Assembly: GCA_018417955.1 (NCBI GenBank)
Contig: JACTVC010000001.1
Span: 4,836,001 to 4,900,000, forward strand
DNA from: Laccaria trichodermophora
Lineage: Eukaryota; Basidiomycota; Agaricomycetes; Agaricales; Hydnangiaceae
Length of the DNA: 64,000 bases
Reading direction: 5' to 3'
Numbering within the stretch: position 1 is the stretch's first letter; each line of letters starts with the position of its first letter. Of the stretch, positions 1 to 64,000 are shown piece by piece. A program made the translations under genes and the position numbers. The notes below the pieces were generated by a model. The model saw nothing but the letters and a program-made list of their open reading frames with translations, ran no database searches and was not told where the DNA came from.

Positions 1-870
1 AAGTACCCGATCGCGAAGCGACAGGCACAGCTACGGGACGAGCGCGTTCAGGTTAAGAGAGAAAGTAATTTGTTGTTTGTCCTTCTTGTTAGAGTGTTCT
101 TTTGACGTGTGTTCACTGACGTGGTGTAAACTGGGCTTGATGTCCGCAAGCTGAAATGCGGGTAAGAGAAAAAGAGGTTGGTAGGGCGAACCCGCTGGCT
201 TGGCGCCAGCTCGACTGCCAGAACACTTGCTGCTCTTTGTTGTCCCTGTGAGGAGTCCGGTGCTATCTGTCAACCTTCTTCGGATTCTAACTGAGACACA
301 TCACCTATTGAGTCCCCTAATGTTCCCTTGAGCCTCGCCGTCTTCCCCACAAACTTAAGAAGCTCTTTGATCCTGTCTAGACTTGTTAGTATGCCCTTTA
401 GATCTCTTGAGTGCCGGCCAAGTGCCCTATCCATGTCATAGCGTTCCGCTGCGTATGACTGGCATTCAAACAGGTAGTGCACCACCGTCTCTGTGGTCTC
501 CCCCCGCCTGGCAGTCCAGCACGCCTCACATCTATCGGTTCTTGACTTCTTTATACGGTAAAGGTAGCCGTTCAGCGGTATGTGACCTGTTCTTATCTGC
601 GTCAGTAGACTCGCTTGTGACCTGGATAGCGCGTCGCTGATTTTCACCCACTTGCCCTTACCCCAGTTGATCAAGACCGATAACCTTTGTGGCCTCATTT
701 CGGATTTCCTCCAAATTCGCGTCCTGTTCTGGATTGAGGCCATGAACCTGCTCGGACTGCGCAATCAGTGCACTCCGATGCTTCAACGTGCACGTGAGTG
801 GGCCTTGAAGGTATAGATTGTAAAGTTTGAGCCGTACTGCAACAACTAATGCTGTCAACTAGTGCGGGAA
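1..870 (-). mobile_element. Non-LTR (LINE) retrotransposon 3' relic
   Basis: The clearest part is an open stretch at 764-270 on the minus strand. It reads as the C-terminal end of a fungal LINE polyprotein: a region of the type SQASLLTQIRTGHIPLNGYL, then a zinc-knuckle-like cysteine/histidine set (C..C in CEACW, then VVHYLFEC), then an arginine-rich tail. In this family the segment follows reverse transcriptase and RNase H. Upstream sequence at 858-765 continues in another frame, so the copy is frameshifted and cannot encode an active element. The window begins inside its 3' side. It lies directly against the truncated WD40 gene, where the missing NACHT half would be expected, so insertion or recombination here probably removed the 5' end of that gene (inference). 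Confidence 0.72.
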
Positions 871-883
871 CAATTATTTAGAA

Positions 884-3370
884 TTGGCGTGTGACATCGG
901 TGAATCTGCCAACTTCGCTACTTATTTCACTGGGAGCCCCGCTGCCAAATCGACGCCGCACCTGTACATCTCGGCATTGGCAACATGGTCACGGAACACC
1001 AGTCTCTCTCGAAAGTGGAAAAACCAGTTCACTCGCATCCCTGCCTTTACGCATACCAAAGGGGGTATTGATTTGCCATTGATGACGGTATCAGCTGGGG
1101 CACAAATTAAATCAGTCGCGATTTCGAGTGATGGGACACAGATTGTGACCAGTGGCTCGTATGACGGGTCTATGCAGGTGTGGGATGCGTCGACTGGTGT
1201 GAAGCTGAAGGAGATGAAGGGCCATACTTGTTTGGTCAGTTCGGTCGCGTTCTCAAGCAATGGGACAAAGATTGCGTCTGGATCGGATGACTATTCTGTG
1301 CGGGTGTGGGATGCATTGACCGGTGTGCAGCTAAAGGAGTTGACAGGCCACACTGATTCGGTCAAATCGGTCGCATTTTCGAGTGATGGGACACAGATTG
1401 TGTCTGGTTCAGAAGACAAGTCTGTGCGGGTGTGGAATGCATCAACAGGTGTGAAGCTGAAGGCACTGAAGGGCCATACTGACACTGTCAATTCGGTTGC
1501 ATTTTCAAGGGATGGGACACAGATTGTGTCTGGATCACTTGATGACTCTGTGCGGGTGTGGAATGCATTGACAGGTGTGCAGCTCATGAAGCTACAGGGC
1601 CACACTCACCATATTCTATCGGTTGCATTTTCGAGCGATGGGGCACGCATTGTAACTGGCTCGTTTGACAACTCTGTGCAGGTGTGGAATGTGTTGACAG
1701 GTGTCAAGCTGAAGAAGTTGAATGGCCATACTCGCCCAGTCACTTCGGTCGCATTTTCAAGTGATGGGACACAGATTGTGTCTGGCTCATGGGACATGTC
1801 TGTGCGGGTGTGGGATGCATTGAATGGTGTAGAGCTAATGGTGCTGAAGGGCCACACTGAATATATTGAATCAGTTGGATTTTCAAGTGATGGCACACGG
1901 ATTGTGTCTGGTTCTCTCGACAAGTCTGTGCGGGTGTGGGATGTGTTGACAGATGTGGAGCTGAAGGAGCTGATGGGCCACACTGGGTGGGTGTCTTCAG
2001 TCGCATTTTCCAGCAATGGGACACAGGTTATGTCTGGCTCGAGTGACATGTCTGTGCGGGTGTGGGATGCATCAACAGGTATGGAGCTGATGGAGCTGAA
2101 GGGCCACACCAACATGGTCAAGTCTGTTGAATACCACTAAGCTACGCGTAGCTTAGTGGTATTCAACATAAAGTAAACCCGACCCAGTGGTCGGTGAATA
2201 ACCCCCCTATGACCCCATACAGTGGGGCCGGTGACTACGCGCACTGTAGTAATTCAACTAGTATAGTATAATGTCGCCCCTTTATGCATTTGGCACTGTA
2301 GTCTGCCATCATGGGTCTTATGCTATCTGGCACAAGCAGGAGTTGAACACGAGACTTCAGGGATTAAGCCACTGAGCCGTCGGGTTTACTTTATGTTGAA
2401 TACCACTAAGCTACGCGTAGCTTAGTGGTATTCAACAAAGTCAGTCGCATTTTCGAGCGATGGGACGCGGATTGTGTCTGGCTCGTATGACAAGTCTGTG
2501 CGGGTATGGGATGCATTGACAGGTGTGGAGCTGAAGGAGCTGAAGGGCCATATTGACCAGGTCAATTCAGTTGCATTTTCAAGTGATGGGACACAGATTG
2601 TGTCTGGATCGGGTGACATGTCTGTGCAGGTGTGGGATGCATTGACTGGTGCGAAGCTGAGGGAGCTGAAGGGTCACACTGGGGTGGTCATTTTAGTCGC
2701 ATTTTCGAGCGATGGGACAAAGATTGTGTCTGGTTCACATGACAGGTCTGTGTGGGTGTGGGATGTGTTGACAGGTGTGAAGCTGAAGGAGCTGAAGGGC
2801 CACACTGACCTGGTCATGTCAGTCGCATTTTCAAGGGATGGGACACAGATTGTGTCTGGTTCATATGACAGGCTTGTGCGAGTGTGGGATGCATTGTCAG
2901 GTGTGGAGCTGAAGAAGCTGAAGGGCCACACTGACTTTGTCACATCGGTTGCATTTTCGAGGGATGGGACACAGATTGTGTCTGGTTCATGTGACAGGTC
3001 TGTGCAGGTGTGTGATGCATTGGCTGGTGTGGAACTGAGGGAGCTGAAGGGTCATATTGGGCAGGTCACTTCGGTCGCGTTTTCAAGCAATGGGACACGG
3101 ATTGTGTCTGGCTCGCATGACAAGTCTGTACGGGTATGGAATGTGTCAACAAGTGTTTTGAGTGAGGGAGACGCGCGCTTTGCTTGGGATCTGGCAGACT
3201 CAAACTGGATTATCTCTTCTCGGGAGCAAAACCCCCTTATGTGGGTGCCAAAGGAGGCTGATTTACGCACACCTCTCAAGATTCTTATCATTTCTCGGTC
3301 TGGCTTTTCTACAGTTGACTTTGATCAGTCTATGATTGGTGTTGATTGGGCTCACTGTTATACACCATAG
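884..3370 (+). pseudogene. WD40 propeller part of a NACHT-WD40 (NLR-like) gene, 5'-truncated and split by an insertion
   Basis: Two open stretches (884-2124 and 2443-3370) encode 14 WD40 repeats of about 42 residues, eight before and six after an insertion. Removing the 313-bp element plus one copy of its AAGTC target duplication joins them in one frame of 723 codons. The head (residues about 25-65, with PHLYISALATWSRNTSLS) and the tail after the last repeat are of the kind found after NACHT domains in agaric NLR-like proteins, which are thought to act in non-self recognition. No NACHT or effector domain is present; the 5' side is a LINE relic, and the first in-frame codon used here is TTG, so no genuine start is seen. 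The repeats are almost identical except for residues just after GH(T) and a few others. Fourteen repeats would fit two seven-bladed propellers. It is disrupted now, but the low divergence suggests recent loss. Confidence 0.85.
2125..2437. mobile_element. 313-bp element with palindromic ends and a tRNA-like core
   Basis: It is inserted inside the WD40 repeats and flanked by a 5-bp target duplication AAGTC (2120-2124 and 2438-2442). It starts TGTTGAATACC and ends GGTATTCAACA. Each end is a perfect 42-bp palindrome (2126-2167 and 2395-2436), so the ends are at once direct and inverted repeats. The next 16 bases inward are also inverted (ATAAAGTAAACCCGAC against GTCGGGTTTACTTTAT), giving about 60-bp terminal repeats. 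On the minus strand near 2375-2325 an A-box-like GGCTCAGTGGCTTAA is followed by a B-box-like GTGTTCAACTCC, as in tRNA-derived SINEs. There is no coding capacity. TG..CA ends with a 5-bp duplication recall LTR-type integration, but the inverted architecture recalls a MITE; its class is undecided. Confidence 0.8.
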
Positions 3371-4308
3371 CTACAGTCACCTTGTCGATTATACATATCA
3401 TTCTTCCGCATAATGCATCTTTTCCTCCTCTTAACCAACTTCCTCCTCCCACTCCTCCTCATCGATAACAAACTAGATTTAGAAGTCAAGAAATACCTCA
3501 ACTCAAGCAAACCCGACCCATTTGACTTCTGTCCAAATTACAGCACCGGGGATGGATCGGCGCAAAATATGGCGCTTTCGAAGAGTAGGATGCACCTTGC
3601 GAGCGGCGCGAGGATTCGAAGGGTGTTGAATAAGGTATGCTGTCTTTGCATCTTGTCATCACACCCGCTCAAAAGACGGACTTTTCCCACACCAAGCAAG
3701 GGTAGCCGCCCAAGAGGCCATCTTATCTTGCTCGTTTGCCTCTGATGCGGCTTCATTAATGGATTTACCTGGAAGCGTTTCGCTTTCAGTCCCCCTACCC
3801 TATCCATGTCCCACTCCCCAGAAACACCCTGTGTCTTGAAGGGAGTCGAACTTGGACTCGACGATTGGCGTCGTCATGTTGATTTTTCCATTTTCAATTC
3901 CATTACCCCCAGTTTCTGCGTGCGTCGTTGTTGATCGGGGGAGTTTGTGGATCTTGCCTGTCCTTCATTGAGCGTGACGAGCTGTTGAGTGACCTTACCT
4001 ACCTTTTTATCCCCCATACTCAGCTTGTTTCTGGACAGATGCCTCCCTTCTTCTGTTCTTGTCGTATTTCCATGGGCTTCTCCTTCGATTTGGTTGTCGT
4101 CTCGATAACTTCCACGTATCGGGCCATCGCGCGGCCAGCGGCGTTTGGCAGGTATCCTGTGCACGCTTGCTTCTTTTCTTTTTTCAAATTGTGGTTGAAA
4201 GTTCTGGAGGGAGGTTCTTTCTTCTATTTATCACGACCGAGGGCTATACGTTTGTTGTTAAGCCTTCCTTTCCTAGTGGGTTGAATGCTTTGTGTTCGTC
4301 TTCATGCA
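3371..4308. other. Stretch without a confident gene
   Basis: A plus-strand frame beginning at ATG 3413 gives about 65 plausible residues: a hydrophobic, leucine-rich start like a signal peptide, then a hydrophilic part ending before a possible GTATGC donor near 3633. No following exon is recognisable, so it may be the 5' remnant of a gene interrupted downstream. The remainder (3640-4308) shows only short, unconvincing frames. Confidence 0.3.
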
Positions 4309-4316
4309 AGGGGGTA

Positions 4317-5162
4317 CCGGGAATTGAAGCCGTGACCCGAGGTAGAGGGGGGGGGGCTCTCTCAGAGTGCTTAAAAAAATTTAGTAGTAATCCTCTTAAA
4401 ATATGTTTTTAACGGCACCTAGCAACGGCACATCACATCCACAAGCTTCAGACGTCTCCTGAGACAGGATAGTCGAAGCACTATTTAGGTGAACAATGGA
4501 TATTTTTTTGGTTTCTGGTTCATCTCTTCTGATTTTTTTCATACGGCTCATGAACAGCAACAATGGCAAAAGGAAAGGTCAGTAGTATGATGTTTAAGTC
4601 CTCTATAGTCTCAAATACAGTTGATCATTCTACCTAGAATAAATAGAAGTAGGAGAAGATCAACTGTGACACGTCAGCAACCGTGAAATGCCCCAAGTGT
4701 GATGAAGATGTGCACGTCGGAACAGCGGGACCAGGACCAAGAAAAAAAGCCCTGCATGAAAGGACGCGAAGCAAAGAAAGAGAAAGGAAGGACACAGACA
4801 TCATTCCAGGTTGGAGTGAAGAAAATCCCCACATCATCACTGGCAGCGGCATCGAAAGGCTTAAGCAACTCCTCCAATCAGACCCAATCACCAGAGACGG
4901 GGCCTAAAGGAATTTTGAGGTTAACGCGTCACCGATGGGGTGGCGCTGCGAGAATCACGCCCGCACGCGAAAATGTGCGTGCATGGCGTAGAATATGTCT
5001 CAGAGTCTTACTAGTACAGAATTGTCGATTCACATGTAGAAATGAGCAAAATTTGCTATGTTTTTCTTGGAATAACATATTTGAAGATGGGGGGGGAGGT
5101 ACTCAAACTCTTAAAAAAAAAAACCGACCCCGGGTAATTTATAAATTCCCGGGGCCCCCTTG
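4317..5162. mobile_element. Non-autonomous hAT-type element (846 bp)
   Basis: It is flanked by a perfect 8-bp duplication TCTTCATG (4309-4316 and 5163-5170), the length made by hAT transposases. The ends are CAAGGGGGTACCGGGAATT and its imperfect inverse (AATTCCCGGGGCCCCCTTG). Just inside each end lies a run of seven or more G (or the inverse), with an A/T run next to it. It shares the CAAGGGGG start with the elements at 28462 and 52053. No transposase frame is present. It carries a short host-like coding fragment at about 4677-4907. Confidence 0.8.
4677..4907 (+). pseudogene. CPKC-motif coding fragment carried inside the hAT element
   Basis: About 75 residues are open, starting VKCPKCDEDVHVGTAGPG and followed by a very basic and acidic stretch. 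CxxC motifs followed by VHVGT resemble a short zinc-binding N-terminus seen in repetitive agaric hypothetical proteins, but only one CxxC is visible. An ATG at 4563 (MAKGK) could be an upstream exon, but the splice phases do not fit cleanly. It sits wholly within the element, so it may be captured host sequence. Confidence 0.35.
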
Positions 5163-5170
5163 TCTTCATG

Positions 5171-5760
5171 CCGCTTTTCTTTTACCCCACAATATTCTGG
5201 GAGCAACCCCAACTTCGACTCCGTTCGTTCTTCTGGTCTTTTATTTCATTTTGGCGGCGCTCACGGTCGTTAGTTTGTGGTTCCTGTCCTTGTTTCTGGA
5301 AGCCATGGCGCAGACATGGATCCCTTCTTCTTCTCTTCTGGTCGCGTTTCTATGTGGCTTCTTCTTCGGTTTGACCACCGACAGTAAAATAAACCCAGGA
5401 CGTCAGCCAGGTCCCAGAAATCGTAGAGCCACACTAAGGGACATCGTATATCCTGCCCGTGGAGGCGCACCAGAGGATATGCTCAAGGGACACGAAGCCG
5501 TGGAGAAGAGGCTTCTGGAGGCAGAAAAGGTCAGGGAGACGAAGAAGAAAATGTAGGAAGTGCATGCGGTTGAATCTCACGAGGAAATGTTGGCTGCTGG
5601 GATGAAGTTCTGCCACGACCAACTTCCTGTCTACCCTTCTGAACAACGACTCAGATGATCCTCCAGACATGTTCATCCACAAACGGATTCTTGTCACGCT
5701 AAGGCCATTCTTTGAAAGGACTTCAGTTATAAGGACATACGACGTTTTTAGGCACTAGCA
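5171..5760 (+). pseudogene. Unrecognised coding remnant with a hydrophobic start
   Basis: From ATG 5305 a frame of about 84 residues runs to a stop at 5556. It has a hydrophobic N-terminus (SSSLLVAFLCGFFFGL, likely signal peptide or anchor) and then a charged, helix-prone tail. The same reading continues with protein-like composition past the stop to about 5720, suggesting a broken gene. No homologous family is recognised. The hAT element immediately upstream may have separated it from its 5' end. Confidence 0.3.
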
Positions 5761-5853
5761 TTTTTTCGGACGGAAGGGTTCGAGTCGATACATTTTTGAA
5801 TTTTCACCAAATTTTCACTGGTTTCGTTGAGCTGTGCCTATTTATGAGTCATC

Positions 5854-5860
5854 TATAAAA
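5854..5860 (+). promoter_or_regulatory. TATA box of CSN1
   Basis: TATAAAA lies 53 bases upstream of the CSN1 start codon, with a pyrimidine-rich CTTCTCCTCACCACC leader between them. Confidence 0.55.
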
Positions 5861-5912
5861 GGAAATCTTAACCTTCTCCTCACCACCGCCCACAACGACA
5901 AAACACGAGATC

Positions 5913-7795
5913 ATGGACATCGATATCATCGAAGAAAGCCAGCAAGGCGGCTCCGGTCAGTCTCCACGACGCCCCATCATTGTCCCCGTCGACGATGCCC
6001 ACCCTTTCGACCTCGAGGGCTACATCGCCAACTACACAGGTAAGTCATTGTTCCTCCTCATCCTCATCGTTGTGCTGACGATCGTCCAAGACCGAACTGC
6101 TATCGACCGCCTCATCCACATCGCCAGCATCTGTCCTTCAATCGCGACGGAGGCCTTCCAGCTTTGCGTGCAACACATCCATCAATCGCGCGACCCCACC
6201 TTGTACCAGGCACTCTTAACAGCGTATGAGCAGACGAGCAACGCGCTGGATATGCCCCTTCCGAACCCACTGGACCTCGCACAACTCGATATAAAGTGGA
6301 TGGACGAGATCATCGCGAAAAATCAGGCGGAGCGGACAAAGTTGGAAGTCGAACTTAAGACTTACAGCAATAACATGATCAAGGAGAGCATTAGGGTATG
6401 TGCTTTCTTTTTGAGGACCCTTCTCAAGGCTGAATGACGGTGAAGATGGCCCATCGCGATTTGGGTGACTTTTATAGGTCAACGGGGGATTATGCCACTG
6501 CGCTGAAACATTACACCAAGTCACGCGAGTTCTGCACGACCAGCCAGCATGTCCTCGACATGTGTCTTTCTATACTCGAGGTACCACTCATTGAGTTTAC
6601 TTTTGGACTTGTATACTGATTTTGTTCCATTCAGCTCATGATCGAACAACGCAACTACTCTCATCTAACAACCTACGTTTTCAAAGCAGATGCAGCTCTT
6701 GACTCCGCCGCATCCGCCGCAGCCTCATCATCCAACAACGGCGGCGATCTGTCGATGGGCACCACCGCTGCCGGTGCAGCGAAGAAGAAGGGCACTCTTG
6801 GCAGCGGATCGTCAGCAGAAAGGGACACCTATCAGTCCAAACTAGACTTGGCGAGCGCACTGTCGTATCTGGGACAAGCGAACTACGAGAAGGCTGCACA
6901 GTGCTTTTTGAAGTTGGGCCCGGCGAAGGATTTGGGGGATTGGGTTGGCAAGGTTTGTTTGTCTGACTGACTGGATTATGATTATCCTTTGACGTGGTGG
7001 ATGTACATAGCTTATAGCCCCGGGCGATATCGCGATCTTTGGCACCCTCTGCGCGCTCGCCAGCTTCTCTCGTTCGGCCATCAAGAGCAGGGTTCTTGAG
7101 AATTCGATCTTTGGGGCTTACATTGAGCAGGAGCCGTATATTCGGGAGTTGATCGAAGCTTACATGAACAGCAACTTTAAGACTGTTCTGGAGCTCTTGT
7201 CGCGGTACTCCGTACGTGCTTCCTTCTTTTCTTGAAACGATCGTTTGGCTGACATGTTATATCAGACACGTCACTACGTCGATATCCACCTCTGCCCGCA
7301 TGTACATGACTTGACGAACCTTATTCGGAACTGGGCCGTGGTGCTGTACTTCCAGCCTTTCGCCACCATCAAGCTCGAGCGGATGAGCGCCGCATTTGGG
7401 TGGACCGTCGAGGAGGTCGAGCAGCAAGTCGTTGCGTTGATACAGAGTGGGGCTATACAAGCCCGGGTCGATAGCCAGAACAAGGTCAGCTTCCTTGCCT
7501 TCTACGTCATCGTCGAACTCACAAACCGACGCTGTTGGATAGATCTTGCAAGCTAAGAAGACAGATTATCGTGCGGAGTTGTTCGCTCGTACTATCAAAG
7601 CCGGGAAGAGTATGCAGGCGACGAATAGGAAGCTGCTTTTGCGTATGCGGTTGTACGTTGTTTGATTGGTTTGTTCTTATCCTGTTGAGCTCTGATTTTG
7701 TCCGTAGGCAACAGGCGGAGTTGATGATTAAGCCTCCCAAAGGAAGCGCTCATCACAGTGCTTTGACCGACTTCCTTCAGAGCGGTGGGGATTGA
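5913..7795 (+). CDS. csn1: COP9 signalosome subunit 1 (CSN1/GPS1)
   Basis: Eight exons (5913-6039, 6091-6395, 6446-6580, 6635-6952, 7011-7211, 7266-7484, 7543-7652, 7708-7795) sum to 1503 bases, a 500-residue protein, close to CSN1 of other eukaryotes. CSN1 is a PCI-domain scaffold of the signalosome, which removes NEDD8 from cullins and so controls ubiquitin ligases. Family features seen: NMIKESIR followed by [10 protein letters not shown] (a TPR-like helical repeat), [19 protein letters not shown] at the start of the PCI part, then the winged helix with [20 protein letters not shown] and ARVDSQNK near the end. A Ser/Ala-rich insertion of about 40 residues lies around residue 200. The start is the first ATG after a TATA box. 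The first intron (51 bases) is in frame and its retention would not stop translation. Confidence 0.93.
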
Positions 7796-8064
7796 TTGTT
7801 TTCGCTGTGCATCCAAATTGTACTACATACATACTCTCTTGAATGCGCGCGTTCGATCTTTGCGTGCAGAAAGGCTCTCTTCCAGCTCAGTGTGCTGCTA
7901 TACATATGCAGGTTATTCGGAAGGAACCTCTCCTTTATCGTCGTGATTTTCTCGGAATCATATGTAACGCTGTTTTTCTTCTCAGTTGTTTACCACACTG
8001 AACGAATCATGCACGATATTGTTACAAGGCGTTTAGCAAGTGGCCATGATGGAGTGCGCCGTCA
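7796..8064. other. 3' flank of CSN1
   Basis: AT-rich sequence with no recognisable gene or RNA. It separates CSN1 from the decayed copy of its own 3' end. Confidence 0.4.
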
Positions 8065-8405
8065 CCAAGGAGGGTATGCCGGGCTGTTCGTGACCAATGG
8101 CCGGGAAGGGTAGCAACAACTTATAGGAAGTTGCTTTTGTGCATGTGGTTGTAAGTTTCCTGATTGATTTCAAGGTCTTTTCCTATCGAGTTGTAACGTT
8201 GTGTAGGTACACAGGCAACAAGCGGAATTGGTTATCAGGCCTCCTAAGATATCACTCAACACAGTGCTTTGACTGACTTCCGCCAGGGCAATGGGGATTG
8301 ATTGCTGATCAGTGATGTGCATCCAAATTGTACTATATACACACCCACTTCAACATGCGCGTCGGAGCCTGGAGAACCTGTGCATACAGAACGCACCGCT
8401 TCCAC
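8065..8405 (+). pseudogene. Decayed tandem copy of the CSN1 3' end
   Basis: The segment aligns to about 7560-7885. It matches the end of exon 7 (AGGAAGTTGCTTTTG against AGGAAGCTGCTTTTG), the last intron, the last exon (CAACAAGCGGAATTGGTTAT), the stop region GGGGATTGATTG and the 3' flank (GTGCATCCAAATTGTACTA). The intron is retained, so this is a DNA-level duplication and not a retrocopy. Small indels and substitutions break the frame. Confidence 0.85.
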
Positions 8406-8483
8406 ACCCACTATTTTGTAGCAGGTTACATTCGAGCCCTGCTGCAAACTGCAACGATGAACATACACGGCCCCATCCGCTCC

Positions 8484-11400
8484 CTATGCCGACGCAAAGC
8501 TCGTCAAGGCTATGCCCCCAAACCAAGCCATCTCAAGTACTGATCTTCCAAGTGGCGTTAGTGCTGGCTCGTTCGCGACGCCATCTCCGTCTGGCAGCTT
8601 TTCTCGTTTGACGGGGTTGGCGCGGCATAGATCCAACGTTTCTAGAGCTTCGACATTGAACATCATACCGGAATCTCGACCGAAGCACTGTCCCAGTTGT
8701 GCACCGCCATACATGTTCACGAACCGAGCTGGCATCGTCTTATAAGCCTCCTCAAGAGGCCCAAGGACATGAAGACCCTCCTTTGGGATGCGGATACCTG
8801 TGCCCTGAAGCTGATGATGTCCCACAATGCGACCGCTGAAGTGGAAGTGACTTCGTAATGGGTTCCATTCACCCTTTTTTGTGAATGAGATTTGAGAGGA
8901 AGCAGACGACTGCGGCGACGGCTTCTTGAAGAATAGGCTTGATTTCGGCAGCGTCCCATTGGGGTTTGGATCCGGTTTGTACCACACCAAGAGATAGAGA
9001 CGTTGGTTGAGCGGAATATGGAAACGAAATGGGTACTTCTTGCTTGAAGCTGGGTCGGTTTGGCCAGGCCACAGTGGTAGCAACATGTAAGGTGAATCAT
9101 CCGGAATATCATCCAAAATGTCCTGACAACGTTTTGGTTCTGGTCGTGGTAAGAGGTTGCGATTCCGAGGTGAAGCAGATCTGCTTGGTGATAGCTGTTT
9201 GGAGCGCTTCCTCACCCAAGATGGACGTCGCTCAAACGAAGATTCGACAGCCTCGCTGCACTGATTCATAGTTCGGGAGCAAGAAAACCCTCTCGAGGAT
9301 GGCGATATGCGAGACGGATATTGTGACTTGCGCTCCGCGTTCGCTATTGGATTGCGCTTCTTGGCTGGCAACGAGTGATATCCAAAATGATGGAGTGCAG
9401 AATCAGGATGAGCATCTTGAAATGTCCGGGAAGCGAGGAGAATCGTATCAATAGCCTCATTGTCATCGTGCGGGTTCTGGCGGCTGATGGAGAATGCAAC
9501 AACGTTTGGATGTTTGTGAATCGTCACCAAGGGTAGATTCGACATGTCCTCCTCTCTGGTACAGGGTATTTCGGTGTTGCGTAGGTCTATCGGCTGAGGA
9601 TCACCGAGTCGGCACCCTACAGGATAAATTTAGGACGTGAAGGGGAGATGAGGAAGGAACATACTTTTTGTTTTTCTTCGGCTAATTTGGAATCTTCCCG
9701 CAAGGTCATTCCACCATAGTTCCTCGGTACCGAATAACATCTTGGTTGAAAATAGGCCTTTGCGTGCCCAACCATGGAGGAAAAGCCGGACGCAACTCCT
9801 GAAGTTGATGACTGCCCAAGGCTTCGCTGGTTGCCCGACAGTATTCTTCTCTTGGAAGAAGACCCATTTTTTCAAGTCAAACTCATTTGCAGTCCATTCG
9901 CTCAGAAGTTGAACAAAAGACTTCTTTTTAGTTGGTTTCCGAATCCAAGAGAAAAGTTTGTAGATTCCGGTCATAAGGTCCTCATTTTGTATGATCCCTG
10001 CCATGTCCCCGAGTTCAGCCGCAGACACAATACCAGTGGCGAAATCACTGAAGCCATCGAAACTAGCAGATGTAGGTCGGTCCATTGATGCAGCCTTTTC
10101 GTGGACACAGCGATTCCGACGAAAGATCGCCTTCCCCGCAGATGACGCTATCATATCACATTCAATTCCGAGCGTGTTTGGCGTCGATTGTGACTCTGAA
10201 ACGCATACGGAAGGTGCAAAGTCAGGCCTGCTTGCATCGTGGCTTACACTGGAGGCCTGATAGGATTGAGAAACCGTAAACGCAGGGTTTCTTTGAAGGT
10301 CCTCAGCAACTACGTTTGTGGGCGCCAGTACTGCAGCACCTGAAACATCAAATGGCATGAGTTATTGGTCATAGGAGCCACGCCAACGCACCATTACGGC
10401 AATAGAGCTCGAAATGGTCGGTCAAGCGAGCTTGAAGTGTAGTTGCTGGGGGTAGTGTGATGTCATCCTTGATTACATCCTGGTCAGCGTCGGCCAACTT
10501 GACAAAGGGAAAGAGCGACCTGGTGCACAAGCGAAAACCAGATCTTATCGTGAGTTAGGACAACTCGCGCGCCAGGGTTCTAAACAGTATGACTAGAGAG
10601 TTAGGACCACGTTTCTCAAGTACGTACCATCTCGAGGAGAAGCTCATTGATAACGTCGGACGGATGAAAGAACTTGAATGAAGTAAGTACTGGACTCTCC
10701 TGACAGAAAAGGCGAAACCATACTTCTGCTCTTGGTGGATATGATTGGAGGCTCGGCCCCAGAGACCACGAATCTTGCGTTCCTGACCCGGGCGGACGGT
10801 ACCCATGGCCAGAGCTGCTGCCGGCTGTTGTGTTCTGCCTCCTAGAACCAAATGGACTGGCAGCGTCCAGCACTCGTGGGGAGCCGTCATCCGACTTCAC
10901 GGAGGACCTTCGAGACGCAGTAACCCATGCGTCCGGAGATAGAGCAATCTTGAAACCGCGCACAAATAATGTTTGGTTCTTGCGGAACTGATCGCGAGGG
11001 AGTGTAGGATCTAGGGATGGCCCAGTGCGAGCCGTGGCCCTGCCCGTTTCTTTCCACACGTACGCTCGAGAAGACGGGGACTTTGCTTTTCCAAACTTCA
11101 AAACGTTATATGGGGCGGGCATAAATCTGTCATATGTTGCTATTCCCCACGAAGATGTCTTCATGTGGCCCGTGACGAAGTATAGCTGGTTTCTTGCTAA
11201 TCGACCTCCTCGACGCAGAGCATAAGCATACCAGCTTTCAGCCGACTGGAGGATGAGACTTTCGACGTCCAATTCGTTGTCGAGGTCCTCGTTGTAAGAA
11301 CCTTCTGGTGAACAAAGAATCGCTCCTTGATCACAATCGCAGGCTAATGAAAACTCGCTGTGGAGAAAACGCAGTGAGTAAGAATCCACGACGAAGAGGA

Positions 11401-12384
11401 TAAAGCTACCAGAAGTCCAAGTTGGTATCGAACTTGATGGCTCCACTGCACAAAGCGCTACAGGGATCGAAAACATCCTGACCCGAAACTCTTCTGAGTG
11501 GCCGTTGAAACGTGTCGAAGTCGTCTGGCAGATCTTGAGGGTTCAAAGGGTCGTCGCGAGGGCGCCAAATGTTGAAGAGGTACTCAAACGAGCCATCAGC
11601 AGTGATGAGACCCACGTCGCCGATATCAATCCCATGCTTCTGATACTCGATTGGTAGTGAGCTTTTGGGTTGCGGGAACCACAGCGGAAATCCGTATCGG
11701 TAAGGATGCATGTGCTCCACATAGATTTTGAAGCTGCTGTTGTTCGCGGTAAAGGCCGTAGCTGGAATCGTAAGTGCATCTGCAGGCGGCGTCTAAAAAT
11801 CACAGAAACCCAATTGAAGGCAGTACTGGTCCATCGGGAAGAACAGATACATACCAGTTCAACAGAGGCTCCCTCAGATTGACAGTCTGAACCTTCCTCT
11901 TGCTCCATATCTGACCTTAAATCCGTATGATGCGAGGAGTTTGAGGAAGTGAGAACCTCTGACGAGGATTCTGTTCACGTCCAGATTGAGAATCAACTTA
12001 AGACGAAGCAGTGACAAACATACGATAGATTTCGAGCGGAGTAACCCTCTCGTCCTGCACTTCCGATTCACAACCACTCGTTCCCGCACTCGACCTTGGT
12101 TGGAAGTTAGCACAAAAAGGGTTGTTCGAGTTAGACGGTGTCGAGGATGCTGTCTCTGACCCTCTTTGAAGCTCGCTCTGCCAGGCTGGGATAATGACAT
12201 GTCCTCGACTAGCATGTCTGTGTTCGTCGTCGCCGAGGGTTGCCATAGAGCCTCCCTCCTCGAGTGGCAACGTCCTGGAATGCGAATGATTCCGCTGTTC
12301 AACATTGATGAAAAAGATACTGCCGCCTGCATGGTTTATGTGGTTGTCCGCAAACGTTTGGTGTCTTCCGTGGTTGAATGACAT
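8484..12384 (-). CDS. Conserved agaric protein of unknown function, 1161 residues
   Basis: Eight exons on the minus strand (12384-12024, 11910-11855, 11792-11410, 11357-10628, 10579-10520, 10479-10392, 10339-9665, 9616-8484) sum to 3486 bases with every splice phase consistent. The start region (MSFNHGRHQTF, then polar Asn/His-rich sequence) resembles the N-terminus of many agaric NLR-type and orphan proteins. Residues about 195-480 carry FKIYVEHMHPYRYGFPLWF, YLFNIWRP and LYFVTGHMKTSSWGIA, a motif set I associate with a large basidiomycete family of unknown function. The block ends HPSDVINELLLEM...LTHDKIWFSLV. A C-terminal part (exon 8) with PYMLLPLWPGQTDP and YLLVWYKPDPNPNGTLP looks like a second domain. 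One intron (10519-10480) is only 40 bases with a GTCGCT donor. No catalytic motif is recognised. Confidence 0.75.
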
Positions 12385-12812
12385 TGGTCGGACAGCCTCA
12401 GTTGCGACGAAGTGTGCAAAATGGGTCCTATATGTCAGACAAGCGGTCTCGTTCGACCTAAATCTTCATCATGATTTAGTGTGGGATCCCGCAATATGAG
12501 TACGACATAGCAGGGAAAGCCGGGTCGAATGCATATGACCAGAGCAAAGAGATAGAAAGTTGAGATCTGAGCGACGACCCTTCGAGTTGGGCTCTCGTGA
12601 CTGGACCACATGGACGAGAGTCTCGTCCATGTGGTCCAGGGTTCGAACGTTCAGCCAATGTGTAGCATCAAGGGTTCGAGGGGACCCTGAACGAACACGT
12701 TTTGTTGCCTGCTCTCCAAGGTGTTTCTTATAGCGCATAGTGGACCAACATTCAGTGTATGACGCTCCAGGTAATCCTTGAAAAGATTCGACTGAACAGC
12801 CCGGTGACTGGA
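12385..12812. other. Upstream region with a perfect 39-bp hairpin
   Basis: There is no gene. At 12601-12639 two 19-base arms (CTGGACCACATGGACGAGA and its exact inverse) are separated by a single base. They could form a cruciform or be a relic of an inverted insertion. The rest holds short unsupported frames and may contain the promoter of the minus-strand gene starting at 12384. Confidence 0.5.
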
Positions 12813-12818
12813 TTCTAC

Positions 12819-13501
12819 TAGGACCCCTGAAAATACCCTTGGAACCCAGATCCCAATCCGGATAAAAATTCTGAAATTTTTTTGAAAACCCATAGCACTG
12901 TCCGGATAGAATTTAGACCATTTTGGCTGGAACCCGGAGGCAGATTTCCGGATAGAAATTGGGCTGACCCACCAAACCCAGAGCCACTTCCGGATAAAAA
13001 TTGGTGCAGCTGGGGATCCGAACTCAAGACATATTGAATGTGAAGGTCATCAACTAAAGCCATTAACGTTTTAACCACTACTCCAAATGAACATAATATT
13101 ATTTTCCACTTTGACCATCTTACACCATCGATATTTGCATTTCTCTGCACTCTCAAATATGTCTCAGAGGAGCCACGAAATGGGCACGATTTCGTGTATT
13201 TTAGTGTCTTGTTATCTGAGATGCTTGCAGGATGCCTATTGGGGCTCCAGAGGAGATGCCGTGCGAGAAATTTGCGTTTTAAAGCGAAAATAGGTGTTTT
13301 TAAGCGAAAATTTGGTGTTTTCAAGTGAAAAAAGCGAAAATAGAGGTTTTGGGTAACCCAGATCCGCGTCCGGATAAATTTTGCCCATACCTGGACCCAG
13401 ATCCGCCATCCGGATAGAATTTGTCCAAAACTGTCCGGATAAAAATTCCAAAAATTTCGACTTTTTGGATCTGGGTTCCAAGGGTACTTTCAGGGGTCCT
13501 A
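12819..13501. mobile_element. 683-bp inverted-repeat element with CCGGATA subterminal repeats
   Basis: It is bounded by a 6-bp duplication TTCTAC (12813-12818 and 13502-13507). Its ends are TAGGACCCCTGAAAATACCC and the near-exact inverse, about 40 bp each. Seven copies of a TCCGGATARAAATT-like box lie in the same orientation, four on the left and three on the right, and resemble transposase-binding subterminal repeats. The core holds AAGCGAAAAT repeats but no coding frame. It is a non-autonomous DNA transposon; the superfamily is not assigned. Confidence 0.75.
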
Positions 13502-13507
13502 TTCTAC

Positions 13508-14081
13508 TCACACGAATGTGATTATGTTTTCTTGGCGTCAATTTTTGTTGTCAGTGGCTGTGGGTTTGATCATATCAATAAGGTTGTGGCAACGGCGCTT
13601 AAACCACGCTCAGGACTCTCACCGATTGGTCGCCTAATGAGACTAGTCTCCATTTCACGAATAGCCTCGCACGAGTGGCGTTTTTTATGGAAAAGTCCGC
13701 TGCGGTGAGCGGCCCCAAGTCACCCCTGAAGTGGGTGGCATTCGTTCCCGACTTATGAAGTCCAAAATGCTCCATAAAACCAAAATGCTGTATAAAACAG
13801 ATGATCGAGATCAAGTTAACATCCTTTCAGTTCATAAGGGGAGTCTTCAACAAATTGGAAAACTACAACGCGTTTTATGCGGAAGGGTTCATTCCATGGT
13901 CCGAGGCAAAATTTAAAATATTGTCAGGGCGAGCGGCCCTTGAGGCGCTACAGCCAACTGGGGGTTCAGATCGATGGGGCTGGAACGGGCGTTTATTTTG
14001 TGATGCACCAAAATTGAATGAAACCGGATGGAATCGCGATTGGACTGTTGGGGTTTTCGGAAGAGAAAGTCAGAAAGACTC
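13508..14081. other. Stretch without a supported gene
   Basis: A plus frame at 13801-14085 (94 residues) has protein-like composition but no recognised motif, start context or splice partner. I see nothing else. Confidence 0.25.
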
Positions 14082-15019
14082 TTAGTGGGGAAAAAGATGA
14101 GACAGATTGCTAATTGGTTGAATTATCTGACCCTCAGAGAGGATCGCGATCGCTGATCTACCCTCTTCAAAAGACCATTGAGACGCGGTCCATCCGCGTC
14201 TCGCATTCACTATTATGACAAGTCGAAAGCACGGTCGAACAATCGGCGGGGCCACGCACCATACAAGCAGACGACCATTCCCTTCAATCGTTGAAAATCC
14301 ATCCCAATTCGCAGGATCATGCATACCAAGGTAGCTGAAGCTGGAGGCCATGCCCAGCATCTCAGCACATTCTCGTGTTCGGTGAAGTGATTCGGTTGGA
14401 TTCGTTTCATCAAGAATGTGTTGTCGAAATGGCTGGATAGATGTAACTGATCATGATAAAACATGCGAGGGCACGAGAATCAAGTCCGTCCGCGACAGTG
14501 GAGACTAATAGGCGCAAATGTGTAAAATTTTAACTTGAATGTGACAATGAAAGAACTCGGGCGCACCGTACCCTTTCCGACGGCAGGCTTACAGAGACTC
14601 GGAATGACGAGGAAAAACGAGGTAGCTATCACTTGAAATTCAATATATTCTGATTGAACCCAATATCGGTCCGGAGCATACGGGGCTGAATTTCAATATA
14701 AAAGTGAAGAAGAGCTGAGAGCTTAGGCTTATCAACGTACTTGTATGCTGCATCCTTTCCCGCACTCGATAGCAACAATGCCAGTGTTCCTCTGTAGACC
14801 GTTCCGCCGTCGAATGGCACAAGTCCAACTTGCTGCGGCGAAATTCCTGCAAGCCCAATGCAAGCCTGCACCCAGACATCGACGAAGGTTATCGTTGGAA
14901 AATCGGAATGTGAAAGTACAGTTCCACACAGCGAGGCATAGTGGCAAGGTATAGTCGTTGCGTATGTTGCGTGCTTGAGCCTGCGTGAAATCGTATTCGG
15001 GCGAGCTGCACAGCTGCAA
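14082..15019 (-). pseudogene. Possible decayed minus-strand gene
   Basis: Two minus-strand segments read as protein. About 14985-14745 contains DFPTITFVDVWVQACIGL and ends before a GTACGT donor-like site. The segment 14370-14082 contains AEMLGMASSFSYLGMHDPANW. They are in different frames and separated by AT-rich DNA, and no family is recognised. They could be exons of one gene whose middle is lost; confidence is low. Confidence 0.25.
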
Positions 15020-15821
15020 CTTGTAAGTACAAAGCTTGAGCTTGATGTTTGGTGTTATTTAAAAGAGCACGTTCGGAAACTTCCTAATTGTTAATCCGAC
15101 AGCTTCCCATCCCTTCCCGTCTCCCCTACTCAAACATTCCTTATGGGAGACTTCTACGCCAGCCTGACACTTCCTTTGGAAAATTGCCGCCCGCCAGCAC
15201 GGAAACATCCACTTGGCTCTGATGTGACGTACATATGTATGTGGCAGGCCCGAACTCGTTTGATACTCCGACTGCCATACTATCCGAACAAAAGAATTGC
15301 GAGTAACCGAAAAGTGTAGCTCTACCGAGGAAGGCGATGTTATGCTTTCCGGCGCAACGTTTGTCAGCTTTCAATATAGCGCTCTTCGACGAGTCTTTGT
15401 TGCTGACTTGGCCACAAACTTGTAGAATTGCAAATACTACCTTGACAAAACAGGAAGCGTCCACCTCGTCAACAGGTTGACGGACGTTATGGAACAGTAA
15501 CCCTCAGTCACGAGTTGGAATTTTGGCAGTTTAACCGAGCAAGACACACTCCTGGCGAACAACAGAGTTGTCGGAGTTGAATTTTTGCGATTAAATGAAT
15601 GGATTTGTGGATGGAGAGCCATCCTGGAAGCCGAATGAACCGAAATGGCCGCTTTCTATCGGGGTCGGTAGTGTCTTGGCTCTCGTAATTCTTATTCGGA
15701 TTAACTCAACACATCATCCTTGCATCATCCTGGGACATGAGGCAGTCTTTGGGAACCAATAAGTAGCTGTTCCCCCACCTTGATTCGACCCATCCTGGGG
15801 ATTCGTTCTTTCAATCCCAAG
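15020..15821. other. Upstream region of the amino-acid oxidase gene
   Basis: No gene or RNA is recognised. The last 100 bases contain pyrimidine-rich stretches (TTCCCCCACC) typical of a fungal core promoter. Confidence 0.35.
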
Positions 15822-17993
15822 ATGATTCTCAACGTTCTCCTGCCGATTCTTGCTACCTGCCAAGCTGCTCTCGCTGCTACCAACATCCCATACGACGTCT
15901 TTTCCTATTACGGTCGCAGTCTCATCGAAAATGCGCACACATCGCAGAAATCCAATTTGCCAGCAAAACACGTCGCTTTAAGCCAAGCTCTACAAGGGAG
16001 GCTCCCCAACACGACCTGTAACTCCTCCACGGAGTTCCCCATCGGCATTTTAGGTGCCGGCATGGCGGGTCTCTACACTGCCTTGATTCTCGACGACCTT
16101 GGCCTTCCGTACGAGATATTGGAGGCTGATAGTACGCGAATTGGAGGAAGGATTTACACGCACCAATTTGACCCTAGCAAGGAGTTTGAATATTTTGCAA
16201 GTCGTTTGTTTATCCGACGACGTTTTCTAATTATACTATCCAGGATGTCGGGGCCATGCGCTTCCCCCTCCCCCAACCTGGGACGCACGGCGTGATGTCG
16301 CGTGTCGAACATCTCTTCCATTACCCTCCGCTCAACACCGGAGGTAATCTGGCCCTAGCAAGCAAGCTCATTCCATATTACTACCGCGCGGTCAACGGAA
16401 CTGGACGCATGTATTTCAACGAAGTTCACTCCACTGTCAACGCCAACCCGCCCAGCCAGTTCGACGCCCAAGCCATGGATGTCCCACAACCTTATATCAA
16501 TGCCGGTGTCAGTAAAATTCTCAACGACGCTATCGGCCCGCTCGCAGAGGCACTTTTTAACGATATCAACACTGGTACGACTGCTGGCTGGCAGAGGATG
16601 CAACAACTCGATCCTCATAGCACTCGATCTTACCTTGCGTTCAATTATACGCCGAGCGCAAAGTTCGCTCAGCAATATCAGCTGCCAGAAACGCCTTTGG
16701 ACGTGGATACTATCAACTGGGCTGAAACATTCGACAAGAGTACCCAGTGGTATGACAGAGCCTTAACGGAGACCGTATTGGAAGCCGTAGCTTTCGGTGA
16801 CGTTCCCGGCGTCACCGTTGACTGGAAGTGCCTGAGGTAATCTTGACAACGTATTTCAATGTGCCTATGCTGACTAACTTCTCTACAGAGGTGGTTCGCG
16901 CCAGCTCCCATATACCATCAAAGCCTACCTCGACTCCAGATCTCCCGGCTCCATAAAACAAGGTGTTCAAGTTGCCAAAATCGCACCCACTGATCCCGGA
17001 AGCACCAGCTCACCCCTAAAAGTAACCAGCACAACCGGCGAGGCGTATACCTACTCACACGTCATCTCCACCATCCCCCTCCCTGTTATGCGTACCCTCG
17101 ACCTCACTCAAGCAGGTCTATCTATCATGCAATCCAACGCCCTCCGTCAGCTCCAGTACGGACCTTCTATCAAAATCGGCATCCAATTTACCGAGCCTTG
17201 GTGGACTACTGGTGTTGACAAGGACGGGAAACCCATCGGCATTGTCGGCGGACAGTCGTTCACCGATCTACCCATCCGAACTGTTGTATACCCCTCGTAT
17301 GGCGTTAACACTCCCGGATCTGCGCCCTCCAACGTGCTCATTGCCAGTTATTGTTGGACCAACGACGCGGAGCGCATGGGAAATCTCATCAATGCTGGAG
17401 CGGACGAGTTGCTCAAGGATCTGGTGCTCCGAAACCTTGCGACGGTCCATAACGTCGACTACAAGTACCTGAAGGACCGTTTGGTTGCTGTTTATCCCTG
17501 GGACTGGAACCACAACTCGCTGACGATGGGTAAGCCCTAAATCTATTTCCGCTCACGGCGGGGACTGATTCGCTGCGTTCTAGGTGCTTTCGCGTTCTTC
17601 GGGCCTGGCAATTATTTGAAGTTGTACGAGAGCTTGAGCGTTCCTGCCTCGAATGGAAGGCTGCATTTCGCCGGCGAAGCAATCAGTGTCCGCCACGCGT
17701 AAGTCCCTTTTGCGACTCTTTTCGTCGACAGAACTCTGACGACTTGCTTGCTTTATTTTAGCTGGGTCGTCGGTGCTTTAGACAGCGCTTGGGTTGCCGT
17801 GCACAATTACCTCATCATGACTCACGCGTCGCAGGATACATTGAACAAGTTCTACAACAACTGGGGAATCAACTGGGAGTGGACCAAGTCGGGTGCTGAG
17901 AGCAAAAATAATAATGGAACCCTCGCGCATGAGGACAACCTTTTGTTGGAACATCTTATCATTCACAGGTCAGACCTCTTTTCCGGTGCCTAG
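15822..17993 (+). CDS. Secreted L-amino-acid oxidase (FAD-dependent amine oxidase)
   Basis: Five exons (15822-16196, 16244-16836, 16889-17529, 17584-17698, 17762-17993) give 651 residues. Residues 1-18 form a signal peptide (MILNVLLPILATCQAALA). The dinucleotide-binding motif GILGAGMAGLYTA lies at about residues 76-88, followed by the acidic EILEADSTRIGGRIYTH. A second FAD/substrate region, GRLHFAGEAISVRHAWVVGA, is near the C-terminus. The family oxidises L-amino acids to keto acids, ammonia and hydrogen peroxide; in agarics extracellular members are thought to mobilise nitrogen or defend the mycelium. The first intron is GC-AG (donor GCAAGT at 16197). All phases fit, so the gene looks functional. 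Its exact amino-acid preference cannot be read from sequence. Confidence 0.9.
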
Positions 17994-18435
17994 ACACGTT
18001 ATCCCCATACTCCACGCAATGACTTTGACGCTGCTTTTGGACTGTACGACCAAGAAACATTTTGCATACTTTCACGAACACTTCTGTATTCACGCTCTTC
18101 ATGCCATTTGAATTACTACACATATACGTATACGTTCTTGACGACTATCTTGTAAACTTTGGCCACTCCAAGATTGAGGAATAGCGAACAGCGATACCTA
18201 TGCCTCTTCAAGTTCATTAATTAGGACAAAATTGTCAGAGGGAACCGGGCCTATTTGTAACCAGCATTGTGAGGTATAATATTGACGGTCAGTCAGTACA
18301 TTCCTGGTAAGGTTGTTAACGAGATCAGTGGCAGTGGATGCCAGGAAATGAAGATCGCAGAATGTGCACGTCCAAGCTGGTACGTTTATGGTTCAAAATA
18401 TTCCATTAAACAACATGGGATCGGCCATTCAAATT
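17994..18435. other. 3' flank of the oxidase gene
   Basis: AT-rich DNA without recognised genes, leading into the tRNA-like array. Confidence 0.4.
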
Positions 18436-21400
18436 AGCTCACGAGGGATTTAAAGCACTGTATTGAGCTATGTTGGTGCATGGTGCAGACTGTTAAACCA
18501 CTTGCACTTTTACTGTGTTCTTGCATAAAATAATATTCAAACAGCCTGAGGTTGAGGAGCCACTGCCAAGCATCTGCTCCAACTTTATTTATTTTTCCTG
18601 AAGACTCAGTGCTCAATAATAAAATGAGTGGAGGCTGACTTGAGTCTTTTCACACAGGCATTACCCAAAAATATAACAGGTGGTTCAATTTGTCAGGAAC
18701 TCAAGAGGGATTCGAACCCATTACAATACAGAGCTCTGAAGAAGACATAGAAGCATTATATTGAGCCATGTAGGCGCATGGTGCAGACCATTTTACCACT
18801 GGTGCTTGTACATTGTATACATACTTCATCATATACAAAAGGCCTAGGTAAATCCACTTTAGCTTGCTTTACCATTCTACACCAAAGAGCTGATATCAAA
18901 ATTGGAGTATGCTAGAGCCTTACACTGGCATGCATCACAACACACAAAAAAAAACCAGTCATCTATTGCATCAGGTAAGAAATCAAGGAATTCAAATTCA
19001 TTGATATCAGAGGATTCAGAGGCATTATTGTGTTGAGCTAATTGGACCAGTTGGCCATTTGTATTTTTTTTATCATTGTCTAGAACTTTCACCCCAGCTG
19101 CCATGTCAAACTGATGTGCTTGAAGGCAAAACAGATAAAAATAAAACAAACTCCTTTGAATTAGAGTTGTATGGAATTCAATAGTGGTTGGTGTACATCC
19201 ATAAAAAAGTGGCCCTTTCAGACATCAGCTCAAGTGGGATTGGAACCAACTCACTCATATACATACCCAGCCTCAAGACTCAAGGTATTGTACTGAGCTG
19301 CACTGATTATCATTGGTACTTTCCATAACACAATTTCACCAACTTGATAATGAATGTGTCCACTGATGACTCTGCAAGCAATTGAAAGCAATTTGTTTTT
19401 CTTCTTTTTGAAAACATCTAATGACTGCTAACACACATGAGACTAATTGTGACATCAGGTTTCCTTCCAAATATTGGCCAGGCAAGTCTGAGGTGTGATG
19501 TGCAAGTGAGTGTACTCTATAACTTATAAGGCACCCTCAAGAAATGATTTATCAAAAAACAGAAGGAATTGATGCATTAGCCTAGGGGGATTTGAACCTG
19601 CCAATTTCACCCAACTTTCCCATGGATTAGAGGTGCTGTGAGGTTGAGCCAGTGGACCACTGGGCCATTTGTGCTTTTCTGCATTATGGATTCATCACCC
19701 TCAGAAATGCCTGAGAGGTGTCTCTCCAAGTACTTGAAAGCATAGATATATATAGCATTGCCAATGCCCACCTATGGTTGAGTATGTATGTCCATGTACA
19801 CATGATGTCAGCTTATTGTTATACCACTTGGGGACTTCTCTAATTTCTAACACCAATTGTTTAGTGGAAGTGCATCCAGGCAAAAAAAACTGACACATCC
19901 TCATTGACACAGCTCAAAGGGGATTTGAACCCCACCAACTTTGCCAGGCCTCCCCTAACTCCCCTGGCAAGATTTAGAGGTGCTTGTGAAGTTGAGCTAC
20001 TAATTGTTATTGACACAGATCAAGGGGGATTTGAACCCCCACCAAGCTACCCTCACCCAAATCCCCCAGCAAGATTCAGAGGCATTGTAAAGTTGAGCCA
20101 CTACTTGGCTACTTATGTTGTATTGAAATAAATGTTTATTAGTGTAAATGCATCATTAAAAAAACTCAAACACTTCATCAAACACTGCTCAAAGGGGATT
20201 CAAACCCTACCAATTTTCACCCCAGCAAGATTTGTGAATTTGAGCTAACACTGGACTGCTAGGCTATTTACAGCTTTGGTTTACCTATGTTGTATTGAAA
20301 TAATTGTTCATTGAAGGGTGTTCTCAAAAAAAGAAATCAGAGTCAAAAGTTCAATGCTTGATTCACAGCTCAAGGGGGATTCAAACCCCCACCAATTTCT
20401 ACCCTCACCCAACTGCCTTAGGTGAGATTCAGACATGTTTGTGAAGTTGAGCTAACACTGGACTGCTAGGCTATTTACAGCTCAAGTTTACTTATGTTGT
20501 ATCAAAACAATTCAAGTAGTTTGATGAACATGTATCCACAAGAAAAGTTTTCATTCCCAATATGGAACAGCTCAAGGGGGATTTGAACCCCCCACCAATT
20601 CCACTCACCTGATTCAGAAGTGTTTGTGAAGTTGAGCTACTGCTTTGGCTATTTACAGCTTGAGTTTACTTACATTGTATCAAAACAATTTGTAAGTGGA
20701 AGTGTGTCCATAAGAAAAGAAAAATTATGACCTCATTGAATGGTCAATCCACAGCTCAAGGGGGATTCGAACCCCACCAATCTACCCTCACCTCAATAAG
20801 ATTCAGATGTGTTTGTGAAGTTGAGCTACATAGCACTGGACTCCTACAGCTCGATTTGTTTACTTACGTCGTATCAAAAAAACAATTGTTTAGTGAAAGT
20901 GCATTCATAAAAAACAAGTTATGGCAGAAGCACAGCTCAAGGGGGATTTGAACCCCACAAGTATACCCTCACCCAACTCCCCAGGAAGATTCAGAGGTGT
21001 TGCTACTATGTACTTGACTATTTACAGCTCAAGTTTACTCACATTGTATTGAAACAATTTGTAAGTGGAAGTGAATCCATTAAAAAAAAGTAAGAGCTCA
21101 CGCGACCCACAGCTCAAGGGGGATTCGAACCCACCACCAATTTCACTCACCCAATTCAGAAGTGTTTGTGAAGTTGAGCTACTACTTGGATATTTATTGC
21201 TCGAATTTACTTATGTCGTATCGAAACAATTGTTTAGTGAAAGTGCATTCATAAAAAACAAGGTATGGGCCAAGCACAGCTCAAAGGGGAATCGAACCCC
21301 CACCAATTTCTACCCTCACCCAACTCCCCCGGTGGGATTCAGAGGTGTTTGTAAAGTTGAGCTACTTGACACTGGACTGCTACAGCCCAAGTTTACTTAC

Positions 21401-21572
21401 ATCGTATCGAAACAATTCATGTAGTCTAGTGAACGTGCCGTCCATAAAAATACTCGAACACCCTACAGCTCAAGGGGGGAATCGAACCCGCCGCCGCCCC
21501 CCCACCAATTTAATTTCGTCCTCACCCAACTCCCCCCGGCGAGGGTTCAGAGGTGCTTGTGAAGTTGAGCTA
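18436..21572 (-). repeat. Tandem array of about 15 tRNA-like, Pol III-type units
   Basis: Units start (plus coordinates) near 18436, 18698, 18978, 19227, 19579, 19911, 20018, 20187, 20367, 20569, 20753, 20934, 21111, 21278 and 21467. From 20187 rightward the period is 167-202 bp; on the left it is longer. On the plus strand each unit begins AGCTCAAGGGGGATTCGAAC and ends GAAGTTGAGCTAC. Read on the minus strand this is an A-box-like TAGCTCAACTT, a long variable middle, a T-arm of the form GGGG-TTCGATT-CCCC containing the B box, and TTGAGCT, which pairs with AGCTCAA as a 7-bp closing stem. Nearly every unit is followed downstream (minus strand) by T5-T9, a Pol III terminator. Spacers also repeat (TTTACTTACGTCGTATC, AGTGAAAGTGCATTC), so the entire 180-bp unit is duplicated, not only the tRNA-like part. 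CpG is frequent on the right and almost absent on the left. Confidence 0.85.
21278..21365 (-). ncRNA. Best-preserved tRNA-like unit of the array
   Basis: Read on the minus strand: AGCTCAA at the 5' end pairs with TTGAGCT at the 3' end. The B box GGTTCGATTCC sits in a T-arm with a 7-base loop, and a G-rich variable segment of about 30 bases lies before it. A T6 run at 21258-21253 is about 20 bases beyond the 3' end. No clear anticodon arm is visible, so it is not a normal tRNA; a tRNA-derived small RNA or SINE-like unit is more likely. Transcription is inferred only. Confidence 0.5.
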
Positions 21573-21929
21573 GCTAGGCTATTTACATCTTTTTTTTTAC
21601 ATACGTAGACCTAACGGCAAAGATAGAGTGTCCCATTTTGATATCGCTTCAAGTTGACACAAGCCGAGTCCAAGATACCTAAGCTTTTGTTTAGATATCC
21701 TTGGCATTTAGCAATTGAGGGTACGATTCCTACCCCTACCCCCGCGACGAATTGCAACAACCCAAGCTCCAAAGACCCCAAAATTCGCGATAGAGTGAAT
21801 GGTGGTTATTATTATATAAATACCGTGTCCCCCAAATTACACAAACGACTTGAACGAAGCGCAGCTTCAACTTCTCGTTTCCCCCCAATTAATTGACCCC
21901 CTTCCAACCAACCCCAAACACGCGCTCAC
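21573..21929. other. Boundary between array and genes
   Basis: No gene is recognised. Sequence composition shifts here from AT-rich array DNA to CpG-containing DNA of the next gene pair. Confidence 0.4.
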
Positions 21930-22933
21930 TCACTCCCTCTCGAAATGCTTTCCCCGCTTCGGATCCGCCCTCCTCTTCTCGATGGCCTTGCGGAGTTTAT
22001 GGTATGGACGTACGACGATGACGGGGACTGGGGAGTGGGAGAGGCAGTATCTGTTGGATTGGGTGGTTAGTGTGGGTAGAGGGAAGAGGAAGAGTAGATG
22101 TAAAGTGGACGGCTTGAACACCCGGAAGGAGTTGGATAGTTCAAAAAAGAAAGAAAGAAAGAAGAAAGAAAGACTCTACTCACTTGCTAACGCTCCCGAT
22201 CCCACCGATCCCTCTAACCCATGGTCTGCGACCACGGGTGCCGACGACGACGGAGTCGGGGCGGTAGAGGGCGATGAGGCGATCCAAGGTGTCTGTTATT
22301 TTTCCGGGGATGTATTCGAGGATTAAGGAGAGCTGTCGGGGCGTGAGGTTAGTTGTGGATGATAGTGCGACGTAACAAAAAGACGGCACACGACCACCAA
22401 CGCCTCACCTTCCTATCAACAGCAAACTCAGCACTCTTCTCCTGCACACTCCTCATCAACTCCCTAGCCTCCTCCCTAACACCATCATGATCCCTCTCCA
22501 ACACATCCTCATCCACGCCCCTAAACACGATAAGTTCATCCCCATCCTGGACTAAACTCTCCAAACACCACTCTAGCGCCTCGCGGCCCGATTCGTCGGG
22601 CGACGCAGCGCAGAGGAAGACGCGGGTGTTTCGGGAGCGTTGGTAGCCTGATGATTTTGCGGAGAGGGTGAATGAGAACATGGATGCTAGGGGGTTTTCG
22701 AAGGTGTCGAAGGAGACCTTTGGGGTGTATGCTGTTGTTGTGTTTGTTGTTGAGGAGGAAGGATAGGAGAGGTGGGAAGTTGCGCTGTTGGGCGGTGGGA
22801 GGGGGAGGGAGGTGTGCATTGGCGTTGGGGGGAGGGAGGATTGGGGAGATTGGGTCATGGGTGAGGTGGGTCTGGAGTGGTGTTTTAAGGCGCTGCGGAG
22901 GTGGGCGTGGGTGTGGGTTTGGTCGGTGTCCAT
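21930..22933 (-). CDS. Universal stress protein (UspA-fold) family protein
   Basis: Three exons (22933-22409, 22332-22184, 22050-21930) give 264 residues. The first 75 residues are Pro/Ser/Thr-rich and disordered. A UspA-type nucleotide-binding fold follows: strand RVFLCAASPDESGREALEW, strand DGDELIVFRGVD, a helix region, then DSVVVGTRGR with the glycine-rich loop GIGGIGSVSKYCL and SHSPVPVIVVRP, matching the family's G-2x-G-9x-G(S/T) ATP-binding motif near the C-terminus. Fungal members are poorly characterised and linked to stress responses. ATG 22933 is chosen because the longer upstream frame has no ATG. It diverges from the WW-domain gene with only 111 bases between the start codons, so the two share a promoter region. 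Confidence 0.82.
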
Positions 22934-23044
22934 CGTTGCGGGGTACTTGCGGGGGTTTTGTCTATGTAGAACGACGGAAGGGTTTGTTATGTGTGAGCGG
23001 AGTTTGAACAAGGGTTGTTACTTTCTTTCTCTTTCCACCTGATT
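22934..23044. promoter_or_regulatory. Bidirectional promoter region
   Basis: These 111 bases separate the divergent start codons of the USP-type and WW-domain genes and must hold the core promoters of both. A pyrimidine stretch, CTTTCTTTCTCTTTCCACC, precedes the plus-strand ATG. Confidence 0.55.
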
Positions 23045-23975
23045 ATGCCGGAGGAGAAAGAGTCGACGACGGAGACTACTACTCCAGATACTACGAGCTC
23101 AACGCCAGAGGCTCAATCGACAACGCCAGAAGCACAACCATGGCAAGCCATTTTCTCACCCCAGCACGGCGCATACTATTTCTACAACACACTCACAAAC
23201 GAAACAACGTGGGAGAACCCTCTCCAGCCTTCCCCCCTTCCTTCCACCTCTGCCTCTTCCTCTTCCTCTTCTGTTCCTATTCCATCCACTGCTGCTGACG
23301 AAGAACCGACGACGGCAACGACGACCCCGGCACAAGCGCACTACGCAGCTTTGCAAGCTGCAGCCATCGCGCAAGGCATCGACCCCGCACTTGCCCATCT
23401 AGATCCTTCGCTTTTGGCTGGGGCGGGTCCGTCTACTGGGGCTGTTACGGACGGTTCGGGTGAGTCTTTGCGTCCTCCTTGCCTCCTTTCGTTCCCGTCT
23501 CCTCCGTTCCTCCCTTACGCATACACCTCCCTTCCCTCCCTCCCTTTCCCCCTTCCGCTCATTTCTCTCCACCTCACACTAACACCCCCCCCCAACAGGC
23601 CTCCCAACATTCACAGCAAAATTCAACGCCCGTACCGGCCAATTCACCCGTCCCGACGCCCGCGAACCAGGTCATTTATCAGAATACGATCGGGCCCGGC
23701 GCATGAGCGAGTTTTATTTCGATGTAGCGGCGTGGGAGGGCGAGTTGGCGAGACGTGGGGGGGCACTTATGGCTGAGGAGGATACGGGTCAGGGGAGTGG
23801 GGATGCGCAGGGGGAGGGGAAGAAGAGGAAGAGGCCTACTAAGAAGGATTTGGTGCGTTTCTCTCTTTAATTGGAAAATGGGAGGAGGGCTGATGATTTG
23901 GGGGATATGTAGGAACGGTTTAAGGCGCAGAAGAAGCTTAAGAAGATTGCAAAGACGGCTTGGTTGAGGACGTGA
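23045..23975 (+). CDS. WW-domain protein, probably nuclear and splicing-associated
   Basis: Three exons (23045-23459, 23599-23852, 23913-23975) give 243 residues. A single WW domain spans residues about 31-59 with both tryptophans (W33, W56), the aromatic block YYFYN and the closing proline P59; WW domains bind proline-rich ligands. A Ser/Thr-rich linker and an Ala-rich stretch follow, then FTAKFNARTGQFTRPD and EYDRARRMSEFYFDVAAWE, and a very basic C-terminus (KKRKRPTKKDLERFKAQKK). The arrangement recalls U1/U2-associated or WBP-type proteins, but the exact orthologue is not certain. The gene is head to head with the USP-type gene. Confidence 0.78.
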
Positions 23976-24306
23976 GGTTGATGGCTATAAGTTTTGGATG
24001 AAAGCTGGATGAAAGTGAGCGGGGAGGGAGGAGGCTGGAGCGGGAGACTGGGAAACTGGCCATGGGAGACTGGATCTGGGGGACAGAGCGGGGTAGGCGC
24101 GTTCGTAGATAGACGTCCGATACAACGTGCGGAATGCAAGATCATTCAAACTAATTATAAACACAAAGCACTCCGCAGTGAGCCCAATCTTCCACCCAAA
24201 ATTTGCACGATTTTAAAATCTTTACCTTGACGCGTGCCGATGTTACTTTTCCCTTCTTCTCAATTGCGCAAAGAACAAAAAAATTATTCGCACTTTTCTG
24301 GAACAT
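23976..24306. other. Intergenic region
   Basis: G-rich 3' flank of the WW gene. A T7 run read on the minus strand (about 24284-24278) may terminate the tRNA gene that follows. Confidence 0.4.
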
Positions 24307-24397
24307 AACCGACGGTGGGATTCGAACCCACAGCCTTTGCCTTAGCTTTACATCTAGGTGATAGGAAAGCAACGCGCTACCATTGCGCTACGCCGGC
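24307..24397 (-). tRNA. tRNA-Arg(CCU) with intron
   Basis: Read on the minus strand: acceptor stem GCCGGCG pairing with CGTCGGT, D-arm TAGCGCAATGGTAGCGC, anticodon stem TTGCT/GGCAA, loop TTCCTA..A with anticodon CCT, and T-arm GTGGG-TTCGAAT-CCCAC. An intron of about 19 bases follows position 37. A and B boxes are intact. Confidence 0.92.
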
Positions 24398-25471
24398 TTA
24401 TGCAAAATGGGAGATGTTGAAGGACCTGAATGAGTCATACTTGCTCATCATAGAGCAATGAAAGAGACCTTCCTTTCGTTTGTCTAGTTTCCTGAAAGTT
24501 ATTTTGAGTGTTCCGCCTTGGGTTGAAAATAATCAAAACACAGACGTGCAAAATAAATCATTCCTTAAGTCGTGTTAGAATAGTACACCTAAAGTCATTT
24601 CATTACGGCGCGGCGGAATAGGTCCAAACAATCGATTCCACCTTTTTCCGTCCAGCCTGCTGTTTACATAAAATTCATAGATGATTGAAACCTGTTGTAT
24701 GTCTATGTATGGCGTATGCGAGCACAAGTATCCCCCCTTCGACTGAATACAAAAAGATATTTCTTCATTCAGATAATAAGAAAATGAGGAACTGCTGACT
24801 TGTGCAGTGCACCCCGAACCACGCTCGAGAGGTGTAGGTGGAGCGCACCTTGGCACCAACGGGGCAGAGGTCACGGTGAAAATGGAGAATTCTAGAGTGG
24901 ATGTTGGAGAGAAACTTCAGTTAGCGAAATTGTCACAGATGAACAACAGACGAATTACTACTAGTATGTGGGACCTGCCACTCCAAGTCAGCAGGTGGGG
25001 GAATCGCACTGTTGCACATGAGCATTTTACACGAAATCTTATCTGTGTGTACCCAGGACAGACTCAGAAAGGAACGAATGATACCGCGTAATTACTAATG
25101 ACCCCCCTTGACGAGACGTCGGTCAACAGTCACAAAAACTACCCTCAACTTCTAAAATGATCATCACCTTTTAATTCATGTTAGCGGGGGATAGAAAGTG
25201 ATGGGACTGATTTGTGAAGAAACATTACGGTCCTGCTTTGGCATGCAAGGCATCGTGTAGTTTTTGCAACTTGAATTTCCAAGGTGTACTCAGACGGAAT
25301 CAATCACCTTCTCAGCGTCAGAGAAAAGAGACCTATGTATCATACTGTGGGGATGAACGACCGCCTGCGAACCTGTTAAACGGGTAATGATTAATGACGC
25401 GGACGCTCGAGGGCACAGTGGGGGAACAAAGAGCAAGTACTAAAGGCCATCCTTCGAGTTCGTACATTAAG
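24398..25471. other. Region between the two tRNA-Arg genes
   Basis: No supported gene. A plus frame at 24807-25091 has no recognised motif. The DNA is AT-rich with small unassigned repeats. Confidence 0.35.
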
Positions 25472-25473
25472 TA

Positions 25474-25749
25474 GTCATCAGGAAATCTGGGAAATTCCGA
25501 CTTGGCGATATTATTTGGACCCAGCAAGAAATAGCAATCTATAGCAATATATTGCAATTCAAGTGATTATGATATTGTTATAATACTATGACCCGTCAAT
25601 GTATTTGCTTGTATTGTCTTATAATAGTTTAAAATTTCTCATATCTGAGGTTTATTATATTACAGCAATTTTGTATTGCTATATATGACTATTTCTTGCT
25701 GGGTCCAAATAATATTGCTAAATCGGAATTTCCCAGATTTTCTGATGAC
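25474..25749. mobile_element. 276-bp MITE flanked by TA
   Basis: It has about 80-bp terminal inverted repeats: GTCATCAGGAAATCTGGGAA at the left and its near-inverse at the right, with AATATTATTTGGACCCAGCA shared inside. TA dinucleotides at 25472-25473 and 25750-25751 fit a Tc1/mariner-type target duplication. The core is AT-rich and non-coding. Confidence 0.75.
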
Positions 25750-25925
25750 TAGTCTGGCCAATATCACTCAGCACAAAAATTCAATGCCCACGTAGTATGT
25801 TTCTTTTTTCGGCAGTCTTTTTTTGCTCAAGACTCATTCATATGATCATGGCGAGGTACTTACAAGCCCTTGAATGAATTCTTCCAATCACGATGAACAC
25901 CCACTTCAAACCGCACTGTGGATAA

Positions 25926-26025
25926 GCCGGCGTAGCGCAATGGTAGCGCGTTGCTTTCCTATAACGACGATTGCAGTTTATAGATTGAAAGGCAAAGGTT
26001 GTGGGTTCGATCCCCATCGTCGGTT
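25926..26025 (+). tRNA. tRNA-Arg(CCU) with a different, longer intron
   Basis: Mature parts match the gene at 24307-24397 almost base for base (GCCGGCGTAGCGCAATGGTA, TTGCTTTCCTA), but the intron is about 26 bases and unrelated in sequence. The T-arm is GTGGG-TTCGATC-CCCAT, closing with a G-U pair. The two genes point away from each other. Confidence 0.92.
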
Positions 26026-26742
26026 GTGATGTCTATCTGTCTTTGTGTAGACTTTTGCTCCGTTTCGCCCGTGTCTTACTTATCGATGCATGATGCATCT
26101 GAGCTGCTCTCTAGCTCTGCGCTCACCCACACTTCATCAGCTTTTACATATGCTACTCCGAGTCCACCATTCAACCGAATCACTATGAAGGAACCTCTCT
26201 TCTTTGCTGCGCATGCACGCACCCTCTCGTGAAAATTGTCACATCCGCCCTCTACACGTACGTCGAGGTTTGTCTGTTTACTTATCCACTTTGCTTACAT
26301 TTGCGTCTGGATGGTGGGCGGGGGGGGATTGAATAAAATGTGAGATGGCACCACGTAACGACGAACGTTTTCGGCCTAAAGAGGTCTGTCTTGCACGCGA
26401 GTTACACTCGAAACCAGTCTCCTTAGGGTGCTAGAGGCGAAAGAACGGGAAAAGAAGAAAATGTGGAAATAAGAGCACCCAAGGAAGGTAATTCTATACG
26501 CATTTTTTTCTTCTCTCCCTTTTTACCTCCAATAGCGGCTGGTAACGAGCCTACACGCGAGTAGCCATTTGTCGACCATTTTATTTTACTTGTCCGTTTA
26601 TTCTAGTTTCCTATGGGTATATACTTTTGACACAAGAAATAACGAGATCTAAAATGAAATAAGACTGTGGATATCCTTTCACCCAAGACTCCAAATGCGG
26701 CGCTTTGTGACTTGAATGATGGTGAGCAAAATAGTAGGGTTT
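26026..26742. other. Stretch without a supported gene
   Basis: No coding or RNA signal is convincing. A TTTT run at 26052-26055 may end the tRNA transcript. Confidence 0.35.
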
Positions 26743-29174
26743 TCAGCGGTTTCCCTCAGGTAAAATCGGTACCCCCGGCCAAGCGGGGATATATGCGGTT
26801 TGAGTCGCTTGAGAGACATAGGAGGGTTGGGTCGCCTGAGAGACATAGGAGGGTTGGGCAGTTTTCTCAACGAAACACCCACACATGTCGCGTCTAACGG
26901 CTTGGAAAGCGCCCCTGAGTTTGTCTACCGTCTTAAACTTGTTACCAGAACCATAATGTCCAACCAGTTCAAGGTTGGGAAATATCTGATCGGTATAGCG
27001 GGAAATGGCGATGAGTTGTGTCGTCGTCAAAGGCTTCCAGTTAGGGTTGGCATCTGCGATGTAGAGCGTCTTCAGAGGGTGGGAGCGTTGTCGAACCGCA
27101 GCAGTTTTATTGCGGAAGGATGGCAAATAAGCCAGTGGATCGATGGCAAGCTTGAGTTGGATGAGATCGGGGCAGTTGTCAGCCAAGATACCGAGAGAAC
27201 GGAAAGTAGGATGTTTCGGAAGGGACCCAAGTTGGTTCCATTTCGAAGGCAAAATGAGTGTTCTCAAAATGGGGAGGTTGGATGATAGTTCTTGAATCAC
27301 CTTATCACCACCGGTCATCGAATAAACGCTGATATCTAGTTTTTCGAGTTGTGACAATGCTAAAATGGGACGAATATTGGAGATGGTGAGAAAAACAGAA
27401 TAGTTTTCGGTTTCAGCGATGCGAATTGACGACAACGATGGTGAACGAGAAATGCACTTGAAGCACTCCGAGGATAACGGCGTGAAAGGACAGGGCTCGC
27501 CGGTTTTTTCGCCTCGAATATTCACGACCATTGACTTCAGCCTGAGTGCATGAAGCTGGCCGAGGACATGGGAGAGAGCAGTTGGACTTCCTGTGATCTG
27601 TAAATTGTTGAGCTGGTCGAGCTTCAACAATGGAACTCCCGATGTGGCTCTTGCTATTCCCATGATTTCTTTGCGTAATGGTGAGATCAAGGGTGGGGCA
27701 GAATCAAGTATAAGGTCCGATAGGTATTCGAGACTTGCGAGCGTGCCAAACAAATCTGAAGAGAAGATTAGCTCAGGGAAACGAATCTCCAATGTACGAA
27801 TATTGCGTAGGTGCCTTAAGAGTGTTAACGACTCCGTGCGAGGATTTCCACGAAGAATTAGGCATCGAAGAGTGGGGGCTAATTCAGCAACTAAAAACGA
27901 GAGATATGATGCAAAGAAATGTGGATCAGATGTTGCCTGGGAATGTAACTCCACAGATTCCAGCGATGGAGAGGACACGAGAAATGCAGCGGATAAGATA
28001 TTGCTAGGAGGGATGATAATATCGGGAATGCGAAGGCGTCGCAGTGCAGGAAAAAGTGGAGAGGATGAATGTGACAACCGAGCCTGCGCGATACGCAGGT
28101 AAGCATAGTCGGACACCGTGATGCTATTGTTACTAGCCCGAGGTGTGAGTGAATCCAGACATTTGACGCGGCGAGCGTAGTAATCGAATCGCTCCCAGTG
28201 TCCCTTTGTGATTACTCCAGTGAAAATCTGAAACAATATTATCAAAGATGATCAATAAATTGAAAACCTTTGGCTCACGTAGACATTATCGATAGGAACA
28301 AAGGACGGTAACAGTTTCAGGAGGGGCGCGAGAGAATCAAGTGAAGACCAAAGGGAATTCATGGCTGGCTCCAAAAATGCCTTGCTGGTCAGGGCTGCAA
28401 GAAACAAATTATTCCGAGTAGCCACCAGAAATTCATCATGCTCCAAGAATGAGTCGAGTACCAAGGGGGTGTCAGGATTAAAAAAAGAGACCTAGGGTCG
28501 AATTTTTTTTTTCAGCAGCGAGAGGTCGACCTACCTACTACGTAATCAGGCACCGGTCTATATATGGTAATAGTGACATCATCACGGTGGATATTTTCGA
28601 CATAATTTCCCTCCCCAGTGCCGTTTACTTGGGTTTTGCATTCCCCCTGTACCACAGTTGACTGTTGTTCCAAAATCAGGGCATCTTGTGAATCCTTGTG
28701 AATATATTTCAATCCTCTATAGATTTAGTTAAGTGCTATATAGGTGTAAAATGGCAGGCTTTTGTTACCTCACCTTTCAAAGCCAATTTTGAGTCATCGC
28801 ACAGCCACCTCCATCATGGATTTTTTGTAAAATAATGAATAACAAGTTGTTTTGAGTGTTGATATACTCCTACAAGGTCACAGGTCCTCCTTGGAACCTC
28901 CCCAACCTCCTTTTTAGGTGAAGTTTGGGTGAAATCCTTTTTTTTTTTCAGGCCTGACGGCTGGACCTACCTACCAGCCTCCAGTCCGGCATTCTAATCC
29001 TGACACCCCCTTGTCGAGTACAACACCAAGAAGATCTTGGTTTTCAAATATTTCAGATGATGGCGTTGGCACTTGAGGCTTATATTCAAGTTGAGACAGA
29101 TCAGAGTTGGGAAGTTCTTCGCTTATTTTCGTTGTGAGGGAAGAAGGATTTGAGATGGGGGATTCGATGGACAT
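26743..29174 (-). pseudogene. F-box/LRR-type gene disrupted by a hAT element
   Basis: With the element and one target copy removed, exon 1 (29174-29014 joined to 28453-28279) and exon 2 (28227-26743) form one frame of 607 codons. Near the N-terminus LFLAALTSKAFLEPAMNSLW and SLAPLLKLLPSF fit the F-box-like start of agaric F-box proteins. WERFDYYARRVKCL and a long series of leucine-rich strands (SPSLESVELHS, LEKLDISVYS, NLPILRTLILPS) follow. Such proteins are substrate receptors of SCF ubiquitin ligases. The C-terminus has three QPSYVSQAT-like 9-residue repeats. The element brings a stop 15 codons into exon 1, so no full protein can be made unless it is spliced out. The flawless frame elsewhere implies recent inactivation. 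Confidence 0.82.
28462..29013. mobile_element. Non-autonomous hAT-type element (552 bp) in the F-box gene
   Basis: It is flanked by a perfect 8-bp duplication TCGAGTAC (28454-28461 and 29014-29021). The terminal inverted repeat is CAAGGGGGTGTCAGGATTA (19 bases, exact at both ends). Inside, poly-T tracts and GGTAGGTAGGTC-like boxes occur in inverted orientation. No transposase is encoded. It belongs with the CAAGGGGG elements at 4317 and 52053. Confidence 0.88.
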
Positions 29175-29798
29175 GGGGAGCAGGTTGAAAGGGCCACCAA
29201 CTTCATTGTACGTTAATCAACCGAGCCAAACAAACCAATACGAGAAACTTCAACAAAGTCCTCATTATCAATCGCAGTTTTCTTTTGCTAAGCGTTTGGC
29301 TCAGCATTGCCAGGTAATTCATGTCTTACACCGTCATACCTTGTTCGCATTTCTAACGATTGATTCGTAGTGAAACACGTCGACATTGGAGCGGCTTGTC
29401 AACCGGGTTATTTTGCGCAATTACGATGACAAGAGTCTGCTTGCTTGACTATGCCACGTCTCCAGTATAGTCCACAATCTCTAACGACGGTTTGTAGTGA
29501 AGCACTTAGGGAGCTGGCGTCGTCACGTTGACTTGTGAGCTTGCCATCGTGTCGATCTGCAAGGAAACCAAGATATTTCGCGCAATGACGATGACAAGAT
29601 GATAAACGCAGAGGAAAGGTTCCGCTCGAACCAAGTGGTGTCTCAGGTTACCCCCCGTGAACCAAACATCGCCCAACTAAAGGCGGCGCGATATCTTTCC
29701 TTCTTGTTTATAAACTACCGTCAACGACGCCTCGAAATATCGTCCCGCCTTGGCTTATATCCATCCCGCCTTGGTCACTTTCCATCTGAATTAAGACA
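29175..29798. other. Upstream region shared by the F-box and PDR genes
   Basis: No gene. Two diverged copies of a segment (about 29366-29437 and 29490-29605) share TAGTGAARCAC and GCGCAATKACGATGACAAGA. They could be duplicated promoter elements. Confidence 0.4.
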
Positions 29799-32700
29799 AT
29801 GGGCTCATATGTACACGGCGAGCAATTGAATGATATCCATGAAGAACCGGAAGCCAGCACCTCCAATGCCCACGCCTCGCCATCGGACCTCTCACCCCCA
29901 GCTGCTGTCCGCCGTTCTATCAGCGAACGTCCAGCGACATCGTCAAATCTCTTGTCAAAACTCCATCCGCCGCACGCCCGACAACGCTCCTGCTCGCATG
30001 TCGCAGTAGACTTTTTCGACCCTATGGGCGTGCGCAGACTCTCGCATTCGTTGGCGAAGACACCTAGTCGTGCTGCAACTGAGGTCGAGGAAGCGCCTTC
30101 CTTGGATTCAGAGGAAACGGTTATTGTGGGCGAAGGTTTTGATTTCGAAAAGGGGTTGAGGCAGTATCTGAAGAAGTAGGTCTGACCTGCTCTTGGCAGC
30201 TTTTTGTTGATGTTGATGGGCATTGTCTAGACGCGACGAAGCGGGTGTCAAGTCTCGCCGCTTAGGTGTGATGTTCCAAGATCTTCGAGTTGTTGGTTTA
30301 GGTGCTACAGCGAGTTATCAGCCAACGCTTGGATCGCTGCTTAATCCAATCAATATCATTGGTGCTATTCGTTCTGCGCGGCATCCCGCGTTACGAGATA
30401 TCATTAGTGGGTTTCATGGCGTAGTTCGCCCGGGGGAAATGTTATGTATGTTCCCATCCACTCTTTACGAAGTTATGCTTATATTGTTCCAGTGGTCCTC
30501 GGACGACCTGGATCAGGTTGCAGCACTTTCCTCAAAACCCTTGCCAACCAGAGGGAAGAATATCACTCTGTAGAGGGCGACGTCTTCTACGACGCTCTCA
30601 CTCCCCAACAAATACTCAAACACTATCGTGGGGACGTGCAATACTCCCCTGAGGACGATATTCACTTCCCCACGCTCACCGTTGACCAAACGATCCACTT
30701 TGCAGCAAAGACACGAGCGCCACACCCACGCATCCATGATCAGACGAGAAGCCAGTTCACGAGGAAGATCACTGACGTGTACTGCACTATTTTTGGACTC
30801 AATCATGTGAAAGATACGCCTGTTGGGGATGCGTCAATTCGGGGGGTAAGTGGGGGTGAGAAAAAACGAGTTTCGTGCGTATACCCCCGTCCATATTTCT
30901 TGTTCGATAGTGTCTCATCCACGACTAGTATTAGCGAAACACTTGCTACAAGAAGCCTCATCACCTCTTGGGACAAGTAAGTTTTCTTTTTTTCGTCTCC
31001 TTCACCCATTTGACCATTTCACAGCTCAACCCGTGGCCTCGACTCAAGCACCGCGCTCGAATTCGTGCGTGCCCTTCGCATCGCCACTGACCTCGTGGGC
31101 AACTCTACCATTGTCTCTATCTACCAAGCCGGGGAGCAGCTCTATGAGGTGTTCGATAAAGTCTGTCTCATTTATGAAGGCCGCATGGTATATTACGGGC
31201 CAGCCAATCAGGCAAGGCAGTATTTCCTCGACATGGGTTACGTGCCGAAGAACAGGCAGACGACGGCGGATTTCTTGGTCTCAGTCACTGATCCTCTTGG
31301 GAGGCACACAAGGGATGAAGTCAAAATGGAGGAAGGTGACATAGAGGGGGCAAAGGAGAAGAAGAAGGGAGTTGCGCTGGACCACGAGAGTGGGAGTCCA
31401 GCCAGAACGTTGCAGCCTATTCCGCATACCGCGGATGAGTTTGAGGCGTACTACATGGACTCCGAAGTCCGGAAATGGAATTTGGAGGATATGGCTGCGT
31501 ACAAGAGGGACTTCGTGGACAGCAAGGAGGTGGCCGCTGCTTTTGAGGAGAGCGCCAAGGAGGAACATGCGAGGCATACTAGACGGCAGGTTTGTTATGG
31601 ATATTTGTCAGCGCGTGTTGGGATGTTGATGCAGTCAAACATAGAGCCCATATACGATCTCACTACCTATGCAGGTCAAGATCGTGCTGCTGAGGCGCGT
31701 ACAGATCATGAAGGGCAATTGGACAGCACAGGCCCTCCAGACGATGTGAGCTCTTATCGTGCCGTTGCACTACCCTCCTGACTTTGCGTTTTTAGGACAT
31801 TCGTCTTGCAAGCCGTCATCATTGGCACTACTTTCCTCAAAATCCCAGACACCACCGCCGCCTACTTCTCCCGTGGCGGTGTTCTTTTCTTGTACGTCCC
31901 CTTTCACATTTATACGAATCTGCTAGTTTTGACTCTGCGAATAGCGCTGTCTTCCTACCTGCCCTATTTACAATGTCCGAAATTCCAGCATTGTTCTCTC
32001 AGAGACGTATCATCCACAGGCACCAGAACGCCGCGATGTATCACCCTATGGTTGAGGCAATTGCGATGGCACTCGTGGATGTTCCGTTTACGTTCGTGAC
32101 TATCGTGCTGTTCACGATCATCCTATACTTTGTGGTGAGATTGCAGACGAGCCCTGGGCAATACTTGTGCGTCCAATCCAACAACTCTATCCTGCTTGAT
32201 CTCTTACTTTATATGACAGCACTTTCTTCGTTTTCATCTTTACGGTATCAATGTCTATGAAGGCCTTCTTCAGAGGTCTGGCTGCGATGTTCAGGAAGGA
32301 AGCCCCTGCTCAGGCTGTTGCGGGTGTGTTGCTCCTCGCCCTGTCTCTGTATACCGGATATCAGATTCCAAAGCCCTCAATGATTGGGGCCCTTCGCTGG
32401 ATCTCTTACATCAATGTCAGTGCCTTCTTTTCATGGTTGCTAATTTGAGGTTGATGATCGCCTTTAGCCAGTACGATACGCCTTTGAGGGTATCATGGTG
32501 AACGAGTTTCATACGCTTGATGGGGCCTGCTCGACCCTTGTCCCATCTGGTCCTGGCTATGAGACTGTGTCGCTGGCCAACCAGGTCTGCACGGTGCTTG
32601 GCTCTCAGGAAGGTCAGGATCGCGTCAATGGAAACGCCTACGTCAATCTTTCATTTGAGTATAGCTTCAGTCATCTTTGGCGGGTGAGTTTCTCCTTGCC

Positions 32701-35581
32701 CACCCTTCTTTTCTTGCTCCGAACGCTCATTGGTGGTGAAGAACTACGGCATTCTAGTTGCTTTCGGGATCTTCTTCCTCATTTGCCTTGTCTTCTTCAC
32801 GGAAATCAACACCGCCGTAGCTGGTGAAAGCTCCGTGATCCTATTCAAGCGCGGCTCTAAAGCCGAACTGGTGAAAGACGCCGAAGCAGCCGTGACCTCA
32901 AGAGACGACGAAGAAAAGGAGAAGCCTCGCCGGCCAGACAGCCAAGAGGTTATGGAGGCCGACGAGGAGAAAGCCAAGGAAGCGATGATTGACCAGCCAA
33001 AGATGACGAATGTGTTTTCGTGGCAACATCTGCGGTATACAGTAAACGTTGGGGGGGAGCAGCGGGTTTTGCTAGATGGTGTTTCGGGGTATGTTGCTCC
33101 AGGGAAGTTGACGGCTTTGATGGGGGAGTCGGGCGCTGGTAAGGTTAGTGGTACTTCTCTGTTTTTATTGGGTACCCTGTCTTATCGAGGTCTGGCAGAC
33201 TACGCTGTTGAACGTCCTTGCCGAACGCGTCAGCACCGGTGTTATTGGCGGGGACCGTTTCTTCAATGGCCAGGCGTTACCTATTGATTTCCAGGCCCAG
33301 ACTGGTTACGTGCAGCAGATGGACACGCATCTGCCGACGACGACTATCCGGGAGGCGTTGGTCTTTTCTGCGCGGCTTCGCCAACCTCCGTCGGTCTCTG
33401 TTGCAGAGAAAGATGCTTAGTGGGCTCAATCCGCATTCTGTAGCTGTTGATAACTGACTAATTTTGCATTCGTCGTAGTGCTGAGCAATGTTTGAAGATG
33501 TGTGGGCTGGACTCGGTGGCGGATGCTATGGTTGGGTCGCTCGGTGTCGAGCAGAGGAAGCGGACGACTATTGGAGTTGAGCTTGCTGCGAAGGTTTGAT
33601 ATCTCTTGTAAGCTGGGTTGAATGGCGGTCATTGATTAATTTGTAGCCCCAACTTCTCCTCTTTCTGGACGAACCGACTTCGGGACTCGATTCTCAGAGC
33701 GCCTGGGCCATCATGGCTTTCCTCCGTAGTCTCGCTGATAATGGGCAAGCTATCCTGTGCACGTACGTCATTCTTTCGATCTGTATCACTGCAAATCACT
33801 TACCTGCACTTTCGCTTCTAGTATCCATCAGGTACTTCCCCTGGATTCTAACTATTGGCTTTACTGATTTCGTCCAAGCCTTCTGCGGAGCTGTTCCAAG
33901 TATTCGATCGATTGTTGCTCTTAAAGAAAGGCGGTCAAACGGTGTATTTCGGCGACGTGGGCAAGAACGCCACTTCTGTTATCGAATATTTCGAAGCAGG
34001 GGGCTCGCGGGACTGCAGACCCGGCGAGAATCCGTGAGTAAAGAACAAATGATGATAGCGAGCATTTCCTCATCTGTACTTCTAGGGCCGAATTCATGCT
34101 TGATGTCATCGGTGCTGGTGCTACGGCCGTCAGCGACCGCGACTGGCACGACGTTTGGTTGCAATCGAAGGCCTTCACCATTGCTGAAGCCGACATTGAG
34201 AGACTTCATGAAGAAGGACGCAAACATCCGCCAGTGGGTGCAACTCTCAAGTCTGAGTTTGCGGAACCGTGGGCGTATCAAGCCAAAACTCTAGTCCAGA
34301 GGTCGTTCACGTGCTACTGGCGCGACCCAACGTACTTGATGTCGAAGTTGACACTGAACATCATTGGGGGGTTGTTTATTGGATTTACGTTCTTCAAGGC
34401 CAAGGACTCGATCCAAGGCACGCAGAATAAGCTCTTCGTATGTCATTCTTGCCTTGGTACTTTGTGTGGTGACTGAACTAGTTCTTTTTAGTCTATCTTT
34501 ATGGGTACAATCCTGGTTTGGCTTTCCTCCCAGAAGCTATTCTTGTCGGACTGATTTATTCTTTAGAGCGCTCCCTTGGGTGGGCAGCTGCACGTCCCCT
34601 ATATCAAGGTACGTCAATCTTGGGAACGCCGCAGTTTGAGCCAATATAAATTCTTTTTGTAGATGAGGGATATTTATGAGATCCGGGAACGCTCTAGCCG
34701 AATCTATCACTGGTCTGCGTTGGTAACGGCTCAAATCCTAGTCGAACTTCCATGGAACATCCTTGGCTCCTCGTTGTTCTTCCTCTGTTGGTTTTGGACA
34801 GTCGGATTTGAAACCTCACGAGCCGGATTCACGTACTTCTTGTTCGGGGTTCTTTTCCCAGTCTATTATACCACCCTTGCTCTGGCTGTCGCTTCCATGA
34901 GTCCAACGGCAGAGATTGCGGGACTGTTATATTCCTTCGTCTTCTCCTTCGTCCTGATCTTGTAAGTTGGTCCTCGCTGGCTTACCGAGGATAAGCTAAC
35001 TGGTCTGTTATCAGTGATGGTGTCGTGCAACCATTTAGCCAGCTTAACTGGTGGAAATGGATGTACCATGTATCGCCTTTCACGTATCTGATTGAGGCTT
35101 TGGTCGGGCAAGGTACGTTTCTATTTCCGGCTATTTTCCGCGAAGCTTAAAGTCATTATCAGCTTTCGGGCACGAACAAATTAACTGCGCAGAGAAAGAA
35201 CTGGTCACCTTGCAGCCTGTATCAGGTCAAAGCTGTGGGTCTTACCTGGCACGATTTATTTCGCAGAAGGGCGGCTTCGTCACCAATCCAGATGCATTGA
35301 GCGACTGTCGTTTCTGCACTTTCAGGACCACGGATCAATGGCTGGGACCTACCTTCAATATATACTATTCACGTCATTGGAGAGACTTTGGCATTTTCTG
35401 GGCATACATCATCATAAACGTCAGTCCCTTTTTTCGTCGTCCATTGGCCGCGGGTCGCTAATGGACTTCACAGATCTTTTCCGTGTACCTCCTCACATAC
35501 CTGGTCCGTGTTCGTAGCTATAATGGGTCGTCATTCTTCAGGAAGAGAATTGGGATGCTTTTAGGTAAGATGAAGAAATAG
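29799..35581 (+). CDS. PDR-type (ABCG full-size) multidrug ABC transporter
   Basis: Twenty-three exons sum to 4617 bases (1538 residues), with all phases consistent and all splice sites GT-AG. Order is NBD1-TMD1-NBD2-TMD2, the fungal pleiotropic drug resistance layout. NBD1 has the atypical Walker [13 protein letters not shown] (about residues 201-212), signature [10 protein letters not shown], and [17 protein letters not shown] at Walker B. NBD2 has the canonical GESGAGKTT (about 934-942), signature [18 protein letters not shown] and [18 protein letters not shown]. The membrane segments include [20 protein letters not shown] and a PDR-typical C-terminal cysteine loop. The family exports hydrophobic drugs, sterols or plant compounds across the plasma membrane. 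Exon 15 (33822-33831) is only 10 bases; exons 18 and 19 are 24 and 42 bases. The substrate cannot be read from sequence. Confidence 0.93.
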
Positions 35582-36139
35582 AAGTGAGGGATCTTTTTCG
35601 GCCTTTGATTTGGATGTGTATTGTGTATAATTTGTATCTCAACCTATCCACCCTAGCGTGTTTCTTCACTGAAAACCCAAGAGAATGCTATCTTTTCGCC
35701 TCGCCATGAACTGCCCCACATGTGTAAGTACGCCCGCTGACACCCGCTCTATTTCATATGTGTTTGTGCTCGTGAGAATCAAATTGATCTGATCCGCTCC
35801 TTTGTTACATCCTTTATTACACTGGTAACAAAAGAACTGGGTCGCAAACAGTCCCCTTGGCCTTTGTACCCTTGCTGTAGCGTCGGCATGTCAAGCCTCG
35901 TGCCCCCCACCTTGCCAACGTGCCCTTTGACGTCCATTCGAAACCCGGGCAAAGCAAGACCGAGTGGCTAGGTTTTGAGGAGTATAAAGGGAGCCCGAAA
36001 GTATGTCTTTCCTCAGTTCCTCAACTACGACCTGCATTGACTGCACGCTCACGTTCACGCTCACTTATTTATCTACCGTCTTTAACTCCCCCACTCCCTC
36101 TAAATTTATTGCTTTCACGCCACTCACGACTCACTCGAA
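35582..36139. promoter_or_regulatory. Intergenic region with a TATA box for the next gene
   Basis: TATAAAG at 35983-35989 lies about 150 bases before ATG 36140, followed by a pyrimidine-rich leader (CTCCCCCACTCCCTC). No gene is seen between the transporter stop and this promoter. Confidence 0.45.
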
Positions 36140-37000
36140 ATGACGATAGACGTTGATTATACTCAATCTGTCCCCACAACCCCACGCCGGAAAGGCCTGC
36201 AAAGGCGTAATAACATTCCCAACCACCTCTCCTTCGCATCCCTGCCGCGAGACACTGCCCTTCGCGTCGCCGGCAGCTTAGGCGCTCCGTCGTCTGACGC
36301 CGCAAGTGCCACTGGCACGGTCAGCCCTGCCAGTGTACGGTCGAGGACTAAGAGTACTACTACCCCCTCCCCTCGCCATCAGCGCACCCGGACCTTTTCC
36401 CAGTTCTCTCGCAAGAAGTCAAACGCTGGGAGCTTGAACCTGAACTTCCGTTCTTTGAAAAAGCGTCGGAGCACTTCCTCTTTGGCCAACTCCTCAAAGA
36501 CAAAGTCCATCGCCAAACGCGTTCGCAGCTCGACATCACTCATCGTAAACGCTGCCGCATTGTGGTCGTCGGCCACGAAGAGGCTCATGGCTAGGAGCGT
36601 ATCGTCCTCCGTCGCTTTTTCCTCTGCGATTCCACACGGTCAACCTAAAACCTATGTCGACGCCGTCGCGATGCAGGTTGAACCTGAGCTGGATGTTATG
36701 GATGATGAAGCTCCATTGATTGGAGCTATTGATACAGGTGCGGCAGGCCCGGGCAGAGAAGATGTGGAGGAGCTGGACAATCAGGACATCGATCTAGACT
36801 CTCGAGATATGGATACCTGCGATTCCCCAGTTTCGCCGCTGACGCCGTCATTCCTTCACCTCCGTAGGAACCCAGTCGAGGTGACGCAGCACCACAGGCT
36901 CAAGTCGATGCAGAAGTTGGGCGTAGAGTCGTACAAGGATGTCATGGAAAAGTATCCCGTGAGCGCCGAAGAGGAGGCGCTTGCTTTCAAATGTTATTAG
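36140..37000 (+). CDS. Unrecognised basic, Ser/Thr-rich protein (286 residues)
   Basis: A single uninterrupted frame with a good start context (GAAATGACG) behind a TATA box. The first 160 residues are Ser/Thr/Arg/Lys-rich and disordered, with basic clusters such as LKKRRSTSS that could act as nuclear signals. A more acidic part with EPELDVMDDEAPLIGAID follows, then SPVSPLTPSFLHLRR and a conserved-looking C-terminal helix KSMQKLGVESYKDVMEKYP. No enzymatic motif is visible. The tail looks folded while the rest looks regulatory. Function is unknown. Confidence 0.68.
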   Translation: MTIDVDYTQSVPTTPRRKGLQRRNNIPNHLSFASLPRDTALRVAGSLGAPSSDAASATGTVSPASVRSRTKSTTTPSPRHQRTRTFSQFSRKKSNAGSLNLNFRSLKKRRSTSSLANSSKTKSIAKRVRSSTSLIVNAAALWSSATKRLMARSVSSSVAFSSAIPHGQPKTYVDAVAMQVEPELDVMDDEAPLIGAIDTGAAGPGREDVEELDNQDIDLDSRDMDTCDSPVSPLTPSFLHLRRNPVEVTQHHRLKSMQKLGVESYKDVMEKYPVSAEEEALAFKCY

Positions 37001-37688
37001 CACCATCGGTCACTCGTGGGTAGTATCTCATGTAGCTTGCAGTATTGTAGTTACGAGTCCTGGAGTTTACGTAAGGAATCGTTCTTATACAGACCCGTTT
37101 TTTTGTCACACTATTCTTTGAGAGCTATAGACAAACAGTACGAAACAGATGTCAACTCATCTGCAGCCAATTCGCAGTATTCTCTCTTTGCTGATGACTT
37201 TGTCGTTTTCTTCGTGCTGTTGTTGTACTTTTACAGGTATAATATAGTCTTCTGTTAGATGAGTTGTGTTAACCAGATCATGTGAGACTGGACAAGTTCG
37301 AGTGGCTGGTGGTAAAGGAGTTTGGGTCCACTAAGCGCTATGCTGAATGTACGTTACAGAACATGGGAGTCATGGAGATGCGGAGGATGCGGATAGGCAT
37401 TGTCACAGGTTTGGCGGGTCAGGCAGGTCTTACGGGTTCAGCACCGATTAGATATCTCAATTCTGTATTACTTGGTAATCTAACGTACAAGTCCTACTTA
37501 TGAGTGGTGGGGCGTGTAGTTCACCGTCGTCACCGTTCGTGGCTTGTAGCCATCAGTTACTTTGTGTTGTATGGTTGCAACGTCGCCAACGGCAACATAG
37601 TCCCTGCATCTGATGTAAACAAAGGAAATGGAGGAGGAGAGTTACAAGACTTACCTGAAAGACTAGACGTTGACGACGGCATGCGTCG
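37001..37688. other. Stretch without a supported gene
   Basis: Short plus frames (37016-37258, 37282-37503) have no recognised features. I see no RNA genes or repeats. Confidence 0.3.
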
Positions 37689-37910
37689 TCACTGCCTCCC
37701 TGCCTCACCCTGTGCTTCCAGCCGAACCACTTGCTCCCTCATCTCCTCCAGCTTCTTCTCTAAACCGTGTTTCTCCTCCCTCCCTTACACCTCCACACTC
37801 ACGTGTCGCTCTCTAAGCACAGCCAGCTCTGCTGCGAGATGGGCATTGGTTGACTCGAGGGTCTGGTGATACGCCGCTTGCTGGTGTAGTTCCACTCGGA
37901 TGATACACAT
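37689..37910 (-). pseudogene. Coiled-coil gene fragment with an in-frame stop
   Basis: From ATG 37910 the minus strand reads 41 residues (heptad-like TNAHLAAELAVLRERH), then TAA, then continues in the same frame as GLEKKLEEMREQVVRLEAQG to a stop at 37689. The pattern is a coiled coil broken by one stop codon. The family is unrecognised. Confidence 0.4.
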
Positions 37911-39891
37911 GACCTCTGAGTCTGAGGTAACGTATGATGAAGTGGGTTGTTCGTCATGTTGAATCTAGAGTTCCGCCAGGGCCCTCCTCAAGAATGGTAG
38001 CCTGGCGCGTCAGAAGTGGCAATTTGGAACTTTTGTGAGGTGATGGTTTGGGATGTGTTTTGAGACAAGGCTGAGTGCGCGTCTTCGTAAATCGACTAGT
38101 TTTTTACGTATAGCTGTTAGTGAGCTACACATCGACCTCAGCTTAGCATCCGATCGTCTCTATATATGTCAGTCAGTGAGAAAGTTTGGGCCTCAGTAAA
38201 GACTCACCTTGTCCTCATCATGCACCTCGCATTCCCTATCTTTCTCCTCCCTTTCAACTGTCTGAACAACGTCCCACGTTGTCTTCACCACGTCCTGTCG
38301 ACACGAAGCGGGTTGATCAGCTGCTGGGGGCTGATGACGTGACCTTGCCACGTCCATGTCATCGGTGTGTGCCGTGAGGTAGATGAAACCCTGAGGGTGG
38401 TAGGTTGCAGCGCAAAAATGATACGGCTGAGCAGGGTAAGTCGCCGCTGTTGCTGATACGTCGTCCCCTGTTTCTGATACGTGCAGAAGGGATACGTCGA
38501 TCCCCGTGGATGGTGTGTCAGCTGTCGTACGTGAATCCCCTAAGTCGGATACAACAGAGGGACTGATGAAGCTTTCGGACTTGGTTGATCAAGAAAAGTC
38601 ACATGAGAAGAGATGCGGAATGCACATACTAAGGCTGAACATCCACAGAAGCCGCCTCCTCATTCGCACTCGGGCCATTAGTCGTCACCGACGCAGAAAG
38701 TGGTGATTCCATCGCTGCCGGTGAGCCATCTCGGGGTATAGTAGACCTGGAAGCCTGGAAGCTGGAACGCGAGAAAGTTGGACACTGCAAAGCTAAAGAG
38801 GGAAAATGCAGACATACGTAGGTCCCAACAGTGATAAACTGACGAGCTGCATATTATTTTTCCAACTCTGGATTTCCTGGCGTAGATCAGGCTCAGATAA
38901 ACTTGACAGTGGGTGCTTCGCAAAGCGAAGGTAGGGTTCAACGTGCGTGAAGCCATGGCGTGAGGACGGTGCCTCTTGAATTCAGTTGACCTATATTGCT
39001 ACTAAGTCAGTCAGGCTTGATTCTGAGATTCAAACGACACAAGTGTCAGTCGCAGCCCGCCCTGTGAAAACGGCGAAAGGTGAAGAAAGAGGCTGAAGGA
39101 CAAATCTGGGACAAACATCTACAAATTTTGAACTGAAAAGTGGACGTCCACTTTTCAGTTTAAAATTTGCAGATGTTTGGTTGGCTCCTACGTGAGCCCG
39201 ACCTTCATTCCCAAGTTCATTCCTGCTTTGATAACCAAATGACGCAGGACCCGCTACTGGCTTTTGGCTCACATTCCCGGGCATGAAAAGGTCCATTTAC
39301 TGGTACGCTCACCTCACCCTTCTCTGTTCTTATCCATTAGTAACATTGTCCAACAGGCTAAAATACAGGCATTAAATTCCGAATGCGAATGAGGGCTCTC
39401 ATGATGGATCCGGATTAGATCTCGCAAAATTCCTCTGAAAAGCAGAAGTGGTCCTCGTCTATAGCTATATGTGGAATCACGCATGGGCGAAATGTGTGGA
39501 AGTCCTATTGAGGCAGGAAGGGCAAATGGCATTTCTTTCAGAATGAAATCCGTGACAGGCTACGAAGTTAACAGAGTTCCTGGTCATTGCTGAGGTACGT
39601 CTGTTTCGCGTGGTTTTGTTGCGCCGCTATATCGTAGATGCAGTTTCTTTACATAACAAGTTCGGAGGCTACAATCCAAGTTCAACTCGAACGGCATGAT
39701 TAGTTTATGTTTCCTTTCAAAGAACTTACCATTGGTCTGACCTTCTTTTTTTTTGTCTGGACATTTCTATGGTAGTGACAAAAGAATAGTTCAAACGCGA
39801 TCTGTTTATGCTAAACGCGAATCACATCGACACTCACGTAAAGTGTTCGACGTAGGCGAACTTTCTTAATGACACGGAACAACAAGCTCAC
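37911..39891. other. Gene-poor stretch with a long fold-back
   Basis: No supported gene. At 39111-39180 two 35-base arms match as inverted repeats at 32 of 35 positions with no spacer (centre TGGAC/GTCCA), likely a fold-back or MITE remnant. Minus-strand frames at 39532-39314 and 38956-38678 are not recognised. Confidence 0.4.
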
Positions 39892-40025
39892 CAAACGCCT
39901 CCGACATCATCATACCTTTCGACGAGCTCTGTGTGCTCAAACTGGCCCCGCTCTGTGAGATCGCGCAAGGCGACGAGGCCTGTTGGTCCACCTCCGATCA
40001 CCAGAATCCGCTTTGGACATTGGAG
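39892..40025 (-). pseudogene. N-terminal relic of a flavin-containing monooxygenase
   Basis: The minus strand reads KRILVIGGGPTGLVALRDL, then TERGQFEHTELVERYDDVGG, ending at a GTGAGC donor-like site. GxGxxG with a downstream acidic residue and DDVGGVW are the FAD-binding start of FMO-type enzymes. No start codon and no convincing later exon are seen, so this is a fragment. Confidence 0.6.
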
Positions 40026-41844
40026 GGAGATGGGAGGAAAGAGGCATACTTTTATGTGCTTCTACGCTAAGTATCCCTACCAGTACGTCCGTTATCGTTA
40101 TCATTTTCGTGTTCGCATCATTCTGCCAGATGGCGTTGAAAGGATGTAGGATGATGTAATGTTGGTTCGATCGGACTGGTGAGTCTTAGTGTTGGCGCAG
40201 TCACCGTGGTTGACAGCAAGCAAGAACGTTAAGTCACACGTTGGGTCTTTCGAGACGAGGAAGAGGCTGACTAAAACTATGCCTCCTGTGTTTGCAATTC
40301 GCTAGTGCTCTCAGGCTGTTACAACCAGAATCTAACACGAACTCGACTTCATTCAACGACATTCAACACTCAACGATGCACACAATGACATCTCTCAGAT
40401 TCAGGCAACAGTGAGTTCCACTCCCTTCCAGCCAACAAAAGCTATTAAATTTCGTTCTATCTATAGAGAAATCTACCAGCGTGGAAAAAGAAGAACAAAC
40501 AACGAAAACGCGTACGCGAAGACAGAACCTTCAAATCAAATGCCGCATGCGTGAACGTCGCCGGATTCATGAAGAGCGCTGGAGTGTAGGCAACCACAAA
40601 GAGGCGGGCTGTCACATCTAGAACTCGGAGCTGGGATATTGCTGGGATATACATTATGAAAAGTGGGAGAACTTGGTGAGTGCCTACGTCGCATTGGAAT
40701 ATGCATGACGCTGACGAAGTACTCAGCACCTCCTGGTAACTTACACGACTTGAAGCTTGAAGCCTAATACATGGGAGGATATAATAATAAACATCAACGT
40801 ACGGCCTTCGTATTTATTTTGTTTCACTCATGATGATGGTGAACGGACAGTGATTGTGCATGAAAACGGTGGTTTGGCTTTTTAAGCGAAGAATTTCGCA
40901 TGGACAGAACACCCATACTTCATAGGAACGTGTTCGTGTTGGCCTCCATCTCGTCTGGTGAACTGTCCCCTCCTATTTTCTTTTTTGTCCCGATGGTATG
41001 ACCTGTCATATTTAATAGAGGCAGATTACATTCAGTGGAAAATTACGTCGGTTAAGAGGGACACAAATCAATTGGTAAAGGCAGAGGGTGAGGTGAGGAA
41101 TATGCTGGAGGGCTCTAGGAAGCAGAGGTGAAGGTGACGGGGAAGAATAGATAGGGCAGGTTTTTATTGGGTTTGAATTTTATAGCATTGATACGTGCCA
41201 TGTGGGGACCTGGGATGACAATTGCACTAAGTACAAGACAAGGAAAATGTAAGAAGCATAGTACATATGTCCGATTTCATGCAATGCAAGTACTGAGAAG
41301 AAAAGGTACGTGTGAGATAGTTCGATCAAGACATGTTTCGCCATCCACCATAATATGGTCTTCATGGGCAAGTGTGTCATTCCTTTCTAACATAATTCTA
41401 GGTTTGTTTTTTTAGAGATGAAAGACGCCAAAAACTTACTTTTCGCTTAGTGATATTCCAGTAATGGGACCATTCCTCGTTTTGGTTGCGACTCGGCGGT
41501 TGCCTGACATGGTTCGTAATTGGAGCTTTAGTGGCAAACGTGGTGGTGGTTAAAAAAATCAGGACTCGTATTGCCATGCGAAGCAATGGCCCGCAGCCCG
41601 CAAGTCAGATTCATGTAGCCCGTCAGAATTATGTTGTAGCTATCGTACAGAAAATAAATTGGTTGATAAAAAAATGCTTCGTTCAAGCTTCGTACAAGCA
41701 AGGACTATAAGGGTACATTATAAGCACTTCAGTACATCAAAGTCGCATAAAAGCCCCTCCGACTACTATCGTAAAAATCGAGTGAAAATGCGGTTTCGTT
41801 GCCAAAAATAATTGTCATAACAAAAAATGATCGTGAGACAGTAG
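40026..41844. other. Stretch without a supported gene
   Basis: Weak protein-like frames occur at about 40490-40560 (plus) and 40729-40457 (minus, hydrophobic), but neither has family features or clear splicing. The remainder is AT-rich. Confidence 0.3.
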
Positions 41845-43031
41845 TCAAATTGAAGCCTTCTTTCGTTTACTATTGTCGACCAACTTCGCCAAAGCCTTTG
41901 TCTGAATGGACCACACAGGACGACTTAGCTGAATCAATCTATCTGAAAAAGAGAGCGCAAGCTCCTCCTCCGATATCAAGAAATGTAGATCCTCCTCTGT
42001 CATCCACCGACCACGCCCATCCTCACCACCGAATGTCAGGTCGACCCATAACTTCTGGAATGCATGAACAAATGAGGGCAAATCGTGGCCGGCCTTCCCC
42101 AATCCAACCCCAAGAGCGACGGCATAGAAAGAACCTCGATCACAGTGCATCGTTAGGGGTTTGCATGTCTGTAATTCCGTCGATACCTGGTCGAGCATCC
42201 ATAATATCCTGGCGCTGTAAAGGTGGTCGGGTTGCGAGAGTTTCAGGATGAGAGTGCCACCCCGTTTAACACCCTTCAATGCAAGAATAATTTGGGATAT
42301 AGCAAGGCGCCAAGCATCCCAGTTCTCACCATCCTTTTGCCATCTTAATTGATGTGCGTCAAGAATGCACAGGTCAAAGATCTCGGACCCGAAAGAGTCT
42401 GGCAGGGGCTGTAGTTTGTCGGTTTCGAGGATGGGTGTGGGGCCCAGCTGGAAGTACGTCAAATTGGCAGAGACAAGCTCATGCCGCTTGCAAACTTTGC
42501 CCTTCAGAAGGTATGGATGTCCTCCTTTCTCTTCCTCAAGGGAGATCCCTAAACCCCTGGCGCGAAAATTTTTCGTCAACACATATACTGAGAACCCTCC
42601 TGGGCTACAACTTAAAGGCGGGGCCTCTTAGCATTCAAATCATCTGAATAGCAAGCTTACACCATACCCAAGATCCAAGAAACGCAAATTTTTTTTTTTT
42701 AAAGGAATGCAGTTGGTCTGCCCGTCAATCTCTGCCATGATTTTCCTCATTTCCCTGAACCAGAAAGATTCGCGCTGGTGTCCTGGGTTTTGAGCCTGAT
42801 TGCGTTGCTGCTTAAAATGCTTGTCCAGATGCTCGTCATCCCAACCCTACCCAAGGTTCACGTTAGACCAATTCCAGTTACAAAAAAAGAGAGGGAACAC
42901 GCCTGTTGCTTAAGTTTCATCAGGTCCGCCAGCTCCCGGGCGCCTCTTTCGATAAGCTGCAATTGAAGTGGTGATGACTTCATCTGCCTCCGGCCGTCAT
43001 ACGAGCTGCTCGTGGTTGGGCTGTCTGCCAT
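41845..43031 (-). CDS. FtsJ-like SAM-dependent methyltransferase, copy 1
   Basis: Three exons (43031-42903, 42846-42668, 42610-41845) give 357 residues. The SAM motif is FLDLG-CSPGGFSVYVL, split by intron 2, followed by RARGLGISL and the motif-IV region FDLCILDAHQL. IILALKGVKRGGTLILKLS matches the second catalytic lysine of FtsJ/RrmJ 2'-O-ribose methyltransferases. The usual final glutamate (S-x-E-x-Y) is not obvious; SFYAVALGVG stands there. The target RNA is unknown. Intron 1 appears to start GCGTGT (GC-AG), a weak donor. A run of 12 A in the coding strand (at 42702-42691) encodes KKK and would be prone to slippage. It is a tandem paralogue of the gene at 44594-43342. Confidence 0.75.
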
Positions 43032-43341
43032 CGAATTGATACTTAAGTAGCTGGTAGGTGTTGGGTAGGTGGGCTGGTTGCTGTTGAGATGATTTGAGTT
43101 GATAAGGACTCTTTGACGCCCACAGCCATTTTACGCTTCTTCTTCTTCCCACATACGTTAGCGGCTAGCAACCTGGATGACGTACATGGGGCGCTCCGGC
43201 GGTTGTTTGTGCTGAGAGGCAGATTGTCTTTTCTGGCAGCGTAAAACTTGGAAAAGAGTAACACAAGAGAGTTCTGATTCAGTCTTATCATAGGTACAAG
43301 CATGCGTCATAAGGAGAATGGCCCGCGGTGGTGCAGCTGAA
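43032..43341. other. Spacer between the twin methyltransferase genes
   Basis: 310 bases without genes. It should hold the promoter of copy 1. Confidence 0.4.
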
Positions 43342-44594
43342 CTATGTATCGCCACGAGACTAGGCCAGGTCGTTAGCAGATGGTTTGGTATACAAGATCG
43401 TGTCACTCACATTGTTGCAAGTCAAGACGGAACTTGTGCGTCTCCACACTTCGCGGATGGGTTGATTCTTTGAGGCTGAAACCATCTTGCACAAAGTTTG
43501 CGTTTGAATGACCCAGACAGAACGGCTGAGGTCTATCAACCGATCGGCAAATGTATCGATCAAGTCGTCCTGTGAAATTAAGAAGTCGAAGTCAACATCC
43601 TCCAGCCACCTACCCTCCCCCTCTTCCCCACCAAAAGCCAACTCAACCCAAAGGCGCTGGAACTGGTCAATGATAGCAGGCAGCCTGGAAGCCTCAACCC
43701 CAAGGCCAACTCCTACAGCGACGGCGTAAAAGCTGGGACGCTTGGCATGGATCGTCAATGGTTTGCAGGTGCGCAGCTCCTGTGATACTCTGTCGAGGAT
43801 CCACAGTATTCTTGCGGTATCAAGAAGCTCCGGTCGGGAGAGCCTGATAACAATGGTCCCACCACGCTTCACTCCCTTCAAAGCAAGAATGAGTTGCGAT
43901 AGGAACAGACGCTGGCTATCCCATCCATTACGCTTCTGCTCTTGCCATATGGGTACGGCGTCAAGCAAGCAGAGATCAAAAGCCCTATCATCAAACCCTT
44001 CTGGCAGTGGCTGGAGACAGCTGCTCTCAAAGAGCGCCGGTCCCAGTTGATAGTTCGCGATGTTGGCAGGTATGAACTCGTAACGTTGGCGAAGACGCTT
44101 CTCCAAGAGAAAGCATTCACCTCCGCTTTCCGGTCCGAGTGATATACCCAAACCTCTGGCACGCCCATTACGTTCCAGAACATACGAGGAGAACCCTCCT
44201 GGACAACAGCTACGCATACCGATCAGTCTCATATCAAGCAGACAATGGATGACGAACCCAAGGTCTAAGAAATCCAGTTTGCCCCTTGTGGGGATACATA
44301 CGGTTTGTGCATCAATCTCCATCAACTGAAGTTTCATACGGTTGAACCAAGCGAGGGCGCTCGCAGGGTTTATCTTGGGCGGGCCATAGGCGAAATATTT
44401 ATTGAGACTGTTATCTTTCCAGCCCTGTGTTGACAAGGTAGGATTGACGCCAAAACATAGACGAAGTAGTTGCTTACCTCCTTCCTTTGTTCGATGAGGT
44501 CCGCCAATTCTGAGGCCCCCTCTTGAATGAGCAATGCCTGAAAGTCTGGGATGTCTGCCTCAACTTTGTTAGATAGGGATGTACTGGATGTCAT
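43342..44594 (-). CDS. FtsJ-like SAM-dependent methyltransferase, copy 2
   Basis: Four exons (44594-44478, 44424-44258, 44209-43411, 43359-43342) give 366 residues. It aligns to copy 1 along its length and shares the positions of introns 1 and 2. Motif I is FLDLG-CCPGGFSSYVL, motif IV FDLCLLDAVP, and then LILALKGVKRGGTIVIRLS, where the catalytic lysine of FtsJ enzymes is replaced by arginine. Like copy 1 it has SFYAVAVGVG where the family glutamate is expected. It may therefore bind SAM without FtsJ-type catalysis, or use a different residue set. The last exon is just 18 bases (SRGDT and stop), supported by a GTGAGT donor and a CTAAC branch site; without splicing the frame ends at 43360. Confidence 0.77.
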
Positions 44595-44967
44595 GGTATG
44601 AGGGTAGGCCTTTCGCTAACCCACTCTAAGCGCGAAGTTAATAAAGGCGGGCGTCTATTGAAACGAGGCATGCAATGAGGCTTGACATTTCCCCACATAT
44701 GCTTCCCTCTCAGGCATCTCATCACTGCGTAGACAACCTTATCACTGCGCACACAGGTCAGCAGATTCAAGAAGCGACGACAGCCTACGTACATAGATAG
44801 TGTGCACGAAACGAAAGCTTGACGTGGCGGTGCATATCAGTTGTTGCAGAGATACCAAGTATGTCGAGCTTGGGCGCTGAGCGAACATGAGCTGTCACAC
44901 AATGGTATGAGCGCGAAAACGAAAAAGAAAAGATAATGCCGATTTCAGTGAGTTCTATATACAAGCC
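44595..44967. other. Intergenic spacer
   Basis: No gene; it is the 3' flank of NDUFS1 and the upstream region of methyltransferase copy 2. Confidence 0.4.
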
Positions 44968-47722
44968 TCATGCAGCAGCAGCTTGTGCTTCTTTACCAAA
45001 CGAGCTAAAGCCATAGTTTTCCCCTCTAACAAATGCCTTCGTACATTGCGCCATCGTCACGGACCTACACGATACACGCGTCAGCTGAGAGATAGACCAA
45101 GAAAAGGACTCTCAACTCACGCTCTTGAAATAGGATCTGTCTGGTAAAAGTTGGAGATGGGTTTTCGGAGAGGAACACCAGAGATCTTGGCATCTTTTGT
45201 TGCAGCGACCAAGGTCTTGAGGCCTGCGAGGGCCACGTCGACAGATGTTGGCTCTGTGACGTCGTACCTCACAAGTGTCGGTGAAATCTCCCACATCCGA
45301 TCGCGAAGCTCGAGAATGCCGTCATAGGGCAAAGGCACACCAATGACCTCAGACAATGCGCTAAAGTCAGATGAGCATCGTGATTTCAAAATAGAACGGA
45401 TTGGAACCCACCGTATGATCTTCCAGTCCTCACGAGCAGCACCAGGGGCAGGCACAGCACCACGGCCGAGTTGTGACCGACCTTCGGTGTTGATCCACGT
45501 TGTCCCCTTCTCAGTGTAGGCTGAGGCAGGGAGACAGACGTCAGCTAGTTGAGCACCCAAGTCACCATGGTGGCCTTGATACACAACAAAGGCGTCTCGA
45601 GGGATGGACTTGGGGTCGACTTCATCGGCATTGAGAAGGTATATGAACTTTGGTTTCGTTGTTGAGGCCTGCTTTGAGGGAACAAAGCCGAGCTCATAGG
45701 CGGCTGGCCGTGAAGCAACCTGGAAACCAATGTTATTACAGACTAGGTTGACACATATCAAGAACTTACCCGTTGAAGGACGCTATAACCATTCCATTCC
45801 GGAGTAACAAGAGTAGCCTTGTTCGCTTCTACAAACTTCGCGAGCTTGTTATACATGGCAGCACCATCCGGGTGCTCGCTCAACGCGCTACCAACAATGA
45901 TGAGGGGCTTCTTCGCAGCCTTGAACTTCTTCGCAAAGTCGCCTTTGCCAGCGACAAAGTCCGACAAAGCTTTGGCGTCCTCTCCAAGGAAGTCATACCC
46001 ATACGTGGTATCAGCCCGTTCTCCAATCAAACCAACCTCCAAACTGGTATGCAACCAGCTCTTGCGGATCCGGGAGTTGAGCACGGCTGCTTCATGTCGA
46101 GGATTTGTGCCAACAAGGAGGATGACGTCGGCCTTCTCGACGCCGGGAATAGTGGAGTTGAAAAGATAATTTGACCGCACATCGACACCGTGAACAGGGG
46201 GAGCAGTGCCGCCGACTTGGTCCAGCCCAAGGTTGTCTGAGCCGAGACGGTTGATAAGGTCTTTCAGGGCGGTTAAAGACTCCGTGTCTGCATGATGTCC
46301 GGCAATAGCTTGAATCTCGTTACCATTCGCACCATTCGCAGCCAGCCCCTGCGCAACGGCAGCCAGTGCATCCTCCCATGTTGCAGCCACAAATCTATCA
46401 CCCTGCTTTATCAGAGGCGTTGTTAGGCGTTGGTACTTCAGCCCATCGTACGCAAACCGCGTCTTGTCGCTGATCCACTCCTCGTTGACGTCGTCGTTTG
46501 TCCGTGGTTGGATGCGCATCACTGCGACACCACGAGAGTCGATTCGGATGTTCGAGCCCACAGCGTCCATCACGTCAATGGACTCTGTGTTTTTGAGCTC
46601 CCAGGGACGAGCATGGTATGCATATGGTTTGCTCGTCAAGGCACCAACGGGGCACAGGTCCACGATGTTCCCTGACAACTCAGAGTCCATCGTCTTCTCC
46701 ACGTACGTGCCGATTTGCATGTCGTTTCCACGTCCCGTAGACCCAAGCTCCTCGACCCCAGCAACTTCATTGGCGAATCGGATGCATCGGGTACATTGGA
46801 TACAGCGGTTCATGGAGGTTTTGACGAGGGGACCGAGATCCTTGTTCTCAACAGCGCGTTTGCCGGTGATTTCGTGGAAGCGGGTGCGGTCAGAGCCGTA
46901 CCGCATAGATTGATCTTGAAGGTCGCATTCCCCACCTTGATCGCAGATGGGGCAGTCCAGGGGGTGGTTTGCGAGGAGGAACTCCATTACGCCTTCGCTG
47001 TGGACAGAGTAAGAACAACGCGCTGAGAGGTTGAGACTGTGACGTACCGAGCTTCGTGAACCAAGGGTGTGTTTGTGAAAACTTTCGATCCAGGCATAGC
47101 TGGCATTGCACTGGCATGTATGTGGGTATCAGGTAACTGACAATGAAAACAAACGCACCATGAGGCGACTGGCTTTGGTGACCTCTCGACTTCGACCAGA
47201 CACATGCTGTGTTTCCCGTTAGAATCAGGTACTGTATTAGCGCCTAGAGTTGCTCACCGACAATTCCCAGCGATGGCGAGCCTTCGTGGAAAGCGTTAGT
47301 TTTCATGACAAGAAATGGTAGTGTTTCGTACCTATCATGATAACAGAACCTGCACCAGAGCATGAGCGAAGTATAGTTCAAAGTTGAAAACGACGAACCG
47401 TGGTATCGTTGCTCCCGCAGCTTCACAAGCTTGAATAAGGGCAGAGCCTGCCATACGCATATCAGGACCATCTCCAAAAAACGAGCGTTGCTAACGTACC
47501 CTGTGGTACAGTCACTTCCTTCCCATCAACCGTCAGAGTAATGTCCGCCCCCCGCGCAGAAGTTGAGGCAAAGCTCCGACGACCTACAAACGGATTACCT
47601 GCATGCCAACGGGCGCACAACGAGAGCCACGTACTGGAATGTGGTGTGTGTGTCGACGTCACAACCTTTCCGAGTAGCCCCGTCGATGTGGGTCGCGACA
47701 CGGTGGAGACGATGCGCAGCAT
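44968..47722 (-). CDS. NDUFS1: NADH-ubiquinone oxidoreductase 75-kDa subunit (complex I, NDUFS1)
   Basis: Ten exons (47722-47500, 47447-47399, 47349-47332, 47281-47258, 47206-47159, 47110-47048, 46997-45770, 45719-45412, 45360-45121, 45064-44968) give 765 residues with all phases correct. The N-terminus is Ser/Arg-rich, a mitochondrial presequence, and [15 protein letters not shown] starts the [2Fe-2S] ferredoxin domain. Ligands C93, C104, C107 and C121 lie in RFCYHD, GNCRMC and the codon split between exons 5 and 6. [18 protein letters not shown] and [16 protein letters not shown] carry the 4Fe-4S ligands, and a molybdopterin-oxidoreductase-like domain follows. It is a core electron-transfer subunit of the matrix arm of complex I. 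Exons 3 and 4 are 18 and 24 bases. Confidence 0.95.
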
Positions 47723-49800
47723 GGTAGTGGGGATGACTGAAAAAAGGTAATAAAGTGGGTGTGTGTGGGCTCAGAGCCCGCAGAACGGCGAGGGAAAAGA
47801 ATAGAGAGGCTGCTCGTCGTTTGGTACAGCGACCAACCACGTCCCTCCAATTTCTCTTTCCCACCCATTTTGGGCGGAGTTTCAAGTTCAAACTCAGATT
47901 ACGTAATAACACGGTTTTGTATATAATTGAGAAGAGGTGAGATTTAACTTTTTGAGAGTATCGTTTTACATGTACTTTTGCAGGTGTTGGATGCAAAGGG
48001 CGAGCAACTGAGTATGGTGGGACTCAATGGACAAAATGAAAATTTTGTTATCCACAACAAAACTTTTTGTATGTGACATAATTATTTTTATTTTCAGAAA
48101 AGAAAACTTACAAAGTCAGAAAACTTTTTCCAATAAAAACTTTTCTGTGAAAACATTTTACCATGTGACTAAAATATTTTGACCATGTGACTGAAATATT
48201 TGTATTCACGTGACTATTGCCACTCCTCAGTCGCACTACGCTGAAAGTGCCGTCAGTGTCATACTTAACAACTCCCTATACACCGTACCCTCTCTGTTCT
48301 GGTCGGTATGGCCCTCTTGCTGGGCGTGAATCTAAAATGTTAACAGGAGCTTGACTATTGAAGTGCCGGCCTTGTCCATGAGTGCAATAGCATGTGGGGT
48401 CAACAGCAGCTGACCCTGTCCATGGTGTCATTGATAACCTCCACACGCACATTCCTGGCACTTGTCCAGTGCTGAGTCCATGGTGGTTGGCATCTGGACA
48501 ATAAACAGACAACAGCCATGTATTCACCATTGCAGGCCTTCTGCTGGATTTCATGAGATGTCAAGAATAAGAAAAGTATTTTTGTGAATGAAATTTTTTG
48601 ATAGAAATCAAAACAGAATCGCGTCAAGAAGTAATTTTTTATGGCAAATCTTTTGAAAATTCTATACAAATGAAAAAGTTTCCTTATAAAAGAAGAAATT
48701 TAATTTTGTCCAATGAGGCCCCTCATAACCGAGCATCCGGTGAAATCCAGGCCATCACATTGGATCTTAACAATATTATTTCTGCCTCCTCTTTCCTTGA
48801 GGCTCTACCATCGCAGCTTGTTCTCCCTTCAATCCATCCCTCTTTGACTTCTTCTATCTCATCCAAACATATCTATGGCCATTTGTGGAGGGATTCCAGG
48901 GAAGGCTTCATTTTCGGGGCCACTTCTTGCAGGCTGAGCATGCTTGCTAAGTAAGTGATACACTGCATGTATTCTGTCTGTAGTTAACCTGATATTGTGA
49001 GAGGTTTGCACAGCTGACAGTTCGGAATAGGAACGTTTGTGCAAGGCCCACCTTACCATATTTTTGTAGTGATAAGGACAATTTGATTTAATCGAGGCGA
49101 CACCGGTTTTTTTTTTTTGAGAAAGACTTGTGTTTGACAGTACAACCAGGTGCTCTAAATGAAGTTGGCTCTGTTGCCGAAGGAATAGACTTGGTCATTC
49201 TGATGTTTAGAAGGATGGAAAGGAATTGGAGATCCGAGAAACAGAAATTACTACATGCCTTGCAGACCCCAAGAGTTTGACTGCCACTATTATACATCTG
49301 AACAGGGTCTACAGTCTAACTACACTGGTACTTGAAAGGATGACACTGTGCACTGTGGATATCTGGATGCATGTTGGATATGCGTCATGATCCAATCATG
49401 ATCAGTTAGTAGGAGCATGACAGCCGACTTGGTAAAGTCATGGGAATTCCCCCAGGGTGGGTGGATGCTCGGTCACTCACCCAGACTGCCCTTTGGTTGG
49501 AATCTGGATGTAAGGGCAGGTGTCAAGAACTTTGGATCTATGGTGTCATTAGACTGCAAAATAGTCAAAGCATACTAACAGGAGTCAAGCCTTCGTAGTG
49601 CCGCACTGAGAGGTGCTGTACCCAACTCCTTGTGTACTGCAAAATTTGAAGTGGACAAGAGGGGAAGACATAGGGATGGGGTACAGAGCCTGGCAGTTGG
49701 GCTTGAAAAGGCATATATATGCAGCTCCCAGACTGTGTTAGTAGGTGTTAATGGCAGGAACAAGGCAGGAATGAAAGCCTTTCTTAACATGTTCAAGTAA
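47723..49800. other. NDUFS1 promoter, then gene-poor DNA with coding relics
   Basis: The first 170 bases are the NDUFS1 promoter, also duplicated at 55.2-56.9 kb. From 47.95 kb the DNA is AT-rich. Plus-strand relics occur near 48710-48954 (ITLDLNNIISASSFLEALPS) and 49120-49280 (LTVQPGALNEVGSVAEGIDL), without starts or a shared frame. The families are unrecognised. Confidence 0.4.
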
Positions 49801-51210
49801 GTACATGTACATGTTCAAGCATACCCATACCACTTGGTCTGTGCACAGATGTCACATGACAACTTTCGCACAATTTCAATTTTCATTGAGCCATCACTCT
49901 TTGCTGAGACACTTCCCAATGCCAATAATGTCGCTTTCCACCCCAGCAACGCGCTTGCCATATAATCACAGCACTGAATCACTCCATACACAAAGAATCT
50001 GCTTAAAGCCTGCCGAAGTTTTGGCAGCTCGAGATATCACCTCTTTAGTATGGGCAGAAGATGCACTCTCTTTCGTTCACTCCGTCTGTACAGGGCTTGG
50101 TGGACTCCAACTCATTGTGGAAGATATGCAGGTACTGAATGCTGTGTGAGAGATCACGAAGGAACTCCCATATCAGAGGGATAAAACCCCACATTAGTCG
50201 TGGATTGAATGGGATATGTATGACCCATGGCCCCCAAGCTGTTATCCATACTCTATCTGTCTAAGTGCAACCACTCATCAAAAAATCATTTGGAAAAGTG
50301 GAAAACCGGCACATATTTTCATCCATCCCCAATCCTTTTTTTCGGTTAACATGAACGACCAAAATCACACACTTGCACTTGATCATTTCTCTCCAAAAAT
50401 ACGGTTTCCTACACTGCCAGCCTTTATAGACTTGCTCACTGTGGTCCTCTTGGACCCCCCATTGTGTTACTATCATTCCTGCTTGGCCTTGTTCATGAGA
50501 AATTATCTGGCTGAGCTGTTGTATTTCCCTTTTCAGGGCAACAATCCCCTCAAGCCCAATGGAGAGCTGTGTAAAAATTATGCATCAGTGGCCAAACTCC
50601 TGCGAGAAGAAAATAGACCCTACTTCGTTAGTTATCTAAAACGTCATGGGCAAGTTGTTTGGGAGCATGAGGTTGAAATTCGACAGGCTATCCTGGAAAA
50701 AATGGGGTGAGTTGGAATTCATTGTGGTTTTGCACATGAAACACTGTAGCTAATGAAAATTAGTCATCCTGCAGTGCTATGCCCTTTTCCAGCTAAAAGT
50801 CGCAATCTGGAGTACAGGTGCTCCCATCCACCTCTTGTCTCTTTTACTGCTCTCTAATTAGTAAAATAGCACGCGAATGTGAAAATTGTTTCCTGACAGG
50901 GGGTAAGACCATTTCTCGATATGAATGGCAAATGGCTAACTATTCTTCAGGCCATATAATTGGTCTCCATTTGGGAAGCCTGACTTATATTGTAATATTC
51001 GAAAGCTTCGCAGACTTTGCCGATGAGGGGGAGAGGTTGATATGGTGTCAATGCTGTAGGGAACTCAAAATTTGTAACAGTCACCGTCCCAACATGAGAA
51101 CCATAGGAACAGAGGGGCTTGCGTCATATCATCATACAGGAAATAGGCTACAAAGATGTCAGATGCTACACAAACAAAATACAATTTACAGCTGGAATAA
51201 GTGAAAGAAA
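49801..51210 (+). pseudogene. Decayed plus-strand gene of an unrecognised agaric family
   Basis: Three open pieces read as protein in the same direction. At 49873-50149: ICLKPAEVLAARDITSLVWA then EDALSFVHSVCTGLGGLQL. At about 50535-50710: NNPLKPNGELCKNYASVAKL then HEVEIRQAILEKMG. At 50818-51204: a part with paired cysteines (WCQCC). The donor-like GTACTG after the first piece suggests lost introns. No complete model can be built. Confidence 0.4.
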
Positions 51211-52052
51211 GTTGAAACCCTTTCTGCCATGACCTTTTTTGAGATGGTTATGGCAAACTCTGGTCGACACTCATTGCATAGTCTTTGTCCAGTGTCTTGG
51301 TTGGTTCCAAAGTCCTTGCCACTGCCTACCCTTGCTCTTTCAGTGCATGCTGTTTTGGCTGTTGATTCCCCTCCCAGTCTTCTTTACATCTTGTCATTAT
51401 TCAGATATGCTGGCCATCTGAGGGGGTCTTGGCCTACTGATTGCGAGTGAAGCGAGCATTCCTTCGCTAAAGCGTTGAAAGCCTGGACAAATAAGTACAA
51501 ATTTTCCAGTTGCAAAGGTTGAAAATTTTGGTGGGGAAGAAGAGTGTTTCACAGATATCTCATCCATTTCCGGAACTCTCTAAATAAAACTTGGCAAGTG
51601 TGTTCGTGAAGGGCACCCTTACACACCTATCACAGAAAAAATGCCACTTGTCTTGTGTATTGCATGTTAAATCAACCCTCAAACTTCAAGTTGGGTGGTG
51701 GCATTTGCAACAATTCTTCTGAAATGGTGTAAGAAAAGCTAAACTGCTTAAACATTTGTATGAAAGTCATTTATACATCTTGGATGTCTTACGACATGTT
51801 TTTTTAGTCATTCCTCCTCTAGCATTCAGTTTTAAAGACTGCACAAAGTCGCATGTCGCAAAGAGGCAAGTGACTTTGGCCACCTTGACCCATGCCACTG
51901 TCATGGAAAATATTGTGGTCACTGTCATATTATTCGAAGGTCAAACCTGAGCAGAACAAATTAGTTGTGTGAAGTTAGCCTAACCCCTGCAAAACTCGTG
52001 GATCCATTTTAAGCTACCTTTCTAGACATGAACCTTTTGTGATGACCGTGAC
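51211..52052. other. Stretch without a supported gene
   Basis: AT-rich DNA with short frames only, ending at the hAT-type element. Confidence 0.3.
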
Positions 52053-52554
52053 CAAGGGGGCCCTGGGATGTCGACCCATGACCCGAGGTAGGTGGGGGGG
52101 GGACCTCCAGCAGGCCTTAAAAAAATTTAGTATATAGGCTTCAAAAATCTATATTTGGGGCCCTGTAGCAACGCTAGATGCATCAGCGGCACCTCCAATG
52201 CAGTTGAACGGTTAATAACTTACAATAGAAGTAAGTGTGTTAGGGAAACCAAAATTCTGTCATCCCTCCCACCTTTCTTGCTCAGCTCAGACTTGCATGG
52301 CAAAAACAAATGTGAAAAAAAGCTGCACAAGGGGATGAATTTTTGTACCAGAAAAGGGTGCAATGAATTATTCTAAGGTTCATGGCCCACCATGAGTGCA
52401 GCCAGAAATTTCTTCAAAAGAGCGGTGGGAAAAACATACCCTTTTTGGATGAAAACATACCTTACTTAGAAGGAGCGATGGGGGGGGGACGTCACGGAAG
52501 GCTTATAAAAAAAAATCTACCCCATGTCATTTCTGAAATCCCTGGGCCCTCTTG
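52053..52554. mobile_element. Non-autonomous hAT-type element (502 bp)
   Basis: It starts CAAGGGGGCCCTGGGAT and ends with the near inverse (ATCCCTGGGCCCTCTTG). The flanking 8-bp duplication is ACCGTGAC (52045-52052) and ACCATGAC (52555-52562), differing by one CpG to CpA change. Inside are GTGGGGGGGG and CTTAAAAAAATTTAGTAT, shared with the element at 4317. Confidence 0.78.
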
Positions 52555-52765
52555 ACCATGACAGACATCTTGTGTGTTTCAAGATATAGACAATGATGCA
52601 GACATACAGATGATAAAATGGAAACAAAGATCTAAGCGTATGGACATTGTGTACGAGTTGGAGGAGAAACTGAACAGAGGCAAACCAGATGGAGACGTGA
52701 GGCAGGTGGGTGGGTGGATCAATGAACTCAAAACCTTCAAATCAATGCCAAAGACCAAGGTCTCA

Positions 52766-53401
52766 TCACACATTCCTTACCAGTGCTGACTTGCCTTTGA
52801 CCGCAAGGGCCTGTAATACTTTCTTGACGTCTTCGTCTGAGTAAAGTGTTTTAAGTTCATCGGGCATGGCTTTTTCGCACTCGACAAGGTACTTGATGTT
52901 GACAATGATGTCGAGAAGGTCATACTCCATTTTGTGGGTGTGTGTGGCGTTGCGGTGTGCCAGCGTACGAATTTTGTCTGCCAACAATGCATGTTCGTTC
53001 AAAAACTTAAATCCCTCTTTTTTGATGCTGTACTTCTCCAGAAGTGGGATGATTTCTGATCTACAGGAGGATACGTCACAATTGATTTGGAGTCCAAACT
53101 CATCCTTGAAGCGGTATTTTGCCATCACTGGATCCTTTGATCTGGTGATATCCAAGAAACTTGGGTATCTAAGATTGCGGTCTAAACCTTTCAGAGAAGT
53201 GACATCAACATCAAGATCCTGGTAGGCATGTATTAGATTCGGCCAAATAATGATTATATTGGCTTGTACCTGTGTAAATCGGTGCTGGTGCCTCAGTACA
53301 GCTGCCGCGCCACCAATGATGATGGCTGTTTCGCTTTGTCGCTTTGCTGCATAAGTGATTGCCTGTGTGGCCGATATAGTCTCTTGGCGAATGGGGTACA
53401 T
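52766..53401 (-). CDS. Small putative nucleotidyltransferase-fold protein
   Basis: Two exons (53401-53270, 53218-52766) give 194 residues; the 51-base intron is in frame, so its retention would also be open. The N-terminal half has TAIIIGGAAAVLRHQHRFTQ followed after splicing by DLDVDV, matching the GG..A......R.T.DLD pattern of minimal nucleotidyltransferases (AbiEii-like and related). The remainder is alpha-helical and unassigned. The final codons precede a GTAAGG donor-like site, so a further exon may exist. A direct substrate cannot be inferred. It sits among mobile-element remnants. Confidence 0.5.
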   Translation of the reverse strand: MYPIRQETISATQAITYAAKRQSETAIIIGGAAAVLRHQHRFTQVQANIIIIWPNLIHAYQDLDVDVTSLKGLDRNLRYPSFLDITRSKDPVMAKYRFKDEFGLQINCDVSSCRSEIIPLLEKYSIKKEGFKFLNEHALLADKIRTLAHRNATHTHKMEYDLLDIIVNIKYLVECEKAMPDELKTLYSDEDVKKVLQALAVKGKSALVRNV

Positions 53402-53464
53402 TTCAGTTCAGTCGAGGTGGTGTGTAAATTTTGGGTGAGCTCACAAGAGAGCCTGAATCTCGGC

Positions 53465-53805
53465 GACAAGGCAAGCTTTAATAAAGGCCAACCAGATAGA
53501 GGACTGATGAGTGGTGGAAACAAGTGGGGAGGGAAAGCGGCCCAGGTGTGGAAGAGATGAAGAGATGGAGAGCCTCAGGGAATTTTTGTGGAGGCTGACA
53601 GAGGTGTGGATTATCTGAGGTCTGGGAATTTTGGAGACAAGGCAAGCTATAATAAAGGCCAACCAAATAGAGGCCTGATGAGTGGTGGAAACAAGCAGGA
53701 AGAGAAAGCAGCCCAGGTGTGAAAGAGATGAAGAGATTGAGAGCCTCAGGGAAAAATTCTGGAGGCTGACAGAGGTGTGAATTATCTGAGGTCTGGAGAG
53801 GCTGA
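53465..53805. repeat. Two-copy tandem repeat, period 171 bp
   Basis: GACAAGGCAAGC...GGTCTGG occurs at 53465-53635 and again at 53636-53805 with about 90 percent identity (by eye). Long antisense frames over it arise from the repeat and are not genes. Confidence 0.75.
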
Positions 53806-55181
53806 CAAGACTGAGACTGAGAGACAGTGACAAGGAACGTGAAGGCAAGTTTTGTGATGAGGTTGATATGGAAGGAGTAAAAAGAAGACACAAAGTAGAG
53901 ACCTAGAGAGGCAATGAGATGGAGACCCGAAGCAAGAGTGGTGTTCAAAGGGTGTGACTGAAGTCTGAGGGTGAGGAGTGCTTGGTAGCCTGAGGCGAGA
54001 GATTTTTGGGGGATGTAAAATGGGAGTGGTGAGGTAGTTCAAGATAAGACGTGCACGACATGTTGGCTGTAATTCACAATCATATAAAGGGAAATTTGGG
54101 AGGCTGACACCCAAATTACTGTTAGAGGTAAAATAGAACCGCCTCCAACCATCTTTGCTTCCCTCTTGAAGCTGCGGTCTCTGTTACAAGAGTATCTCAG
54201 TAAATATGAGAGTCTGCTTTGAAAGTTATCGGTCGAAAATTCAAATAACAGATACTCCTGCATTCATATTATTGTGAACAAAGGTACGACTTCACATAAT
54301 ATCGAAGTCTGTCTAGGAGAGACTAACTCCTGCAGCTATTTTAACATTACAGCTCTCAGTCGGGAAAGTAGTCGTGTTTTTACAAATACATACAACATTC
54401 CAGCCAACATATACTATATGAATACAATTCTAACCAAGAAACAAAGCAAGCAAAAAACAAGGGTAAAAAAGTGAAACTATAACAACAGTATATATAAGCA
54501 TCAACTCGCCACTGAAGAGGCTAGATAAAAATTCACAAACCACGTCCGATCTCACTCCTCCAACCCAGCCTGTATATCACTCAACACAATCCCAGCCTTG
54601 ATTAACATACTCTGCACACCAACTCCCTATCCAACTTTTCTCTGCCCTCCCCGCTTCCGTGCTCCCTCTCTCCACTTAACTCCATATCTGCTCCCCTCTC
54701 CCTGTTCCTCTTTCCCACTCACGAGCTCCTGACCTTGGGAAGTAGTTCGCGACAGTGAAGGCCATCACACAATGCAGCTGAAGGAGGTGGTAACGCAGTC
54801 ACAAACGAAGGCAGTGGTAACAAAGTTGCAGACGTTGAAGAACGTGGCAATGTAGCCACAGACGACGGAGGAGGCACAGGAAATGCAGATAAACTCAAAT
54901 TAAGAAAAGTCGACAGTTGTCCAATAGTCAACGGAGAGTAGTCCCCTTCCCTTCACATCAAATAACCAGTGAGAGGCAGCAGGATGGATGGCAGATCATC
55001 GAATTCAAAGTTTGTCAACATGAGGAGAGTGTGAGCGCATGTTGTCCTTATCACCATCATTATTGTATACCATAGTAAGGGGGGCCCTGAGCCTAGTGCG
55101 AACCAGTGGACCTTGCTAACGTGACGAGCCCATAGACACATCGCCTTGGTGGTGGTGGTTCAGCAGTAAACTTGAAGGAAT
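53806..55181. other. Stretch without a supported gene
   Basis: It holds GAGA-rich DNA, AT-rich DNA and a small 15-18 base near-repeat at 54770-54880 (GGTAACGCAGTCACAAACGA-like). Nothing coding is convincing. Confidence 0.3.
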
Positions 55182-56882
55182 CTGTTAGTGTCTGCACCCT
55201 GCACAGAAGTTGAGGCAAAGCTCCAACAACCTACAAATGGATTACCTGCATGCCAACGGGCACACAACGAGAGCCACGTACTGGAATGTGGTGTATGTGT
55301 CAACATCACAACCTTTCCAAGTAGCCCCGTCGATGTGGGTCATGACACGGTGGAGATGATGCACAGCATGGTAATGGGGATGACTGAAAAAAGGTAAGAA
55401 AGTGGGTGTGTGTGGGCTTAGAGCCCGCAGAATAGCGAGGGAAAAGAATAGAGAGGCTGCTCATCGTTTGGTACAGCGACCAAGTGTACTCCTCTTATCT
55501 TGGAAAAAGAAGATTTGCCAAAGAAGCAGACTGGAAGGCTTGGGACAGCCCTAGTGGCTGACAAATGATGTGCGAAAAATCACGGAGTCAAGGCTGGTAA
55601 ACCAGTCCCCTTGCTGATCAACAAACACCAATATGCCGAAGGGTTGGGTTATTCCACACATCTACCGATTAGGCCTGAATGAAAATCTGAGGGGGTGTGA
55701 GGCCTCTGCTTGAGGAAAGAACTAAGGTCAAATGGGGTTAGTCTTACAGGGTTAGGGGGTTTCCCCACAAGAATGCCTGCCAGCGATGGCCACATGATGG
55801 TGTGCCGTGAGATCTAGGTGCAGTGATAAGGTAGCTCAGGGAGTAAAAGAAGCGATCGAGTTCCTACGCTTGTAAGGGTTAAGCCATGGGCCCCCCTGAA
55901 AGTCCTGATTAGTGTTACAAACGGAAAGTCATGAAAGCAGGCATAAACGGCAGGACAGTTACGTAGTTTAGGTAGCTCATACCCACGAAAAGTCCTGGTC
56001 TACATACTGGATGACTTCCCATAAGGTTTAGAAACCTAGATTATTTTTCTAAACTGACGTGCCATCATGCCGTTTGCCAAATGAGTCAAAATCTGTCAAG
56101 ATTCAACTCTGCTTGTCATCGAGCACCCTCTTCTAGATGAAAATCTAGACGAGGCCTCCAACCCCCCCTTCTAGTTCTAAATCACTTGAATAAACCCTTC
56201 TTTCATTGTCCGATGATCAATCCCTGGGCATCGCGTCCATATCAGGTAATGCATCGAGATACACCAACATATGTAGTAGGCCTTCTATATGATTATACAC
56301 TAGGTTTTTCATGTTTTTCTTGAGAACTGGAATCATGGAATAAATGGTGATGATGATTAAGTTATTTTCTTCACAAATCCATTGTGGACTGAGTTTTGTA
56401 AGATTGCAGTGTGTCGACATGCGTTGACTTCCTTCAAACCCCAGATTTATCATTTGGGCTGCCCAATTGTATACAACCACATTGTCTACAAATTAGAGGC
56501 CACTTCTCCTGCTGTGATTTTGTCCCAATTGAAGCTGGAGGCACAGTGGACAAGGAATGAGCTAAAGTAAAGAGATCCTGAATGAGATCTGTTTCCACAA
56601 AAGAAAAATTGGTTGTGCTTATGTAGATCTGTACTGCTTGACTTACGGTTTAGAACACTGGCAGAATATATTTTCAAACCCTGCCCATCAAACATTTAGA
56701 AGATAATCTAGGATTCTAGACCTTATGGGAAGTCATCCACTATTGTCATGTAACGTGATTGTTAGATTATCTCCGAATAATCATTGACATACACATGGCG
56801 ACCAACCACATCCCTCCAATTTCTCTTTCCCACCATTTTGAGCAGAGCTTCAAGTTCAGGGTTAGATTATGTAATAATAACG
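55182..56882 (-). pseudogene. Copy of the NDUFS1 promoter and first exon, split by an insertion
   Basis: 55182-55483 and 56798-56882 align to 47535-47890: first, part of the presequence exon including the ATG region, then the upstream promoter. Most differences are CpG in the original to TpG or CpA in the copy (for example CTCCGACGACC to CTCCAACAACC, GTCGACGTCAC to GTCAACATCAC). Only exon 1 is present, so it cannot encode a functional subunit. Confidence 0.88.
55484..56797. mobile_element. 1.3-kb insertion of unknown class
   Basis: It interrupts the NDUFS1 copy exactly and is flanked by an 8-bp duplication GCGACCAA (55476-55483 and 56798-56805). The ends GTGTACTCC and ACACATG are not good inverted repeats, and no terminal direct repeat was found. 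It contains an internal inverted repeat (56008-56046 against 56702-56739, with CTTATGGGAAGTCATCCA), so a second element may be nested. No coding frame is recognised. Confidence 0.65.
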
Positions 56883-60260
<3,378 letters not shown>

Positions 60261-60670
60261 TATATAAAGGGGGAGGAATCAACCCACCACGGATGCAGTC
60301 GCATAATCATTCCAATTCCCCAGCCCCCTTGGATTCAAAGAACATGCCAGTTCTCAGCATGGACGCTTCCCGAGCCGACTTGTTCAAGGTGACTGAAGTA
60401 GTTGTCCATTGCGTGGCGTCTAACTGATATCATGTGATTGCGTAACGCGTTTCGGACGCTCCCCAAGCCAAATTGAATCGTCTCAGTCACAAGTTTGCGG
60501 ATATAACAAACGGCGAGGACGACAACTCCAGCCATCAGCCCAGAATGTCAGGATATCACCAACGACAAGGACAACAATTCCAGCCATCAGCCCAAACGTC
60601 GCCAAACTCACTGGATGCCGTGCTTCAGAGGTGGCTCAAACGACAGGTCGGGTTCGTTTGTATTCTATGA
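60261..60670 (+). other. Possible promoter with a short unrecognised gene
   Basis: TATATAAAGG at 60261-60270 stands 83 bases before ATG 60344 (MPVLSMDASRADLFK), which ends at a GTGACT donor-like site. Two alternative continuations are open after about 100 bases. The second exon contains a 43-51 base duplication (CAACTCCAGCCATCAGCCCA). The product is unrecognised; it may be a truncated gene. Confidence 0.35.
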
Positions 60671-60879
60671 GAGCTGGCAGCGAGGCAACACTAGTCTAGT
60701 ATCTGCCATTATGTAGTAGTGCACACCCAGCTCGAAATACATTGATTTGATGGATTTGACATTCTCTTTGGTGTGAGACCTAAAGATTATGCTCAGAAAG
60801 ATTCTGGTCCCAAATCGTAGTTTGTCAACCTAACCACTAACACACCTGCTCAGTACTAAAACGTCCAGTAATTACTGAT

Positions 60880-61996
60880 CTAAGCGAGGGGGTCTATCAC
60901 ACCCATACGCAAGTTCTGTGGCTGAAATGCATCCCGAAATACTGATGACCTGATGCGCACATATGAGCACCATATTGGTGCATCTAGGTTTTTCTCGAAT
61001 TTTCCGACATCATCAGTCTGCATCTTCGTCAAGTCGGAAACAGCGTCACTAATATACTCTTCGTCCTTGAGAAAAACTTTCCGTTCCTTGATCCACGCCA
61101 CTGTCAACGTTTGACAAGCATCACATACGCCCGGTATCTTGACTTTCTCCAACTCTGCGAGGATCTCATGTCCCATTAAACCTGCATCCGGATGGAGGAG
61201 GAATTTCGCAAGACCATTCCACCACTCCTTCTTCCAGGAATAATCACAGTGGAGGGGGGAGGGGCACTCCGGGTCATTGATCGCCTCTGGAGGATGATAG
61301 GCGATTCCTTTTTTGAGCTCCTCGATGCGTGATTTGGTCTGGACGAGGTAGTGAAATGCAACAATCCCAATGCGTACGACATCGTCAAGGGAGAGTGTCA
61401 GAGCTGGCAGGCTGATGAGCTGTCGGAATGCAGGTTCAATCCAATGATCAATCCGATGACGGCGGGCAAGTTCAAGTTGAAGTGCTGGGTGGAAATCAGG
61501 TCTGCCTTCAAACTCTTTGATGGCATATGCGATCCCGTCCTCGATCTCCAGGAACGTTGAGAGATCAAGGATTGCAACAAGGAATTCATTGTCCCTTGGA
61601 TATTCGCTAATAGCTTCCTCAGAAAATAAGATCATGGAAAGGGTAGGGTAATTCACACCTTGGCCCACAAAGCAAGTATGTCAGCAAATGCTCGAACTTT
61701 CCTGGCGTGATATTGGTTGATGGCAGTACAAAGGGATGGTCATCATCTTGACCATCCAGGGCACCTGATGACGTTGACAGGTCTCGCGGAAGTGAAAAAA
61801 TCGTTGCGAATAGTTTAGAACGCCTCGCCAGGATACCAGTATGAAGACGATATAAGGTCGTGTTCATCCGGTCTGACGCCTATTAGGCAGGTTAATCAAC
61901 GGCTTGAAAACATGATATAACAAAGTTCCGCACTTGTAAGACGACATTTCCATCATCATAATAAAAAACTTCGTGCCTACGTCGGGAGGATTCCAT
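60880..61996 (-). CDS. BTB/POZ-domain protein of the agaric type (336 residues)
   Basis: Three exons (61996-61934, 61879-61659, 61606-60880) sum to 1011 bases in frame. Residues 8-40 read VFYYDDGNVVLQ then TLYRLHTGILARRSKLFATI, matching the strand-helix start of BTB domains, followed by a variable acidic loop and KFEHLLTYLLCGP. The later part has EFLVAILDLSTFLEIEDGI and a Cys-containing C-terminal region (CDACQTL) found in the large agaric BTB family. BTB domains mediate dimerisation or cullin-3 binding; the partner here is unknown. Its ATG lies only 15 bases from that of the divergent integrase gene. Confidence 0.78.
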
Positions 61997-62011
61997 GACT
62001 GAGTGAATTTT

Positions 62012-64000
62012 ATGGCAGAGTGGCCCACTGCCACGTTGATGCGAGACCCTGAAATCTATGATCACGATGATAACATAGTGTTTTATGCTTGCCTTCAATT
62101 CCTTATCTCGTCTCAATCTCCTCTCCCAACTATGGATGGACTTCCACATTTCCCAGATCTTCCTGATCGTCAGATCAACCACCCGTGGTCACCGAATGTA
62201 ATTGCGGCACACAGGATTCTCTCAGATACTTACGACCATGTGACAACCATCTTGCGGCATGAAGATGCAGAACCGATACAATTGCGTATCCACGTAGAGA
62301 CAATCAAAAGACAAATCTTTCCAATCCTTGCTGCACTTGAGGACGAGGATGAGATGCGACTTGACCGGGACTGGGTTGTATGCTGTGCAAATATCTTCAC
62401 GCATATCGCTCTTCAACTTCAGAGGGCCGCTCTTGCATTTGAAACAATGTAAATTTGTATTTGTTAATCCAGTGTTCTTAATCTAAGTATTATTTTTTAC
62501 ACATGCCTAGAGTACACGAGAAAGTAACACAAGTGATACCAGTGGGAGAAATACAGACAGGGTATCGTGGTCGGCCTCGAAAAACTTTTGACTGGGATTG
62601 GATGAGGGATGCAACATCTGCACGTCGTAACATCTCAATAGTTGCACTTTCCAAGGCACTCGGAATCCATCGAAACACTCTTAGAAATCATCTGCGAATG
62701 CACGGCATCTATCGGAATTTTTCTGCAATTACAGAGCCAGAAATCGATACCCTGATTAGACACCTGAAGGAGAAGAAGCCCACGGCAGGTATTCGATATG
62801 TCATTGGATACTTCAGGCAAAATGGGATTCGAATACAACGACGACGAATTCGAATGTCCCTCTATCGCATGGATCGGCTAGGACAAACTCTTCGGAATCA
62901 GGATGTTATCAAGCGTCGAAAATACAAAGTCCCACGACCAAATTACCTCTGGCATATGGATGGTCACCACAAACTAATTAAATGGGGTATAGTAATACAT
63001 GGAATTATTGATGGTTGTTGTCGAACAGTAAGATGTCAAAATTCTTTGCCATATGCATTTTTGATTCAATTCGTGTGGTATCAAATTTAGAATGTTGGGA
63101 TTAGGGCAAACACGAATAATCGGGCCTCAACAGTCCTGCAGCTGTTTCTTGATGCAATTCTGAAGTATGGTACACCCATGAAAGGCCGTGGTGACCGGGG
63201 TGGGGAAAATATTGAAGTGGCTGTTTGGATGATAAAATATCGAGGGCCTAACCGTGGATCATTCCTATGGGGAAGGTAATTCGGTCCAGTGGAAATTTAA
63301 GCTCAACTTTTTGATTTACTGCTATTCAGTTCAACAAGAAATTCTCGAATTGAAAGATTTTGGGTAGAAGTCGGCTCTCAAGTTGCTCGACAATGGAGAG
63401 CATTTTTCACCCGCCTGGAAAATATTCATTCTCTAGATGTCAGCAAGTCATGGCATCTGTGGCTGATCCATTTTTTATTTTTGGATGAGATTAACCATGA
63501 TCTCTCAACATTTCAAGAAGAATGGAACCACCACCCTATTTCTCGTCTAGGGCATGAACAAAGCCCCCTTGTGAGTCCCAAAAAATCATAACAATATTCA
63601 AGTTATTTATGTAACCTGTATTTCAAGGATATACGGATGCTTTCAGAATTAAAACATGGAAAATACAACGACATTCTACATGATATTCATCCAGAAACAC
63701 TTCACCGATATTATGGAACACAGTCCTTGGATGGTGCAGATTCACAGAACCTGGAGGACATGATTTCGACAGACCAACAACACCAACTTCGCCATGAACC
63801 AGTCAAGGTACCTGATCACACACCTCCGTTTGCTACACCAGAGGCTGCAGAAATATTTCTTGATGCTCTTGAAGACATAGATACTGCAGAAATTATTCCA
63901 GATGGGCTTGGTGTTGCAGAGGGAGAATGGGATATCAATGGTTATCCGGAGTCAGAAGAAATCAAGGTGGGGCGGAAGACTGTGGAAATTCAGTTACCAT
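62012..64000 (+). mobile_element. DD35E integrase/transposase gene, continues past the window
   Basis: Five exons are seen (62012-62448, 62511-63027, 63091-63275, 63330-63570, 63628 to the end), open over about 580 residues. A helical N-terminal region is followed by a helix-turn-helix-like NISIVALSKALGIHRNTLRN (about residues 190-210), then an rve-type core: WHMDGHHKLI (D about 295), RGDRGGENIEVA (D about 352) and RIERFWVEVGSQ (E about 386). The last two are spaced about 35 residues apart as in retroviral-type integrases. No reverse transcriptase is seen. This spliced integrase family is widespread in agarics; the element type (Ginger-like or another) is not settled. The frame and all visible splice sites are intact. 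The 3' end is outside the window. Confidence 0.8.

Follow-up and report, generated by a model that had tools for sequence, protein, structure and literature searches.

Background

Squamate reptiles carry SINE-derived satellites (sSats), tandem repeats that grew out of part of a Pol III element of tRNA type (PMC10702118). The array of Laccaria trichodermophora described here resembles sSats in its tandem copies, which may have grown from a similar part, and in its modest amplification; it differs from them in that no parent SINE family was found in the genome, a single further copy was found, and CpG loss is complete. Helenus / TRIMp3 elements, known in Agaricomycetes and including one zebrafish family with tandem arrays (PMC10886601), likewise have a tRNA-like promoter preceded by further element sequence, but their primer-binding site, polypurine tract, paired repeats and 5-bp target duplication were not identified here. 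Five B boxes in the fission yeast elements IR-L and IR-R aid boundary function (PMC4502379); the array is likewise a B-box cluster, with 13 good B boxes in 3.1 kb rather than five, in tandem copies of which most have a terminator run. The tRNA-derived SINEs of fungi such as Aspergillus fumigatus have A and B boxes of the tRNA type (PMC5063351). The array has such B boxes and candidate A boxes, but as far as searched it is not dispersed, and its shared sequence reaches approximately 200 bp upstream of the A box. No fungal array of this kind was found described in the open-access literature, a search with most subscription journals outside its reach.

Organization of the array

The genome comprises 59 Mb in 77 contigs, and the window analysed is its 64,000-bp stretch C1:4,836,001-4,900,000. 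The window contains an array spanning 18433-21574, where a preliminary description had proposed about 15 tRNA-like units on the minus strand, and 15 related minus-strand units (u1 to u15) are indeed located there. They follow the 3' side of a plus-strand gene for an amine oxidase, of which two ORFs match Amino_oxidase, and precede a minus-strand ORF without a Pfam match. The features are as follows.

u1, 18433..18475, minus: short, decayed unit; model R1 21.0 bits; B box 5.2 bits, not acceptable; without a T5 run
u2, 18667..18798, minus: A box 18798-18788, 8.6 bits; B box 16.2 bits; T5 run at 18667
u3, 18946..19057, minus: A box 19057-19047, 10.6 bits; B box lost, 4.2 bits; T9 run at 18946
u4, 19203..19341, minus: candidate A box 19341-19331, 8.0 bits; B box 12.0 bits; T6 run at 19203
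u5, 19554..19667, minus: best A box of the array, 19667-19657 (TGGCCCAGTGG), 15.7 bits; B box 14.7 bits; T6 run at 19554
u6, 19882..20001, minus: B box 14.7 bits; T8 run at 19882; spacing to u7 only 106 bp
u7, 20014..20111, minus: A box 20111-20101 (TAGCCAAGTAG), 10.8 bits; B box 14.7 bits; without a T5 run
u8, 20158..20266, minus: A box 20266-20256, 7.6 bits; B box 11.4 bits; T7 run at 20158
u9, 20326..20473, minus: A box 20473-20463, 7.6 bits; B box 11.4 bits; T7 run at 20326
u10, 20566..20641, minus: B box 14.7 bits; weak A box; longest T run 4
u11, 20720..20830, minus: B box 16.2 bits; weak A box, 5.1 bits; T5 run at 20720
u12, 20909..21020, minus: B box 14.7 bits; weak A box, 3.8 bits; TAGCTCAA side partly deleted; T6 run at 20909
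u13, 21082..21192, minus: B box 16.2 bits; weak A box, 6.0 bits; T8 run at 21082
u14, 21253..21366, minus: B box 16.5 bits; weak A box, 5.1 bits; T6 run at 21253
u15, 21446..21581, minus: B box 16.5 bits; weak A box, 5.5 bits; T5 run at 21446; A side and upstream flank match the C24 copy
CpG-free stretch, 18775..20768, no strand: u3 to u10 and the edges of u2 and u11
Upstream flank common to the C24 copy, 21582..21777, minus: islands separated by indels

From u1 to u15 the units are spaced by 262, 282, 247, 351, 333, 106, 169, 181, 202, 184, 181, 177, 167 and 189 bp: five left-hand spacings of 247-351 bp, then 106 bp, then eight (u7 to u15) of 167-202 bp. A period of about 180 bp, and with it the proposed likeness to nucleosome spacing, is thus valid for those eight spacings and fails for the left part of the array. 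The left-hand units are far more diverged than the right-hand ones. Model R1, built from the 15 units, recovers 15/15, which is a consistency check only, and has no other match above 14 bits in the window; a DNA query consisting of u14 and its borders, which is independent of R1, finds matches elsewhere in the array (best E 4.3e-44). A DNA query over the left units matches only itself, so that these units are recognisable by their motifs and not by overall similarity. The proposal that spacers repeat as well, and hence that whole Pol III-type units were amplified, is supported for the right-hand units. Tandem Repeats Finder does not report the array.

Pol III signals

Matrices for the A and B boxes were built from 29 distinct nuclear tRNA sequences of the genome, in which scoring 63 of 2,749 candidates gave 61 tRNA matches. 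Sequences were retrieved for 50 of these matches, 17 of which were excluded as mitochondrial or doubtful; the remaining 11 matches lie on contigs C52 and C55. By this standard 13/15 units have a B box within the true tRNA range (at least 9.3 bits), the exceptions among the B boxes once claimed for every unit being u1 and u3; in u3, u8 and u9 the invariant B-box C has been lost through TG. The motif TAGCTCAA, previously taken to be A-box-like, is a poor match, scoring 5.1 bits in most units that carry it versus 9.7-15.4 bits for true A boxes. Better candidates lie 11-41 bases upstream of it in seven units, three of them (u5, u7 and u3) in the true range and four (u2, u4, u8 and u9) at 7.6-8.6 bits. 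The A-box signal exceeds that of shuffles of its own stretch (Fisher p 3e-5 for u1-u5 and 5e-5 for u6-u15), but the wrong-strand control itself gives 0.05 and 0.01, and the support is therefore moderate.

The expectation of a T5-T9 run just downstream of nearly every unit holds: a run of at least five T lies 5-45 bases past the T-arm in 12/15 units (not in u1, u7 or u10). When 14 runs were placed at random, 12 units were reached in 0/10,000 trials; shuffles of the array average 1.5 units with a maximum of 6 (1,000 shuffles), and of the opposite-strand runs 0/5 are so placed. Combinations of an A box (5 bits), a B box (8 bits) and a T5 run occur at 12 minus-strand sites of the window, ten of them in the array and the other two at a tRNA-Gly gene near 24.3 kb and at 13,024, and at no site on the plus strand.

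Outside the array, the surroundings of these two sites were also noted. A tRNA-like pair of A and B boxes with a T5 run lies inside a repeat at 12960-13120 (minus strand) that has eight genome matches including itself, at 82-100% identity, and is perhaps a real dispersed Pol III-type element. Intron-containing tRNA genes at 24306-24398 (minus strand) and 25926-26025 (plus strand) lie 1.5 kb apart in opposite orientation, with nearly identical 5' parts.

tRNA identity and RNA structure

The array is not a normal tRNA cluster, as had been stated: neither ARAGORN nor the Rfam tRNA model predicts a tRNA gene within it, the best tRNA-model match reaching 17.1 bits at a cut-off of 29, and no Rfam family scores above its cut-off there. 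No parent tRNA is named, because the best local alignments pick out different tRNAs for different units.

The 7-bp closing stem (AGCTCAA with TTGAGCT) that had been ascribed to each unit is complete in 9/15 (u2, u4, u6, u9, u10, u11, u13, u14 and u15), has 6/7 pairs in u1, u7 and u8, and is unformed in u3 as aligned, u5 and u12. Covariation in this stem, whose absence the preliminary description had listed among the observations that together would refute it, is indeed lacking: across the 15 units 0/7 pairs are changed on both sides. In the T-stem three pairs have one both-side-changed cell each, a result equalled by 10/500 shuffles and by slid controls. RNAalifold predicts no consensus pair over the units, and the folding energy reaches z < -2 in 2/15 (u9 and u10). 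A conserved RNA structure is thus unsupported.

Copies elsewhere in the genome

Genome copy counts are lower bounds throughout. The T-arm-side pattern, with at most 3 mismatches, has 15 matches: 11 in the array, a perfect one on contig C24 and one each on C12, C67 and C76. The other-side pattern has eight, of which seven are in the array and one on C24; the right flank of the array matches C24 only, and the query of u14 and its borders also matches there (E 1.1e-13). The unit is therefore found, as far as searched, as one copy at one place outside the array, and dispersed copies of the kind expected of a SINE were not found, in agreement with the earlier view that this is not a dispersed SINE.

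The segment shared with C24 begins approximately 400 bp 3' of a BRF1 gene, towards which it points; the gene encodes TFIIB and BRF1 domains and has a PDB match to yeast Brf1. BRF1 is the gene of a TFIIIB subunit. The flank upstream of u15 recurs in the C24 copy, at 82% over 84 bp and in islands beyond that. At both loci approximately 200 bp of common sequence lie ahead of the A box, an arrangement that fits the 5' end of a SINE poorly. The C24 unit is split by a transposon-like insert of approximately 1.76 kb with inverted ends CATCAGCAAAAC (L053 635-2399), and the ends of the copy are not sharp.

The C12 match was set aside as one 3-mismatch match with no surrounding unit. A link to the DNA transposon on C67 and C76, whose ends have a T-arm-like stretch followed by TTTGAGYTGTGT, was dropped because these ends score 13.6 bits against model R1, below the 15.8 bits of a tRNA locus (L104). 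By eye, the C67 and C76 loci (L055, L056 and L060-L063) represent an element approximately 8-9 kb long, which has the inverted ends TACGGTGCGCC and shows duplications of 6 bp (AGCGAG; CGTGAC). The related copies L064-L072 are nine copies of a repeat, eight of them at least 99.6% alike and five within 42 kb of a contig start, and is perhaps subtelomeric; the two compared with R1, L064 and L066, do not match it.

CpG loss

The preliminary description omitted a property of the array that is reported here as new: between 18,775 and 20,768 there is not one CpG over 1,993 bp, where the window total of 2,902 predicts approximately 90 per 2 kb at the mean rate and the next longest CpG-free stretch of the window is 300 bp. 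The loss is confined to the array. Observed/expected CpG is 0.29 in u1, 0.17 in u2, 0 in u3-u10, 0.56 in u11 and 0 in u12, and at the right edge 0.87 in u13, 0.41 in u14 and 0.97 in u15; observed/expected TpG/CpA is raised in the left array (1.51 versus 1.17 for the window). At the CpG site of the B box, five units have CG, five CA, three TG and two another state, so that CA or TG is present in eight of the ten units without the CpG.

For basidiomycetes, CG methylation that prefers transposable elements has been described (PMC7862722). RIP-like mutation, rather than methylation, may be behind the CpG loss, and the substitution spectrum is a weak test: among the aligned right-hand units 36/72 changed CG cells are TG or CA, a weak excess over like changes of the control dinucleotides GC (32/82), CC (35/80) and GG (46/124).

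CpG is also scarce elsewhere in the window, in the repeats at 1.2-2.5 kb and in a block at 47.7-58 kb. Positions 1106-3143 hold 126-bp tandem repeats that look WD40-like by eye; CpG is low there, and nowhere else in the window is the TpG/CpA ratio as high. The block (47700-58000) has observed/expected CpG mostly of 0.3-0.6 in 1.5-kb windows, contains a 171-bp tandem repeat at 53465-53796, and is probably repeat-rich.

Sequence constraint

Divergence was measured over nine of the ten right-hand units (u7 excluded) with CpG columns removed. Pairs of units diverge by 0.03 over TAGCTCAA, by 0.13 over the B box, by 0.09 over TTGAGCT, likewise by 0.09 over the upstream segment S1, and by 0.26 to 0.54 over the others; the first three together diverge by 0.083 versus 0.290 for the rest (permutation p 0.0002), and the lower motif divergence persists with u12 dropped, or with u12, u6 and u15 dropped. 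The B box alone versus the rest gives p values of 0.08, 0.12 and 0.015 in the three unit sets, and in a circular-shift test of the B box with TTGAGCT 17/162 shifts are equally low. The middle and post-T-arm stretches of the units vary strongly. The low variation of the motifs hints at selection or past constraint and does not prove it, because the units were found through these same motifs and indels inflate the divergence of the rest.

Origin and possible function of the array

It is somewhat probable, on the evidence of the sequence, that the array derives from a low-copy, tRNA-derived Pol III cassette that was amplified locally, came to be treated as a repeat, was CpG-methylated and is now decaying. 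A cassette of A box, B box and downstream T run, with the upstream flank that occurs once on C24, would have been amplified head to tail into approximately 15 units, the copies being generated by unequal exchange or slippage; the left and middle array would then have been recognised as a repeat and CpG-methylated, after which deamination would have removed its CpGs, and the right edge, which retains CpG, would be younger or would have escaped. In its present state it is most likely a small satellite of tRNA origin, silenced or transcribed at a low level, rather than a gene cluster. Against this stand the better A boxes of the left and middle units, which are diverged, so that decay is not simply from right to left, together with the low motif variation and the weak CG substitution test. 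Of the three roles previously considered (satellite, small-RNA locus and TFIIIC boundary), the satellite is favoured.

The main functional rival is a TFIIIC landing array that serves as a chromatin boundary or insulator and that selection maintains within or next to a silenced region, which we regard as rather unlikely. The number of units with a true-range B box relative to those with a true-range A box (13/15 versus only 3/15), the finding that TAGCTCAA, the B box and TTGAGCT vary less across the nine right-hand units, and the precedent of IR-L and IR-R would all fit it, but the B box by itself does not evolve clearly more slowly, u3, u8 and u9 have lost the invariant C, the T runs of 12/15 units are not needed for such a role, and the motifs in question are those by which the units were found. 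A more specific form appears quite unlikely: tandem amplification of a Pol III cassette would have built a dedicated B-box array, with TFIIIC on its B boxes as a boundary in or beside a CpG-methylated block; selection would keep the three motifs while methylation-driven mutation strips the CpGs around these motifs; and the C24 relative beside BRF1 might formerly have acted as a local sensor for Pol III.

The upstream sequence common to both loci raises the idea of a Helenus / TRIMp3-type element, a distinctly improbable one: only two loci were found, the longest match to a tRNA 3' end, among 29 nuclear tRNAs from which the initiator tRNA is perhaps missing, is 7 bases in the array and 8 on C24 (shuffled arrays: mean 7.3, maximum 11), giving no primer-binding site, and the two purine tracts of at least 11 in the array are at no repeated place. 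That the units are a cluster of genes for small non-coding RNAs made by Pol III would account for the presence of 10/12 minus-strand A, B and T5 sites of the window within the array, with none on the plus strand, and for an A-box signal above shuffles. This explanation is nevertheless very improbable from the sequence features that oppose it, namely the wrong-strand A-box control, the lack of stem covariation and consensus structure with low folding energy in only two units, the strong variation of the middle and post-T-arm stretches, the absence of an Rfam family above cut-off, and a CpG loss that suggests silencing.

The amplified and silenced satellite that we favour would give the array a wider interest, since it looks like an early satellite with its single-copy relative in the same genome and thereby links a Pol III cassette to the birth of a satellite. 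Moreover, approximately 2 kb free of CpG in which promoter motifs persist amounts to a natural test of whether TFIIIC sites withstand fungal DNA methylation.
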